Shown: in pieces, positions 1 to 64,000 of the stretch
Position numbering within the stretch: the stretch's first letter is position 1
Layout: every line of letters begins with the position of its first letter
NCBI GenBank assembly: GCA_013099195.1
Contig: CP039999.1
Location: forward strand, 310,001-374,000
DNA length: 64,000 bases
DNA from: Candidatus Saccharibacteria bacterium oral taxon 488
GTDB taxonomy: Bacteria > Patescibacteriota > Saccharimonadia > Saccharimonadales > Saccharimonadaceae
Reading direction: 5' to 3'
Made by a program: the position numbers and the translations under genes
The notes under the pieces: generated by a model
Databases searched by the model: none
What the model was told of the DNA's origin: nothing
Seen by the model: the letters and a program-made list of their open reading frames with translations, nothing else

Positions 1-1
1 C

Positions 2-550
2 AAGATGCTGGTTGGCAAGATTTATAACGTGGTGACTGGCTACATCGTCGGGCAGCTGACGGTGTCGGGGATTGGTTCGTTGTGCGCCGGGGCGTTTGTG
101 TTTGGTATGAGCTGGTTTATTCCTGAGATCGCGGCCAACTTGGCGATGCCGACGATTCTGCTGGTGTTCCTACTCAGCCTGATCCCGATGTTTGGGGCAA
201 CGATCGCCGGTGTGGTGGTGGGACTGATGCTGATGCTCAATAGTGTGTCGGCGGGCGTCATCTATCTCATCTATTTCGTGATCTACCAGCAGATTGAGAA
301 TAATTTTATCGCGCCAGTCATTCAGGGCAAGAAAGTCGAGCTGTCGGCGCTGGCGATCTTGGTGGCGGTGACGGTGGGGCTGTATGTTGGCGGCCTAGTT
401 GGTGGTGTGGTGGCTATCCCGATCGCTGGGTCGCTCAAGGTGCTGATGGATGATTATCTGGCGCATAATCGCGAGCCGCAGGCGCCGCCTCGCCGCTCGC
501 CGCTAAAAAAGGCGCTCAAAAAAGCTGCTGAGACGAAGCCAGCTGAGTAA
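2..550 (+). CDS. AI-2E family (PerM-like) permease, C-terminal part
   Basis: The gene runs off the left edge, so only the last ~182 residues are visible. They form several hydrophobic segments, with a family-typical stretch near residues 90-105 (YFVIYQQIENNFIAPVIQG), then a final pair of helices and a basic, Pro/Lys/Ala-rich cytoplasmic tail. This matches the C-terminal half of AI-2E/PerM exporters, integral membrane proteins whose true substrates are mostly unknown. It converges on cysS with a gap of about 20 bp. The family call rests on the conserved segment; substrate is not inferable. Confidence 0.85.
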   Translation, partial: KMLVGKIYNVVTGYIVGQLTVSGIGSLCAGAFVFGMSWFIPEIAANLAMPTILLVFLLSLIPMFGATIAGVVVGLMLMLNSVSAGVIYLIYFVIYQQIENNFIAPVIQGKKVELSALAILVAVTVGLYVGGLVGGVVAIPIAGSLKVLMDDYLAHNREPQAPPRRSPLKKALKKAAETKPAE

Positions 551-571
551 GCGGCCGAGAGATTATCGGGA

Positions 572-2002
572 TTATCGGTACGACCAAACTTGACCAGATG
601 GGGTGTCGCGTAGGGCGATGCCCTTTTCGTCGAGTTGAGCGCGAATGTCGTCGGCGGCCTGCCAGTTTTTGGCGCGGCGAGCCTGCTGACGCTCGAGGAT
701 GAGTCGCTTGGCCTCATCATCAATGTCTGGCGTACCGTCCATCAGTCCTAGGCCCAAAACCTCGTCGACCGCCTCGAGTAGCTGCAATAAACCGCCGCGG
801 TGAATTTTCTCCAGTGGCGCGTGATCCAGCCGTGAAAATGCCTCGTCGATCAGCGCCAAGACCCCTGGCGTATCCAAATCATCATTCAGCTTTTCAACGA
901 GCGCCTGCCGCGCTGCTAATAGCGACACCGTACCTTCCTGCTCATCCTTCTCATCGTCGTCATCCAGCGTGTCGTGCGTCTGATGCCGCAGCGCCGCATA
1001 GCTGCGCCAATGATCCAGCCGCGCCTGGGCTGCTTCCAAAATCTCCCAGGTGAAATTACCTTCGGTTTGGTAATGCTTGCTGAGAATTGCTAGCTTAAAC
1101 GCCATCGGGCTAAAGCCGCGTGCCGTGATGTCACTGAGAGTGATGATATTGCCGAGCGACTTACTCATCTTGCGACCATCAACTTTGATGTGGTTATTGT
1201 GCAGCCAAAGTTGAGCAAATTGCTGCCCAGTCAGACTCTCGCTCTGAGCAATCTCGTTGGTGTGATGTACCGGAATGTGGTCAATGCCGCCGGTGTGAAT
1301 ATCGATTGTATCACCTAGCGTCTCCCGAGCGATCGTCGAACACTCTAAATGCCAGCCCGGAAAACCGACGCCCCATGGACTGTTCCACTCCATGTCGCGC
1401 TTGGCGTCTGTCGGTGAAAATTTCCAGACAGCGAAGTCGGTGATGTTGCGCTTGCCCTCGACGCTGACTCGCGCGCCGGCTTCTAGTCCGGCTATGTCCA
1501 GCCGCGCGAGTTTGCCATAATCCGGCAGCCGCGACGTATCAAAATACATACCGTCGCCGTCAATCTTGTACAAAAATCCCTTCTCGTCTAGCCCCTTGGC
1601 AAAGTTAATTTGCTGCTGGATATAGTCCGTTGCCCGGACTAAGTGGTCGGGCCGCACCAGTTTCAGCACCTCGTAGGCTTCGTGGTCGGCGATGGCGATG
1701 TACTGCTCGGCGATATCCCAGGCAGTTTTGCCCTCGCGGCGCGCACCCTTCTCCATCTTATCCTCACCATTATCATCATCGCTGGTCAAATGCCCAACGT
1801 CGGTGATATTCTGCGTCCGAATAACTGAGATATCCTGCCAGCGCAGCAACCGTACCAATACATCCCAATAAATATAGCCAACCCAATTGCCAATGTGCGG
1901 CTGCGAATACACCGTCAGCCCGCAGGTATACATGCGAACCGTCCGTCCGTCGAGCGGCTGGAGTTTGTCTTTATGGCGAGTGAGGGTGTTGTGGAGCTTC
2001 AT
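572..2002 (-). CDS. cysS: Cysteinyl-tRNA synthetase
   Basis: Charges tRNA-Cys with cysteine in the cytoplasm. The 476-residue length is normal for the family. Visible are the HIGH-type motif (HIGN, residues 36-39), the KMSKS loop (278-282) and zinc/substrate residues Cys27, Cys221 and the His246-247 region (DHIPVHHTNE). An Asp/Glu-rich loop near residues 345-355 (DDDDEKDEQ) looks like a lineage-specific insertion in the helical C-terminal part. The start ATG at 2002 has TAAAAT 7 nt upstream and no Shine-Dalgarno, suggesting a near-leaderless mRNA. Confidence 0.97.
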   Translation of the reverse strand: MKLHNTLTRHKDKLQPLDGRTVRMYTCGLTVYSQPHIGNWVGYIYWDVLVRLLRWQDISVIRTQNITDVGHLTSDDDNGEDKMEKGARREGKTAWDIAEQYIAIADHEAYEVLKLVRPDHLVRATDYIQQQINFAKGLDEKGFLYKIDGDGMYFDTSRLPDYGKLARLDIAGLEAGARVSVEGKRNITDFAVWKFSPTDAKRDMEWNSPWGVGFPGWHLECSTIARETLGDTIDIHTGGIDHIPVHHTNEIAQSESLTGQQFAQLWLHNNHIKVDGRKMSKSLGNIITLSDITARGFSPMAFKLAILSKHYQTEGNFTWEILEAAQARLDHWRSYAALRHQTHDTLDDDDEKDEQEGTVSLLAARQALVEKLNDDLDTPGVLALIDEAFSRLDHAPLEKIHRGGLLQLLEAVDEVLGLGLMDGTPDIDDEAKRLILERQQARRAKNWQAADDIRAQLDEKGIALRDTPSGQVWSYR

Positions 2003-2009
2003 TACTCTT

Positions 2010-2015
2010 ATTTTA
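2010..2015 (-). promoter_or_regulatory. -10 box of cysS, near-leaderless
   Basis: TAAAAT on the minus strand ends 7 nt before the ATG. No ribosome-binding site fits in between. Confidence 0.5.
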
Positions 2016-2161
2016 CAGGAAAAAGCAGAGATTGGCGAGCGACCTCGCTCCGCTGCAACTGGATGTTACCCCGTATCTCAGTCGTTATCTGGGTGGCTGT
2101 AAGATCTACCCGTGCCTATGGTATGATGATCCTAGGAAGTGTAAGGCGAGAAAGGTGATAT

Positions 2162-2623
2162 ATGGATACAACATTGTTTCAGTACTGTCAAAAAATAGTG
2201 CTATTCAATCAAGACGGCTCTGCTGTGCTGCTCGCTAGGCGCCGCGGGGAGGCTGATTATGATGGCGTGTTCTCGTTTATTGGCGGCAAGTTGGAGTCGA
2301 CGGATGGCGGCCTAGTGAATGGTCTTCGGCGGGAGAAAAATGAGGAAATTGGCTCGGCTGCTAAAATTGCGGTGGTGACGAACATCAGCGTTAATGAATA
2401 TTTTGTCAAAACTAATGGACAGGCCATGGTACTGCCGCACTATTATGCCCGGTTTATTGGCGGTGAAATTATGCTCAATGATGAGTATTCTGAATATCGG
2501 TGGGTGAACCTACGTGAGTTAGATCAGTTTGAACCAAAGATTGAGACAGTCACCCCTATGGTTGAGGCTGTCCAAAAATTATGCGAGTCGCTACCGAGGC
2601 GGATTATCGAGAGATATAGTTAA
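2162..2623 (+). CDS. Nudix hydrolase family protein
   Basis: A 153-residue protein of the Nudix fold, which hydrolyses nucleoside diphosphates linked to another group. The catalytic core REKNEEIG (residues 57-64) is intact. The front of the Nudix box (GGKLEST) is shifted by one residue from the consensus GX5EX7REUXEEXGU, so activity may be altered. Substrate cannot be read from sequence; a house-cleaning role is plausible. A TATGAT -10 box at 2123-2128 and a GAAAGGTGA ribosome site just before the ATG make this one of the few clearly leadered genes in the region. Confidence 0.85.
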   Translation: MDTTLFQYCQKIVLFNQDGSAVLLARRRGEADYDGVFSFIGGKLESTDGGLVNGLRREKNEEIGSAAKIAVVTNISVNEYFVKTNGQAMVLPHYYARFIGGEIMLNDEYSEYRWVNLRELDQFEPKIETVTPMVEAVQKLCESLPRRIIERYS

Positions 2624-2636
2624 ATCATTCCCACTC

Positions 2637-2755
2637 CAATGAAAATAGCCCACCGAACGAGCTCAAACCAGAACTGGATATGTCTCAACCCAGGAAATGC
2701 AAGTGATGCATCTCAACCAGTTTGAGCCCAGTTCGGTGAGCTATTTTCGGTGGGC
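2637..2755 (-). repeat. Structured 3' element, cassette copy 1
   Basis: About 119 bp downstream of the small membrane protein gene. GCCCACCGAA (2648-2657) is complementary to 2746-2755, and GAAAATAG (2641-2648) is complementary to CTATTTTC (2741-2748). The two pairings are interlocked (A-B...A'-B'), so a pseudoknot or alternative folds are possible. GCTCAAAC/GTTTGAGC and ATGCA/TGCAT form inner stems. The outer 30 nt (2637-2666) is identical to 5227-5256, and 2738-2755 is identical to 5324-5341. On the minus strand it ends in GGGCTATTTTC, so it could also act as a terminator. Confidence 0.75.
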
Positions 2756-2764
2756 GGCCCCCTG

Positions 2765-2986
2765 TTACTTCTCTCTATGTTCCACCACGGCCCCCCAAGC
2801 CGTGGCGGCGATCCCGATGACCCCCGTAACAACGTACACCCATGCAGCGAGGTGGTCGTCACCCTGCTTGCAACCCCTTAGACATCCGTCAGGGCTGAGG
2901 CATACATTATTGCTAATCAGCCAGACCCCGAACACGAGGATGAGAATGAAGACAATTTCCCACACGACGAATTCACGCTTGGACAT
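2765..2986 (-). CDS. Small two-helix membrane protein, cassette copy 1
   Basis: A 73-residue protein of unknown function. The ATG at 2986 was chosen over an upstream TTG because AAAGGATAAAGG precedes it at normal spacing and the TTG lies inside the leader hairpin. It has a hydrophobic segment at residues 8-26, a short loop with three cysteines (CLSPDGCLRGC), and a second hydrophobic segment at 48-66, then a charged tail (VVEHREK). It has its own promoter and leader hairpin and is followed by the structured 3' element. The second cassette (5344-5553) has the same layout but little sequence identity in the protein. No family is recognised; a type I toxin-like peptide, an immunity-type protein or an envelope peptide are all possible. 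Confidence 0.7.
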   Translation of the reverse strand: MSKREFVVWEIVFILILVFGVWLISNNVCLSPDGCLRGCKQGDDHLAAWVYVVTGVIGIAATAWGAVVEHREK

Positions 2987-3012
2987 ACCTTTATCCTTTC
3001 TCGAGAAGAAAA

Positions 3013-3061
3013 AGCTCAAAGCTAAAGGGCGACTTCCGCCCTAAGATGATAACCTTGAGCT
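3013..3061 (-). promoter_or_regulatory. Nested leader hairpin, attenuator-like (copy 1)
   Basis: An outer stem pairs 3013-3021 with 3053-3061 (AGCTCAA/TTGAGCT) and an inner stem GGGCG/CGCCC pairs 3027-3031 with 3037-3041. Read on the minus strand the outer stem is followed directly by TTTTTCTTCT, like an intrinsic terminator. It lies between the promoter and the start codon, so it could attenuate transcription. The same structure occurs at 5578-5623. Confidence 0.65.
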
Positions 3062-3075
3062 AGAAGCTTACGTAT

Positions 3076-3104
3076 AACATACCACTAATAGAATAAAATG
3101 TCAA
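3076..3104 (-). promoter_or_regulatory. Sigma70-type promoter of cassette copy 1
   Basis: -35 TTGACA (3099-3104), 17 bp spacer, -10 TATGTT (3076-3081). The spacer is largely shared with the copy 2 promoter. Confidence 0.75.
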
Positions 3105-3131
3105 AGTATTTTGTTAATGAGATAGTAGTGT

Positions 3132-4559
3132 CTATTTTTCGGCGTTTTTGGCTTGCTTGTAGGCTTTGGTGACCGGTGCCAGGCCGCGGGCGATGCGTTC
3201 GCGGTTGGCTTTGAGCTGTTTTTCGTCGCGGAAAGATAATTTGATGGGTGTGCCGGCGAAGTTGAAAGCTTCGCGTAAAGTCCGCTCCAGGTAGCGTTTG
3301 TAGCTCCAGTGGACGAATTTCAGGTTGCTGCCGTAGATGACGAACCATGGCGGTGCTGTGTCGGTCTGGACGATGTAGCGGAGCTTTGGATGCGAGTTCT
3401 TTAGGCCAGCTGGCGGATGAGCGGCGACGGCTTTTTGCAAGATGTCGTTGAGGATCCGGGTTTTGCATTCTTGGCGGCGGCGCTTATAAATATCGAGGGC
3501 TAGGTCGAACAATTTGGCGACGTTTTGGCCGGTGACTGATGAAGTGAAAATCAGCGGTGCGTAGGGCGTGAATTTGAAATGATAGCTGATTTGCGGCGCT
3601 AATTCGTCGCGGGTGTAGGCGTCTTTACCTTCGACGGAGTCCCATTTGCTGACCACCAGCACGAGCCCCTTGCCTGCTTCGTCGATGATGCCAGCCAAGC
3701 GCTGATCCAACCCAACGTTTAATTCATTGACGTCCATCAGCAGGAAGCAGACGTCGGCTTCGTTGATAGCCTGCATGGTGCGTAGGACTGAGAACTTTTC
3801 GATGCCGGTCTCTTGCTTGCCTTGGCGGCGAATGCCGGCGGTGTCGAGTAGCTCGATGGTCTGGCCATGGTAGCGGACTTGGACACGGTTGACGTCGCGG
3901 GTGGTGCCGGCGACATTGGCGACGATGGCTTGCTGCTTGCCCGCCAAGGTGTTAAACAAGTTACTTTTACCGACATTTGGCCGGCCAATCAAGGCGACGC
4001 GAATGATGTCGTCAGCTTCGGCGGCAGTGGCTGGCGGAATGAGATCGGCAATGTTGTCGAGTAGCTCGGAGATGCCAATGTTGTGCTCGGCAGAGGTTTT
4101 GATGATGGTTTTGATACCGAGACGTTTGAATTCGTCGGTGTGGAGCGAGCCTTTGAGGTCAGCTTTATTGGCGATGAGGAGGACGGGCTTGCTGCTTTTG
4201 AGGGCTTTTTTGGCCAGTTGACGGTCGGCGTCTGATGGGTAGACGGTGGAATCGACCATGACGAGGATGACGTCGGCAGCGGCGGAGGCGTCGGCGATTT
4301 GGTCTTGGATGGTGGCTTCGAATTCGTCTTCGGCGGGCTTGAGGCCGGCGGTGTCGATGAGCCAGAACTCAGCCTGGCTTGCCTCGTCAGGAGATGAAGC
4401 GCGGCGCTTATACGAAACTTTGCCAACGACGTTGTCGCGGGTGGTGCCGGCTTCGCGGGCAACGATGGCGGTGCGGGCGCGCGTCAAGCGATTGAACAGT
4501 GAACTTTTGCCAACGTTAGCTTGGCCGATGATGGCGACGGTAGGTAATTTATGAGACAT
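3132..4559 (-). CDS. der: Ribosome-assembly GTPase Der (EngA)
   Basis: An essential GTPase that assists 50S subunit maturation. It has the diagnostic tandem G domains: P-loops GQANVGKS (residues 12-19) and GRPNVGKS (192-199), G3 motifs DTAG in both domains, and NKAD/SKWD G4 motifs. A KH-like C-terminal domain follows. The 475-residue length is normal. TATAAT (4570-4575) lies 10 nt before the ATG with an extended TGG. The gene lies between the two copies of the small-membrane-protein cassette. Confidence 0.97.
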   Translation of the reverse strand: MSHKLPTVAIIGQANVGKSSLFNRLTRARTAIVAREAGTTRDNVVGKVSYKRRASSPDEASQAEFWLIDTAGLKPAEDEFEATIQDQIADASAAADVILVMVDSTVYPSDADRQLAKKALKSSKPVLLIANKADLKGSLHTDEFKRLGIKTIIKTSAEHNIGISELLDNIADLIPPATAAEADDIIRVALIGRPNVGKSNLFNTLAGKQQAIVANVAGTTRDVNRVQVRYHGQTIELLDTAGIRRQGKQETGIEKFSVLRTMQAINEADVCFLLMDVNELNVGLDQRLAGIIDEAGKGLVLVVSKWDSVEGKDAYTRDELAPQISYHFKFTPYAPLIFTSSVTGQNVAKLFDLALDIYKRRRQECKTRILNDILQKAVAAHPPAGLKNSHPKLRYIVQTDTAPPWFVIYGSNLKFVHWSYKRYLERTLREAFNFAGTPIKLSFRDEKQLKANRERIARGLAPVTKAYKQAKNAEK

Positions 4560-4569
4560 AATTACGCCT

Positions 4570-4575
4570 ATTATA
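4570..4575 (-). promoter_or_regulatory. Extended -10 box of der
   Basis: TGGTATAAT on the minus strand, ending 10 nt before the ATG. Confidence 0.6.
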
Positions 4576-4616
4576 CCAGAGGTGTGAGGATTTGGCGAGG
4601 ATGAGCGTTATAAGGC

Positions 4617-5072
4617 TTAATTACTATTTGTTGGAGTGGTTGTCGCTTCAATGCTTGGTACAGGACTAGTTGGTGTTGGCGGAGTGTAACCGCATTCAGG
4701 GCTGTTAGGGATGGCGGTGATGCTGCCTGTTCTTGAATTAGCGTTGTAATATCGATACAACAGCGTAGGTCCATTGCAGGCTTTTGCTATATGTGAGTAA
4801 GCACTCAATTCCCCTTCCTCGCAGTCGTCGCCACCAGCACAGCCTTTATCAACAACCTTCCAGTCAAGATCGGGGTTGCCTCTTGAATCTGTCTTTGTGT
4901 CAGCCGTAGGGCTTTCCTGCTCTTGTGCTGTACTGGTTACTTCCGTCTTTTCTTTCGGTGCGCTGCAGCCTGATATAAATAGTGCGGTAGTGGCCACAAC
5001 ACCAAGTACTGCTCCTGCTTTTCGCCATAATGATTCGCTACCACCATTTGGAAGTTCTGACATATTCTTCAC
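4617..5072 (-). CDS. Putative secreted lipoprotein
   Basis: Unknown function. The GTG at 5072 is chosen because AAAGGAG sits 5 nt upstream; the longer frame lacks such a site. The 151-residue protein has a basic N-terminus, a hydrophobic helix and a lipobox ISGC with Cys36, predicting lipid anchoring on the outer face of the membrane. The mature part has four cysteines (CAGGDDC, ACNG, ECGY) likely forming disulfides, and a Pro/Thr/Ser-rich C-terminus. The extracellular, low-complexity tail suggests a surface or wall-spanning protein. Confidence 0.75.
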   Translation of the reverse strand: MKNMSELPNGGSESLWRKAGAVLGVVATTALFISGCSAPKEKTEVTSTAQEQESPTADTKTDSRGNPDLDWKVVDKGCAGGDDCEEGELSAYSHIAKACNGPTLLYRYYNANSRTGSITAIPNSPECGYTPPTPTSPVPSIEATTTPTNSN

Positions 5073-5226
5073 GATTACTCCTTTGTATGCTCTGTATTTA
5101 TGATATAGATTATACAATTTGTGTAGGGCTATGACAAACTAATCCGTTGGAATTCCCTATGCTTACTGGTGGCCGTGGGCAATGTGTAAACATATGTGAT
5201 AGAGGCGTGGGGTTTTTGGCGGGAAG
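5073..5226. other. Intergenic region without a recognised gene
   Basis: Short AT-rich stretch upstream of the lipoprotein gene, reaching the second structured element. It probably holds the lipoprotein promoter; no convincing ORF or RNA is visible. Confidence 0.4.
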
Positions 5227-5341
5227 CAATGAAAATAGCCCACCGAACGAGCTCAAGCTGCATGCGAGTTTTCAACCCGAGAGACAACATCATATTGTCT
5301 CAATCAGATTGAGCGCATACGGCGAGCTATTTTCGGTGGGC
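5227..5341 (-). repeat. Structured 3' element, cassette copy 2
   Basis: Second copy of the 2637-2755 element. The outer arms are identical to copy 1 (5227-5256 and 5324-5341) while the middle has diverged but keeps its stems: GCTCAA/TTGAGC, and a new inner hairpin GAGACAA/TTGTCTC. Conserved arms with a changed but still pairing interior suggest that structure is selected. Confidence 0.75.
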
Positions 5342-5343
5342 TG

Positions 5344-5553
5344 TTAGCCCTGCTTCTCCTTTTTCTTCTTGATCACCTCCTCAGTAACTCTGATCATGTG
5401 TGTGGCGCTGATGAGGTTTATCATTGCTCCCCCTACGAGGATAGCGATGGAACTCCACGACCCCCCGGCCGTACTGATCAGGATTCCCACTGTCAAGGTG
5501 TAGATCGCAACGGAAACATTGAACACAAACACCGCAAGACAAATAACAATCAC
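5344..5553 (-). CDS. Small two-helix membrane protein, cassette copy 2
   Basis: A 69-residue protein of unknown function. The GTG at 5553 is preferred because AGAGAGG lies 5-6 nt upstream; an upstream TTG falls in the leader hairpin. It has a hydrophobic segment at about residues 2-26, a Gly/Ser linker, a second at about 35-52, and a strongly basic C-terminus (VIKKKKEKQG). The membrane topology and cassette position match copy 1 (2765-2986), but the sequences share little. It abuts the structured 3' element by 2 nt. Confidence 0.68.
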   Translation of the reverse strand: MIVICLAVFVFNVSVAIYTLTVGILISTAGGSWSSIAILVGGAMINLISATHMIRVTEEVIKKKKEKQG

Positions 5554-5577
5554 TTCGCACCTCTCTTTTAACGAAAA

Positions 5578-5623
5578 GCTCAAAGCTAAAGGGCGACTTT
5601 CGCCCTTAGACTAAACTTTGAGC
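5578..5623 (-). promoter_or_regulatory. Nested leader hairpin, attenuator-like (copy 2)
   Basis: Perfect 8-bp outer stem GCTCAAAG/CTTTGAGC (5578-5585 with 5616-5623) and 7-bp inner stem AAGGGCG/CGCCCTT. On the minus strand TTTT follows the outer stem. Architecture equals copy 1. Confidence 0.65.
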
Positions 5624-5634
5624 AAAAGCTGATA

Positions 5635-5663
5635 TATATATCACTAATAGAACAAAATGTCAA
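5635..5663 (-). promoter_or_regulatory. Sigma70-type promoter of cassette copy 2
   Basis: -35 TTGACA (5658-5663), 17 bp spacer, -10 TATATA (5635-5640). Confidence 0.75.
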
Positions 5664-5715
5664 TGGATTTTGTCAAAAATGTGGTATAATATGCGTTTTT
5701 GGCGCCTGAGGAGGC

Positions 5716-6435
5716 CTAGTTAGTCAGTGGCCCTTCGGTAAATTCCCCGCGTTTGATGTCACCGAGAGTGTAATTGCCAAAGTCTGTGCGGTGGAGTTTG
5801 GTGACGGTGTAGCCGAGGGCAGCGAAGGTACGGCGGATTTGGCGGTTGCGACCTTCGCTCATCTGGACGATCCAGCGGTGGTCGTCACCCTCGTGCTGGC
5901 GTTCCAGCGTCAAGCGGCTGGGTCCGTCAGGTAGCTGTACGCCAAAGTCATTGATCATTTGCCGGTGGAGCGGCTGGAGCGGTTGGTCGAGCGTCACCAG
6001 GTAGCGCTTCATTTTATAAAACGACGGGTGTGTCATTTGATGGGCGAAGTCGCCGTCGTTAGTGAGGAGAATTAGTCCGGAGCTGTCTTTGTCCAGGCGA
6101 CCGACGGGTTTCAGGTGGTGGAGGCTGACCGGTAATAATTCATAAATGGTCGGTACACCACCTTGAGAGGCTCGCGAACAGAGGTAGCCGATGGGTTTAT
6201 GGAGGAGGATGAGCTGGTGGGTTTGGGCGGTGAGTCGTTTGTTGTCGTGGCGAATAATGTCGGTTGCGGTAATGCGTTGACCCAGCTTGGCGGGCTGGTC
6301 GTTCACCGTAACATTGCCCTGCTCTATCAGCTCGTCAGCCTGGCGGCGCGACACACCGAGTGCCAGCGCCACGAATTTGTTGAGGCGCTGGGCAGATGAA
6401 TCGGTAGAATCGGATGCTTGCGTTGGTGTCGTCAT
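5716..6435 (-). CDS. RsuA/RluB-family rRNA pseudouridine synthase
   Basis: Converts a specific rRNA uridine to pseudouridine. Residues 15-60 form an S4 RNA-binding domain (RLNKFVALALGVSRRQADEL). The catalytic domain carries GRLDKDSSGLILLTNDGDF with catalytic Asp115, and a C-terminal EGRNRQIRR motif typical of the family. 239 residues is a normal short form. The start codon lies 1 nt after the stop of the upstream response regulator gene, so the two are probably co-transcribed. Whether the target is 16S (RsuA) or 23S (RluB) is not decidable by eye. Confidence 0.92.
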   Translation of the reverse strand: MTTPTQASDSTDSSAQRLNKFVALALGVSRRQADELIEQGNVTVNDQPAKLGQRITATDIIRHDNKRLTAQTHQLILLHKPIGYLCSRASQGGVPTIYELLPVSLHHLKPVGRLDKDSSGLILLTNDGDFAHQMTHPSFYKMKRYLVTLDQPLQPLHRQMINDFGVQLPDGPSRLTLERQHEGDDHRWIVQMSEGRNRQIRRTFAALGYTVTKLHRTDFGNYTLGDIKRGEFTEGPLTN

Positions 6436-6436
6436 A

Positions 6437-7855
6437 CTAGGAGGCTACCGGTGGCTGCGGCGGAAAGGCGTTGGTCGGTGGCTGGGGTGTCGTTGGCTGT
6501 GCCGCGGGCGATGGCTCTCCTTCAGGGGTTGAGGTCTGCTCTGGCTCAGGCGTTGGGGTCGAGGTTGGATCAGTTGGCATCGGTGCCGGGGTGGGCAGGA
6601 CGAATGGTGTATCGTCATCTTGTGGTTGTGATGATGCCGTGTTGGCGAGCTCGGCATTGATCGCGGTACCGGTATCAAGTGGCTGGTTATCGGCTGGCGT
6701 CGGCAGCGGCTCGAGTGCATCAAGCGTCAGGTCGCCGTGCGGCCCCGCCATAGCATCAGACGTCGGCAGCGTGAAGTCGCCTGAATCTGGCGTTGGCTGC
6801 GGCGAGGCCTGCATAGACTCGAGCTGATCGCTGAGCTCCTGCTCCATCATCTTGGACATGTCTGGCTGTGGCTCTTGGCTCAGTGGCTGGATCACCCGCT
6901 CACCACCATGGCTGGTCGGCTGTGGCGATGGTGATGAGACTGGCGCTGTTGGCTCTGGCAGGGCGTCGGCCGGGGTGGTCGGTGCCGCCTCAGGGGATGG
7001 GGTCGGCGCTGGGTCAGAGACCGGAGGTTGCTCTACCTCGGGTGCTGGAGTTGGTGCTGGGTCGGCTGGCATCACTGGTTCTGTGGTGGCCGGCTCGGCG
7101 GTTTGCTCAGTCGATGCGGATGGGGCTGCCGGTGCCAGCGCGGCGCTCGGCAAGACGAACGGCGCCGGGTCAGTTGCTGGAGGGGTCGAATTGTCTGGAT
7201 TAGCTTGAGCGGGTGTGATGGCTGAACCATCGTGGGCCGTTGGAGTTATCGGTGCGGTCGGTGCCGGGGTGACAACTTGTGTGGCGATTGGTCCAGCGAA
7301 TTTATCGCTTTCGAGGACTGTGCGCTGCTCGACGGGGACGGCAGAAATTTCATCTAAGAACTGTCGAGCCTGCGCGTCGGCAGCTGCTATCTCTGCCGGT
7401 GATGGCAAAATAACTGCCGAGGCGTCTTGCTGGGTGGTTGGCGCGCCAGCTGCTACGGGCTCTGCGGCCGGAGCTGGTGCGACTGGCGCGTCGCCGAGCA
7501 CTTCGTGGACCGTGCGCACCACGTCTTCGATGCCGACTTGTGACTTGACGAGGTAGCGATCAGCGCCGAGGGCTTCACCACGTTGCCGCTGGTCTTCGGA
7601 TGACAGCGCGGTCATCATGATGACTTTGACGTCGCGTGTCTCGGTGGTCGAGCGCAAGATATCCAGCATGTCAAAGCCAGAAATCTTGGGCATCATCACG
7701 TCACTGACGATCAAGGCCGGGCGTTCTTTGATAGCCATAGCCAAGGCCTCTTCACCGTCGCCCGCTGAAACGATGTCGTAGCCTTCAGCTAGTAACCTGA
7801 CGCCGTAAATCTCGCGCAGGCTTTTGTCGTCTTCTACTAGTAAAATCTTTGTCAT
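6437..7855 (-). CDS. Response regulator with long Pro/Ala-rich tail
   Basis: Residues 1-120 form a complete receiver domain with acidic pocket EDD (8-10), phosphoacceptor Asp52 and Lys104. No DNA-binding or enzyme domain follows. Instead there are about 350 residues rich in Pro, Ala, Thr, Ser and Gln with short recurring motifs such as PFVLP. Its partner is the kinase at 7901-9916, which carries a similar tail. Output is unknown; the tail may act through protein contacts. TATAGT (7866-7871) sits 10 nt before the ATG. Confidence 0.88.
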   Translation of the reverse strand: MTKILLVEDDKSLREIYGVRLLAEGYDIVSAGDGEEALAMAIKERPALIVSDVMMPKISGFDMLDILRSTTETRDVKVIMMTALSSEDQRQRGEALGADRYLVKSQVGIEDVVRTVHEVLGDAPVAPAPAAEPVAAGAPTTQQDASAVILPSPAEIAAADAQARQFLDEISAVPVEQRTVLESDKFAGPIATQVVTPAPTAPITPTAHDGSAITPAQANPDNSTPPATDPAPFVLPSAALAPAAPSASTEQTAEPATTEPVMPADPAPTPAPEVEQPPVSDPAPTPSPEAAPTTPADALPEPTAPVSSPSPQPTSHGGERVIQPLSQEPQPDMSKMMEQELSDQLESMQASPQPTPDSGDFTLPTSDAMAGPHGDLTLDALEPLPTPADNQPLDTGTAINAELANTASSQPQDDDTPFVLPTPAPMPTDPTSTPTPEPEQTSTPEGEPSPAAQPTTPQPPTNAFPPQPPVAS

Positions 7856-7900
7856 AACTACCCCTACTATACCGAAGTTTGCGCCAAAATACTATAGTGG

Positions 7901-9916
7901 TTATGGTTTTTGTTGGGCAGCGTCTGGTTCTGGGGCGGCGAGTGGTGTTGATAGCGTGGGCGTAGCGGTTGGTTCAGGGGGTGTGGGTGTGGCAAGAGGC
8001 TCGGGGGCTGGGTCGGGCGGTGTGGATGGCATAGCGGGCGCGGGAGTGGTTGGTTCAGGTGGTGGCGTGAACATCAGCGGCAGCGGGCTAAAGTTGGGCG
8101 GTGGCACCGGCGGTGTGGCCGGCTTAGTCAGGACGGTACCGGCGGCGTCCGGTTGGGTGGCGTTGATCGGGACGGTCGGCTGGACGGCGACAGCGGTTGG
8201 CGGTTCGGTGGTCAGTGGTAGGGCGGCAGGCGCGGGAGTGGTTGGTAATTGGCGCATGGCCTCGTCGGTTCGGGTGCGAGGAATCTCGAGAAAGAAAGTG
8301 CTGCCCTTGCGGTATTCACTGATGACGAATAGGCGGCCAGACATCGCCTCAGCGAGGCGGCGACTGAGATACAGACCGAGGCCGGTGCCGCCGATCTCGC
8401 GGGTGTCGGAATTATCGACGCGGTAGAACTTTTGAAAGAGGTGTGGCACATCTTCGGCGGGGATGCCGATACCGCTGTCTTGGACGCTGATGGTGATCGT
8501 TTTATCATCACCAGTGATATCTACAACCACTTCCCCGTCGGGCGTGTATTTGATGGCGTTTTCGATCAAGTTAGAAACAACTTCGCGGAGGTGATCGGCA
8601 TCGACGTTGGCGTAGTATGCTGGCTGGACAGTGGCGGCGGCGTCCGGACGGAAGGTGCAGACGAGGCCTTTTTCGGCGGCGCGTGGCGCCAAGCCCTCAA
8701 AAATCTCGCCGACAAAGGTGGTGATATTGATAATCTGCGGTTCGTTCTTGAGGCGGCCGTCTTCGGCGCGGCTGATATCAAGCAGGTCTTGGAATAACCG
8801 ACCGAGGTGCTGGGCTGAGGCGTGGGCCTTGGTGATGAAGTCGCGTGCCTTGTCATCGATGTGGGCGGTGGCTGGGTTGAGGGCCAGGCCGAGATAACCC
8901 TCGATGGAGGCAACGGGGGTGCGCATTTCGTGGCTGGCGGTAGAGATGAATTCAGCTTGCTGGCGCTCCTCGGCTTTTTCCTTGGTGATGTCGCGAAAGA
9001 CGACGATGATGCCTTCGCTATCTTTGCCAACTGGTGAGGCGACGATGGAGACGAGGATTTGCTTGTCAGAGGCGGTGCGGAGGAGCAATTTGTCGGAGTG
9101 TGCTGGCCGATTATTGATCAGTGATTGCATGACCGGGTTTTCAGTGACGGTGACGTCTTTGCCGTCGGCGGTGACGAGTTGGATGACGCTTTGCCATTTG
9201 AGGCCAAGGGCGTCGCCTTGGTTCCAGCCGATGATCCGCTGGGCTGAGGGGTTAATGAGTTCGATATTGCCCTCGCGCGAGATAGCCAGCACGCCGTCAT
9301 CAATGGCGTTAATGACGATGTCAGAGGTGCCTTCGGCGGTGGATAGCTTGGTGCGGAGTTCAGAAATGTCGCCGAGCTTGCTGACGCGCGGCTGATGGCG
9401 CCAGATGATAAAGCCAAGAGCTAGTGGCGCCAGGCCAAAAAATAGGGCGCCAATCGTGGCGATGAGGCTGGCGTGCTGGGTGATGGCGGCGGTGGTGATG
9501 GCGGTGACGACGAGGAGACTGATGCCGAGGACGACGGGCCAGCCAAAGAAGCCGGCGAATACCGCAGCGCTGAGCCAGGCGGCGGCGAATGGCGAGGCCA
9601 GAAAGCCGCTGGTGGCAACCAGTGAGCCGACGGCAAGGATAATCAAGCCATAGACAGCGATGGATACGGCGGTGATGGCTCGTCGCGGTAGCCACAGACA
9701 GAGGATGAGGGCGGTGAGGCTGACGAGAGCGCCGATGGCGGCGGCGAGGTCAGTGATGGCTTCGCCGATGGGTAGCCGGTAGCCGGTCGGGATAAAGCGC
9801 GCCCAAGCGTAGAGGAGGACGATGACCAGCCCGACGAACAAGGCCGCCTCGCATAGTCGCCGCAGCCAAAATCGCGACAATTCACCGACCTGCGAAACAT
9901 CCCCCGCCCACTTCAT
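7901..9916 (-). CDS. Membrane PAS-histidine kinase
   Basis: Sensor kinase of the pair with 6437-7855. From the ATG at 9916: five to six N-terminal membrane helices (about 20-175), a PAS domain (about 200-310), a HisKA domain with SHEMRTPVASIEG (phospho-His near 330), and HATPase motifs NLIENAIKY (N box), DSGIGIP (G1) and GTGLGLYL (G2). The last ~115 residues are Pro/Thr/Ala-rich. The ATG at 9916 is preferred over the longer reading because TATAAT (9923-9928) ends exactly 6 nt upstream, indicating a leaderless transcript. The signal sensed is unknown. Confidence 0.93.
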   Translation of the reverse strand: MKWAGDVSQVGELSRFWLRRLCEAALFVGLVIVLLYAWARFIPTGYRLPIGEAITDLAAAIGALVSLTALILCLWLPRRAITAVSIAVYGLIILAVGSLVATSGFLASPFAAAWLSAAVFAGFFGWPVVLGISLLVVTAITTAAITQHASLIATIGALFFGLAPLALGFIIWRHQPRVSKLGDISELRTKLSTAEGTSDIVINAIDDGVLAISREGNIELINPSAQRIIGWNQGDALGLKWQSVIQLVTADGKDVTVTENPVMQSLINNRPAHSDKLLLRTASDKQILVSIVASPVGKDSEGIIVVFRDITKEKAEERQQAEFISTASHEMRTPVASIEGYLGLALNPATAHIDDKARDFITKAHASAQHLGRLFQDLLDISRAEDGRLKNEPQIINITTFVGEIFEGLAPRAAEKGLVCTFRPDAAATVQPAYYANVDADHLREVVSNLIENAIKYTPDGEVVVDITGDDKTITISVQDSGIGIPAEDVPHLFQKFYRVDNSDTREIGGTGLGLYLSRRLAEAMSGRLFVISEYRKGSTFFLEIPRTRTDEAMRQLPTTPAPAALPLTTEPPTAVAVQPTVPINATQPDAAGTVLTKPATPPVPPPNFSPLPLMFTPPPEPTTPAPAMPSTPPDPAPEPLATPTPPEPTATPTLSTPLAAPEPDAAQQKP

Positions 9917-9922
9917 GCTTGT

Positions 9923-9928
9923 ATTATA
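9923..9928 (-). promoter_or_regulatory. -10 box of histidine kinase gene, leaderless
   Basis: TATAAT ends 6 nt before ATG 9916, so the predicted transcription start is at or beside the A of the start codon. Confidence 0.65.
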
Positions 9929-10015
9929 GACCGAGACGAGCAAAAATGATACCCACATTGAGCCACGTCATGGCAAGTCAAGCATGGTACGCATTTGGCT
10001 GCCCTGAGGGGCCGC

Positions 10016-11275
10016 TCAGCCCTTCCCTAAAATCGCCTCGAGCATCTTCATTCGCGAGGCCATGATGGCGGGGATGGCACCGCTGATAATGGCGACTACT
10101 AGCACAACCTCGGCACGGAATAGCAATTCCCACCACGATATGTTGAGTGTCACGTCAGCAATTGGCAGACTGAACGGATGCGCCACTACATATGGCACTA
10201 GTCCACCGAGGAAAATTACCAAGCCGACCGCTATACCGCACACCGCATAAAATAGCGCTAGTAGAACGTAGCTAAAGACGATCACTCGCGGCTTGACGCC
10301 AATTGCCCGCTGAATGCCGATTTGCCGCCGCTTGTTGATGATGTCAACATAAATCACGATGAAGATCGTCACCGCCGCAATGATAATGCCGACTATCAGC
10401 ATAATGGCGTTGAGCGACTGAAAACTACCGGTAATCGTATCCATAACCGTCGCTCCGTCGCGCCAATCGTGAACGCGCAGGCCCGGATAGTTCAGGTCAG
10501 TAAGTGCTCGTTGCACCGACGCCTCCTTGCCGCGGCTGGTGCGCACGACGATCATACTGGCATCGTTCTCGCCAGCTGCCAAACGGCTCGGCATGCCGCT
10601 GGTGAGCTTGCGCCATAAACCGCGCGAGATGTACGCTTGAATATCTGCATTATAGAACTTCGTCGAGGTAATACCGCCGACCTTAACGTCGACCTTTTTA
10701 CCGTTAACATTTATCGTTACCCGATCGCCAACTTTAACCCCCTCAAGCGAACCTCTCTCGAGCAACCGGCTGCCCAGCACGATCTCGTCGTCGCCCGTCA
10801 AAAACGTTCCGTCCGACACGCGGTTAGCGACCTCCAGGGTTTGGCGAAAGTCTCGCGGATTAACGACATTGATCCGAGCCTGTACTTGCTTGTCATCGTT
10901 ATATCCTAATACTGCCGGCACAGCCAGGATTTTGTCGGCCGCCGTCACGCCGTCAATGCGTTTGATCTCGGCCAGCTTATCATCAACGTTGGTGATGTAC
11001 TCGCCGGGCTTTTTGACATCGATATAGGCTTCGCCGACCATCAGATTCTTGATCTGCGATTCAATCGCCGAGGTGACGCCAGCTAGCAGCGACGATATAA
11101 AGGCTAGATTGATGAATGCCACCGCCACCAGCAGCGTCGTCAGGCCCAGTGTCCACTTACGGCCGCGCACGATGTACTGCCGCATCAATCGCCAACCCAG
11201 CAAGAACTCGCGCCACAGGTTGTTCTTGGGCTGGCGCGGCGTTTGCGCTTCCTGCGTTTTGTGAGACTGGCTCAT
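10016..11275 (-). CDS. MacB/FtsX-type ABC transporter permease
   Basis: Membrane subunit of an exporter with the ATPase at 11272-11994. It has one N-terminal membrane helix (about 40-65), a long extracytoplasmic domain (about 65-275), then three C-terminal helices typical of the FtsX fold (around 285-315, 335-365, 385-410). 419 residues is the usual size. ATG overlaps the ATPase stop by 4 nt (ATGA), indicating translational coupling. These systems often export peptides or lipoproteins or drive mechanotransmission; the substrate is not visible. Confidence 0.92.
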   Translation of the reverse strand: MSQSHKTQEAQTPRQPKNNLWREFLLGWRLMRQYIVRGRKWTLGLTTLLVAVAFINLAFISSLLAGVTSAIESQIKNLMVGEAYIDVKKPGEYITNVDDKLAEIKRIDGVTAADKILAVPAVLGYNDDKQVQARINVVNPRDFRQTLEVANRVSDGTFLTGDDEIVLGSRLLERGSLEGVKVGDRVTINVNGKKVDVKVGGITSTKFYNADIQAYISRGLWRKLTSGMPSRLAAGENDASMIVVRTSRGKEASVQRALTDLNYPGLRVHDWRDGATVMDTITGSFQSLNAIMLIVGIIIAAVTIFIVIYVDIINKRRQIGIQRAIGVKPRVIVFSYVLLALFYAVCGIAVGLVIFLGGLVPYVVAHPFSLPIADVTLNISWWELLFRAEVVLVVAIISGAIPAIMASRMKMLEAILGKG

Positions 11276-11994
11276 AGTAGCCTCCCGGCTGCAGGCCGAC
11301 GCTCGCCTTTTAGTTTGCCGTTTTCAAACACGATTTGCCGCTTGGCGTAGGCTAGCTCATCAGCTTCATGCGAGATCATCACCAAGGTTATGCCGCTGGC
11401 GTTAATTTCTTTCAACGTTTCCATAACATTCTTTGAGGCAACCGTATCTAGGTTAGCCGTCGGCTCGTCGGCAAAGATAATGTGCGGCTCATTGACCAGC
11501 GCCCGGGCAATCGCCACGCGCTGCTGTTCGCCGCCAGATAATTGCGATGGTAGGTGGCGCGCTCTGTCCTTTAGACCAACACGATCTAGTTCTTGCAGGG
11601 CTTTTTGCTTAGCAATCTTCGCCGAGCACCACATCAGCCGCGGTAACATGACGTTTTCTAGGGCGGTGAGCTCACGAATCAGGGCGTACTCTTGAAAAAT
11701 ATAGCCAACTTGGCGCAGGCGCAGTTCAATTTGCTGTTTTTCTGGCAGCTGAGTGATCTCTATCGCTGGTGTCTCGTCACCCCTACCATCAAACCAGATT
11801 GTGCCGCTATCGGGGCGATCCAACATCGCCACCTGATGCATAAAGGTCGATTTGCCCGAACCGTTGCGCCCTGTGATCATCAGAAAATCGCCGTGACGAA
11901 TCGAAAAACTGACGTCCTTGAGCGCATGCGTGGCGCTATCACCCGAGCCGTACGTCTTGCTGAGATGCTCAATGGTAAGAATTTCGCGGGCCAT
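11272..11994 (-). CDS. MacB/LolD-type ABC transporter ATPase
   Basis: Nucleotide-binding subunit with Walker A GRNGSGKS, signature LSGGEQQRVAIARAL, Walker B IIFADEPTANLDT and switch His (MISHEAD). The ATG at 11994 gives 240 residues, the standard size. TATACT (12001-12006) ends 6 nt upstream, so the mRNA is probably leaderless. It precedes and overlaps the permease gene. Confidence 0.95.
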   Translation of the reverse strand: MAREILTIEHLSKTYGSGDSATHALKDVSFSIRHGDFLMITGRNGSGKSTFMHQVAMLDRPDSGTIWFDGRGDETPAIEITQLPEKQQIELRLRQVGYIFQEYALIRELTALENVMLPRLMWCSAKIAKQKALQELDRVGLKDRARHLPSQLSGGEQQRVAIARALVNEPHIIFADEPTANLDTVASKNVMETLKEINASGITLVMISHEADELAYAKRQIVFENGKLKGERRPAAGRLL

Positions 11995-12000
11995 AGTATC

Positions 12001-12006
12001 AGTATA
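12001..12006 (-). promoter_or_regulatory. -10 box of ABC exporter operon, leaderless
   Basis: TATACT ends 6 nt before ATG 11994. Confidence 0.6.
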
Positions 12007-12048
12007 GCGCGCGGTGGGGCGCCGCTTCAAGCCGAGATCCCGAAAAAC

Positions 12049-12552
12049 CTACCGTAGTTTTGTTACCATTTCCACTTCGCGGGCCGTAAGACCATATTTT
12101 TCATAGAACACTATGGCGCGCTGGTTGCCGCTCAGTACTTTTAGCCGCAAGGTATCGCAATTTTTACTCTGGAAATAACGCTTCATTTCATCCATCAAGG
12201 CTCGCCCGATACCACTGCCGCGCTGTTCTGGCTCGACATAGAGCAGTCCGATCCAGCCGTCTTTTCGCGGCGTATGCACCGCATCGAAAACGGCGTCCCG
12301 ACCAGGTTGATGATCGATAATCACGCCTTGAACAAAGCCGATCACCTGGCCATTCTCCTCGGCAACATACATCGCGCCGTTCATATTCTCGCTATCGTCA
12401 ATCATCCGCTGCATGTAGCCGTGCGCGTCTCGCGGGCTAGCGAACGGCAGCGACTCCGCCGTGTTATCAACCTGCGCGAAATGCGCGTGCAGTTTGATCG
12501 CCAACTGATCGACTGCAGCGCGGTCTTTGGGATGGAAGGGGCGGATTGTCAT
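12049..12552 (-). CDS. GNAT-family N-acetyltransferase
   Basis: Transfers an acyl group from acyl-CoA to an amine. ATG 12552 follows AGGAGA at 7 nt. The acetyl-CoA motif EQRGSGIGRALMDEMKRYF is clear near residues 110-130, followed by the beta-strand/helix pair RLKVLSGNQRAIVFYEKYG typical of the fold's end. 167 residues is normal. The substrate is unknown. This is the last GC-rich gene before the AT-rich accessory segment. Confidence 0.9.
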   Translation of the reverse strand: MTIRPFHPKDRAAVDQLAIKLHAHFAQVDNTAESLPFASPRDAHGYMQRMIDDSENMNGAMYVAEENGQVIGFVQGVIIDHQPGRDAVFDAVHTPRKDGWIGLLYVEPEQRGSGIGRALMDEMKRYFQSKNCDTLRLKVLSGNQRAIVFYEKYGLTAREVEMVTKLR

Positions 12553-12722
12553 GATTATTTCTCCTAGTATCAAATACGGTAAATTGTATTGAGGCGATTA
12601 CTATAATTAATAGTCCAAGTGTTAGTATAAGTTATATGAAATAAATTACATAGATAAGACTCTCAAAACGACCTACGACCTTGATGATAATACACGTGTC
12701 ATAACACTAGAACTTGAGTAAA

Positions 12723-13742
12723 CTATATAAGACTAATTTGCTCGAAATCGTTATCGTTCTCTTCGATTTTCTCAATTTTCATAATGCGCAGTACGGGCTT
12801 TTTGAGAATAGCTACTGACCCCTTTGTCGTAGACCTTCTATCTACAACAGCCGTAATGTTTACATAGCCAAAAAGCATATCTCTATAGCTCTTTACGCTG
12901 TCACCACCATATGGAATACATTTGAGAATTCGACCACAGTAAGAAAATCCCAGGGTGTTTGTTATGCCATTCCCTCTCGTCAATTCTCCTTCAAGGGTAA
13001 CAACAGAATCTTGTATGAGTTCAGGAAATATTATGTTATCGTCAACAGCTTCGTCTTTATCATCAAATATACTCCTTTCCATAAAGTTAATCGTAACTGC
13101 GTCATCGGGTATGCTATCTCTATCAATTGGCTTATCATCTATATAAATCTGAGTTTCTTCATCCACAAGCGACATCATATCTTTGAACTTATTTTTTGGT
13201 GTATCCCTGTATAATTCCAGTTCAGATTTCGTCACAGTAAGCTTGTCACCACGTCCATTTATGATAATAATATTATCGGCATCTATAACTTTAGTCTCAC
13301 TAGGCTTAAAAATGTGCCCAGTCATCATAGACCCTCTATGTTTTGCCAGCCTGACAACAGTCTTCATCGCTCGCAGAGCGTTTTTGGCTATATCCTTAGT
13401 TGTTTTTTCTCCCACATCGTTTTTTGCCATTTGCTCTGCCGCTGTTTTTACATAAGCCCCAAGACCGACGGTAACTACACCAGTACCCGCCGCCCAGCAC
13501 CCAATTGTGATAATGTCTGTAACAAGAGACCCCGAACGAATGCGAACCTCAATAGAATAGCTACTTTGCGCAATTTCAGGGCTAGTTTTTGCAATAAAGA
13601 ATTTTAATGCCTTCTCAAGACCTTTAAGGTATTGAACTGTTTTTTCTAAGTCAACCTGCCCCTTATCTACTGAACTACCCGTAACATACACAGTGCCAAC
13701 AGGAGTAGTATCTACACTGTTCTCTTCATCGTAATTAGTCAT
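12723..13742 (-). CDS. Hypothetical protein at accessory-region edge
   Basis: A 339-residue protein not recognised. It has an acidic N-terminus, one hydrophobic stretch (about residues 75-105, IITIGCWAAGTGVVTVGLGAY) that could enter a membrane, and a mixed alpha/beta C-terminal half with many Asp/Glu. Codon and base composition are AT-rich, unlike the genes to its left. It stands alone at the left edge of the presumed mobile segment next to the PLD and GHKL groups, where cargo genes are expected. Defence is a guess from position only. Confidence 0.6.
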   Translation of the reverse strand: MTNYDEENSVDTTPVGTVYVTGSSVDKGQVDLEKTVQYLKGLEKALKFFIAKTSPEIAQSSYSIEVRIRSGSLVTDIITIGCWAAGTGVVTVGLGAYVKTAAEQMAKNDVGEKTTKDIAKNALRAMKTVVRLAKHRGSMMTGHIFKPSETKVIDADNIIIINGRGDKLTVTKSELELYRDTPKNKFKDMMSLVDEETQIYIDDKPIDRDSIPDDAVTINFMERSIFDDKDEAVDDNIIFPELIQDSVVTLEGELTRGNGITNTLGFSYCGRILKCIPYGGDSVKSYRDMLFGYVNITAVVDRRSTTKGSVAILKKPVLRIMKIEKIEENDNDFEQISLI

Positions 13743-13972
13743 TATAATAAAATTATACCATTAATAATATACTATCAACTCGCAACAGCATTAAGCCTCT
13801 CGAATGAGGTGTGGTAGATTTCGTTAGCTCGTTTACTATTTACCTTTAAGCGCTAGGTATTCTTGATTTTTAAAGCTGCAAATTCAGGACAGACGTTTGC
13901 AAGTTGAAAAACAAACAAAAAAGATTCCAAAGAGCCGCTTGATTCCATATTGGTGAGCCTACAAATATAAAT
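13743..13972. other. AT-rich intergenic region
   Basis: About 230 bp between divergent genes. It holds a short CCTC/GAGG hairpin near 13797-13810 and presumably the promoters of both sides. No ORF or RNA gene is supported. Confidence 0.4.
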
Positions 13973-14086
13973 ATGGAACTCCTTTTTCGCGATATGTTTG
14001 CGCTGCGAGATCGCTTCAAGGAGCTGGGTATGGCCATTAAAAATGGCGATGTGTATTTGCCTGATTTGGAGGAGCGTGATGTTTAA
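13973..14086 (+). CDS. 37-residue small protein upstream of PLD gene
   Basis: A short charged helical ORF (MELLFRDMFALRDRFKELGM start) ending in EERDV. It overlaps the PLD gene by 8 nt, and the PLD ribosome site GGAGG lies inside it, so it looks translationally coupled. It may be a small partner or the end of a decayed longer gene. No family is recognised. A TATAAA-like box directly precedes the ATG. Confidence 0.5.
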   Translation: MELLFRDMFALRDRFKELGMAIKNGDVYLPDLEERDV

Positions 14087-14540
14087 TTTACGGAAATCAA
14101 ACTCAAAACTCTACGACCAAAACACTTTCGATAACCAACTTATGCGCGATTTACGAAAAGCCCGAAAAAGCATTATCATCGAAAGTCCGTTTCTCAGAAC
14201 TGTCCGAGTCGAAAAATTTATTCCAATATTTCACCGACTCAAAAAGCGCGGCGTGACAATATTACTTAACACCAAACCACTTGAAGAACACGACGAAATA
14301 TACAGACTACAAGCCCAAAAGTCTCTGAGTTTACTACAATCAGTAGGCGTCGAAGTGCTTTTTACAGTCAAACATCACCGCAAATTAGCCATCATTGATA
14401 GAGAAGTTATTTACGAAGGCAGCCTAAATATTCTCTCATATCGCGACAGTTGTGAGATAATGAGAAGGACAACATCTGTACTTGAGGCGGAAATGTTGAT
14501 AGATTTTATCGGCTTAAATAAATTTATGGAGGTGAAATAA
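14079..14540 (+). CDS. PLD-like phosphodiesterase/nuclease domain protein
   Basis: A 153-residue protein with one HKD-type motif: HHRKLAIIDREVIYEGSLN (His, Lys and Asp spaced HxK-x4-D, then the GS-N element). Single-motif PLD proteins commonly dimerise and act as nucleases. ATG 14079 is chosen for GGAGG at 6 nt; longer upstream readings have no site. It sits between a 37-residue ORF and a 76-residue ORF on the same strand, forming a compact three-gene unit. Position in an accessory region is consistent with restriction-like or toxin function, but this is inference. Confidence 0.8.
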   Translation: MFNLRKSNSKLYDQNTFDNQLMRDLRKARKSIIIESPFLRTVRVEKFIPIFHRLKKRGVTILLNTKPLEEHDEIYRLQAQKSLSLLQSVGVEVLFTVKHHRKLAIIDREVIYEGSLNILSYRDSCEIMRRTTSVLEAEMLIDFIGLNKFMEVK

Positions 14541-14542
14541 TT

Positions 14543-14773
14543 ATGAACGACGAGGAGACGATCAAGAATCTTCATTTGTACGAAGACGAAGAAACGATCC
14601 AGAAAACGATCTACTACCTGGAGCTTCACGACCCAGAAAACGCCAATCGCGAATACGCAGTCGGATTTCTGAAATTCATGCAGCGATTTGCACATGTTGC
14701 TAGTAGGAGTGAGGGGTTTGATTTTGAGAAATTCCTGAAGGAATATAAAACAAAGAGCAGGAGCAATCAATAA
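14543..14773 (+). CDS. Small acidic protein downstream of PLD gene
   Basis: A 76-residue protein beginning 2 nt after the PLD stop. It is strongly acidic at the N-terminus (NDEETIKNLHLYEDEETIQ) and basic at the end (KEYKTKSRSNQ). Acidic small partners of nucleases can be inhibitors; that role is only suggested by arrangement. No known family recognised. Confidence 0.6.
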   Translation: MNDEETIKNLHLYEDEETIQKTIYYLELHDPENANREYAVGFLKFMQRFAHVASRSEGFDFEKFLKEYKTKSRSNQ

Positions 14774-14789
14774 TACACCTTTGATTTGA

Positions 14790-15374
14790 TTAGCGGTATA
14801 TTCTATAGCGTTTTGTCTTCAAGGCGCTAATCGTGGATTCTATCTGGTTGAGAGCGTTTAGATAATCGCTTTCAGACAATTGTGCTCCTTTCTGAAACTT
14901 ATCGGTTAGGGCTGGATATGCACTTCTATCAAACGGGGACCCTATCTTCTCCTTAAAATCGGTCAACAGAGGGCTTGACTCTCCTAATATAGTGTCCATC
15001 CTATTTTGTATTTTACGTATTAATCTACGTAGTTGCTTCACATTCTCTTCACTTATGCTCTCTTTGGCGTATGTTTCAAGGTAGAGGCTATCGACAGCTT
15101 CTAATAATCTAATGATTTCTTCAATTTCTCCACAAACCATTGCCTCATAACTTCGTTGATTATTTAACTTTCTATCTATAATAAAAGGTGTTACAGAGAC
15201 TGATATTGCCAATGCCAATAGAGCAATAACAGATCCTAGGTCTACTTTTGTATCGATATACATGAGTTTATAATTAAACAAAAAGTGATACCCTACAGCT
15301 CCAATTAGAATTCCTATGAGAATCCATACGGCAACCAAAGAGAAGCTCTTAACTGTTGATATCGGCACTCTCAT
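14790..15374 (-). CDS. Membrane protein of GHKL/DUF4325 triad
   Basis: About 194 residues: two N-terminal membrane helices (about 12-33 and 45-67), then a soluble helical region with likely coiled coil (EEIIRLLEAVDSLYLETYAK) facing the cytoplasm. The ATG at 15374 overlaps the DUF4325 gene by 26 nt. It is the third gene of a tight operon with an ATPase and a STAS-like protein. Two helices plus a cytoplasmic coiled coil fits a membrane effector, but no family is recognised. Confidence 0.75.
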   Translation of the reverse strand: MRVPISTVKSFSLVAVWILIGILIGAVGYHFLFNYKLMYIDTKVDLGSVIALLALAISVSVTPFIIDRKLNNQRSYEAMVCGEIEEIIRLLEAVDSLYLETYAKESISEENVKQLRRLIRKIQNRMDTILGESSPLLTDFKEKIGSPFDRSAYPALTDKFQKGAQLSESDYLNALNQIESTISALKTKRYRIYR

Positions 15375-15681
15375 CAATATAGCCCCAGAACCTCTCTGTT
15401 AATCCAGGCTCGTCATCGCTTTTGATTTCTATCTTTTCTCGTACATCTAGACCGTCCTGTTTGCACTGTTGTGATATCTCTAATGCAAGCTCTGATAGAA
15501 ATGAAGATGCGTACCCCCAAGTATTGTCGAAATCAATAAGTATAAGTTCTTTATCATTGAGGTATTGTTTAATATAACTATCAAAAAACTCCTCAGCAGA
15601 ACCGTCACCGTCGCTTTTATATCTGGCGCCCGGTAGGGTTGTGAAGTCGCTAACGCTTATTTTTATTCTATTACTCAACAC
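15349..15681 (-). CDS. STAS-like DUF4325 protein
   Basis: About 110 residues. The pattern ISVSDFTTLPGARYKSDG, then a segment with IDFDNTWGYASSFLSEL, matches the STAS-like DUF4325 family, which often lies beside GHKL ATPases. Start is GTG 15681 or, with better spacing from GGGAGG (6 nt), TTG 15678. It overlaps the end of the ATPase gene by about 10 nt, implying coupled translation. By analogy with anti-sigma-factor antagonists it may bind the neighbouring ATPase. Confidence 0.78.
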   Translation of the reverse strand: MLSNRIKISVSDFTTLPGARYKSDGDGSAEEFFDSYIKQYLNDKELILIDFDNTWGYASSFLSELALEISQQCKQDGLDVREKIEIKSDDEPGLTERFWGYIDESADINS

Positions 15682-16711
15682 AAACCTCCCAGTAGTATAT
15701 TGTAGCTGACAGGCTTTCAGATGAATCCTTCTCAATACTACCAATATTAACTAGGTTAACCTTAGTTTTGTTTGTAATTATCTCAAATCTTTTATACATA
15801 TCGTCACCGCTTACTGTATCGTATATATATTTTATACCTTTACCTCTCTGTCGTAAAGCCGTGCGACTTTGTAGGCCTTTTGGTATAGCTTGTCTAAAGA
15901 ACTCGCCTTGAGAGCTTTCTCGCTTGATTATCGTATGCCACCATGGCGATCTTCCTTGCTGCTGGCTATTAGCCTTATCAATTAGAGTTTCGTAAATACC
16001 AACGCCCATATCTATTATGCAGTATTGTTTAACCTTGTCTCCGTTGTTATTCTTGGTTTCATACGTGTTAACGATCCAAGGGAGGGTGTAGCTGCTATCT
16101 GGATTGGCGTGATCCGCGGTATTTGTTACGATCTCAATAATTATTGGAGGAAGGTCTCGCAGTCTTTGTTTACTGTTTTCTCCAAAATAATCGACAGTTT
16201 TCGTTAATATATCACTAATTGCCTCTTCGTTGACTTCATCTTCACTTCGAGATAAGAATGCTCCACTGTTAAAATCTGGTATTCTCTCCTTAATAATCAT
16301 ATTTTCAAACTGTGCCTCCTCGAAAAACCTGTATGCTGCGGAATTTGAAAGGGGGCTCGTTACTTTTAGGTATTTTGATTTTGTATTTCTATCCAGCATA
16401 AACGCACCCAACAAGCACAATGTAGGAAGGTCGATCGAGGTTATCTTACGTAGATTTATCTGTGTATATTCTTCTTGATCCAACATGCATTTTACAGTAT
16501 TGAAGTATTTAATTACACTGTCTCTGTTGTCTAATATAGAGAAATCGGTCGGAGCATCCATTGACGTGTAGGATATATTCTTTGTGCCTTTTTCACGTAA
16601 CCGATGATATTTCAAGAGCCTATTGTCATGAGAGTATCTAGCCCTTAACTCTCGGCGATGCCTCTTGCGAGCTATTCTTTGCAGCTTTTCTCTGTCTTTA
16701 ATTTTTCTCAT
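15671..16711 (-). CDS. GHKL-type ATPase, anti-sigma/sensor-like
   Basis: A 346-residue protein with a basic N-terminus, a STAS-like middle (LRKITSIDLPTLCLLGAFML) and a C-terminal GHKL fold: N box EIVTNTADHAN, G1 DMGVGI, and a QRGKGIKYI G2-like loop. There is no HisKA dimer/phospho-His domain, so it is not a classical histidine kinase. It forms an operon with the DUF4325 and membrane genes. TATAAT (16722-16727) 10 nt upstream gives it a promoter separate from the T4SS operon. A stress or phage-sensing switch is plausible. Confidence 0.78.
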   Translation of the reverse strand: MRKIKDREKLQRIARKRHRRELRARYSHDNRLLKYHRLREKGTKNISYTSMDAPTDFSILDNRDSVIKYFNTVKCMLDQEEYTQINLRKITSIDLPTLCLLGAFMLDRNTKSKYLKVTSPLSNSAAYRFFEEAQFENMIIKERIPDFNSGAFLSRSEDEVNEEAISDILTKTVDYFGENSKQRLRDLPPIIIEIVTNTADHANPDSSYTLPWIVNTYETKNNNGDKVKQYCIIDMGVGIYETLIDKANSQQQGRSPWWHTIIKRESSQGEFFRQAIPKGLQSRTALRQRGKGIKYIYDTVSGDDMYKRFEIITNKTKVNLVNIGSIEKDSSESLSATIYYWEVCVE

Positions 16712-16721
16712 AGATGTACTT

Positions 16722-16727
16722 ATTATA
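16722..16727 (-). promoter_or_regulatory. -10 box of GHKL operon
   Basis: TATAAT ends 10 nt before ATG 16711. A 6-bp dyad AGCGTA/TACGCT overlaps the spacer just upstream and could be an operator. Confidence 0.55.
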
Positions 16728-16762
16728 GCGTATAGCGCGTACGCTTAGATTATTGTGTTCAA

Positions 16763-19369
16763 TTACATCTCATCTATCATCGGCTCCGTCATGACCTGCG
16801 ATTTTTTCTTTGCCTGTTTGTTGGTTTTGGTACCTTTTCTTGGCACATCCCCGCTAGAACTTTTTCGCCCAGAAATCTCTTCTCGCTTCCTGGCAAATTC
16901 CTTTCGTGAGTGTTTAACAATTTCATCTCGCACCGACTCATCGTCCTCATTTTCCAGTAGTAAAGTCTGCCCAGATAGCGGCTCTTGCGCGTGCACCGCC
17001 GCCAGCCTAGCGTAATAATTATATGCAGGCAGGTTGCCGATTTCGCCCGGTTCAATGTACGGGCTAAACATCGACAGCAAGCGCTGCTCATCTTGCGGGT
17101 TTCCAGTTCGGAAGCAAACAATCGTGCCGACATTAGCTAGAATTATATTGACCGTCTGCTGGTCGCTTTGCTGTGAAGTAGACTGCTCTGCCATGATCAT
17201 GAAAACTTTATATTTACGACTTTCAGATAGCATTTGCACAAATGAGGTTGTGGCGAAATTTTGAAACTCATCGACGTAAATATAGAACGCGCGACGCTCC
17301 GATTGTCGCAATCGGGCGCGCCGCAGACTTGCGAGCTGAAGCTTCGCAAGTATGGTAATACCAAATAACTCAGACGTATCCTCACCGAGTAAGCCTTTCG
17401 ACACATTACAGATAAGTATCTTCTCCGAGTTAATGATCTCGTCAAAATTAATCGTTGATTTTGGTTGTTCAAGAACCTGTCGTGCCGATGCCGAGAATAG
17501 AAAACGTCCAATTTTCGCCGTAATCCCTGCTGCCATTTTTACTTTCTGCATATCGCCAGCTTTGCCAAATTCATTTTTCCAAAAATTAAGCAAGTTAGAG
17601 TCTTCAATTGTCTTGATGACCCTACGGCGATATTTTGGATCGTTAAGCAAGTCAAAGACCGTAAACAGTGTAGCATTGTCCTGAGTGAGTGCTGTTTGTA
17701 TGGCATTCCTTAGTATATATTCAATCCGATGTCCGCCCGAATCCTCATCGCTAAAAATTTTACGAAAGACTGAAACAACAGACTCAGTTATCAAATCCTT
17801 CTCGCGCATCAACTCAGTACCAGTTAAACCAGGAGATAATTCCAATAAATTCAAGCCGATTGGATATTCTAAGTCATCAGGATTGAAGTATATTACATCT
17901 TTAATGCGCTCTCGCGGCACGTGTCGTAATATCGTTTCGGCCATGTCTCCATGAGGATCAATAACCGCTAGACCCCTTCCATTTTTCATGTCATGCACAA
18001 TCTGATACTGTAACATTGTCGTTTTACCGCTTCCGGTACCACCGACTATATACTGGTGTCGTTCACGCTCTGCACTGGTTAGGCCTATTGAGGTAGTAAT
18101 TCCGTGATGATAATTTACGCCAATGATAACTGAAAAATCTTGATTATTTTTCAAAGAAATTGGTGCCGGCAGTGTTCGGCTGAGTGATGTAACGAGATTG
18201 TCGGTCTTATTGGCGTAGCTTAAGGGGAAATGATATAAGCTGGCGAGCTCGGTTGAGGCTAAGATGATACTTGATTTACGAAATAGTGAAGGCAGTCGCG
18301 CTATGGCAGCGTGGCAACGAACTGTTGATAGGATCGGTAGAGGCAGTTTAGGCTTAAGCGCTTGATATGGCGGTACGCTATAGCCGGCAATAGCGGACTT
18401 AATTGCTCTGGCATAATGTTTTGCCTGAGGGCTTTTGATCAAAATACGCAGCGAAACCTGAAATAGTGGTTTAGTAACTTTTTGATGCATTGTCTCCATC
18501 AATTCCAGTTCAAACGCGCTCAATACTCGCGTTGGACGATCTTCTCGGATAATCTTCTGTGGGATTTGATAATAGTTCTGACGCTGCATATTATATGCTG
18601 CACGGTGATTTGTCGTAATGCCAGCATATACTTCACTAGCCGTACCCGTCACTTCGGACGACACTCGACCAATAACCTGAGCTACTTTACCAGCAATAGA
18701 AGAGTTTTTATTATTAACTTGCTGCAATATATTTTCGTTGCCCAAAATTTTATGAGACAGTATCTCCGCTTCGCGTAAATGAACTGGTATCGCAACCAAT
18801 TGCAAAGTTACCTCTTCATTATTTTGTAGACTAGACATAGCGCTTGTTACGTAACTAAGAGGATCATACCGCTCGGGCTTTGACATTAAGGTTAGTGGCA
18901 ATACATAATGGCTGGTTTGCTTATATTCAAGTACTAGATCTGGTTCACTAATAGTTCGTTTCACCTGTCTAACCTTTACATCTGGAAGATACGCAACTAT
19001 GGATTTTTGTAGCATATCAATATGTTTTTGCTCGGCTTGTATAAAGTAGCGTATGCCACCATGGCGCGTTGAAGTAATTTCAAAGCTCATCACCGGTTTA
19101 CGATCAAGCCAACGATCCTTGAGGCTTCGAGTAGATTTAGTACCGTGAACTACCGAGAATAATTGCTCGGTAGCCTCAGGAGTTCTGAAAACGCTAGCTG
19201 GGGGTACAATTTCGAGCCACACTGTGCTGCGTGTTCGTAGATAGCGACGGTTAACTGCGATTCGGATCAGCAAAAACAGCGGCACTACAACAACGATAGC
19301 GCTGAGCACGACTAATACTATCGACCCAACCCGTAAGGTGGTGGCAACGTAATCGGCTGTGGATTCCAC
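16763..19369 (-). CDS. T4SS coupling-type ATPase (VirD4/TraG-like)
   Basis: An 868-residue membrane-anchored ATPase expected to feed substrate into the secretion channel. It has an N-terminal membrane helix (about 15-40), a long pre-ATPase region, Walker A GGTGSGKT (443-450), DPHGD soon after, and Walker B IYVDEFQNF. The C-terminus is Lys/Arg-rich. The start overlaps the CHAP gene by 52 nt. It is the last gene of the secretion operon. Such proteins occur both in conjugative elements and in the T4SS-like locus common in Saccharibacteria, so DNA transfer is possible but not proven. Confidence 0.9.
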   Translation of the reverse strand: MESTADYVATTLRVGSIVLVVLSAIVVVVPLFLLIRIAVNRRYLRTRSTVWLEIVPPASVFRTPEATEQLFSVVHGTKSTRSLKDRWLDRKPVMSFEITSTRHGGIRYFIQAEQKHIDMLQKSIVAYLPDVKVRQVKRTISEPDLVLEYKQTSHYVLPLTLMSKPERYDPLSYVTSAMSSLQNNEEVTLQLVAIPVHLREAEILSHKILGNENILQQVNNKNSSIAGKVAQVIGRVSSEVTGTASEVYAGITTNHRAAYNMQRQNYYQIPQKIIREDRPTRVLSAFELELMETMHQKVTKPLFQVSLRILIKSPQAKHYARAIKSAIAGYSVPPYQALKPKLPLPILSTVRCHAAIARLPSLFRKSSIILASTELASLYHFPLSYANKTDNLVTSLSRTLPAPISLKNNQDFSVIIGVNYHHGITTSIGLTSAERERHQYIVGGTGSGKTTMLQYQIVHDMKNGRGLAVIDPHGDMAETILRHVPRERIKDVIYFNPDDLEYPIGLNLLELSPGLTGTELMREKDLITESVVSVFRKIFSDEDSGGHRIEYILRNAIQTALTQDNATLFTVFDLLNDPKYRRRVIKTIEDSNLLNFWKNEFGKAGDMQKVKMAAGITAKIGRFLFSASARQVLEQPKSTINFDEIINSEKILICNVSKGLLGEDTSELFGITILAKLQLASLRRARLRQSERRAFYIYVDEFQNFATTSFVQMLSESRKYKVFMIMAEQSTSQQSDQQTVNIILANVGTIVCFRTGNPQDEQRLLSMFSPYIEPGEIGNLPAYNYYARLAAVHAQEPLSGQTLLLENEDDESVRDEIVKHSRKEFARKREEISGRKSSSGDVPRKGTKTNKQAKKKSQVMTEPMIDEM

Positions 19370-19932
19370 TGCTGTACTCCTGGTTTGTTATGTATAAAAT
19401 TATACGAGCTGGCAGCTTCTTTTGTGAAAGTGCGCTGAGAGACAACATTAAGTCCTTTAGCATTCATCTCAGAAATTTTCCATTCGCCACTGATTTGATT
19501 AACCGCTATAACATAGGCTACGTGTCCGTAGCCATAACCACCAGCATCAGTTTGGAATATTGCACCAGCCGCCGGTGTATGGTTAACTATATAACCATCA
19601 CGTCGTGCATAGTCGTCCCATGTATTTGCATTACCCCAGTTGTTTGGAATTGGACTACCGGCCCATTTACGCATGGCGTACGACCACCAGGTACAATTGC
19701 CCCAGGCGTAGATATTGTCAGGCATTGCCCCACCATTATAAAATCCGCGCTCTTCAGCCGCCTTTGCACTCGGTGCATTCGCTAGGAAACTCAGTACCGG
19801 AAGGCCAAGAGAAAAGATAGCAACCATTGGCATTAGCAGGATAAAACCAATAATCGCTATGATGAGCGTGAGAATTCTCTTGGGTCGAAAACTACTATCA
19901 ACTCCAAATATTGAAACGGGGCTATTTATCAT
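19318..19932 (-). CDS. CHAP-domain peptidoglycan hydrolase of T4SS (VirB1-like role)
   Basis: A 204-residue protein with an N-terminal membrane anchor (about 18-50) and an extracellular CHAP domain: catalytic Cys80 in WGNCTWWSYA and His137 in GYGHVAYV. CHAP enzymes cut peptide bonds or amide links of peptidoglycan; in T4SS operons they open the wall for the channel. A 4-nt overlap with virB4 and 52-nt overlap with the coupling ATPase tie it to the operon. Confidence 0.9.
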   Translation of the reverse strand: MINSPVSIFGVDSSFRPKRILTLIIAIIGFILLMPMVAIFSLGLPVLSFLANAPSAKAAEERGFYNGGAMPDNIYAWGNCTWWSYAMRKWAGSPIPNNWGNANTWDDYARRDGYIVNHTPAAGAIFQTDAGGYGYGHVAYVIAVNQISGEWKISEMNAKGLNVVSQRTFTKEAASSYNFIHNKPGVQQWNPQPITLPPPYGLGR

Positions 19933-21719
19933 GAATACAGCTCCCGTGGATCGGTCGTGATAAGCGGGTGCTCTTTGTCCGCTGCGACAATTTTAACAGC
20001 AACATGATTCTGGTCAGCAATGAGCAGCGCATCGCCACGCTCACATGTTAGTAAAAAGCTTTGCTCGTACTCACTGAGATTAAACTCGTTAACAACGCCT
20101 TTGATAGTAGTTGTATCTTGTCTCATTAAGATGCGTAAGGCACTTTGTGAGGCAATCGCCCTGCCATATTCATTTTTTAGGAAATCGTTTGCTTGCTGAG
20201 AGATAATCGAAACTCCCAAGTAATATTTACGTGCTCGACGCACCAATCCTGCCACAAATCGCGCAGACTCCTCGTGCTGCAGTAAAATCCAGCCCTCATC
20301 AATAACCAGCAGGCGCTTTTCAGGTTTTGCCATAACCTGATTCTTTACAAAGTTAGATATGATTAGCATCATAATCTGACGTAAATTTTCTGGAAGATCT
20401 TTTATATCAAAGATAACGAGGCGGTTATCAAGTTTAACATTGGTTTGCGCATTGAATACATCCGCCAATGATCCAGAGATGTATTTTTCTAATTTCTCAC
20501 ATAACTTTAGCTGTCCCAGTTTTCGTAGCTCGGCATATAAATCCTCAAGTAATGGCTGCTGCTTTTTAGTCTGTCGATATACCTTAATGATTGCTTTATC
20601 GGTAGCTGCCTTTTCGCGTGCCGTTAAACCTTCGGCCATGAGGCTAATGACATCCATAAGATCTTGTGTGTGCTCAGATAAATCTTCTATTTCATGACAT
20701 GTCGTGGCCAAGTCAAAAGGATTGATTTTTTGCTTGCTTTTGGCCGATAGCTTGATATACGTACCGTCTACAGAGTCGGTTAGTCGCCTGTATTCACGCT
20801 CCGGATCGATTACGATAACACGAGTCCCCTGCATGAGTTGTCGTAAAATCTCGACTTTGGTAGCGTAGCTCTTGCCGGCACCGGACTGAGCAAAGGTGAT
20901 TGAATTTGCATTATGTAGGCTAAACCGGTCTAGAATGACGAGTGAGTTGTTTGACTTATTAATCCCGTAAAGGATACCAGATTCCTGCACTAACTCTGAA
21001 GACATAAACGGAAAAGCTAAAGCCGCACTTGAACTGTCAAGATTACGTTTTTGAGCCAGTTGGTCTTCTGCACGTGGTAGAATCGACTGCAGTGCTTCAA
21101 GCTGCTGGTAGCGTGCAACTTTGGAATAAAATAAGCGAGTTGATAAATTTGCCTCTAGGAGCTTTGTTGTTTTGTCTAATTCTTCTTTGTTCTCAGCACG
21201 AATTGCTACATAAATTGCCATCTGGAATAACTTTTCCTGGCCACGCTGAATCTTATCACGAAGATCAATCGCCGACTCAAGGGGGTCTATTATTTCCGAG
21301 CCAATAATTCGTCCTTCACGCATTATGGCACGGCGTGTCGACTCTAGCTCTGTAATTTTACGGTTTAGTTTTGGCAGCGCCAAATGCGCATTAACCTCGT
21401 GCAGGTGGTAGCTGATGTCAATGTTGTGATTAAAGTTAATCAGGCTATCCATCCAGTCGGAACTGGCCACAAATGGATAGCCTGAAATATACAATGTACG
21501 GATGTATGTGCCATCAATGCAAAGGTGGTCAACATTCTCCTCTAGCCCAGCATACGATAGCGTATCAAGCATGTCCTGCTCGCCGAACATAATATCTAGC
21601 TCCTTTTTTCGAGCGGCTCTTTGCTGCTTACGACGTAAGATAGGCGCATATAGCGAACTCGCGAGTTGCTTAGGATTTATTGAGAGCTTACCGTTCTTGA
21701 TCATCGTATTTTGCTCCAT
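19929..21719 (-). CDS. virB4: VirB4-family T4SS ATPase
   Basis: The motor ATPase of the type IV secretion channel. 596 residues with Walker A AQSGAGKS (277-284), Walker B LLVIDEGWILLQ, and the family SQQANDF motif. The shorter than usual N-terminal region is compensated by the preceding 215-residue gene, which resembles the detached VirB4/TraC N-terminal part. It overlaps that gene by 32 nt and the CHAP gene by 4 nt. Confidence 0.93.
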   Translation of the reverse strand: MEQNTMIKNGKLSINPKQLASSLYAPILRRKQQRAARKKELDIMFGEQDMLDTLSYAGLEENVDHLCIDGTYIRTLYISGYPFVASSDWMDSLINFNHNIDISYHLHEVNAHLALPKLNRKITELESTRRAIMREGRIIGSEIIDPLESAIDLRDKIQRGQEKLFQMAIYVAIRAENKEELDKTTKLLEANLSTRLFYSKVARYQQLEALQSILPRAEDQLAQKRNLDSSSAALAFPFMSSELVQESGILYGINKSNNSLVILDRFSLHNANSITFAQSGAGKSYATKVEILRQLMQGTRVIVIDPEREYRRLTDSVDGTYIKLSAKSKQKINPFDLATTCHEIEDLSEHTQDLMDVISLMAEGLTAREKAATDKAIIKVYRQTKKQQPLLEDLYAELRKLGQLKLCEKLEKYISGSLADVFNAQTNVKLDNRLVIFDIKDLPENLRQIMMLIISNFVKNQVMAKPEKRLLVIDEGWILLQHEESARFVAGLVRRARKYYLGVSIISQQANDFLKNEYGRAIASQSALRILMRQDTTTIKGVVNEFNLSEYEQSFLLTCERGDALLIADQNHVAVKIVAADKEHPLITTDPRELYS

Positions 21720-22335
21720 GTCTTACTAATTCCGAGTGAATGGCCTGTAGTATATGCTCAGTAAGTGGCTGTATTTTTGATTGATCTTGACTATAAAAGC
21801 TGTAAAACAGGTCCAGGACTTCTAAACTATTGAGCATCTCAGTTCGCATACCAAGTCGCGCTATACCCTTAGAGACGATGTCCGTCCTTAACTTCAGCTG
21901 TTCTTGTATTAGCTCAAAATCAGTGTTTCCATTCGGGTGATACGGCACAATTATGTAAAAATGCCGTGTTAAAATTTTATTATTTGTAATAAGCGAGTGA
22001 AGAAACTCGCCATAATGTTTTAACTGATCACGGTAAATTTGTGTCGTTTCACCGCTCAGTCGATTATTTAAGTTTTCTAGATAGTCATCCATGTCTATCT
22101 CGCGAGTACGTACTAAAATCTGGATCGGACAGCCAATAGAATTAAGGAAACTTTCATAAGTATCAATAATCGCATCTTGCTCCTCGTCACTTTTTAGCTC
22201 AAAGTTTAGTGCTGAAACAGACAGGATTGATCGGTAATTGTTATCAGGTAGCGACAAAATACCATCACGCACCCCTTTGATTGCGATTTGCTGGCGCGCA
22301 CTTGATTTGGTGGTCGACTTCCGTAAGCCGAACAT
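21688..22335 (-). CDS. TraC/VirB4 N-terminal-like protein
   Basis: 215 residues, ATG 22335 with AAAGGAGG 5 nt upstream. Sequence features such as the segment near 'IQILVRTREIDMDDYLENL' and 'HFYIIVPYHPNG' resemble the N-terminal part of TraC/VirB4 proteins that in Gram-positive and CPR systems is a separate gene. It is sandwiched between PrgI and virB4, overlapping both. A structural partner of VirB4 is the likely role. Confidence 0.75.
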   Translation of the reverse strand: MFGLRKSTTKSSARQQIAIKGVRDGILSLPDNNYRSILSVSALNFELKSDEEQDAIIDTYESFLNSIGCPIQILVRTREIDMDDYLENLNNRLSGETTQIYRDQLKHYGEFLHSLITNNKILTRHFYIIVPYHPNGNTDFELIQEQLKLRTDIVSKGIARLGMRTEMLNSLEVLDLFYSFYSQDQSKIQPLTEHILQAIHSELVRHGAKYDDQER

Positions 22336-22810
22336 GAAAGCCTCCTTTCTTATCGGTTTCAAAACGCATCTTTACAGCTGGATTATCAATGACCCTACGA
22401 ACTTTTATTGAGTCTGCAATCGCCAACTCAGATGTGTGATGTTTCACTTCTGAGACTGGAGCCACGGTATTTTCTGTCTGATTAATATCCGAATATCGTT
22501 CTCTTAGGGTAGTTGTATTTTTATCGCACACATAATATTTTGAACGAGTATTGTAGCGCAAGATCATTATTAACCACAAGGCTACAATTCTTCCTTGAAT
22601 CCTTATAGATAGAACGATGCATATCAATAGCAGGATGGCTATTAAAATATATTTGTACAGTGCGCTTTCTAATATTGGTGGTAACAAAGTAAAAGTGCCG
22701 GCACTAAAAAATACAGGAATAATCAAAAGTAGTATCTGCGAAAACCCCAGACGACCAATGATGCGATCTTCAACTGTAGTAACTTGTGCGGGCACGACAG
22801 TTGTCTTCAT
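22265..22810 (-). CDS. PrgI/VirB3-like T4SS membrane protein
   Basis: 181 residues with two adjacent membrane helices (about 25-45 and 52-70) directly after a short N-terminus (VPAQVTTVEDRIIGRLGFSQ), the layout of PrgI-family proteins that equate to VirB3. A soluble C-terminal tail follows. Start overlaps virB6 by 4 nt and the end overlaps the next gene by 71 nt, an unusually long overlap. It probably anchors VirB4 to the membrane. Confidence 0.8.
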   Translation of the reverse strand: MKTTVVPAQVTTVEDRIIGRLGFSQILLLIIPVFFSAGTFTLLPPILESALYKYILIAILLLICIVLSIRIQGRIVALWLIMILRYNTRSKYYVCDKNTTTLRERYSDINQTENTVAPVSEVKHHTSELAIADSIKVRRVIDNPAVKMRFETDKKGGFHVRLTEVDHQIKCAPANRNQRGA

Positions 22811-24324
22811 GATTTTTTACCTCGAGATTTTGCTATAGTTTTGCTTGATCTAGCCCGATAAGTCGCACCAGTTTTTAGTGGTTTTGTCTCAGGCGTAGTA
22901 ACCACGGTCGTGCTATTTTTGCTACGTGGATTTACGGCGTATGTTATTTCAGCATCACCTCTTTTATTCAGGTAATTCACCTTTATGGGCGATTTTGTTT
23001 GACGAGCAACCGTTTCTACAGTGGAATGTATACGCGCCTTCTTGGCAGTATAGGTAGTGTTCTTGACGCGCTGAGTCGTCTTATTTACGACCCTTGAGCC
23101 GGCACCTGTCATATGGCTAATGCCGTTCATAAATTGGCCGCCCAATTTTTTCATATTGCGGGCACCCATGCTGACAAAACTAAACTGCATCATAACGCCT
23201 TGAACTTTTAATAGAGTTAAGATCGTTGCGATGCCTGCTATCATAGCCATTAGCGTGTCGGGTAGCGCATTATTTCCAGAGACAGTCGCCATACCGGAGA
23301 AGAGCGAGGCTGCGAGCTGTAGAACAACTACATGCACAAACAAAACAAAAATGGTCGATAAAAATGTTTTCATTGATGTCTCGACAAAATCACGAAAGCC
23401 GGGGATAAGCCACAACATACTAACAAGTGGTGATAATACTGTGCCTATAAATAAAGTAATTAAGCGCATGACATAATACACCAGCAATATAACTGAACAG
23501 ATTAAAAATGCCACCATAATGAGCAAGGCGGCAACGCCCTGGCCCGATGTTTTCTCAACGACTTTAATAAGAGTACTCCATACGGTTGAGGCACCGGAAA
23601 TTTGATTTACCGCCGATATGAGGATATTTGATAAACTAATGATGCTATCAATTAAGAATATTGAGGTGTTCATCAGTAAAAATATTACCGCCACTCGCGG
23701 TAACAGATGTTTGACGTCAACCTCGTCAAGACCAAGACCCGAAGCGCTCATTATATGAAAACCGATTAATGCTATGGTTAGGATCAGTAATACATCAGCA
23801 ATTCCGACCATAGCTAGCCATAGATTAAAAACAGTCTTATTCCCTGTCATGAGTGGTGTTGATTTAGTGAAGAACTCAAGTGCGTTGAGAAACGGTGAAG
23901 CGATAGCGTTGATAATCATTGCCAATAGCCCTGTTATGGCTTTGACTATCATCTCGATGAGCCCATTATTTTCAGACTTTGGTGTGACGGCTTGTAGATT
24001 TGGTAGGGTTGCGCTACCTGGATCTTGGGGGGCTTTATACGATCCAGTCAGAATTGAGACAATCGTGACAGCGGCGAGCACGATAACTAGCCCTATCACA
24101 GCTTTTTTAGCAATATCTTTGGCGTATTCCATGCGGTCTGGTTTGCCATTGCTGGTCATATAAATATATCCGGCGTGTGCCAAAAAGAAAGCACAGACTA
24201 ATGATGCAATACCGGATAAGATCTTCACTGTTGGCAGAACGTAGTCACGTACAGTTTTTATCGCGCCAGTCGTATCCGCAAACAGCATCAGGCTATTCAT
24301 TAGAGCGTCGCCAAACTCTAACAT
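22807..24324 (-). CDS. virB6: VirB6/TrbL-like channel protein with pilin-like N-terminus
   Basis: A 505-residue polytopic membrane protein, the expected inner channel of the T4SS. Residues about 25-95 (KILSGIASL... GYIYMTSNGKP... AKKAVIGLVIVLAAVTIV) closely mirror the upstream pilin gene, including the motif Gly-x-x-Tyr-x-Thr-Ser-x-Gly-x-Pro and the following Ala-Lys plus IGL-IV-AA helix. At least six further helices follow, then a basic, Ser/Thr/Lys-rich cytoplasmic tail. It starts 7 nt after the pilin stop. Confidence 0.85.
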   Translation of the reverse strand: MLEFGDALMNSLMLFADTTGAIKTVRDYVLPTVKILSGIASLVCAFFLAHAGYIYMTSNGKPDRMEYAKDIAKKAVIGLVIVLAAVTIVSILTGSYKAPQDPGSATLPNLQAVTPKSENNGLIEMIVKAITGLLAMIINAIASPFLNALEFFTKSTPLMTGNKTVFNLWLAMVGIADVLLILTIALIGFHIMSASGLGLDEVDVKHLLPRVAVIFLLMNTSIFLIDSIISLSNILISAVNQISGASTVWSTLIKVVEKTSGQGVAALLIMVAFLICSVILLVYYVMRLITLFIGTVLSPLVSMLWLIPGFRDFVETSMKTFLSTIFVLFVHVVVLQLAASLFSGMATVSGNNALPDTLMAMIAGIATILTLLKVQGVMMQFSFVSMGARNMKKLGGQFMNGISHMTGAGSRVVNKTTQRVKNTTYTAKKARIHSTVETVARQTKSPIKVNYLNKRGDAEITYAVNPRSKNSTTVVTTPETKPLKTGATYRARSSKTIAKSRGKKS

Positions 24325-24331
24325 CGGCGGG

Positions 24332-24670
24332 TTATCCTCCGAAGGATTGTCGCGCTAGCGTCGTCACGATATTCGCTAAAACAAATGCGGCTATGACGAT
24401 CGCCAAGCCGATTGCCGACCAGGTAATTGTTCGCTTGGCTCTATCAAGCTGTTCGGGATTGCCAGAACTGGTGATATAGGTAAATCCACCGGCAACGAAG
24501 AATCCGGTCGCGACTAGGCCAGCAAGCCCCGCAATCACCTGTATGATACTTCTGATAAAGTTTTCTACATTACCTACCCCAGCCGGAGCGGCTGACGCTA
24601 TGTCTGCAACTACAAACGGTAGGCCAACTATGACAATTGCTGCTGCTATATAATAGATTTTCCCTGGCAC
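24332..24670 (-). CDS. VirB2/TrbC-like pilin
   Basis: About 112 residues: an N-terminal signal-like helix ending ADIASAA, then two hydrophobic helices separated by TYITSSGNPEQLDRAKR, the typical small-pilin layout. GTG 24670 is preferred with AAGGGAG at 5-6 nt; a TTG two codons upstream would touch the ribosome site. First gene of the T4SS operon, where the most abundant subunit is expected. Confidence 0.82.
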   Translation of the reverse strand: MPGKIYYIAAAIVIVGLPFVVADIASAAPAGVGNVENFIRSIIQVIAGLAGLVATGFFVAGGFTYITSSGNPEQLDRAKRTITWSAIGLAIVIAAFVLANIVTTLARQSFGG

Positions 24671-24815
24671 CCCCAACTCCCTTCTTCAGAGATTAAACCC
24701 ATTGTTTGTCTCTGTTATTTTTACGTTAGCAGCTAGGGTGGCAGTTGACAAGACGACACTTCTAAGTGCTTTAGTGCGGCTTCAGTCTGTTAGTTTCTTT
24801 TAGGTAAGTAAGTGT

Positions 24816-24839
24816 CTAACTGAGGAAAATGTCAGTTAG
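24816..24839. promoter_or_regulatory. Dyad upstream of T4SS operon
   Basis: CTAACTGA (24816-24823) and TCAGTTAG (24832-24839) form a perfect 8-bp inverted repeat with 8-nt spacer in the divergent region between the pilin gene and 24897. It could be a regulator site or a hairpin in the long pilin leader, which also holds CACTT/AAGTG near 24758-24769. Confidence 0.5.
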
Positions 24840-24896
24840 TGTCCTATTGAGGAGAGGTCGCTTTACACAGATACGTTGTCTTATTATACTAAAATT

Positions 24897-25202
24897 ATGA
24901 ACAAGTTGCAGTCTGAGAAGATTATACTAGCTTCGCCACTTTCTTTTATTGGTTCAGCGAAGCGTATTTGGCACATAACTGAAACTAGTGGCGCACTAAA
25001 GATTGTAGCAATTCCCATGGCAATCATCCTTATCGTATTTACTTGGGTGATTGTTTCTATTTGGTATGTCATTATTTATATTATTTTTGGCGTTCTATTT
25101 ATCCCGTATAGACTACTACGCCGTAGCGGCCGCAAACAGAAACAAGAAAAACTACGACATCGTGAAATTCTTGATACGATTGCAAAAAATCGTAACCTAT
25201 GA
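24897..25202 (+). CDS. Small membrane protein divergent from T4SS
   Basis: 101 residues: amphipathic N-terminus, two membrane helices packed close together (about 38-72), and a very basic C-terminal tail (RLLRRSGRKQKQEKLRHREIL). ATG 24897 has TATACT 6 nt upstream, so it is probably leaderless. No known family. It shares the dyad-containing control region with the T4SS operon and converges on the HxlR gene with a 6-nt overlap. Confidence 0.65.
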   Translation: MNKLQSEKIILASPLSFIGSAKRIWHITETSGALKIVAIPMAIILIVFTWVIVSIWYVIIYIIFGVLFIPYRLLRRSGRKQKQEKLRHREILDTIAKNRNL

Positions 25203-25568
25203 GCTAAACTCTACGTGACGATCTTTTCTGTCATATTCCTTTTGATGTTTACGCACCTCGCTATAGTGAGAATCACACCATACCGAAATATGCTTCGTGA
25301 GTTCCAATAGATCAAGGCCCATGTCTGTTAATTGATACTCAACTCGTGGCGGAATGGTTGGATAGAAAAAGCGCCGGACGATGCCGGCGCGCTCAAGGGC
25401 TCTTAAATGCTCAGTTAAAACTTTTTGAGTAACATCCGGAAGAGAGCGGTGTAACTCTGAGTATCGCCTTGTGTCACCTCCAAGTGTTTGGACGATCGAA
25501 AGTGTCCATTTACGAAACAGGATGTTTGATATTATATCGGATGATATTTTTCTCGTACACTTTGCCAT
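25197..25568 (-). CDS. HxlR-family winged-helix transcription regulator
   Basis: 123 residues. Pattern IISNILFRKWTLSIVQTLGGDTRRYSELHRSL, then TQKVLTEHLRALERAGIVRR with the beta wing and PRVEYQLTDMGLDL is diagnostic of HxlR/MarR-like regulators, usually dimeric repressors or activators responding to small molecules or redox. ATG 25568 with AAAGGG at 6-7 nt. Its upstream region contains a strong 24-bp dyad (25694-25717), a likely operator shared with the membrane gene at 25770-26300. Confidence 0.92.
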   Translation of the reverse strand: MAKCTRKISSDIISNILFRKWTLSIVQTLGGDTRRYSELHRSLPDVTQKVLTEHLRALERAGIVRRFFYPTIPPRVEYQLTDMGLDLLELTKHISVWCDSHYSEVRKHQKEYDRKDRHVEFSS

Positions 25569-25693
25569 AGATGACCCTTTCAATAGTTGATACTCTGACA
25601 ATGCGGGTTGGCTGAATTATCTATTGTCAGAAATGATTTTTATTAGATTAAATCTTTTGCGATCGCTCCTCTGAGATAAAATAAGGTAATCAC

Positions 25694-25717
25694 CACTATA
25701 ATTATAGAATTATAGTG
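25694..25717. promoter_or_regulatory. 24-bp dyad, probable HxlR operator
   Basis: CACTATAATT and AATTATAGTG are perfect 10-bp inverted arms around a 4-bp centre. It contains TATAAT-like boxes, so binding would cover a promoter. Confidence 0.65.
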
Positions 25718-25769
25718 AGTATACTGCAAATATAACGAACGCACCACCTTCTGTCCGAGGGTAATAGAG

Positions 25770-26300
25770 TTAGTTGCCGTAAGGTATTAGTAGAATTAAT
25801 GACAATACGCCAACTAGTATATATGCTATCAATGCTGGTCTCGTCAGATACGGTTCGGTTAAACGATTAACTTGAGTTACATCGTAGTAATCCCAAAGTC
25901 GCCATCCGCAAACCATTAGACCAATACCGGCGAATATACTTAGATAGCCACTGACATCAAGGTGCCAAAGAAAGTTTGGTGTATCAAGTAGCGAGATGAA
26001 GATGGCAACACCAGTGGTCGACCAGAATCGTACTGAAGGCTTAAGACCGACAGCAATAGCGCATGCTGCGGCGACCATAACAGACTCGACAAGAGGATTT
26101 CCTGTAAAAAAGACTTGTACATAATAGCTGAGATGCCCGTGTTTAGGATCAGCACTACCAATTAGCCAACCAATCCCGTACACCAGTACCATCATAACGG
26201 CCAACGACAGTATCAGACGTAAGAAATCAGCAACAAAAACGTCCCTGATAGTTATTTTCGTGTGTTTTGATGTTTTTGTCAGGTGCAGGAAGCTACGCAT
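25770..26300 (-). CDS. Hypothetical membrane protein
   Basis: 176 residues with about five membrane helices (near 30-50, 70-90, 95-110, 120-135, 155-173) and a positively charged N-terminus. No family recognised. It lies just upstream of the HxlR gene on the same strand with the dyad between them, so it may be controlled by, or co-expressed with, that regulator. Confidence 0.6.
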   Translation of the reverse strand: MRSFLHLTKTSKHTKITIRDVFVADFLRLILSLAVMMVLVYGIGWLIGSADPKHGHLSYYVQVFFTGNPLVESVMVAAACAIAVGLKPSVRFWSTTGVAIFISLLDTPNFLWHLDVSGYLSIFAGIGLMVCGWRLWDYYDVTQVNRLTEPYLTRPALIAYILVGVLSLILLIPYGN

Positions 26301-26361
26301 AAAATAATAGTAACGCCGATAGTTTAAGTGAGCAGTTTACCGACATGCTCAGGTCTCTTCT

Positions 26362-26754
26362 CTACGCCAAAGCGCAAAGCCTTCTGCCTACGTCACAGAC
26401 GTAGTCATTGCTTGCCCAAGACGGGGTCACATACCTGCCCAGGTTCGTGCTCTGCCAGGCTTGCGGAGTGTTTCCGCAGCCAACTCGAATCTGGTAGGGG
26501 GCATCATTGACGAAGTCGTAGCTCCATCCAGAAGACCACCGACTGGTCCTCCAGAACGATGCCCACCCAGAGCGACCTCCCGGTTGGTCGATCCAGATAC
26601 CGACCACTGCAGAATCGTTCCAAACAACGGAACCACCCGAGCAATACACGGTACCGTAACGTCTCGTCGTAGCGTGGGCCTGCTGCGGCCCCGCGACCGA
26701 AACTCCGATCGCCAGGAGCAGCGCTGCGAGAAGCGCAACCATCTTATTCCTCAT
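26362..26754 (-). CDS. Small secreted protein, GC-rich, likely acquired
   Basis: 130 residues with a clear signal peptide (MRNKM, hydrophobic core, cleavage after AHA near residue 28). The mature ~100 residues are rich in Trp, Ser and Gly, with four or more cysteines (YCSGG, VGCGN, YVCDVG, LCALA) that could form disulfides. Start has AAGGAAG at 5 nt. Base composition is clearly richer in G and C than the surrounding AT-rich genes, and style resembles secreted proteins of actinobacteria, the usual hosts of Saccharibacteria. Function unknown; could be an effector, inhibitor or bacteriocin-like protein. Confidence 0.75.
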   Translation of the reverse strand: MRNKMVALLAALLLAIGVSVAGPQQAHATTRRYGTVYCSGGSVVWNDSAVVGIWIDQPGGRSGWASFWRTSRWSSGWSYDFVNDAPYQIRVGCGNTPQAWQSTNLGRYVTPSWASNDYVCDVGRRLCALA

Positions 26755-26876
26755 TACTCTTCCTTTCTCGTGAGTAGGGAATGATTGCGTTTATGATTAT
26801 ACTCTCATTGGAAATATTTTTGCAATAGCCTTTAGCTCTTTTTGAGAATAAAGTTCACTGAGAGTCGCGATCTTGC

Positions 26877-28832
26877 CTAAGACTCTCGCATGTCGCTAAT
26901 TGGGCTGCGACGTATATTACGTACGAGCGGCGGCACAACGCTAAGTAGACCAGTGAGAATACACGCTAGTAAGATGAAGAGTATTTGTTGTAGATCTATA
27001 CCGACGAGACGTATACTATTATTTGAGCTAATTGCACCAAATCCATATTGGGCCTGCGCTGTAAGTTGTGGTGCGAATTGATTATCCAGTATATATGCAC
27101 CCGTGAAGCCGATGATACCAGCAAATACAGCTACTAAAGTGGATAAAATTATCGCGTAAAGCATATATACGAGTACAATATCAATTCTCTTAAAACCAAT
27201 AGCTCGGAATACTGCTGTTTCATGTCTGCCATCAACAATTGTACGGCCGATCGTAATCCACATAATGAGTGCCGCCAGCGTTACGACACCTATCATAACG
27301 TAGACCGACCACTTCTTAAACATATTTTGCATATCGTCTAGTGCGGCGCTATTACTAAATGCTAGGCTAGCTTGGTACGGCCGGCCAATTGGCTTACACG
27401 AGTTATCGTATTGAACTGTACAACCCTGTTCGTCGATGAACTTCTGTGCGTCACTGGCGCTAGCAAATTCGACAAAACGACGCTTATTATCCTCATTACC
27501 CATTAGATAGAGGGGCTCGTAGGTTAATAAGTCAGCATAGTCAGTTTTGTCGGGCAGCTGGTTGTATAGTGTACGCGGTATGGCTTGTCCAATTCCCTCT
27601 GTACGTAGCATCTCAGCAAGTATGTCGTTGGTAGTGCGGGACTTTTCACGTTGTTGTTCTTGTTCTGGATTGAGCACCTCACTACTAGGTGACATTCCAA
27701 CCACCTTGAAAGTGATAAATTTGCTAATGGCCACCGTTTCTTTGCCAAATTTTGCGTCAAAAAGTCTTTGATTTACTTCCCGTTTTTTCTCTTCAACTGT
27801 ACGCGTGTCATGGGTGATAGCAGCATTTTCACATTTCGTAGGATCGGGTAGGTTGTACAACAAGCTTGGTTTTTGATAATTTTTGTTGTTTTGGTTGGCG
27901 GCAATTTCTTTCTTTTGTTGTAATGTTTTTTGTATCAATGACTGTGAAACACTGTTTCGATAGCACATTTTGAAACTTAATTTGGCAATGTTGTCGCGGA
28001 TAATTTTGAGACGTTCAAATTTTTCAGCGGCACTAGCACTTGCTGGTAATTTCTCTAATTTTAATAGCTGCTCAATAACATTTTGTGGCAGAATAACTGG
28101 TAAGCTTGATCCATCAGGTCTCCAACCTGCATTATCAGGTAGTACGATCCCTTTTGTCGTTTCAGGGGGTGCCAGAGTTATGCCTGAAGTGTTAATCGGG
28201 GGTTTTACATCATAATGAGTATTCACTTCTGCTTCGTTTGAAGAGTCGTGAAACACCTCCTTGCCATCAATGAGAGGGGACAATGACGATCTCTTTTTGA
28301 TAGCATACGATTCTTCGGTAAAAGTTTTAATTGCGCCGTACTGCTTGGCGAGTTGTGACAATTTTGCCTCGTCAAAAGCTGGCGTACTGCTATATTTTTC
28401 TTTTAATAGCTGAAGCGTGATACCATTTGGATCATTAATAGATAGTTGTGTAGAACCATCAGATGTTTGCGTATATGGCGGCCGATCGTTGACATGAGAA
28501 TACTCTAAACCCAGACGTTTTGCTTCAGTAGTTTTTTGTGTGACCAATGATTCATACCGTTTTTTTGCTTTAGCAACCAATCCGGGATCACGAATAGTTT
28601 TATAGAATTCGTCTGCGCTGGGAGGGGTATTTAGCACGCTAACAATGTAACGACTCGTTAGCCCCTCTTTGCGAAACGAGTCAATGCTCTGAAATAACCC
28701 ATGAGTAACGAGCGAAGCAGCAATTAAAACACCAAACAACATACTTGCCAATAAGACAGTAAGGAACGTCCGTAATTTACGAGCACGGAGCTTCGTGAAA
28801 GCCAATACTCCAACGTCAGTTAGCTTGATCAT
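26877..28832 (-). CDS. ABC transporter permease with large extracellular domain
   Basis: 651 residues: N-terminal membrane helix (about 18-45), an extracytoplasmic domain of about 470 residues, and three C-terminal FtsX-type helices (about 525-640) ending in VVPPLVRNIRRSPISDMRES. The external domain is much larger than in typical MacB proteins and is rich in Lys and polar residues. It overlaps its ATPase gene by 17 nt. The exported substrate is unknown; the secreted protein next door (26362-26754) is one candidate by position only. Confidence 0.88.
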   Translation of the reverse strand: MIKLTDVGVLAFTKLRARKLRTFLTVLLASMLFGVLIAASLVTHGLFQSIDSFRKEGLTSRYIVSVLNTPPSADEFYKTIRDPGLVAKAKKRYESLVTQKTTEAKRLGLEYSHVNDRPPYTQTSDGSTQLSINDPNGITLQLLKEKYSSTPAFDEAKLSQLAKQYGAIKTFTEESYAIKKRSSLSPLIDGKEVFHDSSNEAEVNTHYDVKPPINTSGITLAPPETTKGIVLPDNAGWRPDGSSLPVILPQNVIEQLLKLEKLPASASAAEKFERLKIIRDNIAKLSFKMCYRNSVSQSLIQKTLQQKKEIAANQNNKNYQKPSLLYNLPDPTKCENAAITHDTRTVEEKKREVNQRLFDAKFGKETVAISKFITFKVVGMSPSSEVLNPEQEQQREKSRTTNDILAEMLRTEGIGQAIPRTLYNQLPDKTDYADLLTYEPLYLMGNEDNKRRFVEFASASDAQKFIDEQGCTVQYDNSCKPIGRPYQASLAFSNSAALDDMQNMFKKWSVYVMIGVVTLAALIMWITIGRTIVDGRHETAVFRAIGFKRIDIVLVYMLYAIILSTLVAVFAGIIGFTGAYILDNQFAPQLTAQAQYGFGAISSNNSIRLVGIDLQQILFILLACILTGLLSVVPPLVRNIRRSPISDMRES

Positions 28833-29568
28833 AAAGCCTCCCGTCCTTTAGTGTAATGACACGGTCAGCCTGAGCTGCGACTTCAGTATCATGTGTAGCG
28901 ATAATTACCGTCGTACCATATTGTTCTCGAATCTGCTGAAATAGTTGGATTATATCATGACTATTTGCAGAGTCGAGATTGCCAGTCGGCTCATCAGCCA
29001 AGATGATAGCAGGTCTATTGAGCAGCGCTCGAGCAATGGCGGCACGCTGAATCTGCCCACCCGAAAGTTCACGTGGACGATGATTTAGTCGATCATATAA
29101 GCCAACTTGCCGTGCTAATTCTTCAATGCGCTGTTTACGCTCCGCGCGTTTCATGCGCTGTGGCATTGAGGCGACTTCAATATTACGACGCAATGTCAAA
29201 AACGGTTGTAAATAAAATGACTGAAAAACAAATCCAATGGTTTGGTTACGAAATTGTGACAATCGACGGTCACTCATCTTACGAATTTCTTGACCATTGA
29301 CGACAACCTCGCCAGAGGTAGCTTTGTCTAATCCGCCCAGTAAATGCAGTAGGGTACTCTTACCACTGCCACTCACGCCAACAAGAGCAATGAATTCGCC
29401 TTTACTAACCTCCAGAGAAACACTATCAACGGCCCTGATTTTTTGTTTACCAATTTTGTATTCTTTGACCATATCCGTAGTTCTAATGATAATTGATTTA
29501 TCGCTATCTGGATCCGTGCTCCCCCCGCCATGCCGTGTAATCATAGTATTTATATTATTATCTTCCAT
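28816..29568 (-). CDS. ABC transporter ATPase (MacB/LolD type)
   Basis: 250 residues with Walker A GVSGSGKS, signature LSGGQIQRAAIARAL, Walker B IILADEPTGNLDS and switch IATHD. An N-terminal extension of about 25 residues precedes the domain. Promoter TTGACC-18-TATAAT lies upstream (29591-29620). Translation of the permease follows by overlap. Confidence 0.94.
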   Translation of the reverse strand: MEDNNINTMITRHGGGSTDPDSDKSIIIRTTDMVKEYKIGKQKIRAVDSVSLEVSKGEFIALVGVSGSGKSTLLHLLGGLDKATSGEVVVNGQEIRKMSDRRLSQFRNQTIGFVFQSFYLQPFLTLRRNIEVASMPQRMKRAERKQRIEELARQVGLYDRLNHRPRELSGGQIQRAAIARALLNRPAIILADEPTGNLDSANSHDIIQLFQQIREQYGTTVIIATHDTEVAAQADRVITLKDGRLYDQAN

Positions 29569-29590
29569 AATAAAGCTTATCGTTAACGTT

Positions 29591-29620
29591 ATTATAGCTA
29601 AGAACTGTCCCCTTGGTCAA
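29591..29620 (-). promoter_or_regulatory. Promoter of ABC exporter operon
   Basis: -35 TTGACC (29615-29620), 18 bp spacer, -10 TATAAT (29591-29596), giving a leader of about 15 nt. Confidence 0.65.
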
Positions 29621-29689
29621 TAAAACATTGATAGCTGGTGTTGTATCGCGCGTCTCATCAATAGTAAAAATCCTCAAGTTATAATTATT

Positions 29690-29895
29690 GGTTCATATGC
29701 AGGTAAAATATTAAAATATACGCCGGGCATACGCCCTAGTATGCGTTTCAAGGTGGCGCTGTCTTAAGGGGGTTGGGATGCTCCCTTGGTCATTGGTGAA
29801 ACTGATAGAGCGTTCATACTTACCCCGCTCACTTAACATGCACTCCAAGGAGTGCAGCCAAGATGATCGGATGCAAGAATGAACGCCATCTTTTT
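29690..29895 (+). ncRNA. Structured RNA candidate, unknown family
   Basis: No ORF fits, but stable stems are dense: GCATAC/GTATGC (29727-29744), CGCC/GGCG enclosing it, AAGGGGG/CTCCCTT (29766-29787), TGCACTCC/GGAGTGCA (29839-29856), and a closing GAT-GCGTTCAT/ATGAACGC-ATC (29804-29890) followed by TTTTT (29891-29895), like a terminator. A TATAAT (29680-29685) could start it on the plus strand. It is not recognisable as tmRNA, RNase P, SRP or 6S RNA by eye. Confidence 0.5.
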
Positions 29896-29956
29896 GAGAT
29901 GACTATCTGTTTAGTTGATTACTTGTATATTATTTTGCAAAATCGCATCATATGTC

Positions 29957-29985
29957 GCGCACTGTTTGAAACAAACAGAACGCGC
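29957..29985. repeat. Inverted repeat near Replic_Relax gene
   Basis: CTGTTTG/CAAACAG with 3-nt loop (29962-29978), extended by flanking GCGC/GCGC. Part of a repeat-rich intergenic region that could be an origin or transfer site. Confidence 0.5.
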
Positions 29986-30035
29986 CATCTTCTGCACTTT
30001 TGACAAAATAAGGCTTAGTCATGAAGGCTACGTGA

Positions 30036-30094
30036 CGGCTTTCGCACGACCATTACAAGGCGCGCACGGCTTGCTTGCAATCGTCGTGCGGCCG
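30036..30094. repeat. Long inverted repeat next to Replic_Relax gene
   Basis: CGGC plus CGCACGAC (30036-30050, with a 3-nt bulge) is complementary to GTCGTGCG plus GCCG (30083-30094). It ends about 20 bp from the end of the Replic_Relax gene, consistent with an oriT-like or replication-control site, though a terminator is also possible. Confidence 0.5.
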
Positions 30095-30115
30095 AAGTAT
30101 CTATTAACCGTAAAG

Positions 30116-30934
30116 TCAGTGCAACTCATCTAATGGGAAAAGGCTGTCTGCGCTATCAATATCTTCCCATATTCTACTAGACTCCGCACTTAGGAGTTGG
30201 TCTATAGTTGCTGCATAAATAGCTACCTCATCCTCCATGTCAAAGGTGCCGCGAACTGCACGAGCGGAGCGCATCAGGTACTTTTTAATAGCTGGTTTGA
30301 ATGTCAGAAATAGCAGAATTGGAATCTGACTGTTTGTCGCGTCCCATTCACCATCGCTGAAAAATTGCATGTATTGAGCAATGCGCTTTGCGATAACGCT
30401 GCGCGGCGTATCGTCTGATATAAAATCAAAGAAAAATCGCTTCGGAGTCGTTTCCTCACCTGTTTTTAATGACAAAAAAGCATCTGGTGGATTGTTTGGA
30501 AAATAACTATAGCGAGACATATCTCGACGCGTAAATACCTTTAATGTCGGGTGTGTTTTCGCTAGCATGTTCGTATAGCTATACACATCCAGCGTGTGGT
30601 TAATAAACGATTGACTAATATTCTTGTCACGATAGCTTGATCGTATGGTTGCTTCTGTAATGTAGTTCCAGGCATCAAGCGACTGGAGTGTCTTGAGACC
30701 TTTTGGTGTTAGATAGTACGCGGCCGGCAAGCCTTGGAGCCTCAGACTTTTGTCATACCTCTTTGCTACAAAACCATGCTTTATTAGGACGTTGAGCTTC
30801 TCATAAATATTTGACCCAGCTTTTACCTTTAAGCTTTCTGCTATGAGCTGACGACTGCCAAATCGATATTTATATAACAGCCCTAGTATCTCAATCTGTC
30901 CTTGACGTAACATCAATCTATTATCTACTTTCAT
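30116..30934 (-). CDS. Replication-relaxation (Replic_Relax) family protein
   Basis: 272 residues. The N-terminal ~85 residues form a winged helix (LMLRQGQIEILGLLYKYRF... LNVLIKHGFVAKRY... YYLTPKGLKTL), followed by a mixed alpha/beta domain with FFFDFISDD, in line with plasmid and ICE Replic_Relax proteins that nick or relax DNA for mobilisation. Its neighbours (inverted repeats, RHH-like gene, serine recombinase) fit mobile-element biology. Confidence 0.78.
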   Translation of the reverse strand: MKVDNRLMLRQGQIEILGLLYKYRFGSRQLIAESLKVKAGSNIYEKLNVLIKHGFVAKRYDKSLRLQGLPAAYYLTPKGLKTLQSLDAWNYITEATIRSSYRDKNISQSFINHTLDVYSYTNMLAKTHPTLKVFTRRDMSRYSYFPNNPPDAFLSLKTGEETTPKRFFFDFISDDTPRSVIAKRIAQYMQFFSDGEWDATNSQIPILLFLTFKPAIKKYLMRSARAVRGTFDMEDEVAIYAATIDQLLSAESSRIWEDIDSADSLFPLDELH

Positions 30935-31095
30935 GTAACCACTGCCCTCTTTGCCTCATTCACATAATTTCTATTATATTTATATAAAAAAGGAAGAAAA
31001 AATACAAATTATAACAGATAAAAATAGATAAATTATACTGTATATCGATATTCGGCATATTTTTATAAAAGAAATTAGCAAAAACTGTTGATAAT

Positions 31096-31115
31096 TTGTA
31101 CTACAAGTAGTACAA
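31096..31115. promoter_or_regulatory. 20-bp dyad operator candidate
   Basis: TTGTACTAC and GTAGTACAA form perfect 9-bp arms with a 2-bp centre, placed between the divergent Replic_Relax and RHH-like genes. RHH proteins typically bind such short dyads. Confidence 0.6.
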
Positions 31116-31188
31116 TTAAAGTAGGTTTTATTAATAGAAGCCGGCTCGTTAATAACTAAATAGGTAGTCATGAACCGGTATCATTTTT

Positions 31189-31217
31189 TTGAAGCATTGG
31201 TAATTTTGTAGTATAAT
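31189..31217 (+). promoter_or_regulatory. Promoter of RHH-like gene
   Basis: -35 TTGAAG (31189-31194), 17 bp spacer, -10 TATAAT (31212-31217), ending 8 nt before the ATG. Confidence 0.65.
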
Positions 31218-31225
31218 AATGTTAC

Positions 31226-31444
31226 ATGAATCAAGGACGAATTCAGCTACAAATAGACACCTCAAAGGCCGTACGAAATCGCGCCAAAGCGGTAGCTTAC
31301 GGCCAGGGTATCAGCCTGACAGAGCTTGTACTAAAAGCTCTGGCGGACGTTGGCGACAAGGAGCTGAGGGTGTTGATAGAAAAAGATTTGGAAAAGCGTG
31401 GTGGGCGCGGACGACCACAGCAGCGTACAACCAAGAATGACTAA
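31226..31444 (+). CDS. Ribbon-helix-helix-like small DNA-binding protein
   Basis: 72 residues. RIQLQIDTSKAVRNRAKAVA followed by GISLTELVLKALADV has the strand-helix-helix pattern of Arc/CopG proteins, which pair as dimers and regulate plasmid or mobile-element genes. The C-terminus is charged. It precedes the recombinase operon and follows the dyad at 31096-31115, a likely self-control site. Confidence 0.7.
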   Translation: MNQGRIQLQIDTSKAVRNRAKAVAYGQGISLTELVLKALADVGDKELRVLIEKDLEKRGGRGRPQQRTTKND

Positions 31445-31479
31445 CTAGCGTTATTAGCAAGTCGTGACATGGAGGGTGT

Positions 31480-31707
31480 ATGGCACGACCAAAAGGTAGC
31501 AAGAATAAATCAAAAGCGCCGCTAGCGGAGCAATTTTCATTTACGATTGAGCAACGGATCAAACTAGTTGCCAATCTTGTCGTTGAGAAGATTTTGGAAG
31601 ATGGGGCTTTTGCTCAAAAACTAATCACTATTTTGGAGGATAAGGAAAATGTCGCCAACAAACCAACCGCGAATCGGACTGCTAGCGATACGCGTATCAT
31701 CAGATAA
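31480..31707 (+). CDS. Small basic MARPKGSKNK-type protein
   Basis: 75 residues beginning with an AT-hook-like MARPKGSKNK motif, then a short amphipathic domain. GGAGGG lies 5 nt upstream. It overlaps the recombinase gene by 59 nt, so it is likely a co-translated accessory factor, for example a directionality or DNA-binding partner. This role is inference. Confidence 0.65.
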   Translation: MARPKGSKNKSKAPLAEQFSFTIEQRIKLVANLVVEKILEDGAFAQKLITILEDKENVANKPTANRTASDTRIIR

Positions 31708-33385
31708 GCAAGGTCTTGACGGAGATTCTCCGGAGGCACAGCGTGAGCAAGGCGAAGCTTACGCCAAGGCGCATAACATTGTCATTACAGAGACGATTAT
31801 TTTGCTTGAGTCTGCTTCGCATGAAGTACAACCAATGCAAAAGGTCATTGATGTCTGCAAGGATAAGAGCAAAGGATTTCAGGTCGTGCTGATTAAATCA
31901 ATCGACCGTTTCACGCGCGGTGGTGGCGATTATTATTCGCCGTTGAAGCGACAACTGACTCGGCTAGGCATTGCCCTTGAAGATATGTATGGTGTTATCG
32001 GTAAGCAGCAAATTAATACTCTTGAGCATACCGGGTTCAAATATTACTGGAGTGAGTTTAATCCAACACAAAAATCTGAGTATCTGGAGGCTGAGCGCGC
32101 CAAAGACGAGATGCGCGACATCATGAGTCGTATGATTGGCGCGGAGATTCGCTACACGCAGCTTGGCTATTGGATGAGACGGCCACACTATGGGTTTCGC
32201 AGCGTTAAGATTGATACTAAAAACGGCAAGAGGACTATTCTTAAACCTGATAAGAATGAGGCAAAGTTTATTATCAGACTGTTTGAGATGCGTGCTGCGC
32301 ATGTTTATACAAACCAGCAAATTGCCGATGAGCTTAATTCTATGGGCTTTCGTTCTCGCGTGACGATTGTACGTGACAAATACGACCGAACGAAAATTAA
32401 ACGACAGATTGGCGGCCGAAAAATGACCGCCAAAATGATTGATCAATACACCAGCAAATTGGTATATTGCGGTATTATTAAAGAAAAATGGACGTATGAT
32501 AAGCCAGTTAAAGCGCAGTTTGATGGGCTCGTTAGCGTGGATTTATTCAATGAAGCTAATCGCGGCCGGGTCTTCGTGGAGATTGATAGCCGCGATAATA
32601 TCATTATTAAACGTAAAGCAGTCCCGGATCATTTGAAAAATAAACAAGTTTATAACCCAGATTATCCATATAAGCAGGTAGTCGCCTGTCCTAAATGCGG
32701 TAAGACACTATCTGGTAGTGCTACTCGTGGCAAACTAGGTAAACACTATCCAGCCTATCACTGCAGTCGCGATGGCCATTACTTCCGCGTGTCGAAGCCT
32801 GAATTTGATAAGACAATAGAAGACTTTGTAAGGGCTATTACTATCAAGCCAGAATACATCGACGATGTTATCGCCGCCATCGCTGAATTATGGCGCGAAC
32901 GTCAGATCAAGCAGACTGACGCTAATAGGCAGCGCTTAGAGCACCGCGAGAGCCTGCAAAGCCAAATCAAGGCAACCGTTGATCGGATGCGTATTGTCAC
33001 AAGCGAGACCGCCTTAAAATACCTTGAAGAGGATATCGTTAGCGTCGAAAAAGAATTAGCAGAGCTGGATGAAGAAATTGCCAGGCAGCCGAATTTACAA
33101 GCTGAATTTGACCAAGTTTTGCAATACGCTAAATATATTTTGGAACACCTTTCAGAACTGCTGCTTGACCTCTGTAATCCACTGCGAAAAGCCGCCTTTT
33201 TCGGTGCTATATTCAACAAACCTCCAACCTACGAACAAATAAACTTTGGAACCCACAAAAACAGCTCGCCACCAGAGGTAAACGAGCTGTTTCAAATCCG
33301 AACGGAATATACATCCCTGTATGGTGACCCTACCGGGAATCGAACCCGGGTTGCTGGGATGAGAACCCAGTGTCCTAACCGCTAG
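31649..33385 (+). CDS. Large serine recombinase (integrase)
   Basis: 578 residues. Resolvase N-terminal domain with IRVSSDKQGLDGDSPEAQREQ (nucleophile at about Ser17), recombinase domain, zinc ribbon (CPKCGKTL ... YHCSRDGHYF) and a coiled coil (about 440-495). It inserts or excises DNA at att sites. The final ~20 residues (from GDPTGNRTRV) are translated from the antisense of tRNA-Glu and the stop lies inside the tRNA gene, so the native C-terminus was probably replaced at integration. Confidence 0.92.
   Translation: MSPTNQPRIGLLAIRVSSDKQGLDGDSPEAQREQGEAYAKAHNIVITETIILLESASHEVQPMQKVIDVCKDKSKGFQVVLIKSIDRFTRGGGDYYSPLKRQLTRLGIALEDMYGVIGKQQINTLEHTGFKYYWSEFNPTQKSEYLEAERAKDEMRDIMSRMIGAEIRYTQLGYWMRRPHYGFRSVKIDTKNGKRTILKPDKNEAKFIIRLFEMRAAHVYTNQQIADELNSMGFRSRVTIVRDKYDRTKIKRQIGGRKMTAKMIDQYTSKLVYCGIIKEKWTYDKPVKAQFDGLVSVDLFNEANRGRVFVEIDSRDNIIIKRKAVPDHLKNKQVYNPDYPYKQVVACPKCGKTLSGSATRGKLGKHYPAYHCSRDGHYFRVSKPEFDKTIEDFVRAITIKPEYIDDVIAAIAELWRERQIKQTDANRQRLEHRESLQSQIKATVDRMRIVTSETALKYLEEDIVSVEKELAELDEEIARQPNLQAEFDQVLQYAKYILEHLSELLLDLCNPLRKAAFFGAIFNKPPTYEQINFGTHKNSSPPEVNELFQIRTEYTSLYGDPTGNRTRVAGMRTQCPNR
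33259..33292 (-). terminator. Intrinsic terminator of tRNA-Glu
   Basis: 10-bp stem AAACAGCTCG/CGAGCTGTTT, followed on the minus strand by a T-rich run. It lies 30 bp after the tRNA 3' end and inside the recombinase reading frame. Confidence 0.7.
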
Positions 33386-33396
33386 ACGATAGGGCC
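33322..33396 (-). tRNA. tRNA-Glu (CTC anticodon)
   Basis: 75 nt cloverleaf with acceptor GGCCCTA/TAGGGTC (one G-U), anticodon loop TTCTCAT giving CTC, T-arm with GGTTCGATTCC core, and encoded CCA. It overlaps the last codons of the serine recombinase, marking it as the probable integration site. Confidence 0.95.
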
Positions 33397-33440
33397 GTGT
33401 TAAGCTACCGGGTCATTATAGCATGGTTAGCTGGGGGCGT

Positions 33441-33815
33441 CTAGCCCATCTTGTTGACGACGTCGATCAGCTTGCGGGGTGTGATGTCGGCCTTGATGAG
33501 GTAGCCGTCGACGCGGTTCATGATGGCGGATTTGGTGGCATCGTCCTGCTCAAAGTTCGTCATAATGAGGATTTTGCTCTCTGGAATCAAGTCAGTATCA
33601 TCAGAGCGCAGAGCGTCCAAAATTTGGTCGCCGCGCTGTTCGGGCAGCATTAAATCAAGGATGATCAAGTCAAACGGCTGACTCCGGGCCATAACCAGCC
33701 CATCATTACCATCAACCACCCAGGTCACGTCATAGCCAGCTTTTTGCAGGCTGCGCACATACATCTCGCCGATAAAGCGGTCGTCCTCAACGCACAAGAT
33801 TGTTTTGATCGCCAT
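33441..33815 (-). CDS. Stand-alone response regulator receiver
   Basis: 124 residues, a single receiver domain with EDD (10-12), phosphoacceptor Asp54 and Lys108; no output domain. AGGAGGG precedes the ATG. It follows the kinase gene at 33828-35339 by 12 nt and is presumably its phosphorylation target. Confidence 0.92.
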   Translation of the reverse strand: MAIKTILCVEDDRFIGEMYVRSLQKAGYDVTWVVDGNDGLVMARSQPFDLIILDLMLPEQRGDQILDALRSDDTDLIPESKILIMTNFEQDDATKSAIMNRVDGYLIKADITPRKLIDVVNKMG

Positions 33816-33827
33816 ACTTCCCTCCTC

Positions 33828-35339
33828 TTATCCTCGATACATAGCGTGATTTTTTATCCAGCCACCGCCCTGGCGAATCAGATTGCGATTGAGCTGTCCG
33901 TCCTCGAGCAGCTTGTCCTTGACGGCGGCGTACACCGGCACGGTAAACGAAAAGACCGAGCCTTCGTTCTCTTTGGAGCGCGCGGTGATGTGGCCGCCGT
34001 GACTCTCAATAAAGGCCTTGCAGATGTAGAGGCCGATGCCGGTGCCAGAAACGGTCTCGCGGCTGCGGTGCGAGCGGTAGAATTTGTGAAATAGATTTTT
34101 GACGACGCTCGGTGGCATGCCGACGCCGTTATCGGCGACGGAGACTTCGATAACATCGCCCTTTTGTTCGGCACTGACCGAGACAGTGCCGCCCTCGAAA
34201 CTGTATTTGATGGCGTTGTCGATGAGGTTGGAAATGACCTCGCTAATACTGGAGCGGTCGGCAGCGACAGTCGGCAGGTCGCTTGGGATGCTGATATTGA
34301 GCAAGCGGTGCTGCGTCGACGCGCGCAGCTGCATGTCGTCGGCGATCGAGCCATAGATGTCAGACAGCGAGTCCTCAGCGAGGTGGATGCTGAGGTGGTG
34401 GCGGTCGAACTTAGCGACGTTGAGGATATTGTTGATATAGCCAGACAGGCGGTTGGCGGAGACCGTCAGCCGTGCTAGTAGCTGCGGCTCGTCACCTTTC
34501 AGGCGGCCGGCTAGCTCCTCGGCGAGGACGTCGAGATAGCCGCGGATGATGGTGATCGGGCCGCGGAGTTCGTGGGCGGCGAAGGAGATGAAATTGAGGT
34601 CTTCTTCCTCGGGTAGGTATTGGGCTGAGCGGTCGATGAGGACGATGACGGTCTCGCCGGGTGCGTCTTTTTGGTAGGAGGCAATGATGTCAAAGAAGCG
34701 AGTTTTTTTGAAGGCACCGTTGGTGGTGGCGACGCGGCGCCAGGTACGCTCGGCGGAGACTTGGCGGGCGTCGGCGTCGCTGAGCCAGGCTGTGAGCGAC
34801 TGCTCGTTGAGAAAATCCAGCGCCAGATACGGCTGGCCGTCGGCGTCAGTGGCAATTGGTGCAGCCTTGTTGGCGGAGATGATACGCTTGGCGGGGTCGA
34901 GGACAACGATGCCGCAGCTGGTGTGGTTAAGCGCCTGGGTTAGCAGCGCGTCGGGACTTGGCGGCGGTGCGGGCTGGGTTGGTTCGTCATAGATAAGTTC
35001 AAGAACGGTCTTGAAGCCGGTTTTAGCGTATTGCTCGGCGTTCGGATTTGGTAGTGGCCTGGTGGTGCGCTCACCGCGTTTATGGATCAGCGCAGTCAAG
35101 ATATTATCAAGCGGCCGACCGGCAATGATGGTCAACATGGTCGAAAAAAGACTGCCGACGATGAAAATCGCACCAGTAATTAACCAGAATGCTGGGTGAT
35201 TCCACGAGGTAAGACCAGTGATATTGAGGACGACACCGCTAACGAGCGCCATGGCTGCCTGCCCGGTGAGCGCACAAGCGAACAACATGCGCCGGTGGTA
35301 TCGTCGAAAGCTGCAAATTGACGTGCCGCCAGCTGTCAT
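33828..35339 (-). CDS. Membrane histidine kinase
   Basis: 503 residues from ATG 35339. Two membrane helices near the N-terminus, a PAS-like sensor segment, HisKA with AAHELRGPITIIRGYL, and HATPase motifs NLIDNAIKY, DNGVGMP and GTGIGLYI. The chosen start overlaps the DUF3048 stop by 4 nt (ATGA), supporting coupling; a longer reading lacks support. It may monitor envelope or wall state together with the extracytoplasmic DUF3048 protein. Confidence 0.9.
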   Translation of the reverse strand: MTAGGTSICSFRRYHRRMLFACALTGQAAMALVSGVVLNITGLTSWNHPAFWLITGAIFIVGSLFSTMLTIIAGRPLDNILTALIHKRGERTTRPLPNPNAEQYAKTGFKTVLELIYDEPTQPAPPPSPDALLTQALNHTSCGIVVLDPAKRIISANKAAPIATDADGQPYLALDFLNEQSLTAWLSDADARQVSAERTWRRVATTNGAFKKTRFFDIIASYQKDAPGETVIVLIDRSAQYLPEEEDLNFISFAAHELRGPITIIRGYLDVLAEELAGRLKGDEPQLLARLTVSANRLSGYINNILNVAKFDRHHLSIHLAEDSLSDIYGSIADDMQLRASTQHRLLNISIPSDLPTVAADRSSISEVISNLIDNAIKYSFEGGTVSVSAEQKGDVIEVSVADNGVGMPPSVVKNLFHKFYRSHRSRETVSGTGIGLYICKAFIESHGGHITARSKENEGSVFSFTVPVYAAVKDKLLEDGQLNRNLIRQGGGWIKNHAMYRG

Positions 35340-36475
35340 CGCCACGTGACGGATCCCCGCCCGGGCGTAAACACGCCGATCCATGTTTGGCCGCGACCCA
35401 GGGTAAAATCTTTGCCATTTTCGTCAAGCAGTTTGAGCGGTGCGGTGAGGCTGTCTTTCTTCCAGGTGACAGCCGTAGCGGTGCCGTTTTGGAAGACGGT
35501 CGCCTTGCCCGAGCCAATGGTGACGGTGTCCTCGTAGCCATCTGGCCCGACGCGTCGCTCGAGCGGTGCTTCGAGAGCGATGACCACGCGTGGGGCGATC
35601 TGGCCACCTTCCCGGTCGGCGTGCGGTGCGCCAGCTAGCGAGCGTTTGTAGGTGTTGGTCGCTTTGTCATAGGCGTAAGCGGTGTTGTACATGCCGCTGC
35701 TAAAATTGAGCTGGATAGTGGTGGCATTTGGTGTCTCGACCGGCTTGCCATCACCACGCTTGAAACCGGTAAATGATGATTCTTTGAAACCTTTACTAGC
35801 ATTCAGGGCGTCAAGTTTCTCACCGGATGTGTAGACATTGTGTGGGGCGCGGCGGTCGCTAACTCGCCAATAACTGCCGCCGTTAAAGAATTGGTCGATG
35901 TCGCGGTAGCTGCCGCTGCGAACGGTATCGAGAGCGTTCGGGCTGCCGCCGACGTGGGCGATGGAGGCTTGATACTGTGCGCCCCAGCTGAGGTAATAGA
36001 GGCGGAGGCTACGAACTGGGCCGATGAGGCTGGGCTTGGCGCCCTGATAAACGGCGAGGAAGCGCGTAATGCCACCCTCGGCGACGGCCTCGTAGACGAT
36101 GCCAGCTCTCGATAGGCCGGACTGTGGGCGAGCGTCGGGGCTGTTCTCGATCATGACGGCGGTGACGGGTTGCTTGGTGGCTGCTTCATCAGCAGCCTCG
36201 AGGCCGGTGAGTGGTGAGTAGAATTTAGTTGGCTTTTTCTTGGCGGCGAAAAACGGTAGACCGCCGTCGTGCTGGACAGAATTGATAGCGACGATGAAAA
36301 TACCAGCGATAACCAGCGAGGCGGTGATGAGGACAATCGCCCACAAGTGCTTCTTGCACCACTGCCCAAACGAGCGTTTTTTAGCCGGGGCGTTTGGTGA
36401 TGCCGGCTCAAGTTTAGCTGATTTTACCGTCGGTTTTTGGGCCGCGGTGGCTGGGCGAGGATTCTTGATGTGCAT
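35336..36475 (-). CDS. DUF3048 domain membrane-anchored protein (YerB-like)
   Basis: 379 residues with a basic cytoplasmic N-terminus, a membrane helix (about 45-65), then the extracytoplasmic DUF3048 domain. Family-typical parts are SPLTGLEA, the MIENSPDARPQSGLSRAGIVYEAVAEGGITRFLA block and VGPVRS-like IGPVRSLRLYYLSW. Function is not known in detail; wall-associated roles are suspected. TATACT (36482-36487) ends 6 nt before the ATG. It leads a three-gene unit with the kinase and regulator. Confidence 0.9.
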   Translation of the reverse strand: MHIKNPRPATAAQKPTVKSAKLEPASPNAPAKKRSFGQWCKKHLWAIVLITASLVIAGIFIVAINSVQHDGGLPFFAAKKKPTKFYSPLTGLEAADEAATKQPVTAVMIENSPDARPQSGLSRAGIVYEAVAEGGITRFLAVYQGAKPSLIGPVRSLRLYYLSWGAQYQASIAHVGGSPNALDTVRSGSYRDIDQFFNGGSYWRVSDRRAPHNVYTSGEKLDALNASKGFKESSFTGFKRGDGKPVETPNATTIQLNFSSGMYNTAYAYDKATNTYKRSLAGAPHADREGGQIAPRVVIALEAPLERRVGPDGYEDTVTIGSGKATVFQNGTATAVTWKKDSLTAPLKLLDENGKDFTLGRGQTWIGVFTPGRGSVTWR

Positions 36476-36481
36476 GGGTTT

Positions 36482-36487
36482 AGTATA
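36482..36487 (-). promoter_or_regulatory. -10 box of DUF3048-kinase operon, leaderless
   Basis: TATACT ends 6 nt before ATG 36475. Confidence 0.6.
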
Positions 36488-36559
36488 GCATAAGCGGCGT
36501 GTTCGGTAAACGGAGCGATGCGCTCGCTGATCGAAGTATTTCGGTATAGTATGTGATGG

Positions 36560-37999
36560 CTAGATTACGCCCGCCGAGAACGCAGCAATTCCCCGCTCAA
36601 GTCGCGCCAACGTGCGCTCGCGGCCGATCAGTGCCAGCGTATCGTTGAGCTGCGGGCTGAACGGCGCCCAGGTGATGGCGATGCGGATGAGGCTAAAGAG
36701 AATGCCGGGCTTTTGGCCGGTGATTTCTAGCAGTTCGTTCAGCCGGACTTGAATTGCGTCTGGTGTCCACTTGCTGAGCGTGGCGAGCTCGCGCTGAGCA
36801 GTTTCTAGTAATTCGCGCCGCTCATGCTCAGACAATTTCTTAAGCTGTTTGTTGCTGTCGATGAGCTCCATGTTAATCTCAGGCTCCGCGAAAAAGTAGC
36901 CAAATCCGCCAAGATCACGCAGGGTTTTTAATCGGTCTTGAGCCAGAGCTAGGACGCGTCGGCGATATTCCTCGTCCGCTCCGGCGGCACTGTCCGGCCA
37001 AAAATCATTGACTCGCCCAGCTAAGTCATCCAGCGTCAGTGACCGGATAAACTGCCCATTCGTCCACAGCAGTCGCTTTTCGTCAAAGCGAGCGCCCGAG
37101 CGCTGCACGCGGTCGAGGCTGAACTTAGCGATCAACTCATCCATGGTGAAGGTCTCTTGCTCGGTGCCGTCGTTCCAGCCCATGGTGGCGATAAAGCTAT
37201 CCAGCGCCTCTGGTAGATAGCCGTCACGGATATAATCCAGCACGTCTTTGGCGCCGTCGCGTTTGCCTAATTTCTTGTTGCCCTGCTCGTTCATGATGTG
37301 TGGCAGGTGTGCAAAAACCGGCCGCGGCAGACCGAGCGCTTCGTAGAGTGCCAGATAATTTGGCATGCTCGAGATAAACTCTTGGCCGCGAATGACGTGG
37401 GTGATATTCATCTCGGCGTCGTCGATGATATGGGCAAAATTGTAGGTCGGGTAGCCATCAGACTTGATGAGGATGAAGTCGTCAACGACCTCGGGGCTGG
37501 TGGTGACGTCACCCATGACCTCGTCGTGGTAGGTGTAGCTTTTGGGCTCAGCCTTGAAGCGCAGCGGCATGGTGCCGTCCCACTCCGGCGGATTGTCAGG
37601 GCGATGGTCGCGGTAGCGGAAGGCGCGCTTCTCGGCCTGGGCGGTGTCACGAAATGCTTGGATTTGCTCGGGTGTGTAGGGATCAGCGTAGGCGTGTCCA
37701 GCGTCGATTAGTTTCTGCGCCCACTGGCGGTAATGCTCGAGCCGCTGGCTTTGGACGTACGGCCCGTGTGGCCCGCCAATGTCCGGGCCTTCGTCGTAGT
37801 CGAGGTGCAGTGCCTTGAGACTGGCGATGAGGTGTTCGCGGCTGCCGGCAACCTCGCGGACCTTGTCAGTGTCCTCGAGGCGCAGGATAAATTGCCCACC
37901 GGCCTGCCGGGCGACGAGAAAAGCAAATAGTGCCGTGCGAATGCCGCCAACGTGCAAAAACCCTGTTGGCGAGGGTGCGAAACGAGTGCGTGTAGTCAT
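36560..37999 (-). CDS. gltX: Glutamyl-tRNA synthetase
   Basis: 479 residues. Class I synthetase with HIGH-type HVGG (16-19) after FAPSPTGFL and the KMSKS-type KLGKR (243-247). It charges tRNA-Glu and, where no glutaminyl synthetase exists, also tRNA-Gln for amidation; that cannot be decided here. TATAAT (38006-38011) ends 6 nt before the ATG, so leaderless. Confidence 0.97.
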   Translation of the reverse strand: MTTRTRFAPSPTGFLHVGGIRTALFAFLVARQAGGQFILRLEDTDKVREVAGSREHLIASLKALHLDYDEGPDIGGPHGPYVQSQRLEHYRQWAQKLIDAGHAYADPYTPEQIQAFRDTAQAEKRAFRYRDHRPDNPPEWDGTMPLRFKAEPKSYTYHDEVMGDVTTSPEVVDDFILIKSDGYPTYNFAHIIDDAEMNITHVIRGQEFISSMPNYLALYEALGLPRPVFAHLPHIMNEQGNKKLGKRDGAKDVLDYIRDGYLPEALDSFIATMGWNDGTEQETFTMDELIAKFSLDRVQRSGARFDEKRLLWTNGQFIRSLTLDDLAGRVNDFWPDSAAGADEEYRRRVLALAQDRLKTLRDLGGFGYFFAEPEINMELIDSNKQLKKLSEHERRELLETAQRELATLSKWTPDAIQVRLNELLEITGQKPGILFSLIRIAITWAPFSPQLNDTLALIGRERTLARLERGIAAFSAGVI

Positions 38000-38005
38000 G
38001 GGGTG

Positions 38006-38011
38006 ATTATA
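38006..38011 (-). promoter_or_regulatory. -10 box of gltX, leaderless
   Basis: TATAAT ends 6 nt before ATG 37999. Confidence 0.65.
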
Positions 38012-38065
38012 GCACGCGGGCGCGGCGCTGGTAAACGTGAGGGGTGTGCGTGCTTACGGGGCTGA

Positions 38066-39010
38066 TTATAAACTAGTGGCGATTTTGGTGACTTGCTCGC
38101 TTGACAATGCCCCGCCGAGGGTGATTTGGTAGAGGACGCCGCCATTGATCCAGCTGGCCGTCCGGTCGGTGTTGTAAATAGTCAGACCGCCGGCGGTGGT
38201 AGTTTGGACTTCGCCGCCGTCAGCTGTCAGAGTTTCTTTGAGGGCGGCGGAATTGAGCGAACTTTTTTGCTGGGTGATGGTGTAGGATTGGCCGCCGTCA
38301 GCGTAGGCAAATTTCATGCGGACTTCCCCGCTCTTAAAGGTAATTGGGCCACTCAGTGCATAGCCACTTGGGCGGTAACCTGGATATTTGGCGTTGACAC
38401 CAGATTGGATGGCGGCGATGCGGGTGGAGATGTTGGGCATACCGAGGTAGGTGAAATAGCCACCGATCAGCATGATGGCCAGGCCGACGGAGGCGACTTG
38501 CAGCCAGCGACCGATGCGACTCTTTGGTTTTTTGGCGCGGCGCGGCGCTTTTGGCGGGGTGGTTGCACGCTGCAGGGCTTCGGTGATGGCTTCATGCTTG
38601 AGAACGGCGGCTGGCTTGGGCGCGAGGGTCGCCGGATGCTGTTTGGCTGGAGTTTGATTTGGTTTAACGATACGAGTCGAGTGATGGTGTGATGTGGCTG
38701 GACTGCGGCGAGTTGCAGTTCGGGTGGTCTGATGAGGCTGTTGGGTAGCACGAGCTTGAGCGCGCACCATGGTCGGGTGCGGTTCGGCAGGACGGTCACG
38801 CCTGGTTGGCTGCGGCTGGACACTCGGCATGCTCGGCGCAAATTTATTGACATGAACACTCATCGGGACGGAGGTGTTGCGCGTGATGTCGAGGCGACTG
38901 GCCAGGCGACGCTTGGCATGTGACGGCGCGGCGACATGGCGGCGACTGAGTGTCGTTGATTTTTGGCCGGCAGTTTTGTGGACGGTTTTATGGATGATTT
39001 GTTTGTTCAT
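38066..39010 (-). CDS. Hypothetical membrane protein with basic Pro/Thr-rich N-terminus
   Basis: 314 residues. The first ~165 residues are disordered, rich in Arg, Thr, His, Pro and Gln. A membrane helix follows (about 170-190, VASVGLAIMLIGGYF), then an extracellular alpha/beta domain of about 120 residues ending in LYQITLGGALSSEQVTKIATSL. No catalytic motif is seen. The layout (disordered cytoplasmic region, one helix, compact outer domain) resembles the sortase at 40612-42048 and other surface proteins in this window. Confidence 0.7.
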   Translation of the reverse strand: MNKQIIHKTVHKTAGQKSTTLSRRHVAAPSHAKRRLASRLDITRNTSVPMSVHVNKFAPSMPSVQPQPTRRDRPAEPHPTMVRAQARATQQPHQTTRTATRRSPATSHHHSTRIVKPNQTPAKQHPATLAPKPAAVLKHEAITEALQRATTPPKAPRRAKKPKSRIGRWLQVASVGLAIMLIGGYFTYLGMPNISTRIAAIQSGVNAKYPGYRPSGYALSGPITFKSGEVRMKFAYADGGQSYTITQQKSSLNSAALKETLTADGGEVQTTTAGGLTIYNTDRTASWINGGVLYQITLGGALSSEQVTKIATSL

Positions 39011-39084
39011 GAACCCCTCGTATTCCTAATGCTTATATTTTATTGTACAAAGAGGACATGCTTTTTGCAAGGGGCGAAATGTGG

Positions 39085-39090
39085 TATAAT
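39085..39090 (+). promoter_or_regulatory. Extended -10 box of PEGA gene
   Basis: TGGTATAAT ends 8 nt before ATG 39099. Confidence 0.65.
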
Positions 39091-39098
39091 CTCTCATT

Positions 39099-40586
39099 AT
39101 GTATCGAAAACAAAAGCGTGGTCTAGAACTTGCTCGGAGGACACTGATTTATACCATTATGGTGCTGACGGTGTGTATATTGGCGTTCATTTTGATTTTT
39201 CATACGCTTGGCTATCAGCTGAATCTTAAGACGCAGACGGTTGAGCAGCGGGCGCTGGTGCAGTATGATTCGCGGCCGCAAGGCGCACGGGTGTTTGTCG
39301 ATGGCATGGAGCTTGGCAAGACGCATATCAAGGGCATGCTTCCTGAGGGGCAGCATCAATTTTCCATGCGCCTGGATGGCTATGACGAGTGGCGCAAGGT
39401 CGTCGAGGTTAAGGCCGGGACACTGACCTGGCTATCATATGCGCGGCTGGTGCCGAGTGAGCGGGTGGTGAGTTCGGTCAAGGAATTTTCGTCGCTGGCC
39501 TCGGTGCGATTTTCGCCAAATTGGCGGTTCATGTTGGGCGTGATGCAAGCGACCGATGCGCCGAAGATCGTCTGGGGCGATTTGCGCGATTCGGATAAGC
39601 CAAAGTTTAATGAGGTGACATTGGATACGTCGGTGGTGGCGGGTTACGGCGGCCAGGCGACGGCGCACACGTTTAAGATTGTTGAGTGGGATTCGGGTAA
39701 TCGCTACGCCATTCTCAAACACACCTACGCGGTCGAAGGCCAAGGCGAAAAAGTCCAGTGGCTGAAAGTCGACCGCGAGAATAAGACAGTGGTTGACATC
39801 GCGAAAGTGATCGGGCTGGAACTAAAAGATGTGCGCTTCCTCGGTGAGAGCGGCAACGAACTATACATACTACAGTCGAGCGGCGAACTGCGGCGAGCGG
39901 ACCTCAATGCCGCGACGATTTCTGCGCCGCTGATCAGTCATGTACAGTCATTCTCGGTGTATGGCACGGATTATATCACCTACGTCGGGACGAATGGCAC
40001 GAGCAAGCTGCAGCTGGCGGGCATTTGGCGCAAGGACTGGACTGAGCCAGTGGTCGTGCGGCGACAGACTGAGGCGGAGGCCTCGACGCCGTTGATGATT
40101 AAGTTTTCGCGCTATGATAACAAGGACGTGCTGGTGGTCGGCCTTGGCTCGGCAGTGACGCTGCACATGGGCGCGGCGCTGGACGGGTCGAGTTCGTCGG
40201 CGTCAAAGCTACTGAGCCGCGTCAAGTCGATCGCTGCCGGTAAACCACTGACCGAGCTGGATCTGAGCGGTACCGGGCGGTTCGTCTTGATGCGAACGAC
40301 GGCTGGCTTTATGAGTTATGATATTGAGCGGCAATCGGTGTCGCATGATACGGCACTGCCGACGGGAACGACGCTTGATTGGCTGGATGATTATCACGTG
40401 TGGAGCGTCGAGGGCGGCAAGCTGGTGATGCGCGAGTTCGACGGTGCTAATCAGTCGACAATGCTGGAGGCCAGCGAAGGGTTTGACGCGTCACTGTCGC
40501 ACGATGGTGACTGGCTGTATGCGTTCCGCCGAGCCGATAACGGCACGGTGACGATGTCGCGGCTACGGATGACGATCAAGCGCTAA
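39099..40586 (+). CDS. PEGA-domain surface protein with beta-propeller-like body
   Basis: 495 residues. One N-terminal membrane helix (about 15-40) is followed by a PEGA domain (about 55-115: SRPQGARVFVDGMELGKT... GQHQFSMRLDGYDEW). The remaining ~370 residues contain repeated beta-rich units with Asp/Gly turns, as in beta-propeller proteins. It is probably displayed on the cell surface; the ligand is unknown. Confidence 0.82.
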   Translation: MYRKQKRGLELARRTLIYTIMVLTVCILAFILIFHTLGYQLNLKTQTVEQRALVQYDSRPQGARVFVDGMELGKTHIKGMLPEGQHQFSMRLDGYDEWRKVVEVKAGTLTWLSYARLVPSERVVSSVKEFSSLASVRFSPNWRFMLGVMQATDAPKIVWGDLRDSDKPKFNEVTLDTSVVAGYGGQATAHTFKIVEWDSGNRYAILKHTYAVEGQGEKVQWLKVDRENKTVVDIAKVIGLELKDVRFLGESGNELYILQSSGELRRADLNAATISAPLISHVQSFSVYGTDYITYVGTNGTSKLQLAGIWRKDWTEPVVVRRQTEAEASTPLMIKFSRYDNKDVLVVGLGSAVTLHMGAALDGSSSSASKLLSRVKSIAAGKPLTELDLSGTGRFVLMRTTAGFMSYDIERQSVSHDTALPTGTTLDWLDDYHVWSVEGGKLVMREFDGANQSTMLEASEGFDASLSHDGDWLYAFRRADNGTVTMSRLRMTIKR

Positions 40587-40611
40587 GTGCTAATTTGAAT
40601 CTTATTGTGCT

Positions 40612-42048
40612 TTATTCCTTGGCGCCAAATAATCGCTCGAGCAGTGTTGGTGATGGCTTACCCGGGATAGCGGCGGACCGGGTAGTGACTGGCTCGGTTG
40701 ATTTGGTGGCGCCAGATGGGTCGGGGCTGATTTGCTCGGCAAAGACCAGCAAGCGTTTTTCGGCGGTGCCAAGCGGTACACAGCTGATCAAAGTGAGCAT
40801 CGGCTTATCGGTTTGAATTTGGACACGGCTGACCTCGTTTGGCATAACGACTTCTTTCTTGGTGACGGCGTAGGTGTAGCGCTTGCCCTGGTAGTGCATG
40901 TAGATGATGTCGTCTTTGACCAGCTTTTCGTTTTGAGCAAAGACAAACTTGTGGTCACCGGGCGCAAAGGCATCGTTAGAAGAGTGTGCCGAGAATACAG
41001 CATTGCCGACTTGGCCGGGTACAGCGTTAGCGCCAGCGATCGCGAAGTGAGCAGCGCCTTTCTCCATTGCTTTCATTTGAGCGTTATGGTCGGCCGCATT
41101 GACGCCATAAATGACCGGCACATCAACGTTGAGTTTAGGGATGATCAGCCGTGGGTCGGGGCCGACAGTGGTGCTACTTGCTGGATTGACGATGATGTTT
41201 TGTGGATCAACATTACCTGGGGTGGTGTAGGCGGCGGCGATGCCAAACAGAACGCGGTTGTACTGCAAAAAGACGAACGCTAGCAGTACCAATACACCCG
41301 CCAGTGCCGGGATGAAATGGCGTGATTTGGTGACTTTTTTGGCCTTGTCGCGGACGGTCTGTTGGATCTGAGCACGAAGGCGCTTGATGGGGCTTTGGGC
41401 GGACAACATATCGGTCATGGCCGGTGTGGCGGCGGTGTTAGCGTCGCGAGCAGACTGGACCAGCCGGTTAAACTCCTGCTGCTTTTGGTCAAGGTGTGAG
41501 GCATAATAGCGCTCGTAGTACATCTGGTAGTATTTTTGCCATGAAGTGTGGTACTGCTTCCACTGATCGGCGGTGATTTGCGGCTGATGAGTGGGAGTTT
41601 TTGCCGGGGCGGCCGGCTGCGGCTGTGTGGTTGGTGGCGCGGCGGTGGGCTTATCCGTTGACTTGTTCGCTGACTGGGGCTGAGGTGACTTGGTGGCTTG
41701 AGCGAGCTGAGCAGGAGATGGTGCTGTGGTCGGCTGGGTCGGTTGAGCTGCCGGTGGCGCGGTGTTCAGGGCGTGCGGGCTTGGCGTGCGCGGTGGCGGC
41801 GTGACAGTGGTGCGCTCGGTCGGTTCTGGATGTGGCTGCTCTATAGGGTGCGGTTGAACCACCGGTGTGGTGTGTGGCGTTGATTCGGTGCCGCGACCGC
41901 CGTAAATAGCATTGATTTGATCACGAATAACATTGGCGGCAGCAGCTTGCGAGCCGGAATAATCACGTGGCGGCGGCGTCAGTGGACGAGGTTGACTCGA
42001 GATTGGCGCTCCCACTCGCCTGCCAAACTGATCGTCATGTGGATTCAT
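40612..42048 (-). CDS. Sortase with long proline-rich N-terminus
   Basis: 478 residues. About 225 N-terminal residues are Pro/Thr/Gln/Ala-rich, then a membrane helix (about 240-262) and an extracellular sortase domain. Catalytic His is in FSAHSS, Cys in LISCVPLGTAEKRLLVFAEQ (about Cys423) with Arg 8 residues later. Sortases cut a sorting motif and join proteins to the wall or to each other. ATG 42048 with AGAGG and TATAAT (42057-42062) upstream. The substrate proteins are not evident in the window. Confidence 0.88.
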   Translation of the reverse strand: MNPHDDQFGRRVGAPISSQPRPLTPPPRDYSGSQAAAANVIRDQINAIYGGRGTESTPHTTPVVQPHPIEQPHPEPTERTTVTPPPRTPSPHALNTAPPAAQPTQPTTAPSPAQLAQATKSPQPQSANKSTDKPTAAPPTTQPQPAAPAKTPTHQPQITADQWKQYHTSWQKYYQMYYERYYASHLDQKQQEFNRLVQSARDANTAATPAMTDMLSAQSPIKRLRAQIQQTVRDKAKKVTKSRHFIPALAGVLVLLAFVFLQYNRVLFGIAAAYTTPGNVDPQNIIVNPASSTTVGPDPRLIIPKLNVDVPVIYGVNAADHNAQMKAMEKGAAHFAIAGANAVPGQVGNAVFSAHSSNDAFAPGDHKFVFAQNEKLVKDDIIYMHYQGKRYTYAVTKKEVVMPNEVSRVQIQTDKPMLTLISCVPLGTAEKRLLVFAEQISPDPSGATKSTEPVTTRSAAIPGKPSPTLLERLFGAKE

Positions 42049-42121
42049 CACCTCTTATTATACGGGAAAACGCCGGAAAGATAAAGTATTCGGGCTCTTG
42101 CTGATGTGGTAGCGGCCGTGG

Positions 42122-42127
42122 TATAAT
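42122..42127 (+). promoter_or_regulatory. Extended -10 box of tRNA-Leu
   Basis: TGGTATAAT, about 31 nt before the mature tRNA, fitting a short 5' leader removed by RNase P. Confidence 0.6.
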
Positions 42128-42158
42128 TACCCTCGGATGACTTGGGGCGTTCTCTCGT

Positions 42159-42245
42159 GCCGCGGTGGCGGAATTGGTAGACGCGCTAGACTCAAAATCT
42201 GGTGAGCATTAGCTCGTGCCGGTTCAAGTCCGGCCCGCGGTACCA
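42159..42245 (+). tRNA. tRNA-Leu (CAA anticodon)
   Basis: 87 nt with a long variable arm. Acceptor GCCGCGG/CCGCGGT, anticodon loop CTCAAAA giving CAA, T-arm CCGGTTCAAGTCCGG, encoded CCA. Reads UUG. Confidence 0.96.
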
Positions 42246-42271
42246 GAGGTCGCCTCAGTTTGTTTAATTTT

Positions 42272-42299
42272 ATTCCCGTTTTGTAGCGGGAGTTTTATT
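42272..42299 (+). terminator. Intrinsic terminator of tRNA-Leu
   Basis: TCCCG/CGGGA stem followed by GTTTTATT, 27 nt after the tRNA. Confidence 0.7.
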
Positions 42300-42327
42300 G
42301 GTGGCAATACCTTATGAGAAGCTAATG

Positions 42328-42987
42328 TTAAGAATGAGAATGATGTCCGCACCCTTTCTTCTCTGGCTTTTGTTTTAGTGGCGGCAGAAGCATACAGTCA
42401 GCAACCTGTAGATCGAGAGAATGACCCTCATTACTAAAGTCAAACTCGATGAGGGACTGTTCATTAAATTCTCTCCCCGAGAGATTGTTCTGCGTGATAC
42501 CGCCAACGATGACGGTTGGGTCTGTCGGTAGCATATTTTCTGTCCAGCGAATCACATGCCGTCTACTAATTCCCCTGGGAATCTTGGCAATGGTGACGTG
42601 TGGCTTGAATTTTTTATGGTGAGGAGTGGTAGCCCCTGCTTCTATAAATGCTTGCTTGATACGTCGTCTTTCTTCCCGCGGTAAAGTTTGGCTGAGGTCA
42701 TTGAATACCAGAGTGAGTGCACACTCTCCTAATATACGAGCGCCAACTACATTGAGCTCAAGGCTCTTTTGTGATTGTTCCGGTAGGCGGACCTGCAGTC
42801 TAGACGGATGTAGAATCTTTGGGTATTCTCGTGCACCTAGGATAGTAAGATGACGCTCCTCGGATTGCGTTGGTTTTATGGGGTTGTCATTCAGTATACT
42901 AAATCGTTCCTGTATCTCTTGAGCAAAATCTGGATCTGACAGAGGAAATTCAGCCACAGGATGGTAAATCAGGCATTTTCGTGACAT
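42328..42987 (-). CDS. 2H phosphoesterase superfamily protein (LigT-like)
   Basis: 219 residues from ATG 42987 (AAGGAT upstream, TATAAC further up). It has the two diagnostic HxT motifs, HLTIL (about residue 62) and HVTIAK (about 145), of 2H phosphodiesterases such as 2'-5' RNA ligase/cyclic phosphodiesterases acting on RNA ends. The C-terminus ends in a His/Cys tail (GCGHHSHS). Specific substrate unknown. Confidence 0.82.
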   Translation of the reverse strand: MSRKCLIYHPVAEFPLSDPDFAQEIQERFSILNDNPIKPTQSEERHLTILGAREYPKILHPSRLQVRLPEQSQKSLELNVVGARILGECALTLVFNDLSQTLPREERRRIKQAFIEAGATTPHHKKFKPHVTIAKIPRGISRRHVIRWTENMLPTDPTVIVGGITQNNLSGREFNEQSLIEFDFSNEGHSLDLQVADCMLLPPLKQKPEKKGCGHHSHS

Positions 42988-43049
42988 AGCTATCCTTGTT
43001 ATACCGCGTAGTCTATAAATCGTCAAGAGCTGATGGGAACTGCCCCGGT

Positions 43050-43841
43050 TTATACGCTAGCGGCAATGCTGGTGCTGATGGCGGCTAACGGTGCTTCGGG
43101 TGACCACAAGAGGTAGCTGGCGGCGCGCGCAGCGGTTTGTCCGCGCCACAGCTGCATCGGCTCGGTCCAGGCTTGGGTGACGACTTCTCCGCCCCGTGCG
43201 ATGACGAGTTGATCGGCATGAAAAACTACTAATGTGACCGGATAGGTGATGGTGAATTTATGCAGCGCCTCGACGAACTGCGCCAGCTGCATGCTGAATG
43301 TCAGGATTTTTGGATAGTAGACGCTGCGAAACAGTTTCTGTACTTGGGCGAACGAGGCGACAAAGACGACGTGGGGATTGTCAAGGATGGCGGGAAAGCT
43401 GTTTTGCACCAGGTCGATGGCGTCGCGGCTCAGCACGACCGGCCGGTGGTACTGGCGCACAAATTGCTCGTACAGCGCGGCCGTTTCGCTATTTTTGCCG
43501 GCGTCGCCGATCAGCAGTATGACGTTAGCCCACTTGCCGAGGGCGGCTAATTCGCCTGCTGCCGCGCCACTGAGGCTGCCGGACGGATTGGTCGGCGCAA
43601 ATAGAACGTCGGTCATCGCTACTGGCACGGTGCGGCGCAGTGTGTCGGGTAGCAAGACTCGTACTTCGCCTGCCCCGGCGTCACGTGCTGCCTGGTAGCT
43701 GGTCGCCACCGCCGCAAAGCCGAGTTTGTTGCCACCAATGATCCCTAGCCGCCCGGCCTGGTCGCGGCGCTCTGGCCGATTCCATTCAATGTCGGGAAAC
43801 AGCGGCTTAGATTTTTCCTGCTTGCGCCAAAAGGTATCCAC
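43050..43841 (-). CDS. Ribokinase-fold protein, NAD(P)HX dehydratase-like
   Basis: 263 residues from GTG 43841 (AAAGG 5 nt upstream). The block AGRLGIIGGNKLGFAAVATSY and GAGEVRVLLPDTLRR resemble the YjeF C-terminal (NAD(P)HX dehydratase, ribokinase) fold, which repairs hydrated NAD(P)H. The usual central Gly-Asp catalytic motif is not obvious, so function may differ. It overlaps the HAD gene by 35 nt, suggesting co-translation. Confidence 0.65.
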   Translation of the reverse strand: MDTFWRKQEKSKPLFPDIEWNRPERRDQAGRLGIIGGNKLGFAAVATSYQAARDAGAGEVRVLLPDTLRRTVPVAMTDVLFAPTNPSGSLSGAAAGELAALGKWANVILLIGDAGKNSETAALYEQFVRQYHRPVVLSRDAIDLVQNSFPAILDNPHVVFVASFAQVQKLFRSVYYPKILTFSMQLAQFVEALHKFTITYPVTLVVFHADQLVIARGGEVVTQAWTEPMQLWRGQTAARAASYLLWSPEAPLAAISTSIAASV

Positions 43842-44541
43842 GTTCGCCTTTCTCGAGTTCAAACACCACGCTTTTACGCTCCAGGACAATTGGCCAGCTG
43901 TTGGTTTTGGCAATTTCGAGCAGCTTTTCCGTGGGATTAAAGACAACGGGGTGTTCAACCATCGCCAGGAGGTGCCGGTCGCCCTCGCTGTCGCCAAACG
44001 CATAACTGCCAGCAAGCGTTAGCCCGTGCTTATCAATGATTCCCTGGAGGATCTTGTCTTTATTGGTATACGTCTTGGTGGTAATTGTACCGGTAAAGGT
44101 ATCGCCCTGCCGTTCATACACCTGGGCCGCCCAGGCATCAAAGCCGTATTTTTTAGCAAATGGCTCGACCAGCTCCTGCTGCGAGCCAGAGATAGCGATT
44201 AGGAAGTAGCCCGCTTGCTTTAGCTCGCGCAGGCGATGCCGTGTGTAGGTGTAGACGTGGTCGAGCTCCCTCTCGGCGATACTGCTTGCCACCTCGTCGA
44301 ACACCGCGGTCGGGATGTCAGCCAGCGAACGAGAGATAGCATTGACCAAACTCAGTTCGTACTCGTCGTAGGCGTCTTTTGACTCTCGCCGTTTCCAGCT
44401 GAGTAATTTTTGCTGAATGATCGAGGCGTGGACTTCGGGGATGGCGCCAGCATCAATCAGCCCAAGCACCAATTGCCGGTACAGCCCGCCGCGAATGAGC
44501 GTGCCGTCGATGTCAAAAACCGCGAATTTCTGCTGCTTCAT
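43807..44541 (-). CDS. HAD-superfamily hydrolase (SerB/IB-like)
   Basis: 244 residues. HAD motif I DIDGTLI (about 9-15), motif II SGSQQELV, Lys in motif III, and motif IV GDSEGDRHLL. A helical cap lies between motifs I and II. Such enzymes are usually phosphatases; phosphoserine phosphatase is one option. GATAAT ends 6 nt before the ATG. Confidence 0.88.
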   Translation of the reverse strand: MKQQKFAVFDIDGTLIRGGLYRQLVLGLIDAGAIPEVHASIIQQKLLSWKRRESKDAYDEYELSLVNAISRSLADIPTAVFDEVASSIAERELDHVYTYTRHRLRELKQAGYFLIAISGSQQELVEPFAKKYGFDAWAAQVYERQGDTFTGTITTKTYTNKDKILQGIIDKHGLTLAGSYAFGDSEGDRHLLAMVEHPVVFNPTEKLLEIAKTNSWPIVLERKSVVFELEKGERGYLLAQAGKI

Positions 44542-44588
44542 CGCTTGATTATCTCGTATTTTTAGTTTTCTCGCAATAGCTTACTGCA

Positions 44589-45407
44589 TCATGAGGTAGA
44601 CGACTTAGCAATTGATAATTCATCGCGTAATTTGACCATGTTTTGGTACACTTCGTCAAAGGTCAGCCCCGATTCGTGGATGAGGCTGGCTAGGTCTTTT
44701 CCGACGTAGCGGAAGTGCCAAGCTTCGCTCGCGATACCGGTGATCTTTTCTTTTCCTTTTGGATAGCGCAGAATAAAGCCGTATTCGTGGGCATGAGCGG
44801 CCAGCCAGCTGGCGGTTTTTGGATCAAGCGCGCAGTCGCTAAAGCGGGCCTTGCATTTCTCAGAAAAGCTGGTCAAGTCAACCGCTAGGCCGAGCTGGTG
44901 TTCGCTGTGGCCGGGTTTGGCGACGTATTCATCGGTGTGGGCGGCGCCGTTTTTGGCGGTGGTTTCAGTGCGGACTTTGGCTTGGGCGGTGCCGGAGCGG
45001 TAGGCGCTAGAGACGAGGACCGGTAGCTTGGCCTCAGCCGCGGCTTGGCGCAGTTGCTCGAGTGGCTCTTTGACCATCGGCTGCACGTGCTTATCCTCTA
45101 TCCAGCTCGGCGTACCATCAGCAATATCAGTCAGCGGCGGCTCAAAGGCTGGGTCGATGCCCTGCTTGCCCGAAACGTACGACCAGATTTTCCCAGTTTG
45201 TAAATATTTCCACGACGGAAAGGTCAAGTCGCGATTGGTCCGGTCGAGACGGATGGTGATCGGCTGGAAATTATACAGCGGCGAATGAGCGACCGACTCT
45301 GAGGTTCGATTGACGAGCTGCGTGCCGCCATTGATCATCAGTAGTGTCAGTGTCGTCCAGGCTGCCAAAACCATGGCCACGACTGCGCGCCCCACCCCGT
45401 GCTTCAT
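44589..45407 (-). CDS. VanY-type D-Ala-D-Ala carboxypeptidase, copy 1
   Basis: 272 residues with an N-terminal signal/anchor helix (about 8-30) and an M15B domain: SAYRSGTAQ, zinc motif SEHQLGLAVDLT and EAWHFRYVG. It trims the stem peptide of peptidoglycan. It begins immediately after the stop of its paralogue (45408-46292). A Glu/His/Asp zinc set is complete. Confidence 0.92.
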   Translation of the reverse strand: MKHGVGRAVVAMVLAAWTTLTLLMINGGTQLVNRTSESVAHSPLYNFQPITIRLDRTNRDLTFPSWKYLQTGKIWSYVSGKQGIDPAFEPPLTDIADGTPSWIEDKHVQPMVKEPLEQLRQAAAEAKLPVLVSSAYRSGTAQAKVRTETTAKNGAAHTDEYVAKPGHSEHQLGLAVDLTSFSEKCKARFSDCALDPKTASWLAAHAHEYGFILRYPKGKEKITGIASEAWHFRYVGKDLASLIHESGLTFDEVYQNMVKLRDELSIAKSSTS

Positions 45408-46292
45408 TTATTGTGTCCCTCGCTGTTTGAGTTTGGTCATTGCCTCTTCAATATACGACCAGGCCTCCTCCATCGTCAAGCCCGATTGATGTAGAGCGCC
45501 CGCTAGTTCCCGCCCAACGTAGCGAAAATGCCATGGCTCGTACTGATAGCCGGTGATTTTTTCCTTACCCTTCGGATAGCGCAGAATAAAACCGTATTCG
45601 TGGGCGTGTGCGGCGAGCCATTTACCGGCGGCGGTTCGTTCGAAACAATCCTCCACCCAACAAGCTCGATCGATGCCACCAAAGTCAACGGCCAAGCCTG
45701 ATTGGTGTTCGCTATGACCGGGGCGTGAGCTAAACCGGTTGGCCTTAGCTTCGCCGTGCTGACGAACGTTGCTAGCAAAAAGTGAAGCCTGAGTAGCATA
45801 GCTGCGGTAGCCTGATCCGACGTAGATGGTGACACCGGCACTACCAGCAGCGGCGACTAATTTCTCGAGATCAGGCATGAGCACGGCGCGGAGCGAGCGC
45901 TCATCCTGGCTGCGGCCGGGTAGTGTCGGCACGCTGACGAGGCGGAGGTCGCTGGGTTGGTAACGAGGATTGGCAAAGGCTCGGGATTTGTTGACAATTT
46001 TCCAGATGTCAGCATCATCTGCATCATTAACGATGCGCGCAGGGATCGGTGTAGCGTTTGGCAGAGCGATGGTAATTAGTGCAGCTGGCGCTGGAGTTTT
46101 CGGGCTGTCGGGATCTTTTTCTTTGGGTGTCGGCGCGGGCTGCTCTTGGCTGATAGGCTGCTGGGCAGTGGTACGCGGCGGGTTGAAATGACGGAGGGTG
46201 AAATAAGTCGCTACAGCACTACTGGCGATGATCAGCACGGCACCCAGGCCAAGGAGCAGCTTACGTTCCCTCAAGCGTTTGGTAATTTTCAT
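45408..46292 (-). CDS. VanY-type D-Ala-D-Ala carboxypeptidase, copy 2
   Basis: 294 residues. N-terminal membrane helix (about 12-32), Pro/Thr-rich linker, then an M15B domain with GYRSYATQASLF, SEHQSGLAVDFGG and EPWHFRYVG. Two cysteines in CWVEDCF may form a disulfide. Clear paralogue of 44589-45407. It overlaps exoA by 4 nt. Confidence 0.92.
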   Translation of the reverse strand: MKITKRLRERKLLLGLGAVLIIASSAVATYFTLRHFNPPRTTAQQPISQEQPAPTPKEKDPDSPKTPAPAALITIALPNATPIPARIVNDADDADIWKIVNKSRAFANPRYQPSDLRLVSVPTLPGRSQDERSLRAVLMPDLEKLVAAAGSAGVTIYVGSGYRSYATQASLFASNVRQHGEAKANRFSSRPGHSEHQSGLAVDFGGIDRACWVEDCFERTAAGKWLAAHAHEYGFILRYPKGKEKITGYQYEPWHFRYVGRELAGALHQSGLTMEEAWSYIEEAMTKLKQRGTQ

Positions 46293-47089
46293 ACCTCAAC
46301 CTCGATGCTTACCGGGCAGTGATCGCTGCCCATTTGTTCGGGGTGGATTTGCGGATTTTTGACACGCTTAGCGATTTCGCGCGATGCCAACCAATAGTCG
46401 ATCCGCCAGCCGACGTTGCGCGCCCGGGCGTTGGCCCAGTGCGTCCACCAGGTGTAGGCGTCAGTTTTTTCGGGAAACGCCGCCCGGAAGATGTCGATAA
46501 ATCCAGCGTCCAGATAATTCTGGAAGCCCTCGCGCTCCTCGTCAGTGAAACCGTGCTTGCCGACATTAGGCTTTGGATTTGCCAGGTCAATTTCTTGATG
46601 CGCCACGTTCATATCGCCGCAGTATAGTACCGGTTTGACTAGCTCTAGTTCTTCCAGATAGGCCAGCACTGCCGGATCCCATTGCTCATGGCGTAAATTC
46701 AACCGACTTAAATCCCCCTTTGAATTTGGCGTATAACACGTCACCACCCAGAAATCGTCGAACTCGGCAGTGATGATGCGCCCCTCGTCTGCCGGATTGC
46801 CGTATTGATCGCCGGTCAAATTAAACCGCTCGATGATAGCCGGCGGCAACCCATCGCGCCAGTGCAGCGGCCGGATTTTCGACAAAATCGCCGTGCCGGA
46901 ATAACCTTTTTTGGCGGCTGAATAGAAATGTTCGTGATACTCTGGCAGATTAATTTCTACCTGGTCGCGGGCGGCCTTGGTCTCTTGGAGGCATACAATA
47001 TCCGGATCATAGGTTTGCAGGAAGCGGGCAAACTCGCCCTTGTTGATGACAGCGCGGATACCATTGACGTTCCAGGAAAATAATCGCAT
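46289..47089 (-). CDS. xth: Exodeoxyribonuclease III / AP endonuclease
   Basis: 266 residues. Motifs WNVNGIRA, CLQETKA, YCGDMNVAHQEID, RNVGWRIDYWL and SDHCPV are all present, the complete ExoIII/EEP active site. It repairs abasic sites. ATG 47089 is chosen because TATAAT (47096-47101) ends 6 nt upstream. It is transcribed divergently from the glycosyltransferase at 47132. Confidence 0.97.
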   Translation of the reverse strand: MRLFSWNVNGIRAVINKGEFARFLQTYDPDIVCLQETKAARDQVEINLPEYHEHFYSAAKKGYSGTAILSKIRPLHWRDGLPPAIIERFNLTGDQYGNPADEGRIITAEFDDFWVVTCYTPNSKGDLSRLNLRHEQWDPAVLAYLEELELVKPVLYCGDMNVAHQEIDLANPKPNVGKHGFTDEEREGFQNYLDAGFIDIFRAAFPEKTDAYTWWTHWANARARNVGWRIDYWLASREIAKRVKNPQIHPEQMGSDHCPVSIEVEV

Positions 47090-47095
47090 TCTTGT

Positions 47096-47101
47096 ATTAT
47101 A
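47096..47101 (-). promoter_or_regulatory. -10 box of exoA, leaderless
   Basis: TATAAT ends 6 nt before ATG 47089. Confidence 0.65.
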
Positions 47102-47117
47102 CAACGAATTATCATGG

Positions 47118-47123
47118 TATAAT
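47118..47123 (+). promoter_or_regulatory. Extended -10 box of glycosyltransferase operon
   Basis: TGGTATAAT ends 8 nt before ATG 47132, back-to-back with the exoA promoter 16 bp away. Confidence 0.6.
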
Positions 47124-47131
47124 TGCTAAAT

Positions 47132-48172
47132 ATGACTAAAAAGACATCCCGAATCGTGGTCAATATGATTTCGGAAAGTGAGTTTACGGTCCAAGGACAT
47201 GGTGTACATACAGCTTATAAGGAGATTACTGGTGCCTTGGAAAAACAGCCTGCTATTGATATTGCCATTAACACTAATCGATCGGCAGATATAGTTCATG
47301 TCCAGACAGTGGGTATGTATGCATTGGGACGGTTACTGCGCAAAAACGGTAAAAAAATTGTTTCAGCACACTTGGTACCAGATAGTTTCATTGGATCATT
47401 GAGGGCGGCCAAATACTGGAAGCCAGTTGGTAAATTGTGGCTAAAGTTCTTCTACAGCCGGGCCGACCTTGTGTTGGCCTGTTCCAAGATGGTACATGAT
47501 GAGCTGGTTCATGACATGAAATTGTCTAACGTCAAGGTGTTATACAATACAGTTGACATGGCGCGATATCGGGTTACTGCTGATGATCGCCGTGTTGCAC
47601 GTCAAGCGTTACATCTGACAGGACGTGATTTTGTCGTCATCGGTAATGGCCAAGTGCAGCCTCGCAAACGACTTGACACCTTTATATCAATCGCTCGTGC
47701 AATGCCGGATGTTACGTTTTATTGGATTGGTGGTATTCCATTTAAACATCTTGGGGCTAAATACGAGTCAATGCAAAAACTTATTAATTCAGTTCCTCCT
47801 AACCTTACGGTAACCGGTGTTATACCGCTCGAAGATGTGCGTCAGTATTATATGGCGGCTGATGTGTTTGTATTGCCGGCTACTCAGGAAAATCATCCTG
47901 TGTGTGTACTGGAGGCAGCTGGTGCTGGATTGCCGATAGTATTGCGTGATATTCCGCAGTATGACGATACATTTCGTGGTTCGGCAGTTATGGCGGATAC
48001 TGATGAGCAGTTTATTCAATTAGTAACCCGTCTCAGAATAGATGCGTCTTTTCGCCAGTCAGCAATTCATGGTGCTAAAAAAATTGCTGAACGATTTGAT
48101 AGCGGTGCTGGCGCCAAGCGCTTAGTCGCGATGTATCAAGAGTTGCTAAAAGAAGATGAGGAATGCGCGTAG
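47132..48172 (+). CDS. Family 4 (GT-B) glycosyltransferase, first
   Basis: 346 residues. GT-B fold with nucleotide-sugar motif FVLPATQENHPVCVLEAAGAGLP and the GNGQVQPRKRLD region. The frame is AT-richer than its successor. A 10-nt overlap with the next gene and shared promoter imply joint work in glycolipid or surface-glycan synthesis. Confidence 0.9.
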   Translation: MTKKTSRIVVNMISESEFTVQGHGVHTAYKEITGALEKQPAIDIAINTNRSADIVHVQTVGMYALGRLLRKNGKKIVSAHLVPDSFIGSLRAAKYWKPVGKLWLKFFYSRADLVLACSKMVHDELVHDMKLSNVKVLYNTVDMARYRVTADDRRVARQALHLTGRDFVVIGNGQVQPRKRLDTFISIARAMPDVTFYWIGGIPFKHLGAKYESMQKLINSVPPNLTVTGVIPLEDVRQYYMAADVFVLPATQENHPVCVLEAAGAGLPIVLRDIPQYDDTFRGSAVMADTDEQFIQLVTRLRIDASFRQSAIHGAKKIAERFDSGAGAKRLVAMYQELLKEDEECA

Positions 48173-49485
48173 GTTTATTCACCGATACCTATCGGCCGTC
48201 GATTAACGGCATCGTTTTTGTGGTCGAATCGCTCAAGCGCGAGCTCGAGGCGCTGGGCCACGAAGTCTACGTATTCTGCCCCGCCAAGTCGATAAATCCG
48301 GCCAAGCAGGCTGAGCTGCTCAACGAAGATCCGGATTCGCACATCGTCCGCTTTCCGTCGATCAAGGGTGCGTTTTTTGATGATTACGATACGTCGGTGT
48401 TCTTCCCGCCGGCGGTGCAGCGCCGCATCAAAGAGCTAGAGCTGGACATCGTGCACATCTTTACGCCGTCGCAAATCGGGCTGGTTGGCGTCAGCGCAGC
48501 GCACAAGCAGCAGATCCCTTTGGTCATCCAGCACTGCACCGACATGTACGAATTTGCCGAGCATTATCCGGCGGTGCTGCCGGGAATTTTGACGCTGGCT
48601 GGCGTGGTGCTACCACTGTCGATTAAGCTGAGGGGCCGTGATTTATTTGAACTGGTCAAGCTATATCGGCCGCGCGGTATCACCAAATGGAACCGGGCCA
48701 TCATTGAGTGCGTCATCACTATTCTCTACAGCAAAGCCGACGCCGTCATCGCCCTCAGTCGTAAAAGCGTGGCTCAGCTCAGCGGCTGGCAGGACGATGA
48801 TCATCTGTACGATTTGACACTACTGCCAAATGGTGTTAATGCTCTGCCGCGGCCGTCGGCGGCTCAGCTCAAGGCCTTTCGGGCGCAGTGGAGCCTACGG
48901 GCATCTGATGAAGTATTTGGCTTCATCGGGCGGCTGGGCGAAGAGAAAAACTTACCGATTCTGATCCAGGCCTTTGACAAGTACGTCGCCAAGGCTCGCC
49001 CCAAATCCAAATTGCTGTTCGTCGGCGATTTCGAGTACCGCAAAAAGCTCGAGGAGATGGCGGCCGAGAGTAAGTACGCTGATCGGATCATCTTTACTGG
49101 TGCCTTGCCGCGCGAGGAATTAGGCGTAGCGTATCAGGTGCTGGATGTGTTTTGCTTCCCGTCGCTCAAGGATACGCAAGGCTGGGTACTACACGAAGCG
49201 GCGCATGCTCGCAAACCAATTATCATCATTGATACGCAGGTATCCGAGGTAGTGCGTGACGGCGTAAATGGTATATTCGTGAAAAATCGGCCCAAGAGTA
49301 TGGCGGATGCTATCATCACATTGCTCCGTTCGCCGGCTCGCCGAGCGAGGTTTGGCGCTGAGAGCAAAAAATTAGCGGCCACGTTCACCGAGCGCCGCCA
49401 AGTCCGCAAATTAGAGAAATTATATCGCCGGGTTATCGCCCAGAAAGCTGCCGCCGCGTCTCGCGATCTTGATCGCGCCGCTTGA
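48163..49485 (+). CDS. Family 4 (GT-B) glycosyltransferase, second
   Basis: 440 residues. N-terminal GLFTDTYRPSINGI motif, membrane-associated helical region (about 140-165), and donor-site motif around FCFPSLKDTQGWVLHEAAHARKP. The start resembles lipid-directed mannosyl/glucosyl transferases (PimB/MgtA-like), consistent with building a membrane glycolipid. The end overlaps the convergent smpB by 53 nt. Confidence 0.9.
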   Translation: MRVGLFTDTYRPSINGIVFVVESLKRELEALGHEVYVFCPAKSINPAKQAELLNEDPDSHIVRFPSIKGAFFDDYDTSVFFPPAVQRRIKELELDIVHIFTPSQIGLVGVSAAHKQQIPLVIQHCTDMYEFAEHYPAVLPGILTLAGVVLPLSIKLRGRDLFELVKLYRPRGITKWNRAIIECVITILYSKADAVIALSRKSVAQLSGWQDDDHLYDLTLLPNGVNALPRPSAAQLKAFRAQWSLRASDEVFGFIGRLGEEKNLPILIQAFDKYVAKARPKSKLLFVGDFEYRKKLEEMAAESKYADRIIFTGALPREELGVAYQVLDVFCFPSLKDTQGWVLHEAAHARKPIIIIDTQVSEVVRDGVNGIFVKNRPKSMADAIITLLRSPARRARFGAESKKLAATFTERRQVRKLEKLYRRVIAQKAAAASRDLDRAA

Positions 49486-49912
49486 TGGTTTCGCGTTTGT
49501 CGTAGGTTTTTTTACCTTTGGCCAGAGCGATGACGACCTTAATGAATTTGCCGCTGGTTAGTAATTTGGTCGGCACGATGGTCATGCCTTGCTGTTTGGC
49601 CTCAGAAAAGCGCGTTAACTGGCGTTTGCTGACTAATAATTTCCGCACTGAAGTATCAATACTGCGGGCGTTGGCCTGGCCGCGAACATTGAGTCGCAGC
49701 GAAAAACTAGCATTATTCAGCCATAATTCACCATTTCGCAGACTGACGAACGCCCCCTTCAGCTGCACGTGCCCTTCCCTGGCGGCGCGTACTTCCATGC
49801 CTGTCAGCACCAGCCCAGCCACGATCTCCTCGCCCAACTCATAGTCAAATCGCGCTCGGCGATTTACGACGGTGTGAGTGGATGGTTTTTTGGTCTTGGC
49901 GGGCTTGGTCAC
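49433..49912 (-). CDS. smpB: tmRNA-binding protein SmpB
   Basis: 159 residues, standard length. NRRARFDYELGEEIVAGLVLTGMEV and the KKTYDKRETIKRRD tail are diagnostic. It delivers tmRNA to stalled ribosomes. GTG 49912 has TACAAT 6 nt upstream, so leaderless. The 3' end overlaps the convergent glycosyltransferase by 53 nt, an unusual antisense arrangement. Confidence 0.96.
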   Translation of the reverse strand: MTKPAKTKKPSTHTVVNRRARFDYELGEEIVAGLVLTGMEVRAAREGHVQLKGAFVSLRNGELWLNNASFSLRLNVRGQANARSIDTSVRKLLVSKRQLTRFSEAKQQGMTIVPTKLLTSGKFIKVVIALAKGKKTYDKRETIKRRDQDRETRRQLSGR

Positions 49913-49918
49913 GTGATT

Positions 49919-49924
49919 ATTGTA
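49919..49924 (-). promoter_or_regulatory. -10 box of smpB, leaderless
   Basis: TACAAT ends 6 nt before GTG 49912. Confidence 0.55.
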
Positions 49925-50013
49925 GCATGTAGGCTGGAGCCTTAGCTAGAAGATGATTGGTCTGTCTGGGTCGCGCCCCGTTCATCTGGATCGTACTGAA
50001 GCAGGATATCTGC

Positions 50014-50901
50014 CTAATCAAGCCTCGCTAGTGCAGTAATTGCTTCTTCATCCGCAATCATCATATCCACTCGCATTTCGTCTATGACGGCTGCGAACTC
50101 CTCTAGGGCTACTTGCTTTTGTGACATCGCTAATTCATCATCGCTATATATGGTATCAATACGGGTCAGGATTTCTTTGTATAGTTGATCAAGCAACTCT
50201 GACTTGTCTAAGTTAAAGAGAGTTTGAATCCCTGCCATGTCTACTGACGCTTCTTCCTCTAAACGACGCCTCTCTTTTGTATCACCCCGCAGCTCAGCTA
50301 GCTTGCTGTTGAGGATTTTTTGGGTAATTTCAATGACAGTCTCTGCGTCAACAGGACGTGGAATTTCCTTTTCGGAGGCTAAAATTTTCTGGCTAATCCA
50401 ATTGAGCTTATCTGATGCATCCAATATATCCATTGTCTTCACTTTGTCTTCTAGTCTGGCTAAGACATGGTATTTCGCTGCGTTTGGCGCGAGTCCATCA
50501 CTGAGAATTGTACCAAGCATCTCCTGAAGCTCTTTAATCGCTTGTAGTTCTTCTTCTGGTATATCTTTGGTGGCCTCTTGGTAGTTTTTGCGCTCATTTA
50601 CCATCTTCTCAGCTGTATTGTGATCGTCGTGAACATCGTCATCTGAAGTATTCCACGGGAAATTATACCCACGCATGTTATTGTCATACAGTGCTGTTCT
50701 GATTGTGTATAGTATGGCTGCTTGGGTGCGCGGCGAAAGGGGCGACTCATTATTGTTAGCCTCCGATTCGGCTGGACAAAACTTTTTAACAAACTTTTCA
50801 GCCGGTGCAGCGATATGGGTAATGTCCTCGCCACTGGCTGTGTAGTATTTTTTATCTGTTCGCTCTTCTCGTGGTGCTTGTGGTGTCGTCTCTGTACTCA
50901 T
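50014..50901 (-). CDS. Hypothetical acidic helical protein
   Basis: 295 residues, soluble, strongly acidic, largely helical with likely coiled coils in the last ~120 residues (EEEASVDMAGIQTLF onward). No catalytic motif. TATAGT lies 8 nt before the ATG. It is neighboured by another unknown protein (50959-51531) of similar style; the pair may be lineage-specific. Confidence 0.65.
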   Translation of the reverse strand: MSTETTPQAPREERTDKKYYTASGEDITHIAAPAEKFVKKFCPAESEANNNESPLSPRTQAAILYTIRTALYDNNMRGYNFPWNTSDDDVHDDHNTAEKMVNERKNYQEATKDIPEEELQAIKELQEMLGTILSDGLAPNAAKYHVLARLEDKVKTMDILDASDKLNWISQKILASEKEIPRPVDAETVIEITQKILNSKLAELRGDTKERRRLEEEASVDMAGIQTLFNLDKSELLDQLYKEILTRIDTIYSDDELAMSQKQVALEEFAAVIDEMRVDMMIADEEAITALARLD

Positions 50902-50958
50902 AGATTTATACTATAACATTGTTTAAGTATAAATGCAATACCTAGCTACTATTTTGTC

Positions 50959-51531
50959 CTATTCAAGCCCGTGCACTTCACCGGTTGTGAAGTCCCATTT
51001 GGCATTATGCTGACACTGACATACGAGAGCCAGGACATTATGGCCGAGCTCTCCGACTGCTGGATGGTGACATTCGCCTCTGATAGCCCAGCCGAGTAGC
51101 CGTACCAGTGCGGGGTAATTGTTGATATGATTCATGATAATCGATTGGTTGGCAGACTTCTCGATTGTATCAACGAGTCGCCACGCAGAAAGGTCTGGCT
51201 TAAACTCTGGGTGCTTCTCGAGCAAGTGTGCTACGTTCGCGATATTCTCAAGAATATCACAAATATCGACAGTCTCATCGGGGTTTTCGAGCCGGGCAAT
51301 GGCGGCGCGGAATTTTTCATTGAGGCGCTGGTAACTAGGGAGATTATTACCTTCTGATCGTTGGATGTGGGCTTCTATTAGTGGTATGATTACGCCTTCA
51401 GTAGTAGCTGCGCTGGCTTCATCGTGGTGTGGTGGCACCTCGTCTGATAGTGGCGGTATAGCGCGATCTCCAGCAATGGTCTTGAATGGTATAATTTCGG
51501 CCTTGTTGCGGCCCGATTCAGTTCCTGGCAT
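50959..51531 (-). CDS. Hypothetical protein
   Basis: 190 residues, soluble, helical (for example ANVAHLLEKHPEFKPDLSAW). Contains several Cys and His near the end (GECHHPAVGELGHNVLALVCQCQHN) that could bind a metal. Gene is preceded by TATTAT at 7 nt. No family recognised. Confidence 0.65.
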   Translation of the reverse strand: MPGTESGRNKAEIIPFKTIAGDRAIPPLSDEVPPHHDEASAATTEGVIIPLIEAHIQRSEGNNLPSYQRLNEKFRAAIARLENPDETVDICDILENIANVAHLLEKHPEFKPDLSAWRLVDTIEKSANQSIIMNHINNYPALVRLLGWAIRGECHHPAVGELGHNVLALVCQCQHNAKWDFTTGEVHGLE

Positions 51532-51587
51532 GCGTTAAATAATACGATGTAATTACGTAAAAGTCAATGATTAGCATCATAATATGC

Positions 51588-51593
51588 TACAAT
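51588..51593 (+). promoter_or_regulatory. -10 box of ABC-F gene
   Basis: TACAAT ends 9 nt before ATG 51603. Confidence 0.5.
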
Positions 51594-51602
51594 ATCCCAA
51601 GC

Positions 51603-53390
51603 ATGATAGCCGACATTCACATCACCGAGAAGAGTTTTGGCGACAAGACGTTGATGCGCGACGTCAAGTTCAGCGTGGATGATGGCGAAAAGGTCGGTGT
51701 GGTCGGTCGTAATGGTGTTGGCAAGTCGACGTTGTTTGGTATCTTGGCTGGTACGGACGCTGATTACACTGGTGAGGTGATTTTTCGGCGCGGCATCACC
51801 GTGGCCAATACCGCGCAGGAACATCACGGCTTGGGCGATCAGACGGTGCTTGCCTACATTCTGGCGGGGCTGCCAGAATATTCTAAATTAAAGAAAATTA
51901 TCGATGAGTATCCCGAGACCATGGGCGATAATATGCGTAAGATTGAGGAGTATACGCAGGCGCTGGAGCGATTTGACCAGAAAGGGTTTTACCAGATTGA
52001 GGAGAAGATTGAGAGGGAGCTCGATAATTTCCAGCTGAATGGGTGCGGCGAGCGGCCGCTTGGTTCCCTGTCGGGCGGTCAGAAGCGGCTGGTGGAGATT
52101 GTGAAGATTATGCACTCGGGGGCGCATTTGGCGCTGATTGACGAGCCGACCAATCACATGGATTATGTGGCCAAGCAGCAGTTTATCGACTGGATGAGCT
52201 CGCAGCCGCGCCAGGCCATGCTGATCATCACCCACGACCGCGATGTGCTGGGTCGGGTAGATCGAATTGTCGAACTTAAAGACGGCCAAGCGGTCAGTTA
52301 CCGCGGTAATTATGACGCTTACCTCAAACAGAACGCTCAGGCGACGGCGGCGGGTATGAATAATTTTGAGCAGGTTGAGAAGCGGATGACTAACCTTCGG
52401 CAAAAGGTGCTGGACTATCAGCGGCTGAAGGAAAAGTCGCGAAACCCCGGCACCATCCAAAAGTTCAAGCGGCTGGAAAATGAAGCGCGGGCCGAGCTGG
52501 CGGAATTATCAGAGATGGATAAGCCGACCTTTTGGATCGACAAGGAGTCGGCTGGGCAGCTTGATTATAAATCGGCTGAGCGCTACGGCAAGTTCAAGGC
52601 GCGCAATATTCGGCTATCAATGAAGGATGCGGCCAGCCGCAGCCAGCACGTGCTAGTGCGGGTTGAGGATGCGGCGGTTGGCGTTGGCGAAAGGATATTG
52701 TTTGAGGGCGTGAATATTGATCTGCGCGAGGGCGAGGCGGTAGAGCTGCGCGGCCGTAATGGCGCCGGCAAGACGACGCTGATTCGGATGTTGTTAAATA
52801 GTAGGGCGGCAGCCGCTCCACCGTCCTCCGCCAGAGCACACTCTTCGCTCAAATCTCCACTGGAGATTCTTTGCGAGCGTTCGGCTGAAACGTCCGCTAC
52901 TCGCGAACGTTTCACAGTCTCTGGCGGAGGAGGTGTTGCGCCTGCTGCCCCTGTCCTCTACTCCGGCAACCTCTTCCTCGATCCGCAGGTACGGGTGGGT
53001 GTGTATGATGAGCAAGAGATTGATGAGCGGTATTTGGTAGATCCTTTGGAGGCGGCGATTGAGAAATTGTACCTTAGCCGCGACCTGCCGATTTCTGATA
53101 CGAAAATTCGCCAATTGCTAGCTGATTATCTGTTCACCGAAGCGGATCGGATGACACCGCTTGAGCGCCTGTCGGGCGGCCAGAAAGCTCGCTTTCAGAT
53201 CATTGCTATGCTGGCGAATGACCCGCAGCTGCTGATTTTGGATGAGCCAACCAACCACCTTGATTTGCCGAGCATCGAGGAATTAGAAACGGCACTGGCG
53301 AAATATTCTGGTGCCATCCTCTACGTCAGCCACGACAATTATTTCCGTCAAGCAATTGGCGGCGAGGTCGTACAAATCGGCGCAGCATAA
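51603..53390 (+). CDS. ABC-F ATPase with in-frame insert
   Basis: Soluble tandem ABC protein acting on the ribosome. Domain 1: Walker A GRNGVGKS, signature LSGGQKRLVE, DEPTNHMD. A linker helix pair follows (about 250-320). Domain 2: Walker A GRNGAGKT (about 384), signature LSGGQKARFQ, DEPTNHLD. A ~55-residue Ala/Ser/Pro-rich insert (about 399-455) interrupts domain 2 between Walker A and the usual Q-loop and coincides with long inverted repeats. Both ATP sites look complete, so the insert is probably tolerated as a surface loop. Confidence 0.93.
   Translation: MIADIHITEKSFGDKTLMRDVKFSVDDGEKVGVVGRNGVGKSTLFGILAGTDADYTGEVIFRRGITVANTAQEHHGLGDQTVLAYILAGLPEYSKLKKIIDEYPETMGDNMRKIEEYTQALERFDQKGFYQIEEKIERELDNFQLNGCGERPLGSLSGGQKRLVEIVKIMHSGAHLALIDEPTNHMDYVAKQQFIDWMSSQPRQAMLIITHDRDVLGRVDRIVELKDGQAVSYRGNYDAYLKQNAQATAAGMNNFEQVEKRMTNLRQKVLDYQRLKEKSRNPGTIQKFKRLENEARAELAELSEMDKPTFWIDKESAGQLDYKSAERYGKFKARNIRLSMKDAASRSQHVLVRVEDAAVGVGERILFEGVNIDLREGEAVELRGRNGAGKTTLIRMLLNSRAAAAPPSSARAHSSLKSPLEILCERSAETSATRERFTVSGGGGVAPAAPVLYSGNLFLDPQVRVGVYDEQEIDERYLVDPLEAAIEKLYLSRDLPISDTKIRQLLADYLFTEADRMTPLERLSGGQKARFQIIAMLANDPQLLILDEPTNHLDLPSIEELETALAKYSGAILYVSHDNYFRQAIGGEVVQIGAA
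52824..52931 (+). repeat. Palindromic in-frame insert in ABC-F gene
   Basis: Outer arms TCCTCCGCCAGAG / CTCTGGCGGAGGA are 13-bp perfect (52824-52836 and 52919-52931). Inside are AATCTCCA/TGGAGATT (52852-52868) and TGAAACGT/ACGTTTCA (52886-52914). The translated segment has low complexity. Confidence 0.75.
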
Positions 53391-53403
53391 GGAGTGCGCT
53401 AAT

Positions 53404-53439
53404 GAAAAACCTGCTGCCAGTAAGGTTCCAAGCAGCAGG
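53404..53439 (-). terminator. Intrinsic terminator of glutaredoxin gene
   Basis: CCTGCTGC/GCAGCAGG stem (53410-53439) followed on the minus strand by TTTTT. A plus-strand ORF across it is a shadow. Confidence 0.75.
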
Positions 53440-53463
53440 CATTGATACGCAAATTAGCGATAT

Positions 53464-53751
53464 CTACTCGCTCATCAAACCATTCTTCTTCAGCGCATCC
53501 TGTAGTTTCGGCCGATCGAAGCCAAGGATGACCTCACCGCAGATATCGGTTACCGGTACGCCCTGGAAATTGCCGCCATTCTTGCTGAGCAATTCTTCCT
53601 TGGCGCTTGGATCAGCCTCGATGTCCTTAGCGACAAAATCAATGCCGAGTTTTTTCAACCACTCCATCTCGGTGTGGCAGAATGCGCACCAGCTGGTGCT
53701 ATAGACGGTGACTTTAGCGTCTTGGTGATTGGCCGTGTTATCTTCGCTCAT
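53464..53751 (-). CDS. Glutaredoxin-like redox protein
   Basis: 95 residues with the redox motif CAFC near residue 18-21, a glutaredoxin cis-Pro region GVPVTDI and the C-terminal GFDRPKLQDAL helix. It reduces disulfides, perhaps supplying electrons for folding or repair. AAGGAGGG 6 nt before the ATG and a TATAAT well upstream show a normal leadered mRNA. Confidence 0.9.
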   Translation of the reverse strand: MSEDNTANHQDAKVTVYSTSWCAFCHTEMEWLKKLGIDFVAKDIEADPSAKEELLSKNGGNFQGVPVTDICGEVILGFDRPKLQDALKKNGLMSE

Positions 53752-53814
53752 AACTTCCCTCCTTATGGCTTTTCTCTATTATAGCATAAGCATCGGCACC
53801 TCGGCAATGCTACC

Positions 53815-54051
53815 CTAGTCTCGGGACGCCCGACTCGTTAAGTGCCAGCCATCGCATCCTCGGCAATAATACACGGCTAACTCCAGCTCTGGCGATACGA
53901 GTTCCTGCGTATCAGCCGCTCGCCTGGCGATCTGCTCGGTGGCAAAGCGACGCTTGCGCCGGCAGGCGTCGTGATCGGTAGCTGTTAGCGTCGGCTTGAC
54001 GAACGTTCGGGCCGATTTTGGTTGGTTTTTCGGGTAATTTCGCCGTGGCAT
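53815..54051 (-). CDS. Small basic zinc-ribbon-like protein
   Basis: 78 residues. Central CRRKRRFATEQIARRAAD helix and C-terminal YYCRGCDGWHLT with a CxxC-x2-H set that could bind zinc. Probably nucleic-acid binding; no named family. TATACT 9 nt before the ATG; divergent from atpI. Confidence 0.65.
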   Translation of the reverse strand: MPRRNYPKNQPKSARTFVKPTLTATDHDACRRKRRFATEQIARRAADTQELVSPELELAVYYCRGCDGWHLTSRASRD

Positions 54052-54075
54052 CTTGTCAAGAGTATAGCATGTTGC

Positions 54076-54081
54076 TATAGT
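54076..54081 (+). promoter_or_regulatory. -10 box of ATP synthase operon
   Basis: TATAGT ends 9 nt before ATG 54091 (atpI). Confidence 0.5.
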
Positions 54082-54090
54082 GACAGAGTA

Positions 54091-54363
54091 ATGGCTGAGA
54101 GACCAGATGTTGAGAATGGCGTGACGACAGCGACGGAAGTGGCGGCGGCTCGGGTTATTCTCGGGACGATCGGCGACACAACGTGGCGAATGTTTGTGCC
54201 GAGCATCGGCTGTACGCTGCTGGGTGTGTGGCTGGATAGCGTGTTTGGTTTGAAGCCGTGGCTGATGTTTGCTGGTGTGGTGCTTGGCTTTGTGGGCGCG
54301 TATCTACTGGTGAATAAGCAGCTGGGGCGCGTGAAACGAAAAAAGGAGCGTAAAAACATATGA
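54091..54363 (+). CDS. atpI: ATP synthase AtpI-like protein
   Basis: 90 residues with two membrane helices (about 30-50, 57-75), the usual layout of AtpI/assembly proteins at the start of atp operons. Start ATG 54091 excludes a longer upstream reading. Overlaps atpB by 4 nt. Confidence 0.78.
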   Translation: MAERPDVENGVTTATEVAAARVILGTIGDTTWRMFVPSIGCTLLGVWLDSVFGLKPWLMFAGVVLGFVGAYLLVNKQLGRVKRKKERKNI

Positions 54364-55193
54364 TGCAACGATTTGCCAGTGCCGGTCCGCACATTTCAGT
54401 CAAGGCTGATGAGGTAGCGAATGTTATGGGTGTGTCGATCACCAATTCGCACATGCTTGGCGCGCTGGGGCTGATCGTTTTGGTGTGGCTGATGTTTCGG
54501 ACGCGGGCGGCGGTGCTGGGCAAGAAAAAGCATACTTTCGCAACGAAGTTGGTTCACTGGACATTTGATGGGCTGTACAATACGGTTCGTCAAGTCATCC
54601 CGGACCAGACATGGGCGCGTCGAGTGGCGCCGCTGTGTATCACTATATTCTTTTTCGTGGTGGCGCAGTATTGGCTGGGACTGCTACCGATTGTCGGGCC
54701 GATCACCGTGGGGAGCCATGGTACGCCGCTGTTTCGTGGCGGCGTGGCCGACCTGAATATGACGTTTGGGCTGGCTATCGTGACGATTGTTGCAGCGCAG
54801 GTGTACGCCTTCAAATACCTTGGCTTTAGGGGTAATATGGGCCGCTACTTTGTTAATCCGCTGCGCGATCCGATCATGGCGTTTGTCGGCATTTTGGAGC
54901 TGGTGGCGGAGTTCTCGCGCCTGCTTGGTCTGAGCTTCCGTCTGTTTGGTAATGTGCTGGCGGGCGAGGTGCTGCTGATTATGATCGCCTTTTTGACGCA
55001 GTTTATTTCCCCGGCGGCGCTCCAGCCATTTTATCTGTTTGAGCTGTTCATCGGTGGTATTCAGGCGTACATTTTCTTTATGCTGTCAACAGTATTTATT
55101 TCACTGGGGCTGGCTCACCACGACACGCACGAGCCGACTGATCATGCTCATTCACCTGCTGATACGACGAAACTCGCGGCGGCGAATGATTAG
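54360..55193 (+). CDS. atpB: ATP synthase subunit a
   Basis: 277 residues, polytopic. The essential Arg helix is visible in LSFRLFGNVLAGEVLL. Part of the Fo proton channel together with subunit c. The N-terminal ~35 residues are unusually polar. His/Asp-rich C-terminus (HHDTHEPTDHAHSPAD). Confidence 0.96.
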   Translation: MMQRFASAGPHISVKADEVANVMGVSITNSHMLGALGLIVLVWLMFRTRAAVLGKKKHTFATKLVHWTFDGLYNTVRQVIPDQTWARRVAPLCITIFFFVVAQYWLGLLPIVGPITVGSHGTPLFRGGVADLNMTFGLAIVTIVAAQVYAFKYLGFRGNMGRYFVNPLRDPIMAFVGILELVAEFSRLLGLSFRLFGNVLAGEVLLIMIAFLTQFISPAALQPFYLFELFIGGIQAYIFFMLSTVFISLGLAHHDTHEPTDHAHSPADTTKLAAAND

Positions 55194-55225
55194 AAAAGTA
55201 AAGTATTAAATAAAGGAGAAATTAT

Positions 55226-55438
55226 ATGAAAGAATTAGCATTTGCACTCACCTACGCCATTCCGGCTGCGCTGGCAGCAATCGGCGCTGGTATCGTCGGC
55301 GCGGCAGCGATGAACGCGGCTGGCCGCAATCCAGAGAAAATTAACGATCTACGCACCATGATGATCCTCGGTATTTCGTTCATCGACGCCCTGGCGATTA
55401 TCGGTTTCGTGGCGGCTATCGTCGGCAAAGTTATGTAA
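55226..55438 (+). CDS. atpE: ATP synthase subunit c
   Basis: 70 residues, two-helix hairpin with polar loop RNPEKI and essential carboxylate Asp54 in SFIDALAIIGF. Asp rather than Glu and no extra sodium-ligand pattern fit proton coupling. AAAGGAGAA precedes the ATG. Confidence 0.96.
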   Translation: MKELAFALTYAIPAALAAIGAGIVGAAAMNAAGRNPEKINDLRTMMILGISFIDALAIIGFVAAIVGKVM

Positions 55439-55453
55439 TTTGAGGGGTAAATT

Positions 55454-56002
55454 GTGGAGAGAATTTTGACACAATTTGCGAGTGCCGAAGCGCACGCGGC
55501 CGAAAAGGCTGACTTATTCAGTTCGCTGGGTATTGACTGGAAGCTGCTGATGTTACAAACGGTGGCGTTCTTGATCTTGCTGGTGATTCTGCGCAAGTGG
55601 GTGTATCCGCCACTGGCAGCGATGCTCGACAAGCGCGAAAAAGACATGCGCACAGCCGAAAAGGCGGCGCAGTCGGCGCGCGACAACGCCGATAAAGCCG
55701 AAAAAATGACCAACGAGTTGATGCGAAAAGCTCGGGCGGAGGCCAGTGATATCGTGGCGGCAGCGCGCGAGGAGGCGGCCTCGGTCGTCGAGCAAGCCGC
55801 GGCCAAGGCGACTGCCAAGTCCGAGACCATCGTCAGTGCGGCACAGGCGGAAATTGCTAAGGAAGTTGAGCAGGCCAAGAAAGCATTGCACAATGAAACG
55901 CTGGAATTGGTGGCCGAGGCGACTGGCAAGGTTTTGCACGAGAAAGTTGATACTAAGACAGACGCCAAGCTGATCGCGACTGCGGTCAAGGAGGTTGCCT
56001 AG
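55454..56002 (+). CDS. atpF: ATP synthase subunit b
   Basis: 182 residues: membrane helix at about 28-48, then a long charged coiled coil. GTG start with GAGGGG upstream. Peripheral stalk linking Fo to F1. Length and layout are normal. Confidence 0.94.
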   Translation: MERILTQFASAEAHAAEKADLFSSLGIDWKLLMLQTVAFLILLVILRKWVYPPLAAMLDKREKDMRTAEKAAQSARDNADKAEKMTNELMRKARAEASDIVAAAREEAASVVEQAAAKATAKSETIVSAAQAEIAKEVEQAKKALHNETLELVAEATGKVLHEKVDTKTDAKLIATAVKEVA

Positions 56003-56004
56003 TC

Positions 56005-56541
56005 ATGGCGCGGACGCTTCGGCGAAAGTTGGCGCAGCATGCGGCCGAGCGGCTGCTGGCGGGTGACGCAGCAGTGATTGATGAATTAGCGGCGCTGATC
56101 GTGCATGAGCGGCGCGAGCGAGAGATTGATCTGTTGGTGCAGGATATCGAGGCGGAATTGGCCGAGCGTGGGACGGTTGTGGCGACGGTGGAGAGCGCGA
56201 CACCGCTGGACGTAGCGACAAAGGATGCAATTAAGAGGCTACTATCATCTAGTTCGGGTATGGAGTCGCTGGCATCTGTGGAGGGTCGCTCTGCAGCCCG
56301 AGCGTCCAGAAAGGACGCCCGGAGCGAAGCCCGCGTACCCGAAGCAGATGCCAGCGACCGCGCCGCTCAGCATGTCGAACTTCCTGATACGGAAGCCCCG
56401 AGCGACCGCATCGCTCAGGTGCGCCTGCGCGAAATCATCCGTTCCGAGTTGATCGGCGGGGTGAAAATTACCACGCCAACTCAAGTGATGGACGCGACAA
56501 TTGCCAAGAAATTAAACGATTTGCGGGCGAAGAAAATCTAG
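56005..56541 (+). CDS. atpH: ATP synthase subunit delta with in-frame insert
   Basis: 178 residues. The conserved parts are the N-terminal helical ~80 residues and the end with [20 protein letters not shown] and ELIGGVKI. Between them (about 83-142) lies a Glu/Ala/Ser/Arg-rich low-complexity insert matching the inverted repeats at 56253-56358. Without it the protein would be unusually short for this family. It starts 2 nt after the atpF stop. Confidence 0.88.
56253..56416 (+). repeat. Palindromic in-frame insert in atpH
   Basis: GTCGCTGGCATCTG (56265-56278) and CAGATGCCAGCGAC (56345-56358) are 14-bp perfect arms. TTCGGGTA (56253-56260) pairs with TACCCGAA (56336-56343), interlocked with them. 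GCGTCC/GGACGC, TCGCTC/GAGCGA and a trailing GAGCGA/TCGCTC hairpin (56400-56416) add further stems. Confidence 0.78.
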
Positions 56542-56549
56542 GAGGAAAA

Positions 56550-58076
<1,527 letters not shown>

Positions 58077-58079
58077 TCC

Positions 58080-58957
58080 ATGCCGAGTACTCGTGCGCTG
58101 AAAAATCGCATTCGCTCGGTGGATTCGACCAAGCAGATCACCAAGGCGATGCAATTGGTGGCCGCCAGCAAGATGCGCCGCGCCCAAGAGGCGGACAAGG
58201 CCTCGGCCCCCTACACTATGGCAGCCGAGGAGCTGCTGAGCTACCTAGCCAGCCAAGGTGCGACTGACAATCACCCGCTGTTTAAGCGCCGCAAAATTAC
58301 CAAGCGCTTGATCATCGTCATCGCTAGCGACAAAGGTCTGGCTGGTGCGTATAACACCAATGTCCTGAAGAAATATCTGGAGCTGCTGAAGCGTGATGAT
58401 GAGCGTGGCATTGAAAACTTAACCTTGACGATTGGCCGCCGAGCTTCGCAATTTGCCTCGCGCCTGAAGGATACGAAGATTATCGGTACGTACGAGGATT
58501 TGCCAGATCAGCCGTCTGGACTCACCTTTCACACGATTTTGAATACCGCCATTAGCATGTTTGAGAATGGCGATGTTGACGCGGTGACGCTGGTGTATAC
58601 GCAGTTTGTCAATAGCATGGTGCAGACGGCGGAGCTGTCGCGCTTGCTGCCGGCAGGTACTAAAGCATTGATCGATCCAAGCGAGGTCTCGAATACGGTT
58701 TCTGATGCCAAGTACGAGCCGAGCATTCCGGAAGTGCTGGACGCCGTAGCGAATCGTTTGACGGGCGCGCGATTGCTGCAGGCGTTGCTGGACGCTCGCG
58801 CCTCAGAACATTCTATGCGGATGATGGCTATGAAGAATGCGACGGATAATGCGTCTGATCTGGTGGATGACTTGACGCTAGCGATGAACAAAGCCCGCCA
58901 AGGTGCAATTACCCAGGAGCTGGCGGAAATTTCCGGCGGCGTGGAGGCGATGGAACA

Positions 58958-58961
<4 letters not shown>
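58080..58961 (+). CDS. atpG: ATP synthase subunit gamma
   Basis: 293 residues. N-terminal KNRIRSVDSTKQITKAMQLVAASKMRRAQ and C-terminal SEHSMRMMAMKNATDNASDL helices of the rotor are conserved. Overlaps the next gene by 4 nt (ATGA). Confidence 0.97.
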
Positions 58962-60878
<1,917 letters not shown>

Positions 60879-60882
60879 CCTG

Positions 60883-61308
60883 ATGAATTTGAAGCTGGTA
60901 ACACTCGGTGGTGTCAAGCTGGATGAGGCGGTCTACTCGGTAACTATTCCGACGATTGACGGCGAAATTTCGGTACTGCCGAGTCACGAACCGCTGGTGA
61001 CGGTGGCTAAGGACGGCGTGATCACCGTGCGCTGGCGTCAAGAAGACCCCGACAATCAGTTGGAGTATTTCGCAATCTCCGGCGGCGTGGTGAAAATTGA
61101 TTATTCATCGGTGCAGATCCTGGTGGACGAGGCGGATCATGGCGACGACATCATCGAGGCGGAGACTCAGGCGGCCCTGGAGCGCGCTATCAAAGCCCGC
61201 GACGAAGCCGGCGACCAAGTCGAACGCGAGAAAGCCAAACAGCTCATTGACCGGCATATGGTGCGGCTGAAGGTAGCGGACTTGCATCGGCGCAAGCGAC
61301 GACGGTAG
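60883..61308 (+). CDS. atpC: ATP synthase subunit epsilon
   Basis: 141 residues: beta-sandwich with GEISVLPSHEPLVT and a C-terminal helical hairpin rich in Ala, Glu, Lys and Arg. Ends the operon. Confidence 0.95.
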   Translation: MNLKLVTLGGVKLDEAVYSVTIPTIDGEISVLPSHEPLVTVAKDGVITVRWRQEDPDNQLEYFAISGGVVKIDYSSVQILVDEADHGDDIIEAETQAALERAIKARDEAGDQVEREKAKQLIDRHMVRLKVADLHRRKRRR

Positions 61309-61383
61309 TAGATTGTTTACAGTGTCATTTTAGGCGCACGTTTGATTACGATGTGTCTTGCGGTCGGTTATGGGCGCTCAGTT

Positions 61384-62481
61384 TTATTGATCATCCAGTA
61401 ATTGGCGGACTTCGTCGGTGCTGGTGGTGTGCATCAATTGCTCGCGCAGTTCCTTGGCGCCGTCGAAGTCGCGGATGTAGATTTTGAAGAAGCGTTTGAG
61501 GGTTTCAAAGGGGCGGCCGAGGGTTGATTGATGGTGGTCGAAGAGGTCGAGGTGGTAATGTAGTAGATATATAAGCTCTGATTTAGTATTGTCGCTCCCG
61601 TCGTCGCCGTCTGCGACGGCACGTAGGTCACTAAACGCGGGTCCTGCTAGTCGGTCCGCCCCTTCTTCTGAAAAATCAGAGATTTGTTCAGAAGTGGGTG
61701 CTGCCCCGCCGACTATCACCCGCTTATCCTCGATCTCCGAAGACACTCCGCCTTTCCGAAAACAAAACGGATCGCTAAAAATCCCCCGCCCGATCATGAT
61801 GCCGTTGAGGCCTGGGTGGGCTCTAACTAATTCTTCGCCATGAGCGCGGTCGCGAATGTCACCGTTGATAGTCAGTAACGTTTGTGGGGCGATTTCGTCA
61901 CGTAGTTTGATGATGTCGTCGATGAGTTCGTAGTGCGCCGGGACTTTGCTCATTTCTTTCTTGGTGCGCAGGTGGACGGTTAGGTTGACAATATTTTGCT
62001 CAAGTAATGTCGTAAGCCATTCGCGCCATTCGTCAACATGCGTATAGCCCAGGCGTGTTTTGACGCTGACTGGTAATCCAGCAGTTTTAGCAGCGGCGAT
62101 GGCAGCAACTGCTACGTCGGGTCGGCGGATGAGCGCTGCGCCACCAGATTTGATGGCGGATTTGGCGGGGCAGCCCATGTTGATGTCGATACCGTCGAAG
62201 CCAAGCCTGGCACAATAGCCAGCAAATTGCTCCATGTCGCCCGGCTCACCGCCCCATATCTGGGCGACCAATGGATGCTCATCGTCGGTTTTGACCAGCC
62301 GCCCAGCGATGGCCTTGTCGCCAGCGTGTACCCAGCCGGTGGCATTGGCGAACTCGGTGAAAAACACGTCGGGCGCGCCCGCCTGCTTCACGACATGACG
62401 AAACACCACGTCGGTGATGGCTTCCATCGGCGCCAAGATGAAAAATGGCTGCGGTAGATTGTCCCAAAAGGTCATGTTCAC
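61384..62481 (-). CDS. tRNA-dihydrouridine synthase with in-frame insert
   Basis: 365 residues. FMN-dependent reductase of tRNA uridines: LAPMEAITDVVFR, INMGCPAKS, VSVKTRLGY, VHLRTK and the GIMIGRGIFSDPF end of the barrel. A ~60-residue insert (about 241-302, GGVSSEIEDK to TKSE) follows the barrel and matches inverted repeats, before the helical domain resumes with ELIYLLHYHLDLF. GTG 62481 overlaps the Fic stop by 4 nt. Confidence 0.9.
   Translation of the reverse strand: MNMTFWDNLPQPFFILAPMEAITDVVFRHVVKQAGAPDVFFTEFANATGWVHAGDKAIAGRLVKTDDEHPLVAQIWGGEPGDMEQFAGYCARLGFDGIDINMGCPAKSAIKSGGAALIRRPDVAVAAIAAAKTAGLPVSVKTRLGYTHVDEWREWLTTLLEQNIVNLTVHLRTKKEMSKVPAHYELIDDIIKLRDEIAPQTLLTINGDIRDRAHGEELVRAHPGLNGIMIGRGIFSDPFCFRKGGVSSEIEDKRVIVGGAAPTSEQISDFSEEGADRLAGPAFSDLRAVADGDDGSDNTKSELIYLLHYHLDLFDHHQSTLGRPFETLKRFFKIYIRDFDGAKELREQLMHTTSTDEVRQLLDDQ
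61576..61723 (-). repeat. Palindromic in-frame insert in dus gene
   Basis: Nested arms GCGGGT/ACCCGC (61637-61642, 61718-61723), TAGTCGG/CCGACTA (61648-61654, 61709-61715) and CTTCTGAA/TTCAGAAG (61665-61672, 61687-61694). CTCTGATTT (61576-61584) also pairs with 61673-61681. GCCGTC/GACGGC forms a separate hairpin (61606-61620). Confidence 0.75.
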
Positions 62482-63398
62482 GTCACCAGTCCTTTGCTAA
62501 ACAATATACTTTCCGCGATAAATAGACGCAGCGCCTCTAGCTCGCCGCAAACCTGCGCTCGCTCCAGATAGGTATAGTACGCTCGCTTGCGCTCTTTGGT
62601 GACGAGGGGCGGCACCAGTCCCAATTGCAGGGCCTGAACGAAGAGCAAGAGTCGCCCGGTGCGACCGTTGCCATCGCTAAATGGATGGATTTTTTCAAAT
62701 GTTGCATGAGTACGGGCGAGCCATTCAATTGGCTCTGTTTTGGGCAATCTGTTCATTTCGTCAATACATTCCGACATCGCTTCAGTGATGCGCAGATGGT
62801 TTACTGTTGTGACGCGGCTACCCATGATGCGCACACCGTGCCGGCGGTAGAGTCCGGCGTCAGACACCAGCGTATTCATTAGTCGGACGTGCGTTTGCAA
62901 GATCAGCTCTTCGCTCCACGTAAAATGTGCCCCTTCTTTGTGTAAGGTATCCAGTAGAAAGTAGAGCGCAGTGCGGTGGTTACGGGCCTCTATCTGTTCG
63001 CGCGCTGTCTTGTTGGCGAGGACGCGATTATCATCGTTCAGCACCTCTGCGACGTCTGCTAGGGTCATTGTGCTACCCTCGATCGTGTTCGTGTGGTAGG
63101 TCAAGTGGAGCGTCAGGATGTCAAGTAGTTCTTGATTCGCCAGGAGTGTCCGGATCGTCATGCGGCTGGCCTGGGCGGCACGTTCAGTAGCGAGGCGCTT
63201 CGCCTCGTCGATGGTGTCCTGCCCGATCATCTCTTGATGTAATAGCCGAATATTCGCCAGGTTTTTGGCACGCGGCGACATGTGTTGGTGTACCCAGGCG
63301 TTGAGTGTACGCACCGGCACATCTAAGCGACGCGCTAGTTGTTCTTGGGTGAGGCCTGTCCGCATCAGAATTTCTTGGAGTAATTGCGCAGCATTCAT
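62478..63398 (-). CDS. HTH-Fic protein, class II-like
   Basis: 306 residues. An XRE-type helix-turn-helix (about 8-40, GLTQEQLARRLDVPVRTLNAWV) precedes a Fic domain with the full active site HPFSDGNGRTGR (238-249). An inhibitory helix motif T-x3-E-G (103-108) lies N-terminal to it, as in class II Fic enzymes that block AMP transfer until relieved. It probably AMPylates a protein and controls its own promoter, which holds a perfect palindrome (63414-63429). Start ATG 63398 is leaderless. Confidence 0.9.
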   Translation of the reverse strand: MNAAQLLQEILMRTGLTQEQLARRLDVPVRTLNAWVHQHMSPRAKNLANIRLLHQEMIGQDTIDEAKRLATERAAQASRMTIRTLLANQELLDILTLHLTYHTNTIEGSTMTLADVAEVLNDDNRVLANKTAREQIEARNHRTALYFLLDTLHKEGAHFTWSEELILQTHVRLMNTLVSDAGLYRRHGVRIMGSRVTTVNHLRITEAMSECIDEMNRLPKTEPIEWLARTHATFEKIHPFSDGNGRTGRLLLFVQALQLGLVPPLVTKERKRAYYTYLERAQVCGELEALRLFIAESILFSKGLVT

Positions 63399-63404
63399 GT
63401 CGTG

Positions 63405-63434
63405 ATATTACCAAAACATCATGATGTTTGTCAA
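63405..63434 (-). promoter_or_regulatory. Fic promoter with embedded palindrome
   Basis: -35 TTGACA (63429-63434), 18 bp spacer, -10 TAATAT (63405-63410) ending 6 nt before the ATG. The spacer is the perfect 16-bp palindrome AAACATCATGATGTTT (63414-63429), with a related half-site just upstream. An HTH repressor would block the promoter here. Confidence 0.75.
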
Positions 63435-63538
63435 ATAGCACGATGTTTGCTAGGAGTCTGATGGTATGGTAGCGAGGGTTTTTGGATGTACAAGTGGCTA
63501 CCCCTGCCCGACAATCATCCCCCCAAAAAAGGTGAAAT

Positions 63539-63562
63539 CCCCGCGTCAATGATGACGCGGGG
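63539..63562 (-). terminator. Strong hairpin, possible terminator of RNA locus
   Basis: 10-bp perfect stem CCCCGCGTCA/TGACGCGGGG with 4-nt loop. On the minus strand TTTTTT follows 8 nt later (63525-63530). Confidence 0.5.
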
Positions 63563-63898
63563 TGGTGGACTCAAGCGGTTCTGCTCGGAGTTGATCTCAT
63601 CGCTGAGAAAAACTGCTACGAGTGAACTCGCGAGTCCTGAGGATTTAAGAACGGTAGCGTCACAAGCACGCAGATTCCGTTCCGATGAACAGGCGAGACC
63701 TTGAAAGGCGAAGGTCCCTTTAGCCTATCCATACCGCTGGCTCAAGTTACTGCTTGATGATGACAGTAACGAACCGCTTGTAGCGGTTGCTAGATGGGCG
63801 AAAACAATGCTGTTTTCGTGATAGACCAGAGTGGAGGTTATTGGCCTATCATGCGTACTGTTTGCAGCTCAACGCTGAGCTATAGCACGCACCCCAGC
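63563..63898 (-). ncRNA. Highly structured RNA region, unknown
   Basis: No credible ORF. Several perfect hairpins: GTTACTG/CAGTAAC (63746-63770), AACCGCT/AGCGGTT (63772-63788) and CGAAAACA/TGTTTTCG (63799-63818), among others. It lies directly downstream, on the minus strand, of a tRNA-like T-arm and upstream of a strong hairpin, so a large structured RNA is likely. Identity is not established. Confidence 0.45.
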
Positions 63899-63969
63899 GG
63901 ATGTGGCGGGAGTCGAACCCGCGAGGCTCGGCGGTTTTTTAAGACCTCGCCTCCTGACCTAGCACACCC
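63899..63969 (-). ncRNA. ssrA: tRNA-like 3' domain, possible tmRNA end
   Basis: On the minus strand T-arm GCGGGTTCGACTCCCGC (63906-63922) is followed by CACATCC, as in tmRNA 3' ends. GGGTGTG (63963-63969) could form the acceptor partner with one G-U pair, but only ~40 nt separate it from the T-arm and no good D or anticodon arm forms. No CCA is encoded. A tmRNA whose 5' part lies beyond 64000 is the leading guess; a degenerate tRNA is the alternative. Confidence 0.35.
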
Positions 63970-64000
63970 TATGATCTGTTTTTCCGAGACTTAACGGATC

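Follow-up and report, generated by a model that had tools for sequence, protein, structure and literature searches.

A Recurrent Family of Small, Apparently Exchangeable Transcription Units with a Predicted Two-State RNA Tail in Saccharibacteria

Results

Two minus-strand units of the same layout were present in the window (the whole 64,000-nucleotide stretch of DNA from Candidatus Saccharibacteria bacterium oral taxon 488 that was analyzed), at 3104-2641 and 5663-5231, each comprising, in order, a promoter, a leader hairpin, the gene for a small two-helix protein, and a 3' element of ~115 nt. An earlier note on this DNA had described the parts of one such unit and had reported a second unit of identical layout; all of the parts were confirmed, on the minus strand, and so was the second unit. 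The promoter of unit 1 (3076..3104, minus strand; TTGACA-17-TATGTT, with a TG ahead of the -10 box) had 10/12 consensus matches and was followed on the same strand by a hairpin in the 5' UTR (3013..3061; z = -2.75; 3/200 shuffles folded as well) and by an ORF for an orphan protein of 73 aa with two predicted membrane segments (2765..2986). The 115-nt element of this unit (2641..2755, minus strand) had an RNA z-score of -9.07 and an E value of 2.3e-18 with covariance model R2 (see below). Within the element, an outer arm (2755-2746) and an inner arm formed by an A-tract and GCTCACCGAAC (2748-2731) precede a shared 3' arm with a T-rich tail (2658-2641). The gene adjoining unit 1 is convergent.

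Unit 2, also on the minus strand, consisted of a promoter at 5635..5663 (TTGACA-17-TATATA), a leader hairpin at 5578..5623 (z = -5.2; 0/200 shuffles folded as well), a GTG-initiated ORF at 5344..5553 encoding an orphan protein of 69 aa with two predicted membrane segments, and a 111-nt element at 5231..5341 (RNA z-score of -8.87; R2 E value of 2.1e-22). Each of the window elements folded better than 200/200 shuffles. A consensus promoter scan of a 3.2-kb stretch of the window detected 7 promoter-like sites compared to a mean of 2.9 in shuffles; the rule used requires a T at the last position of the -10 box, and the promoter of unit 2 lies outside it. The two units had in common an identical 30-nt end and a 37-nt leader stretch with 95% identity. 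No relationship was detectable between their proteins, which the earlier note had regarded as diverged (Smith-Waterman score of 25, reached by 165/300 shuffles). At the sensitivity of a search of a 5.8 billion-entry database, relatives of the unit 1 protein were limited to 3 clusters (99, 78, and 75% identity) and those of the unit 2 protein to one cluster (99% identity and also 69 aa). Comparison of the window with Rfam at the gathering score yielded two tRNAs only, and a search of 2500-5800 with E values up to 1 yielded nothing over either unit.

Minimum-energy folds of the elements fell into two classes. Fold A joins the inner 5' arm (a purine tract and GCTCGCCGAA) to the 3' arm and the tail. 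That 3' arm (TTCGGTGGGC) is instead paired with the outer 5' arm (GCCCACCGAA) in fold B, which leaves the T-rich tail unpaired; a second helix then contains the inner arm, and the tip is variable. A tRNA-like (cloverleaf) reading, prompted by the arm lengths, was dropped in view of relatives of ~52 to 76 nt without such arms.

The distribution of the units was examined by sequence and structure searches. A DNA search with unit 1 produced matches in 9 of 12 related genomes, those in G001 and G002 being through the promoter stretch only. Two covariance models were grown from elements with DNA similarity to the window, R1 being built from 12 elements with the structure of fold A and R2 from 39 elements with that of fold B, and each selects its own fold among the hits. 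Among 394 sampled genomes of one family, R1 matched 44 (E ≤ 0.01) and R2 matched 56 (E ≤ 0.001), with rough E values and possibly a few plain hairpins among the weak matches. Of 379 sampled genomes from the phylum, 11 were matched, of which 8 had already been matched in the family search and 3 (G469, G574, and G666) were rejected on inspection as one tRNA gene and two simple hairpins. At this sensitivity, the element family looks confined to this Saccharibacteria lineage. The final set of 84 elements (50 collected and 37 further hits, minus the 3 hits outside the family) retained one weak in-family hit of 39 nt, L214, which resembles a simple hairpin; matches to the same palindrome on the opposite strand did not enter the count as separate elements. 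The earlier note had named other genomic copies as one thing to look for, and these were found, in 56/394 genomes with R2. It had also known of no named family with this layout, which agrees with the absence of Rfam matches over the units and with the literature: titles and abstract openings on integrons, cassettes, attC, and terminators in Saccharibacteria or Patescibacteria described no such units among the matches listed, and the main text of PMC8040213, in the part covered here, is without mention of TM7 or Saccharibacteria. These results strongly indicated a real and recurrent family of Saccharibacteria units, found without a name.

The Der protein of the window had 92 to 93% identity with loci of HOT-352 and of a 0.7-Mb Saccharibacteria genome, and a pattern search of 80 der loci of relatives detected no copies of the units. 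A weak R2 match directly behind der in another genome (L052:11390-11467, minus strand; E = 4e-4) has the appearance of a diverged element oriented toward der. In L001 (11535-12302), the place behind der that unit 1 occupies in the window has an ORF for a membrane protein with a similar promoter, and a similar ORF was present in L002; the products seem to resemble a CPBP-type protease. In the window itself, a small predicted lipoprotein is encoded between der and unit 2 (4617-5081, minus strand), and by eye a similar ORF is found at the corresponding place in L004 (from about 9438). Far from these genes, ARAGORN predicted a tRNA with a four-base anticodon and an ambiguous identity (63897-63969, minus strand).

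Pairing between the arms was assessed in two sets of non-redundant elements. In the first set (n = 39), each 5' arm preferred its partner within the element, the own outer arm scoring above the average of those of other elements in 38/39 and the own inner arm in 37/39 (0/5,000 permutations); in 31 further elements from outside model building, the corresponding numbers were 30 and 31. As the first set had been found with the fold-A model and the second with the fold-B model, the first set's outer-arm result and the second set's inner-arm result are the fair tests. Three elements (L137_2107, L137_3330, and L151) did not yield the outer pairing. In the columns of fold A, 92.9% of cells were paired and 52 cells were changed on both sides, compared to 92.8% and 22 cells for the outer helix of fold B and 83% with 14 cells and 78% with 58 cells for its inner helices, L and X. 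Against column-count shuffles, which take no account of relatedness among the elements, the paired percentage and the number of double-change cells exceeded all 500 shuffles for every helix. By the same shuffles, double-change pairs outnumbered those of all 500 for the outer helix of fold B only; 1 shuffle reached their number for fold A, and 74 and 268 did so for the inner helices, whose further pair types were reached by 237 and 21 shuffles. Slid controls had lower paired percentages and covariation scores throughout. The earlier note had suggested that RNA structure is under selection and had looked to stem covariation as a further sign; covariation was present in the stems of both folds.

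The median energy difference between folds A and B was -0.2 kcal/mol, the difference being <5 in 22/39 elements and at least 5 in 17/39. Fold A was more stable on the sense strand in 32/39 elements (p = 1.1e-5). Strand had first been set by the model, and the test was repeated with orientation by the stop codon alone (n = 37), fold A again favoring the sense strand in 31/37 (p = 7.5e-6). There was no clear strand bias for fold B (20/39; 22/37 by stop codon, p = 0.1). The sense-strand preference of fold A was taken as selection on the transcript. The longest T run in the tail was at least 4 in 66/84 elements and at least 5 in 19/84, with a mean T fraction of 0.61. Overall, these analyses provided strong grounds for regarding the 3' element as a putative two-state RNA tail.

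An ORF of at least 38 aa on the element's own strand ended within 45 nt of 77/84 elements, compared to 35/84 for the opposite strand and 724/2,874 random sites; 7/84 elements had no nearby ORF of at least 38 aa. A stop codon lay within 3 nt of the element in 46/84 cases on the own strand, 6/84 on the opposite strand, and 98/2,874 at random sites. The gap was ≤3 nt in 47/77 with an earlier choice of ORFs. Of 77 elements, 21 lay >10 nt behind the stop. Among 135 classical terminators that followed ORFs of ≥120 codons (in the window and the 80 der loci), none was within 3 nt of a stop codon and the median distance was 45 nt. The elements ranged from about 50 to 115 nt across units.

Comparison of 48 cassette proteins with Pfam, PHROGs, and NCBIfam gave few matches, all single and weak; those to PHROGs were five in number, one of them named holin, and PADLOC gave none among the 48. 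The products were nearly all orphans with no common family. Their median length was 74.5 aa, and at least one membrane segment was predicted in 28/48 and none in 20/48. A phage origin was rejected: IMG/VR contained no match to one exact element pattern, unit 1 had no match in phage records, unit 2 had none in plasmid records, and the PHROGs matches were few and weak.

A typical unit had a promoter of the sigma-70 type and a 5' UTR that was either short or contained a hairpin. A strict TTGAC-16..18-TAnnnT promoter could be placed in 27/50 units, with some placements doubtful, and a looser pattern placed more. The earlier note had described a leader hairpin ending in a T-run; the hairpin was found in both window units, but the T-run was not conserved in relatives, and the leader was for that reason rejected as an attenuator. 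A consensus fold of 14 leaders (unit 1 and 13 others) contained five pairs only, forming a short apical stem, so that support for the leader as a conserved structure is weak.

In several genomes, near-identical elements followed dissimilar genes. Elements with 92 to 97% identity lay behind ORFs without a clear relationship in G004 (three units), G027, G039, and G151, and two identical 52-nt elements in L212 had different ORFs ahead of them. Relationship was judged against Smith-Waterman shuffles; most ORF pairs were at chance and several were slightly above it (reached by 3 to 13 of 300 shuffles), and in some pairs the ORFs may have diverged from common ancestors. In a tandem pair in G002, a genome with three elements by R2, the ORFs were clearly related and the elements were 94% identical. 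Element identity within genomes was 0.55 to 0.97 with a median of 0.78, compared to a median of 0.61 between genomes. A unit in G011 (HOT-348, L011) was a mosaic relative to the window, with a promoter-leader like that of unit 2 (92% identity, compared to 83% with unit 1), an element like that of unit 1 (95% identity), and an ORF not clearly related to either window ORF; identity between the der DNA of G011 and that of the window was only 64%. Units occurred in tandem in L137 to L143 and in L212. None of 10 tandem junctions had another classical terminator before the next promoter, the first 60 nt being inspected where no promoter was recognized. The next unit's own promoter was recognized in 8/10, starting 15 to 86 nt behind the element. 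Sequence comparison thus placed the window units in a family of apparently exchangeable transcription units, mostly with one gene and sometimes with two.

One site, between trmD and khpA, was surveyed in 30 genomes that had been hand-chosen and were enriched for carriers. KhpA was found in 29/30, and the interval was measured in 24. It was empty, at 132 to 152 bp, in five (G003, G005, G009, G011, and G012) and contained a unit with the element in ten (G002, G006, G007, G008, G010, G046, G098, G136, G151, and G178). The remaining nine intervals had ORFs without this element (e.g., G004 and G141) or no recognized unit. G039, outside the 24 measured intervals, had three units at this site. The hotspot ORFs differed among the ten carriers except for a related pair in G008 and G178 (Smith-Waterman score of 173). 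No unit-type promoter was seen in the five empty sites, suggesting that the promoter travels with the unit.

Discussion

The units may be best explained as exchangeable transcription units with an element that serves as a dual-arm intrinsic terminator and 3' stabilizer and that have spread by DNA uptake and recombination. Judged from sequence, we consider this explanation about evenly poised between right and wrong, and we attach moderate confidence to the idea that the element would be a ribosome-proof terminator. In the sense transcript, it would act as an intrinsic terminator and 3' stabilizer working directly at the stop codon. In over half of the units, the outer arm starts at the stop codon, with the inner arm starting some 15 nt downstream. 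The outer arm would be covered by a ribosome terminating there, and the inner arm would then close the hairpin; with no ribosome, the outer arm would close it. The unit would end cleanly, translated or not, and it could stand among other genes or in tandem arrays. For an E. coli terminator located 5 bp after a stop codon, efficiency is reported to fall from about 90% to <10%, a repression reported to be gone without translation (PMC4824070). A second 5' arm beyond the ribosome footprint would rescue termination, and a dual-arm terminator would explain the stop adjacency, the two arms, and the lack of any other terminator in arrays. Spread would occur through DNA uptake and homologous recombination in common flanks, bringing new ORFs between the same promoter and tail; com-dependent natural transformation has been reported for Saccharibacteria (PMC10633639).

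Several findings stand against this explanation. The tails are T-rich but broken, 21/77 elements lie >10 nt behind the stop, and 7/84 are without a nearby ORF of at least 38 aa; the energies of the two folds differ by at least 5 kcal/mol in 17/39 elements, and three elements did not yield the outer pairing. Some of the supposedly unlike ORFs score slightly above shuffles, and those of the G002 tandem pair are related. Moreover, the inner helices L and X of fold B covary by some measures although a redundant terminator needs no such covariation, and the strong covariation of the tail-spacer pairing in fold A is unexplained by termination alone. As both kinds of covariation are left unexplained by a terminator, a regulatory or stabilizing role of the choice of fold is a live rival. 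In one form of it, the element would be a translation-dependent regulatory switch in place of a constitutive terminator, with expression feeding back on translation, such that a ribosome at the stop leads to fold A (a blunt stable 3' end or read-through) and the lack of one leads to fold B (a free tail, with termination or decay). This switch is consistent with an outer arm lying inside the expected ribosome footprint in more than half of the units, with the median energy difference of -0.2 kcal/mol, and with covariation of the helices of both folds, including the L and X helices, by which fold B keeps the inner arm apart; the 21/77 elements located >10 nt from the stop are difficult to reconcile with it, and we consider it unlikely. 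Ribosome-mediated attenuators (trp and tna) likewise have mutually exclusive hairpins that can be selected by a ribosome on a short ORF, but no downstream gene under control was apparent for the Saccharibacteria units and the next unit mostly had its own promoter. An attenuator reading, prompted by the attenuator-like hairpin of the earlier note, is further disfavored by the location of the element behind the gene and by the recognized promoter of the next unit in 8/10 tandem junctions. The GC-rich hairpin, T-rich tail, and complementary A-tract of the element are those of intrinsic and bidirectional terminators, and it was the only candidate terminator seen between tandem units, whereas its two 5' arms competing for one 3' arm, its frequent location 0 to 3 nt behind a stop, its length of about 50 to 115 nt with inner helices, and its tie to one class of accessory unit are unlike them. 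A-tract/T-tract symmetry is usual in bidirectional terminators. The symmetry in the element fits a reading of the units as ordinary autonomous accessory genes ("morons"), with conserved flanks that are common promoters and terminators spread by homologous recombination and with the two folds as a by-product of a bidirectional terminator; the units are indeed self-contained and lie between core genes, and phage morons are also autonomous promoter-gene-terminator units inserted between genes. Phage morons differ from the Saccharibacteria units, which occupy core chromosomal loci and have flanks common to unlike genes, and a bidirectional terminator needs neither a third, outer arm in covariation with the 3' arm nor adjacency to a stop codon. 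This makes the moron reading doubtful in our view.

The resemblance to integron cassettes, including those of chromosomal super-integrons, extends to a small orphan gene with an imperfect palindrome behind its stop, tandem arrays, like tails with unlike genes in several genomes, and gene turnover at a fixed place. It raises the idea that the 3' element is a single-stranded DNA recombination site, an attC-like tail of integron-type cassettes with an unknown recombinase, for which the frequent position of the tail at the stop, the orphan ORFs, the arrays, and the alike tails with unlike genes in some genomes would speak, as would fold B, which has the attC order of an outer helix, an unpaired spacer, a bulged inner helix, and a variable tip. 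The core boxes of attC are R'' (RYYYAAC) and R' (GTTRRRY), and its bottom-strand hairpin has extrahelical bases. Both together were present in 0/84 elements; singly, GTTRRRY occurred in the 3' part of 1/84 and RYYYAAC in the 5' part of 0/84. Tyrosine-recombinase (Phage_integrase) domains, the only class searched for, numbered 1 or 2 in each of 17/17 genomes and exactly one in 14, and in these 17 genomes none shared a contig with an element at a distance of 90 kb or less, the contigs being fragmentary. The bottom strand is reported to be the one used by attC (PMC2727003), whereas fold A prefers the sense strand and is no part of attC, fold B prefers neither strand, and most units have their own promoter. 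We consider an attC-like role distinctly unlikely. Membership in integrons was rejected on the grounds that no attC boxes and no adjoining tyrosine recombinase were found, and spread of the units by an integrase is unsupported by these two results and by the lack of a bottom-strand signature. The units are further distinguished from integron cassettes by a sense-strand RNA signature, a two-state fold, and the occurrence of dispersed singles. Type I toxin-antitoxin or bacteriocin-immunity units, of a kind brought up in the earlier note, could account for structured mRNA ends and for products with a median of 74.5 aa, 28/48 of which have at least one predicted membrane segment. The 20/48 products without such a segment and the lack of a common family among these orphans count against this reading, the Pfam and NCBIfam matches were few and weak and PADLOC matches were absent, and promoter-like sites antisense to the units were limited to one 9/12 site for unit 1 and none for unit 2 (shuffle mean of 2.9 sites per 3.2 kb). 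A toxin reading of the small proteins was favored by nothing in this analysis, and we judge it highly improbable.

Beyond the exchangeable units with a dual-arm terminator, a more far-reaching proposal is that of an integrase-free gene-cassette system in which the common tail, as a two-state RNA, would register the arrival of a ribosome at the stop and in which tail and promoter-leader would be recombination handles for swaps of orphan genes between species at fixed chromosomal sites; we offer this only tentatively and think it rather unlikely. Saccharibacteria are tiny bacteria that live on other bacteria. A search for the tail provides a handle on the accessory genes of this hard-to-culture group and finds small orphan genes apparently exchanged between species. 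The element also provides a concrete case, open to testing, in which a 3' RNA element would be shaped by the ribosome at a stop codon, a place in which the failure of an ordinary terminator has been shown for E. coli.

Several other features were observed at the trmD-khpA site. Units with the same type of promoter but without this 3' element were present in G004 and G141 (L226 and L227), one having a leader-like hairpin and one another long hairpin. A second recurring ORF, which by eye has a similar start and a hydrophobic segment at the C terminus, was present in G112 (L239), G178 (L244), G098 (L231), and G147 (L238). In addition, about 100 nt behind khpA recurred in nearly all of the trmD-khpA intervals examined (L220 to L245; also, e.g., L102:1722-1806), with the order ACATATAAGGCTCTCAAC ... 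GTTGCTCGCATAGAGC ... TTCTCGCAGTTC. This stretch had no match in Rfam when searched in L233, L220, and L137; its hairpin sequences change and look complementary by eye, and it is perhaps a conserved structured RNA.
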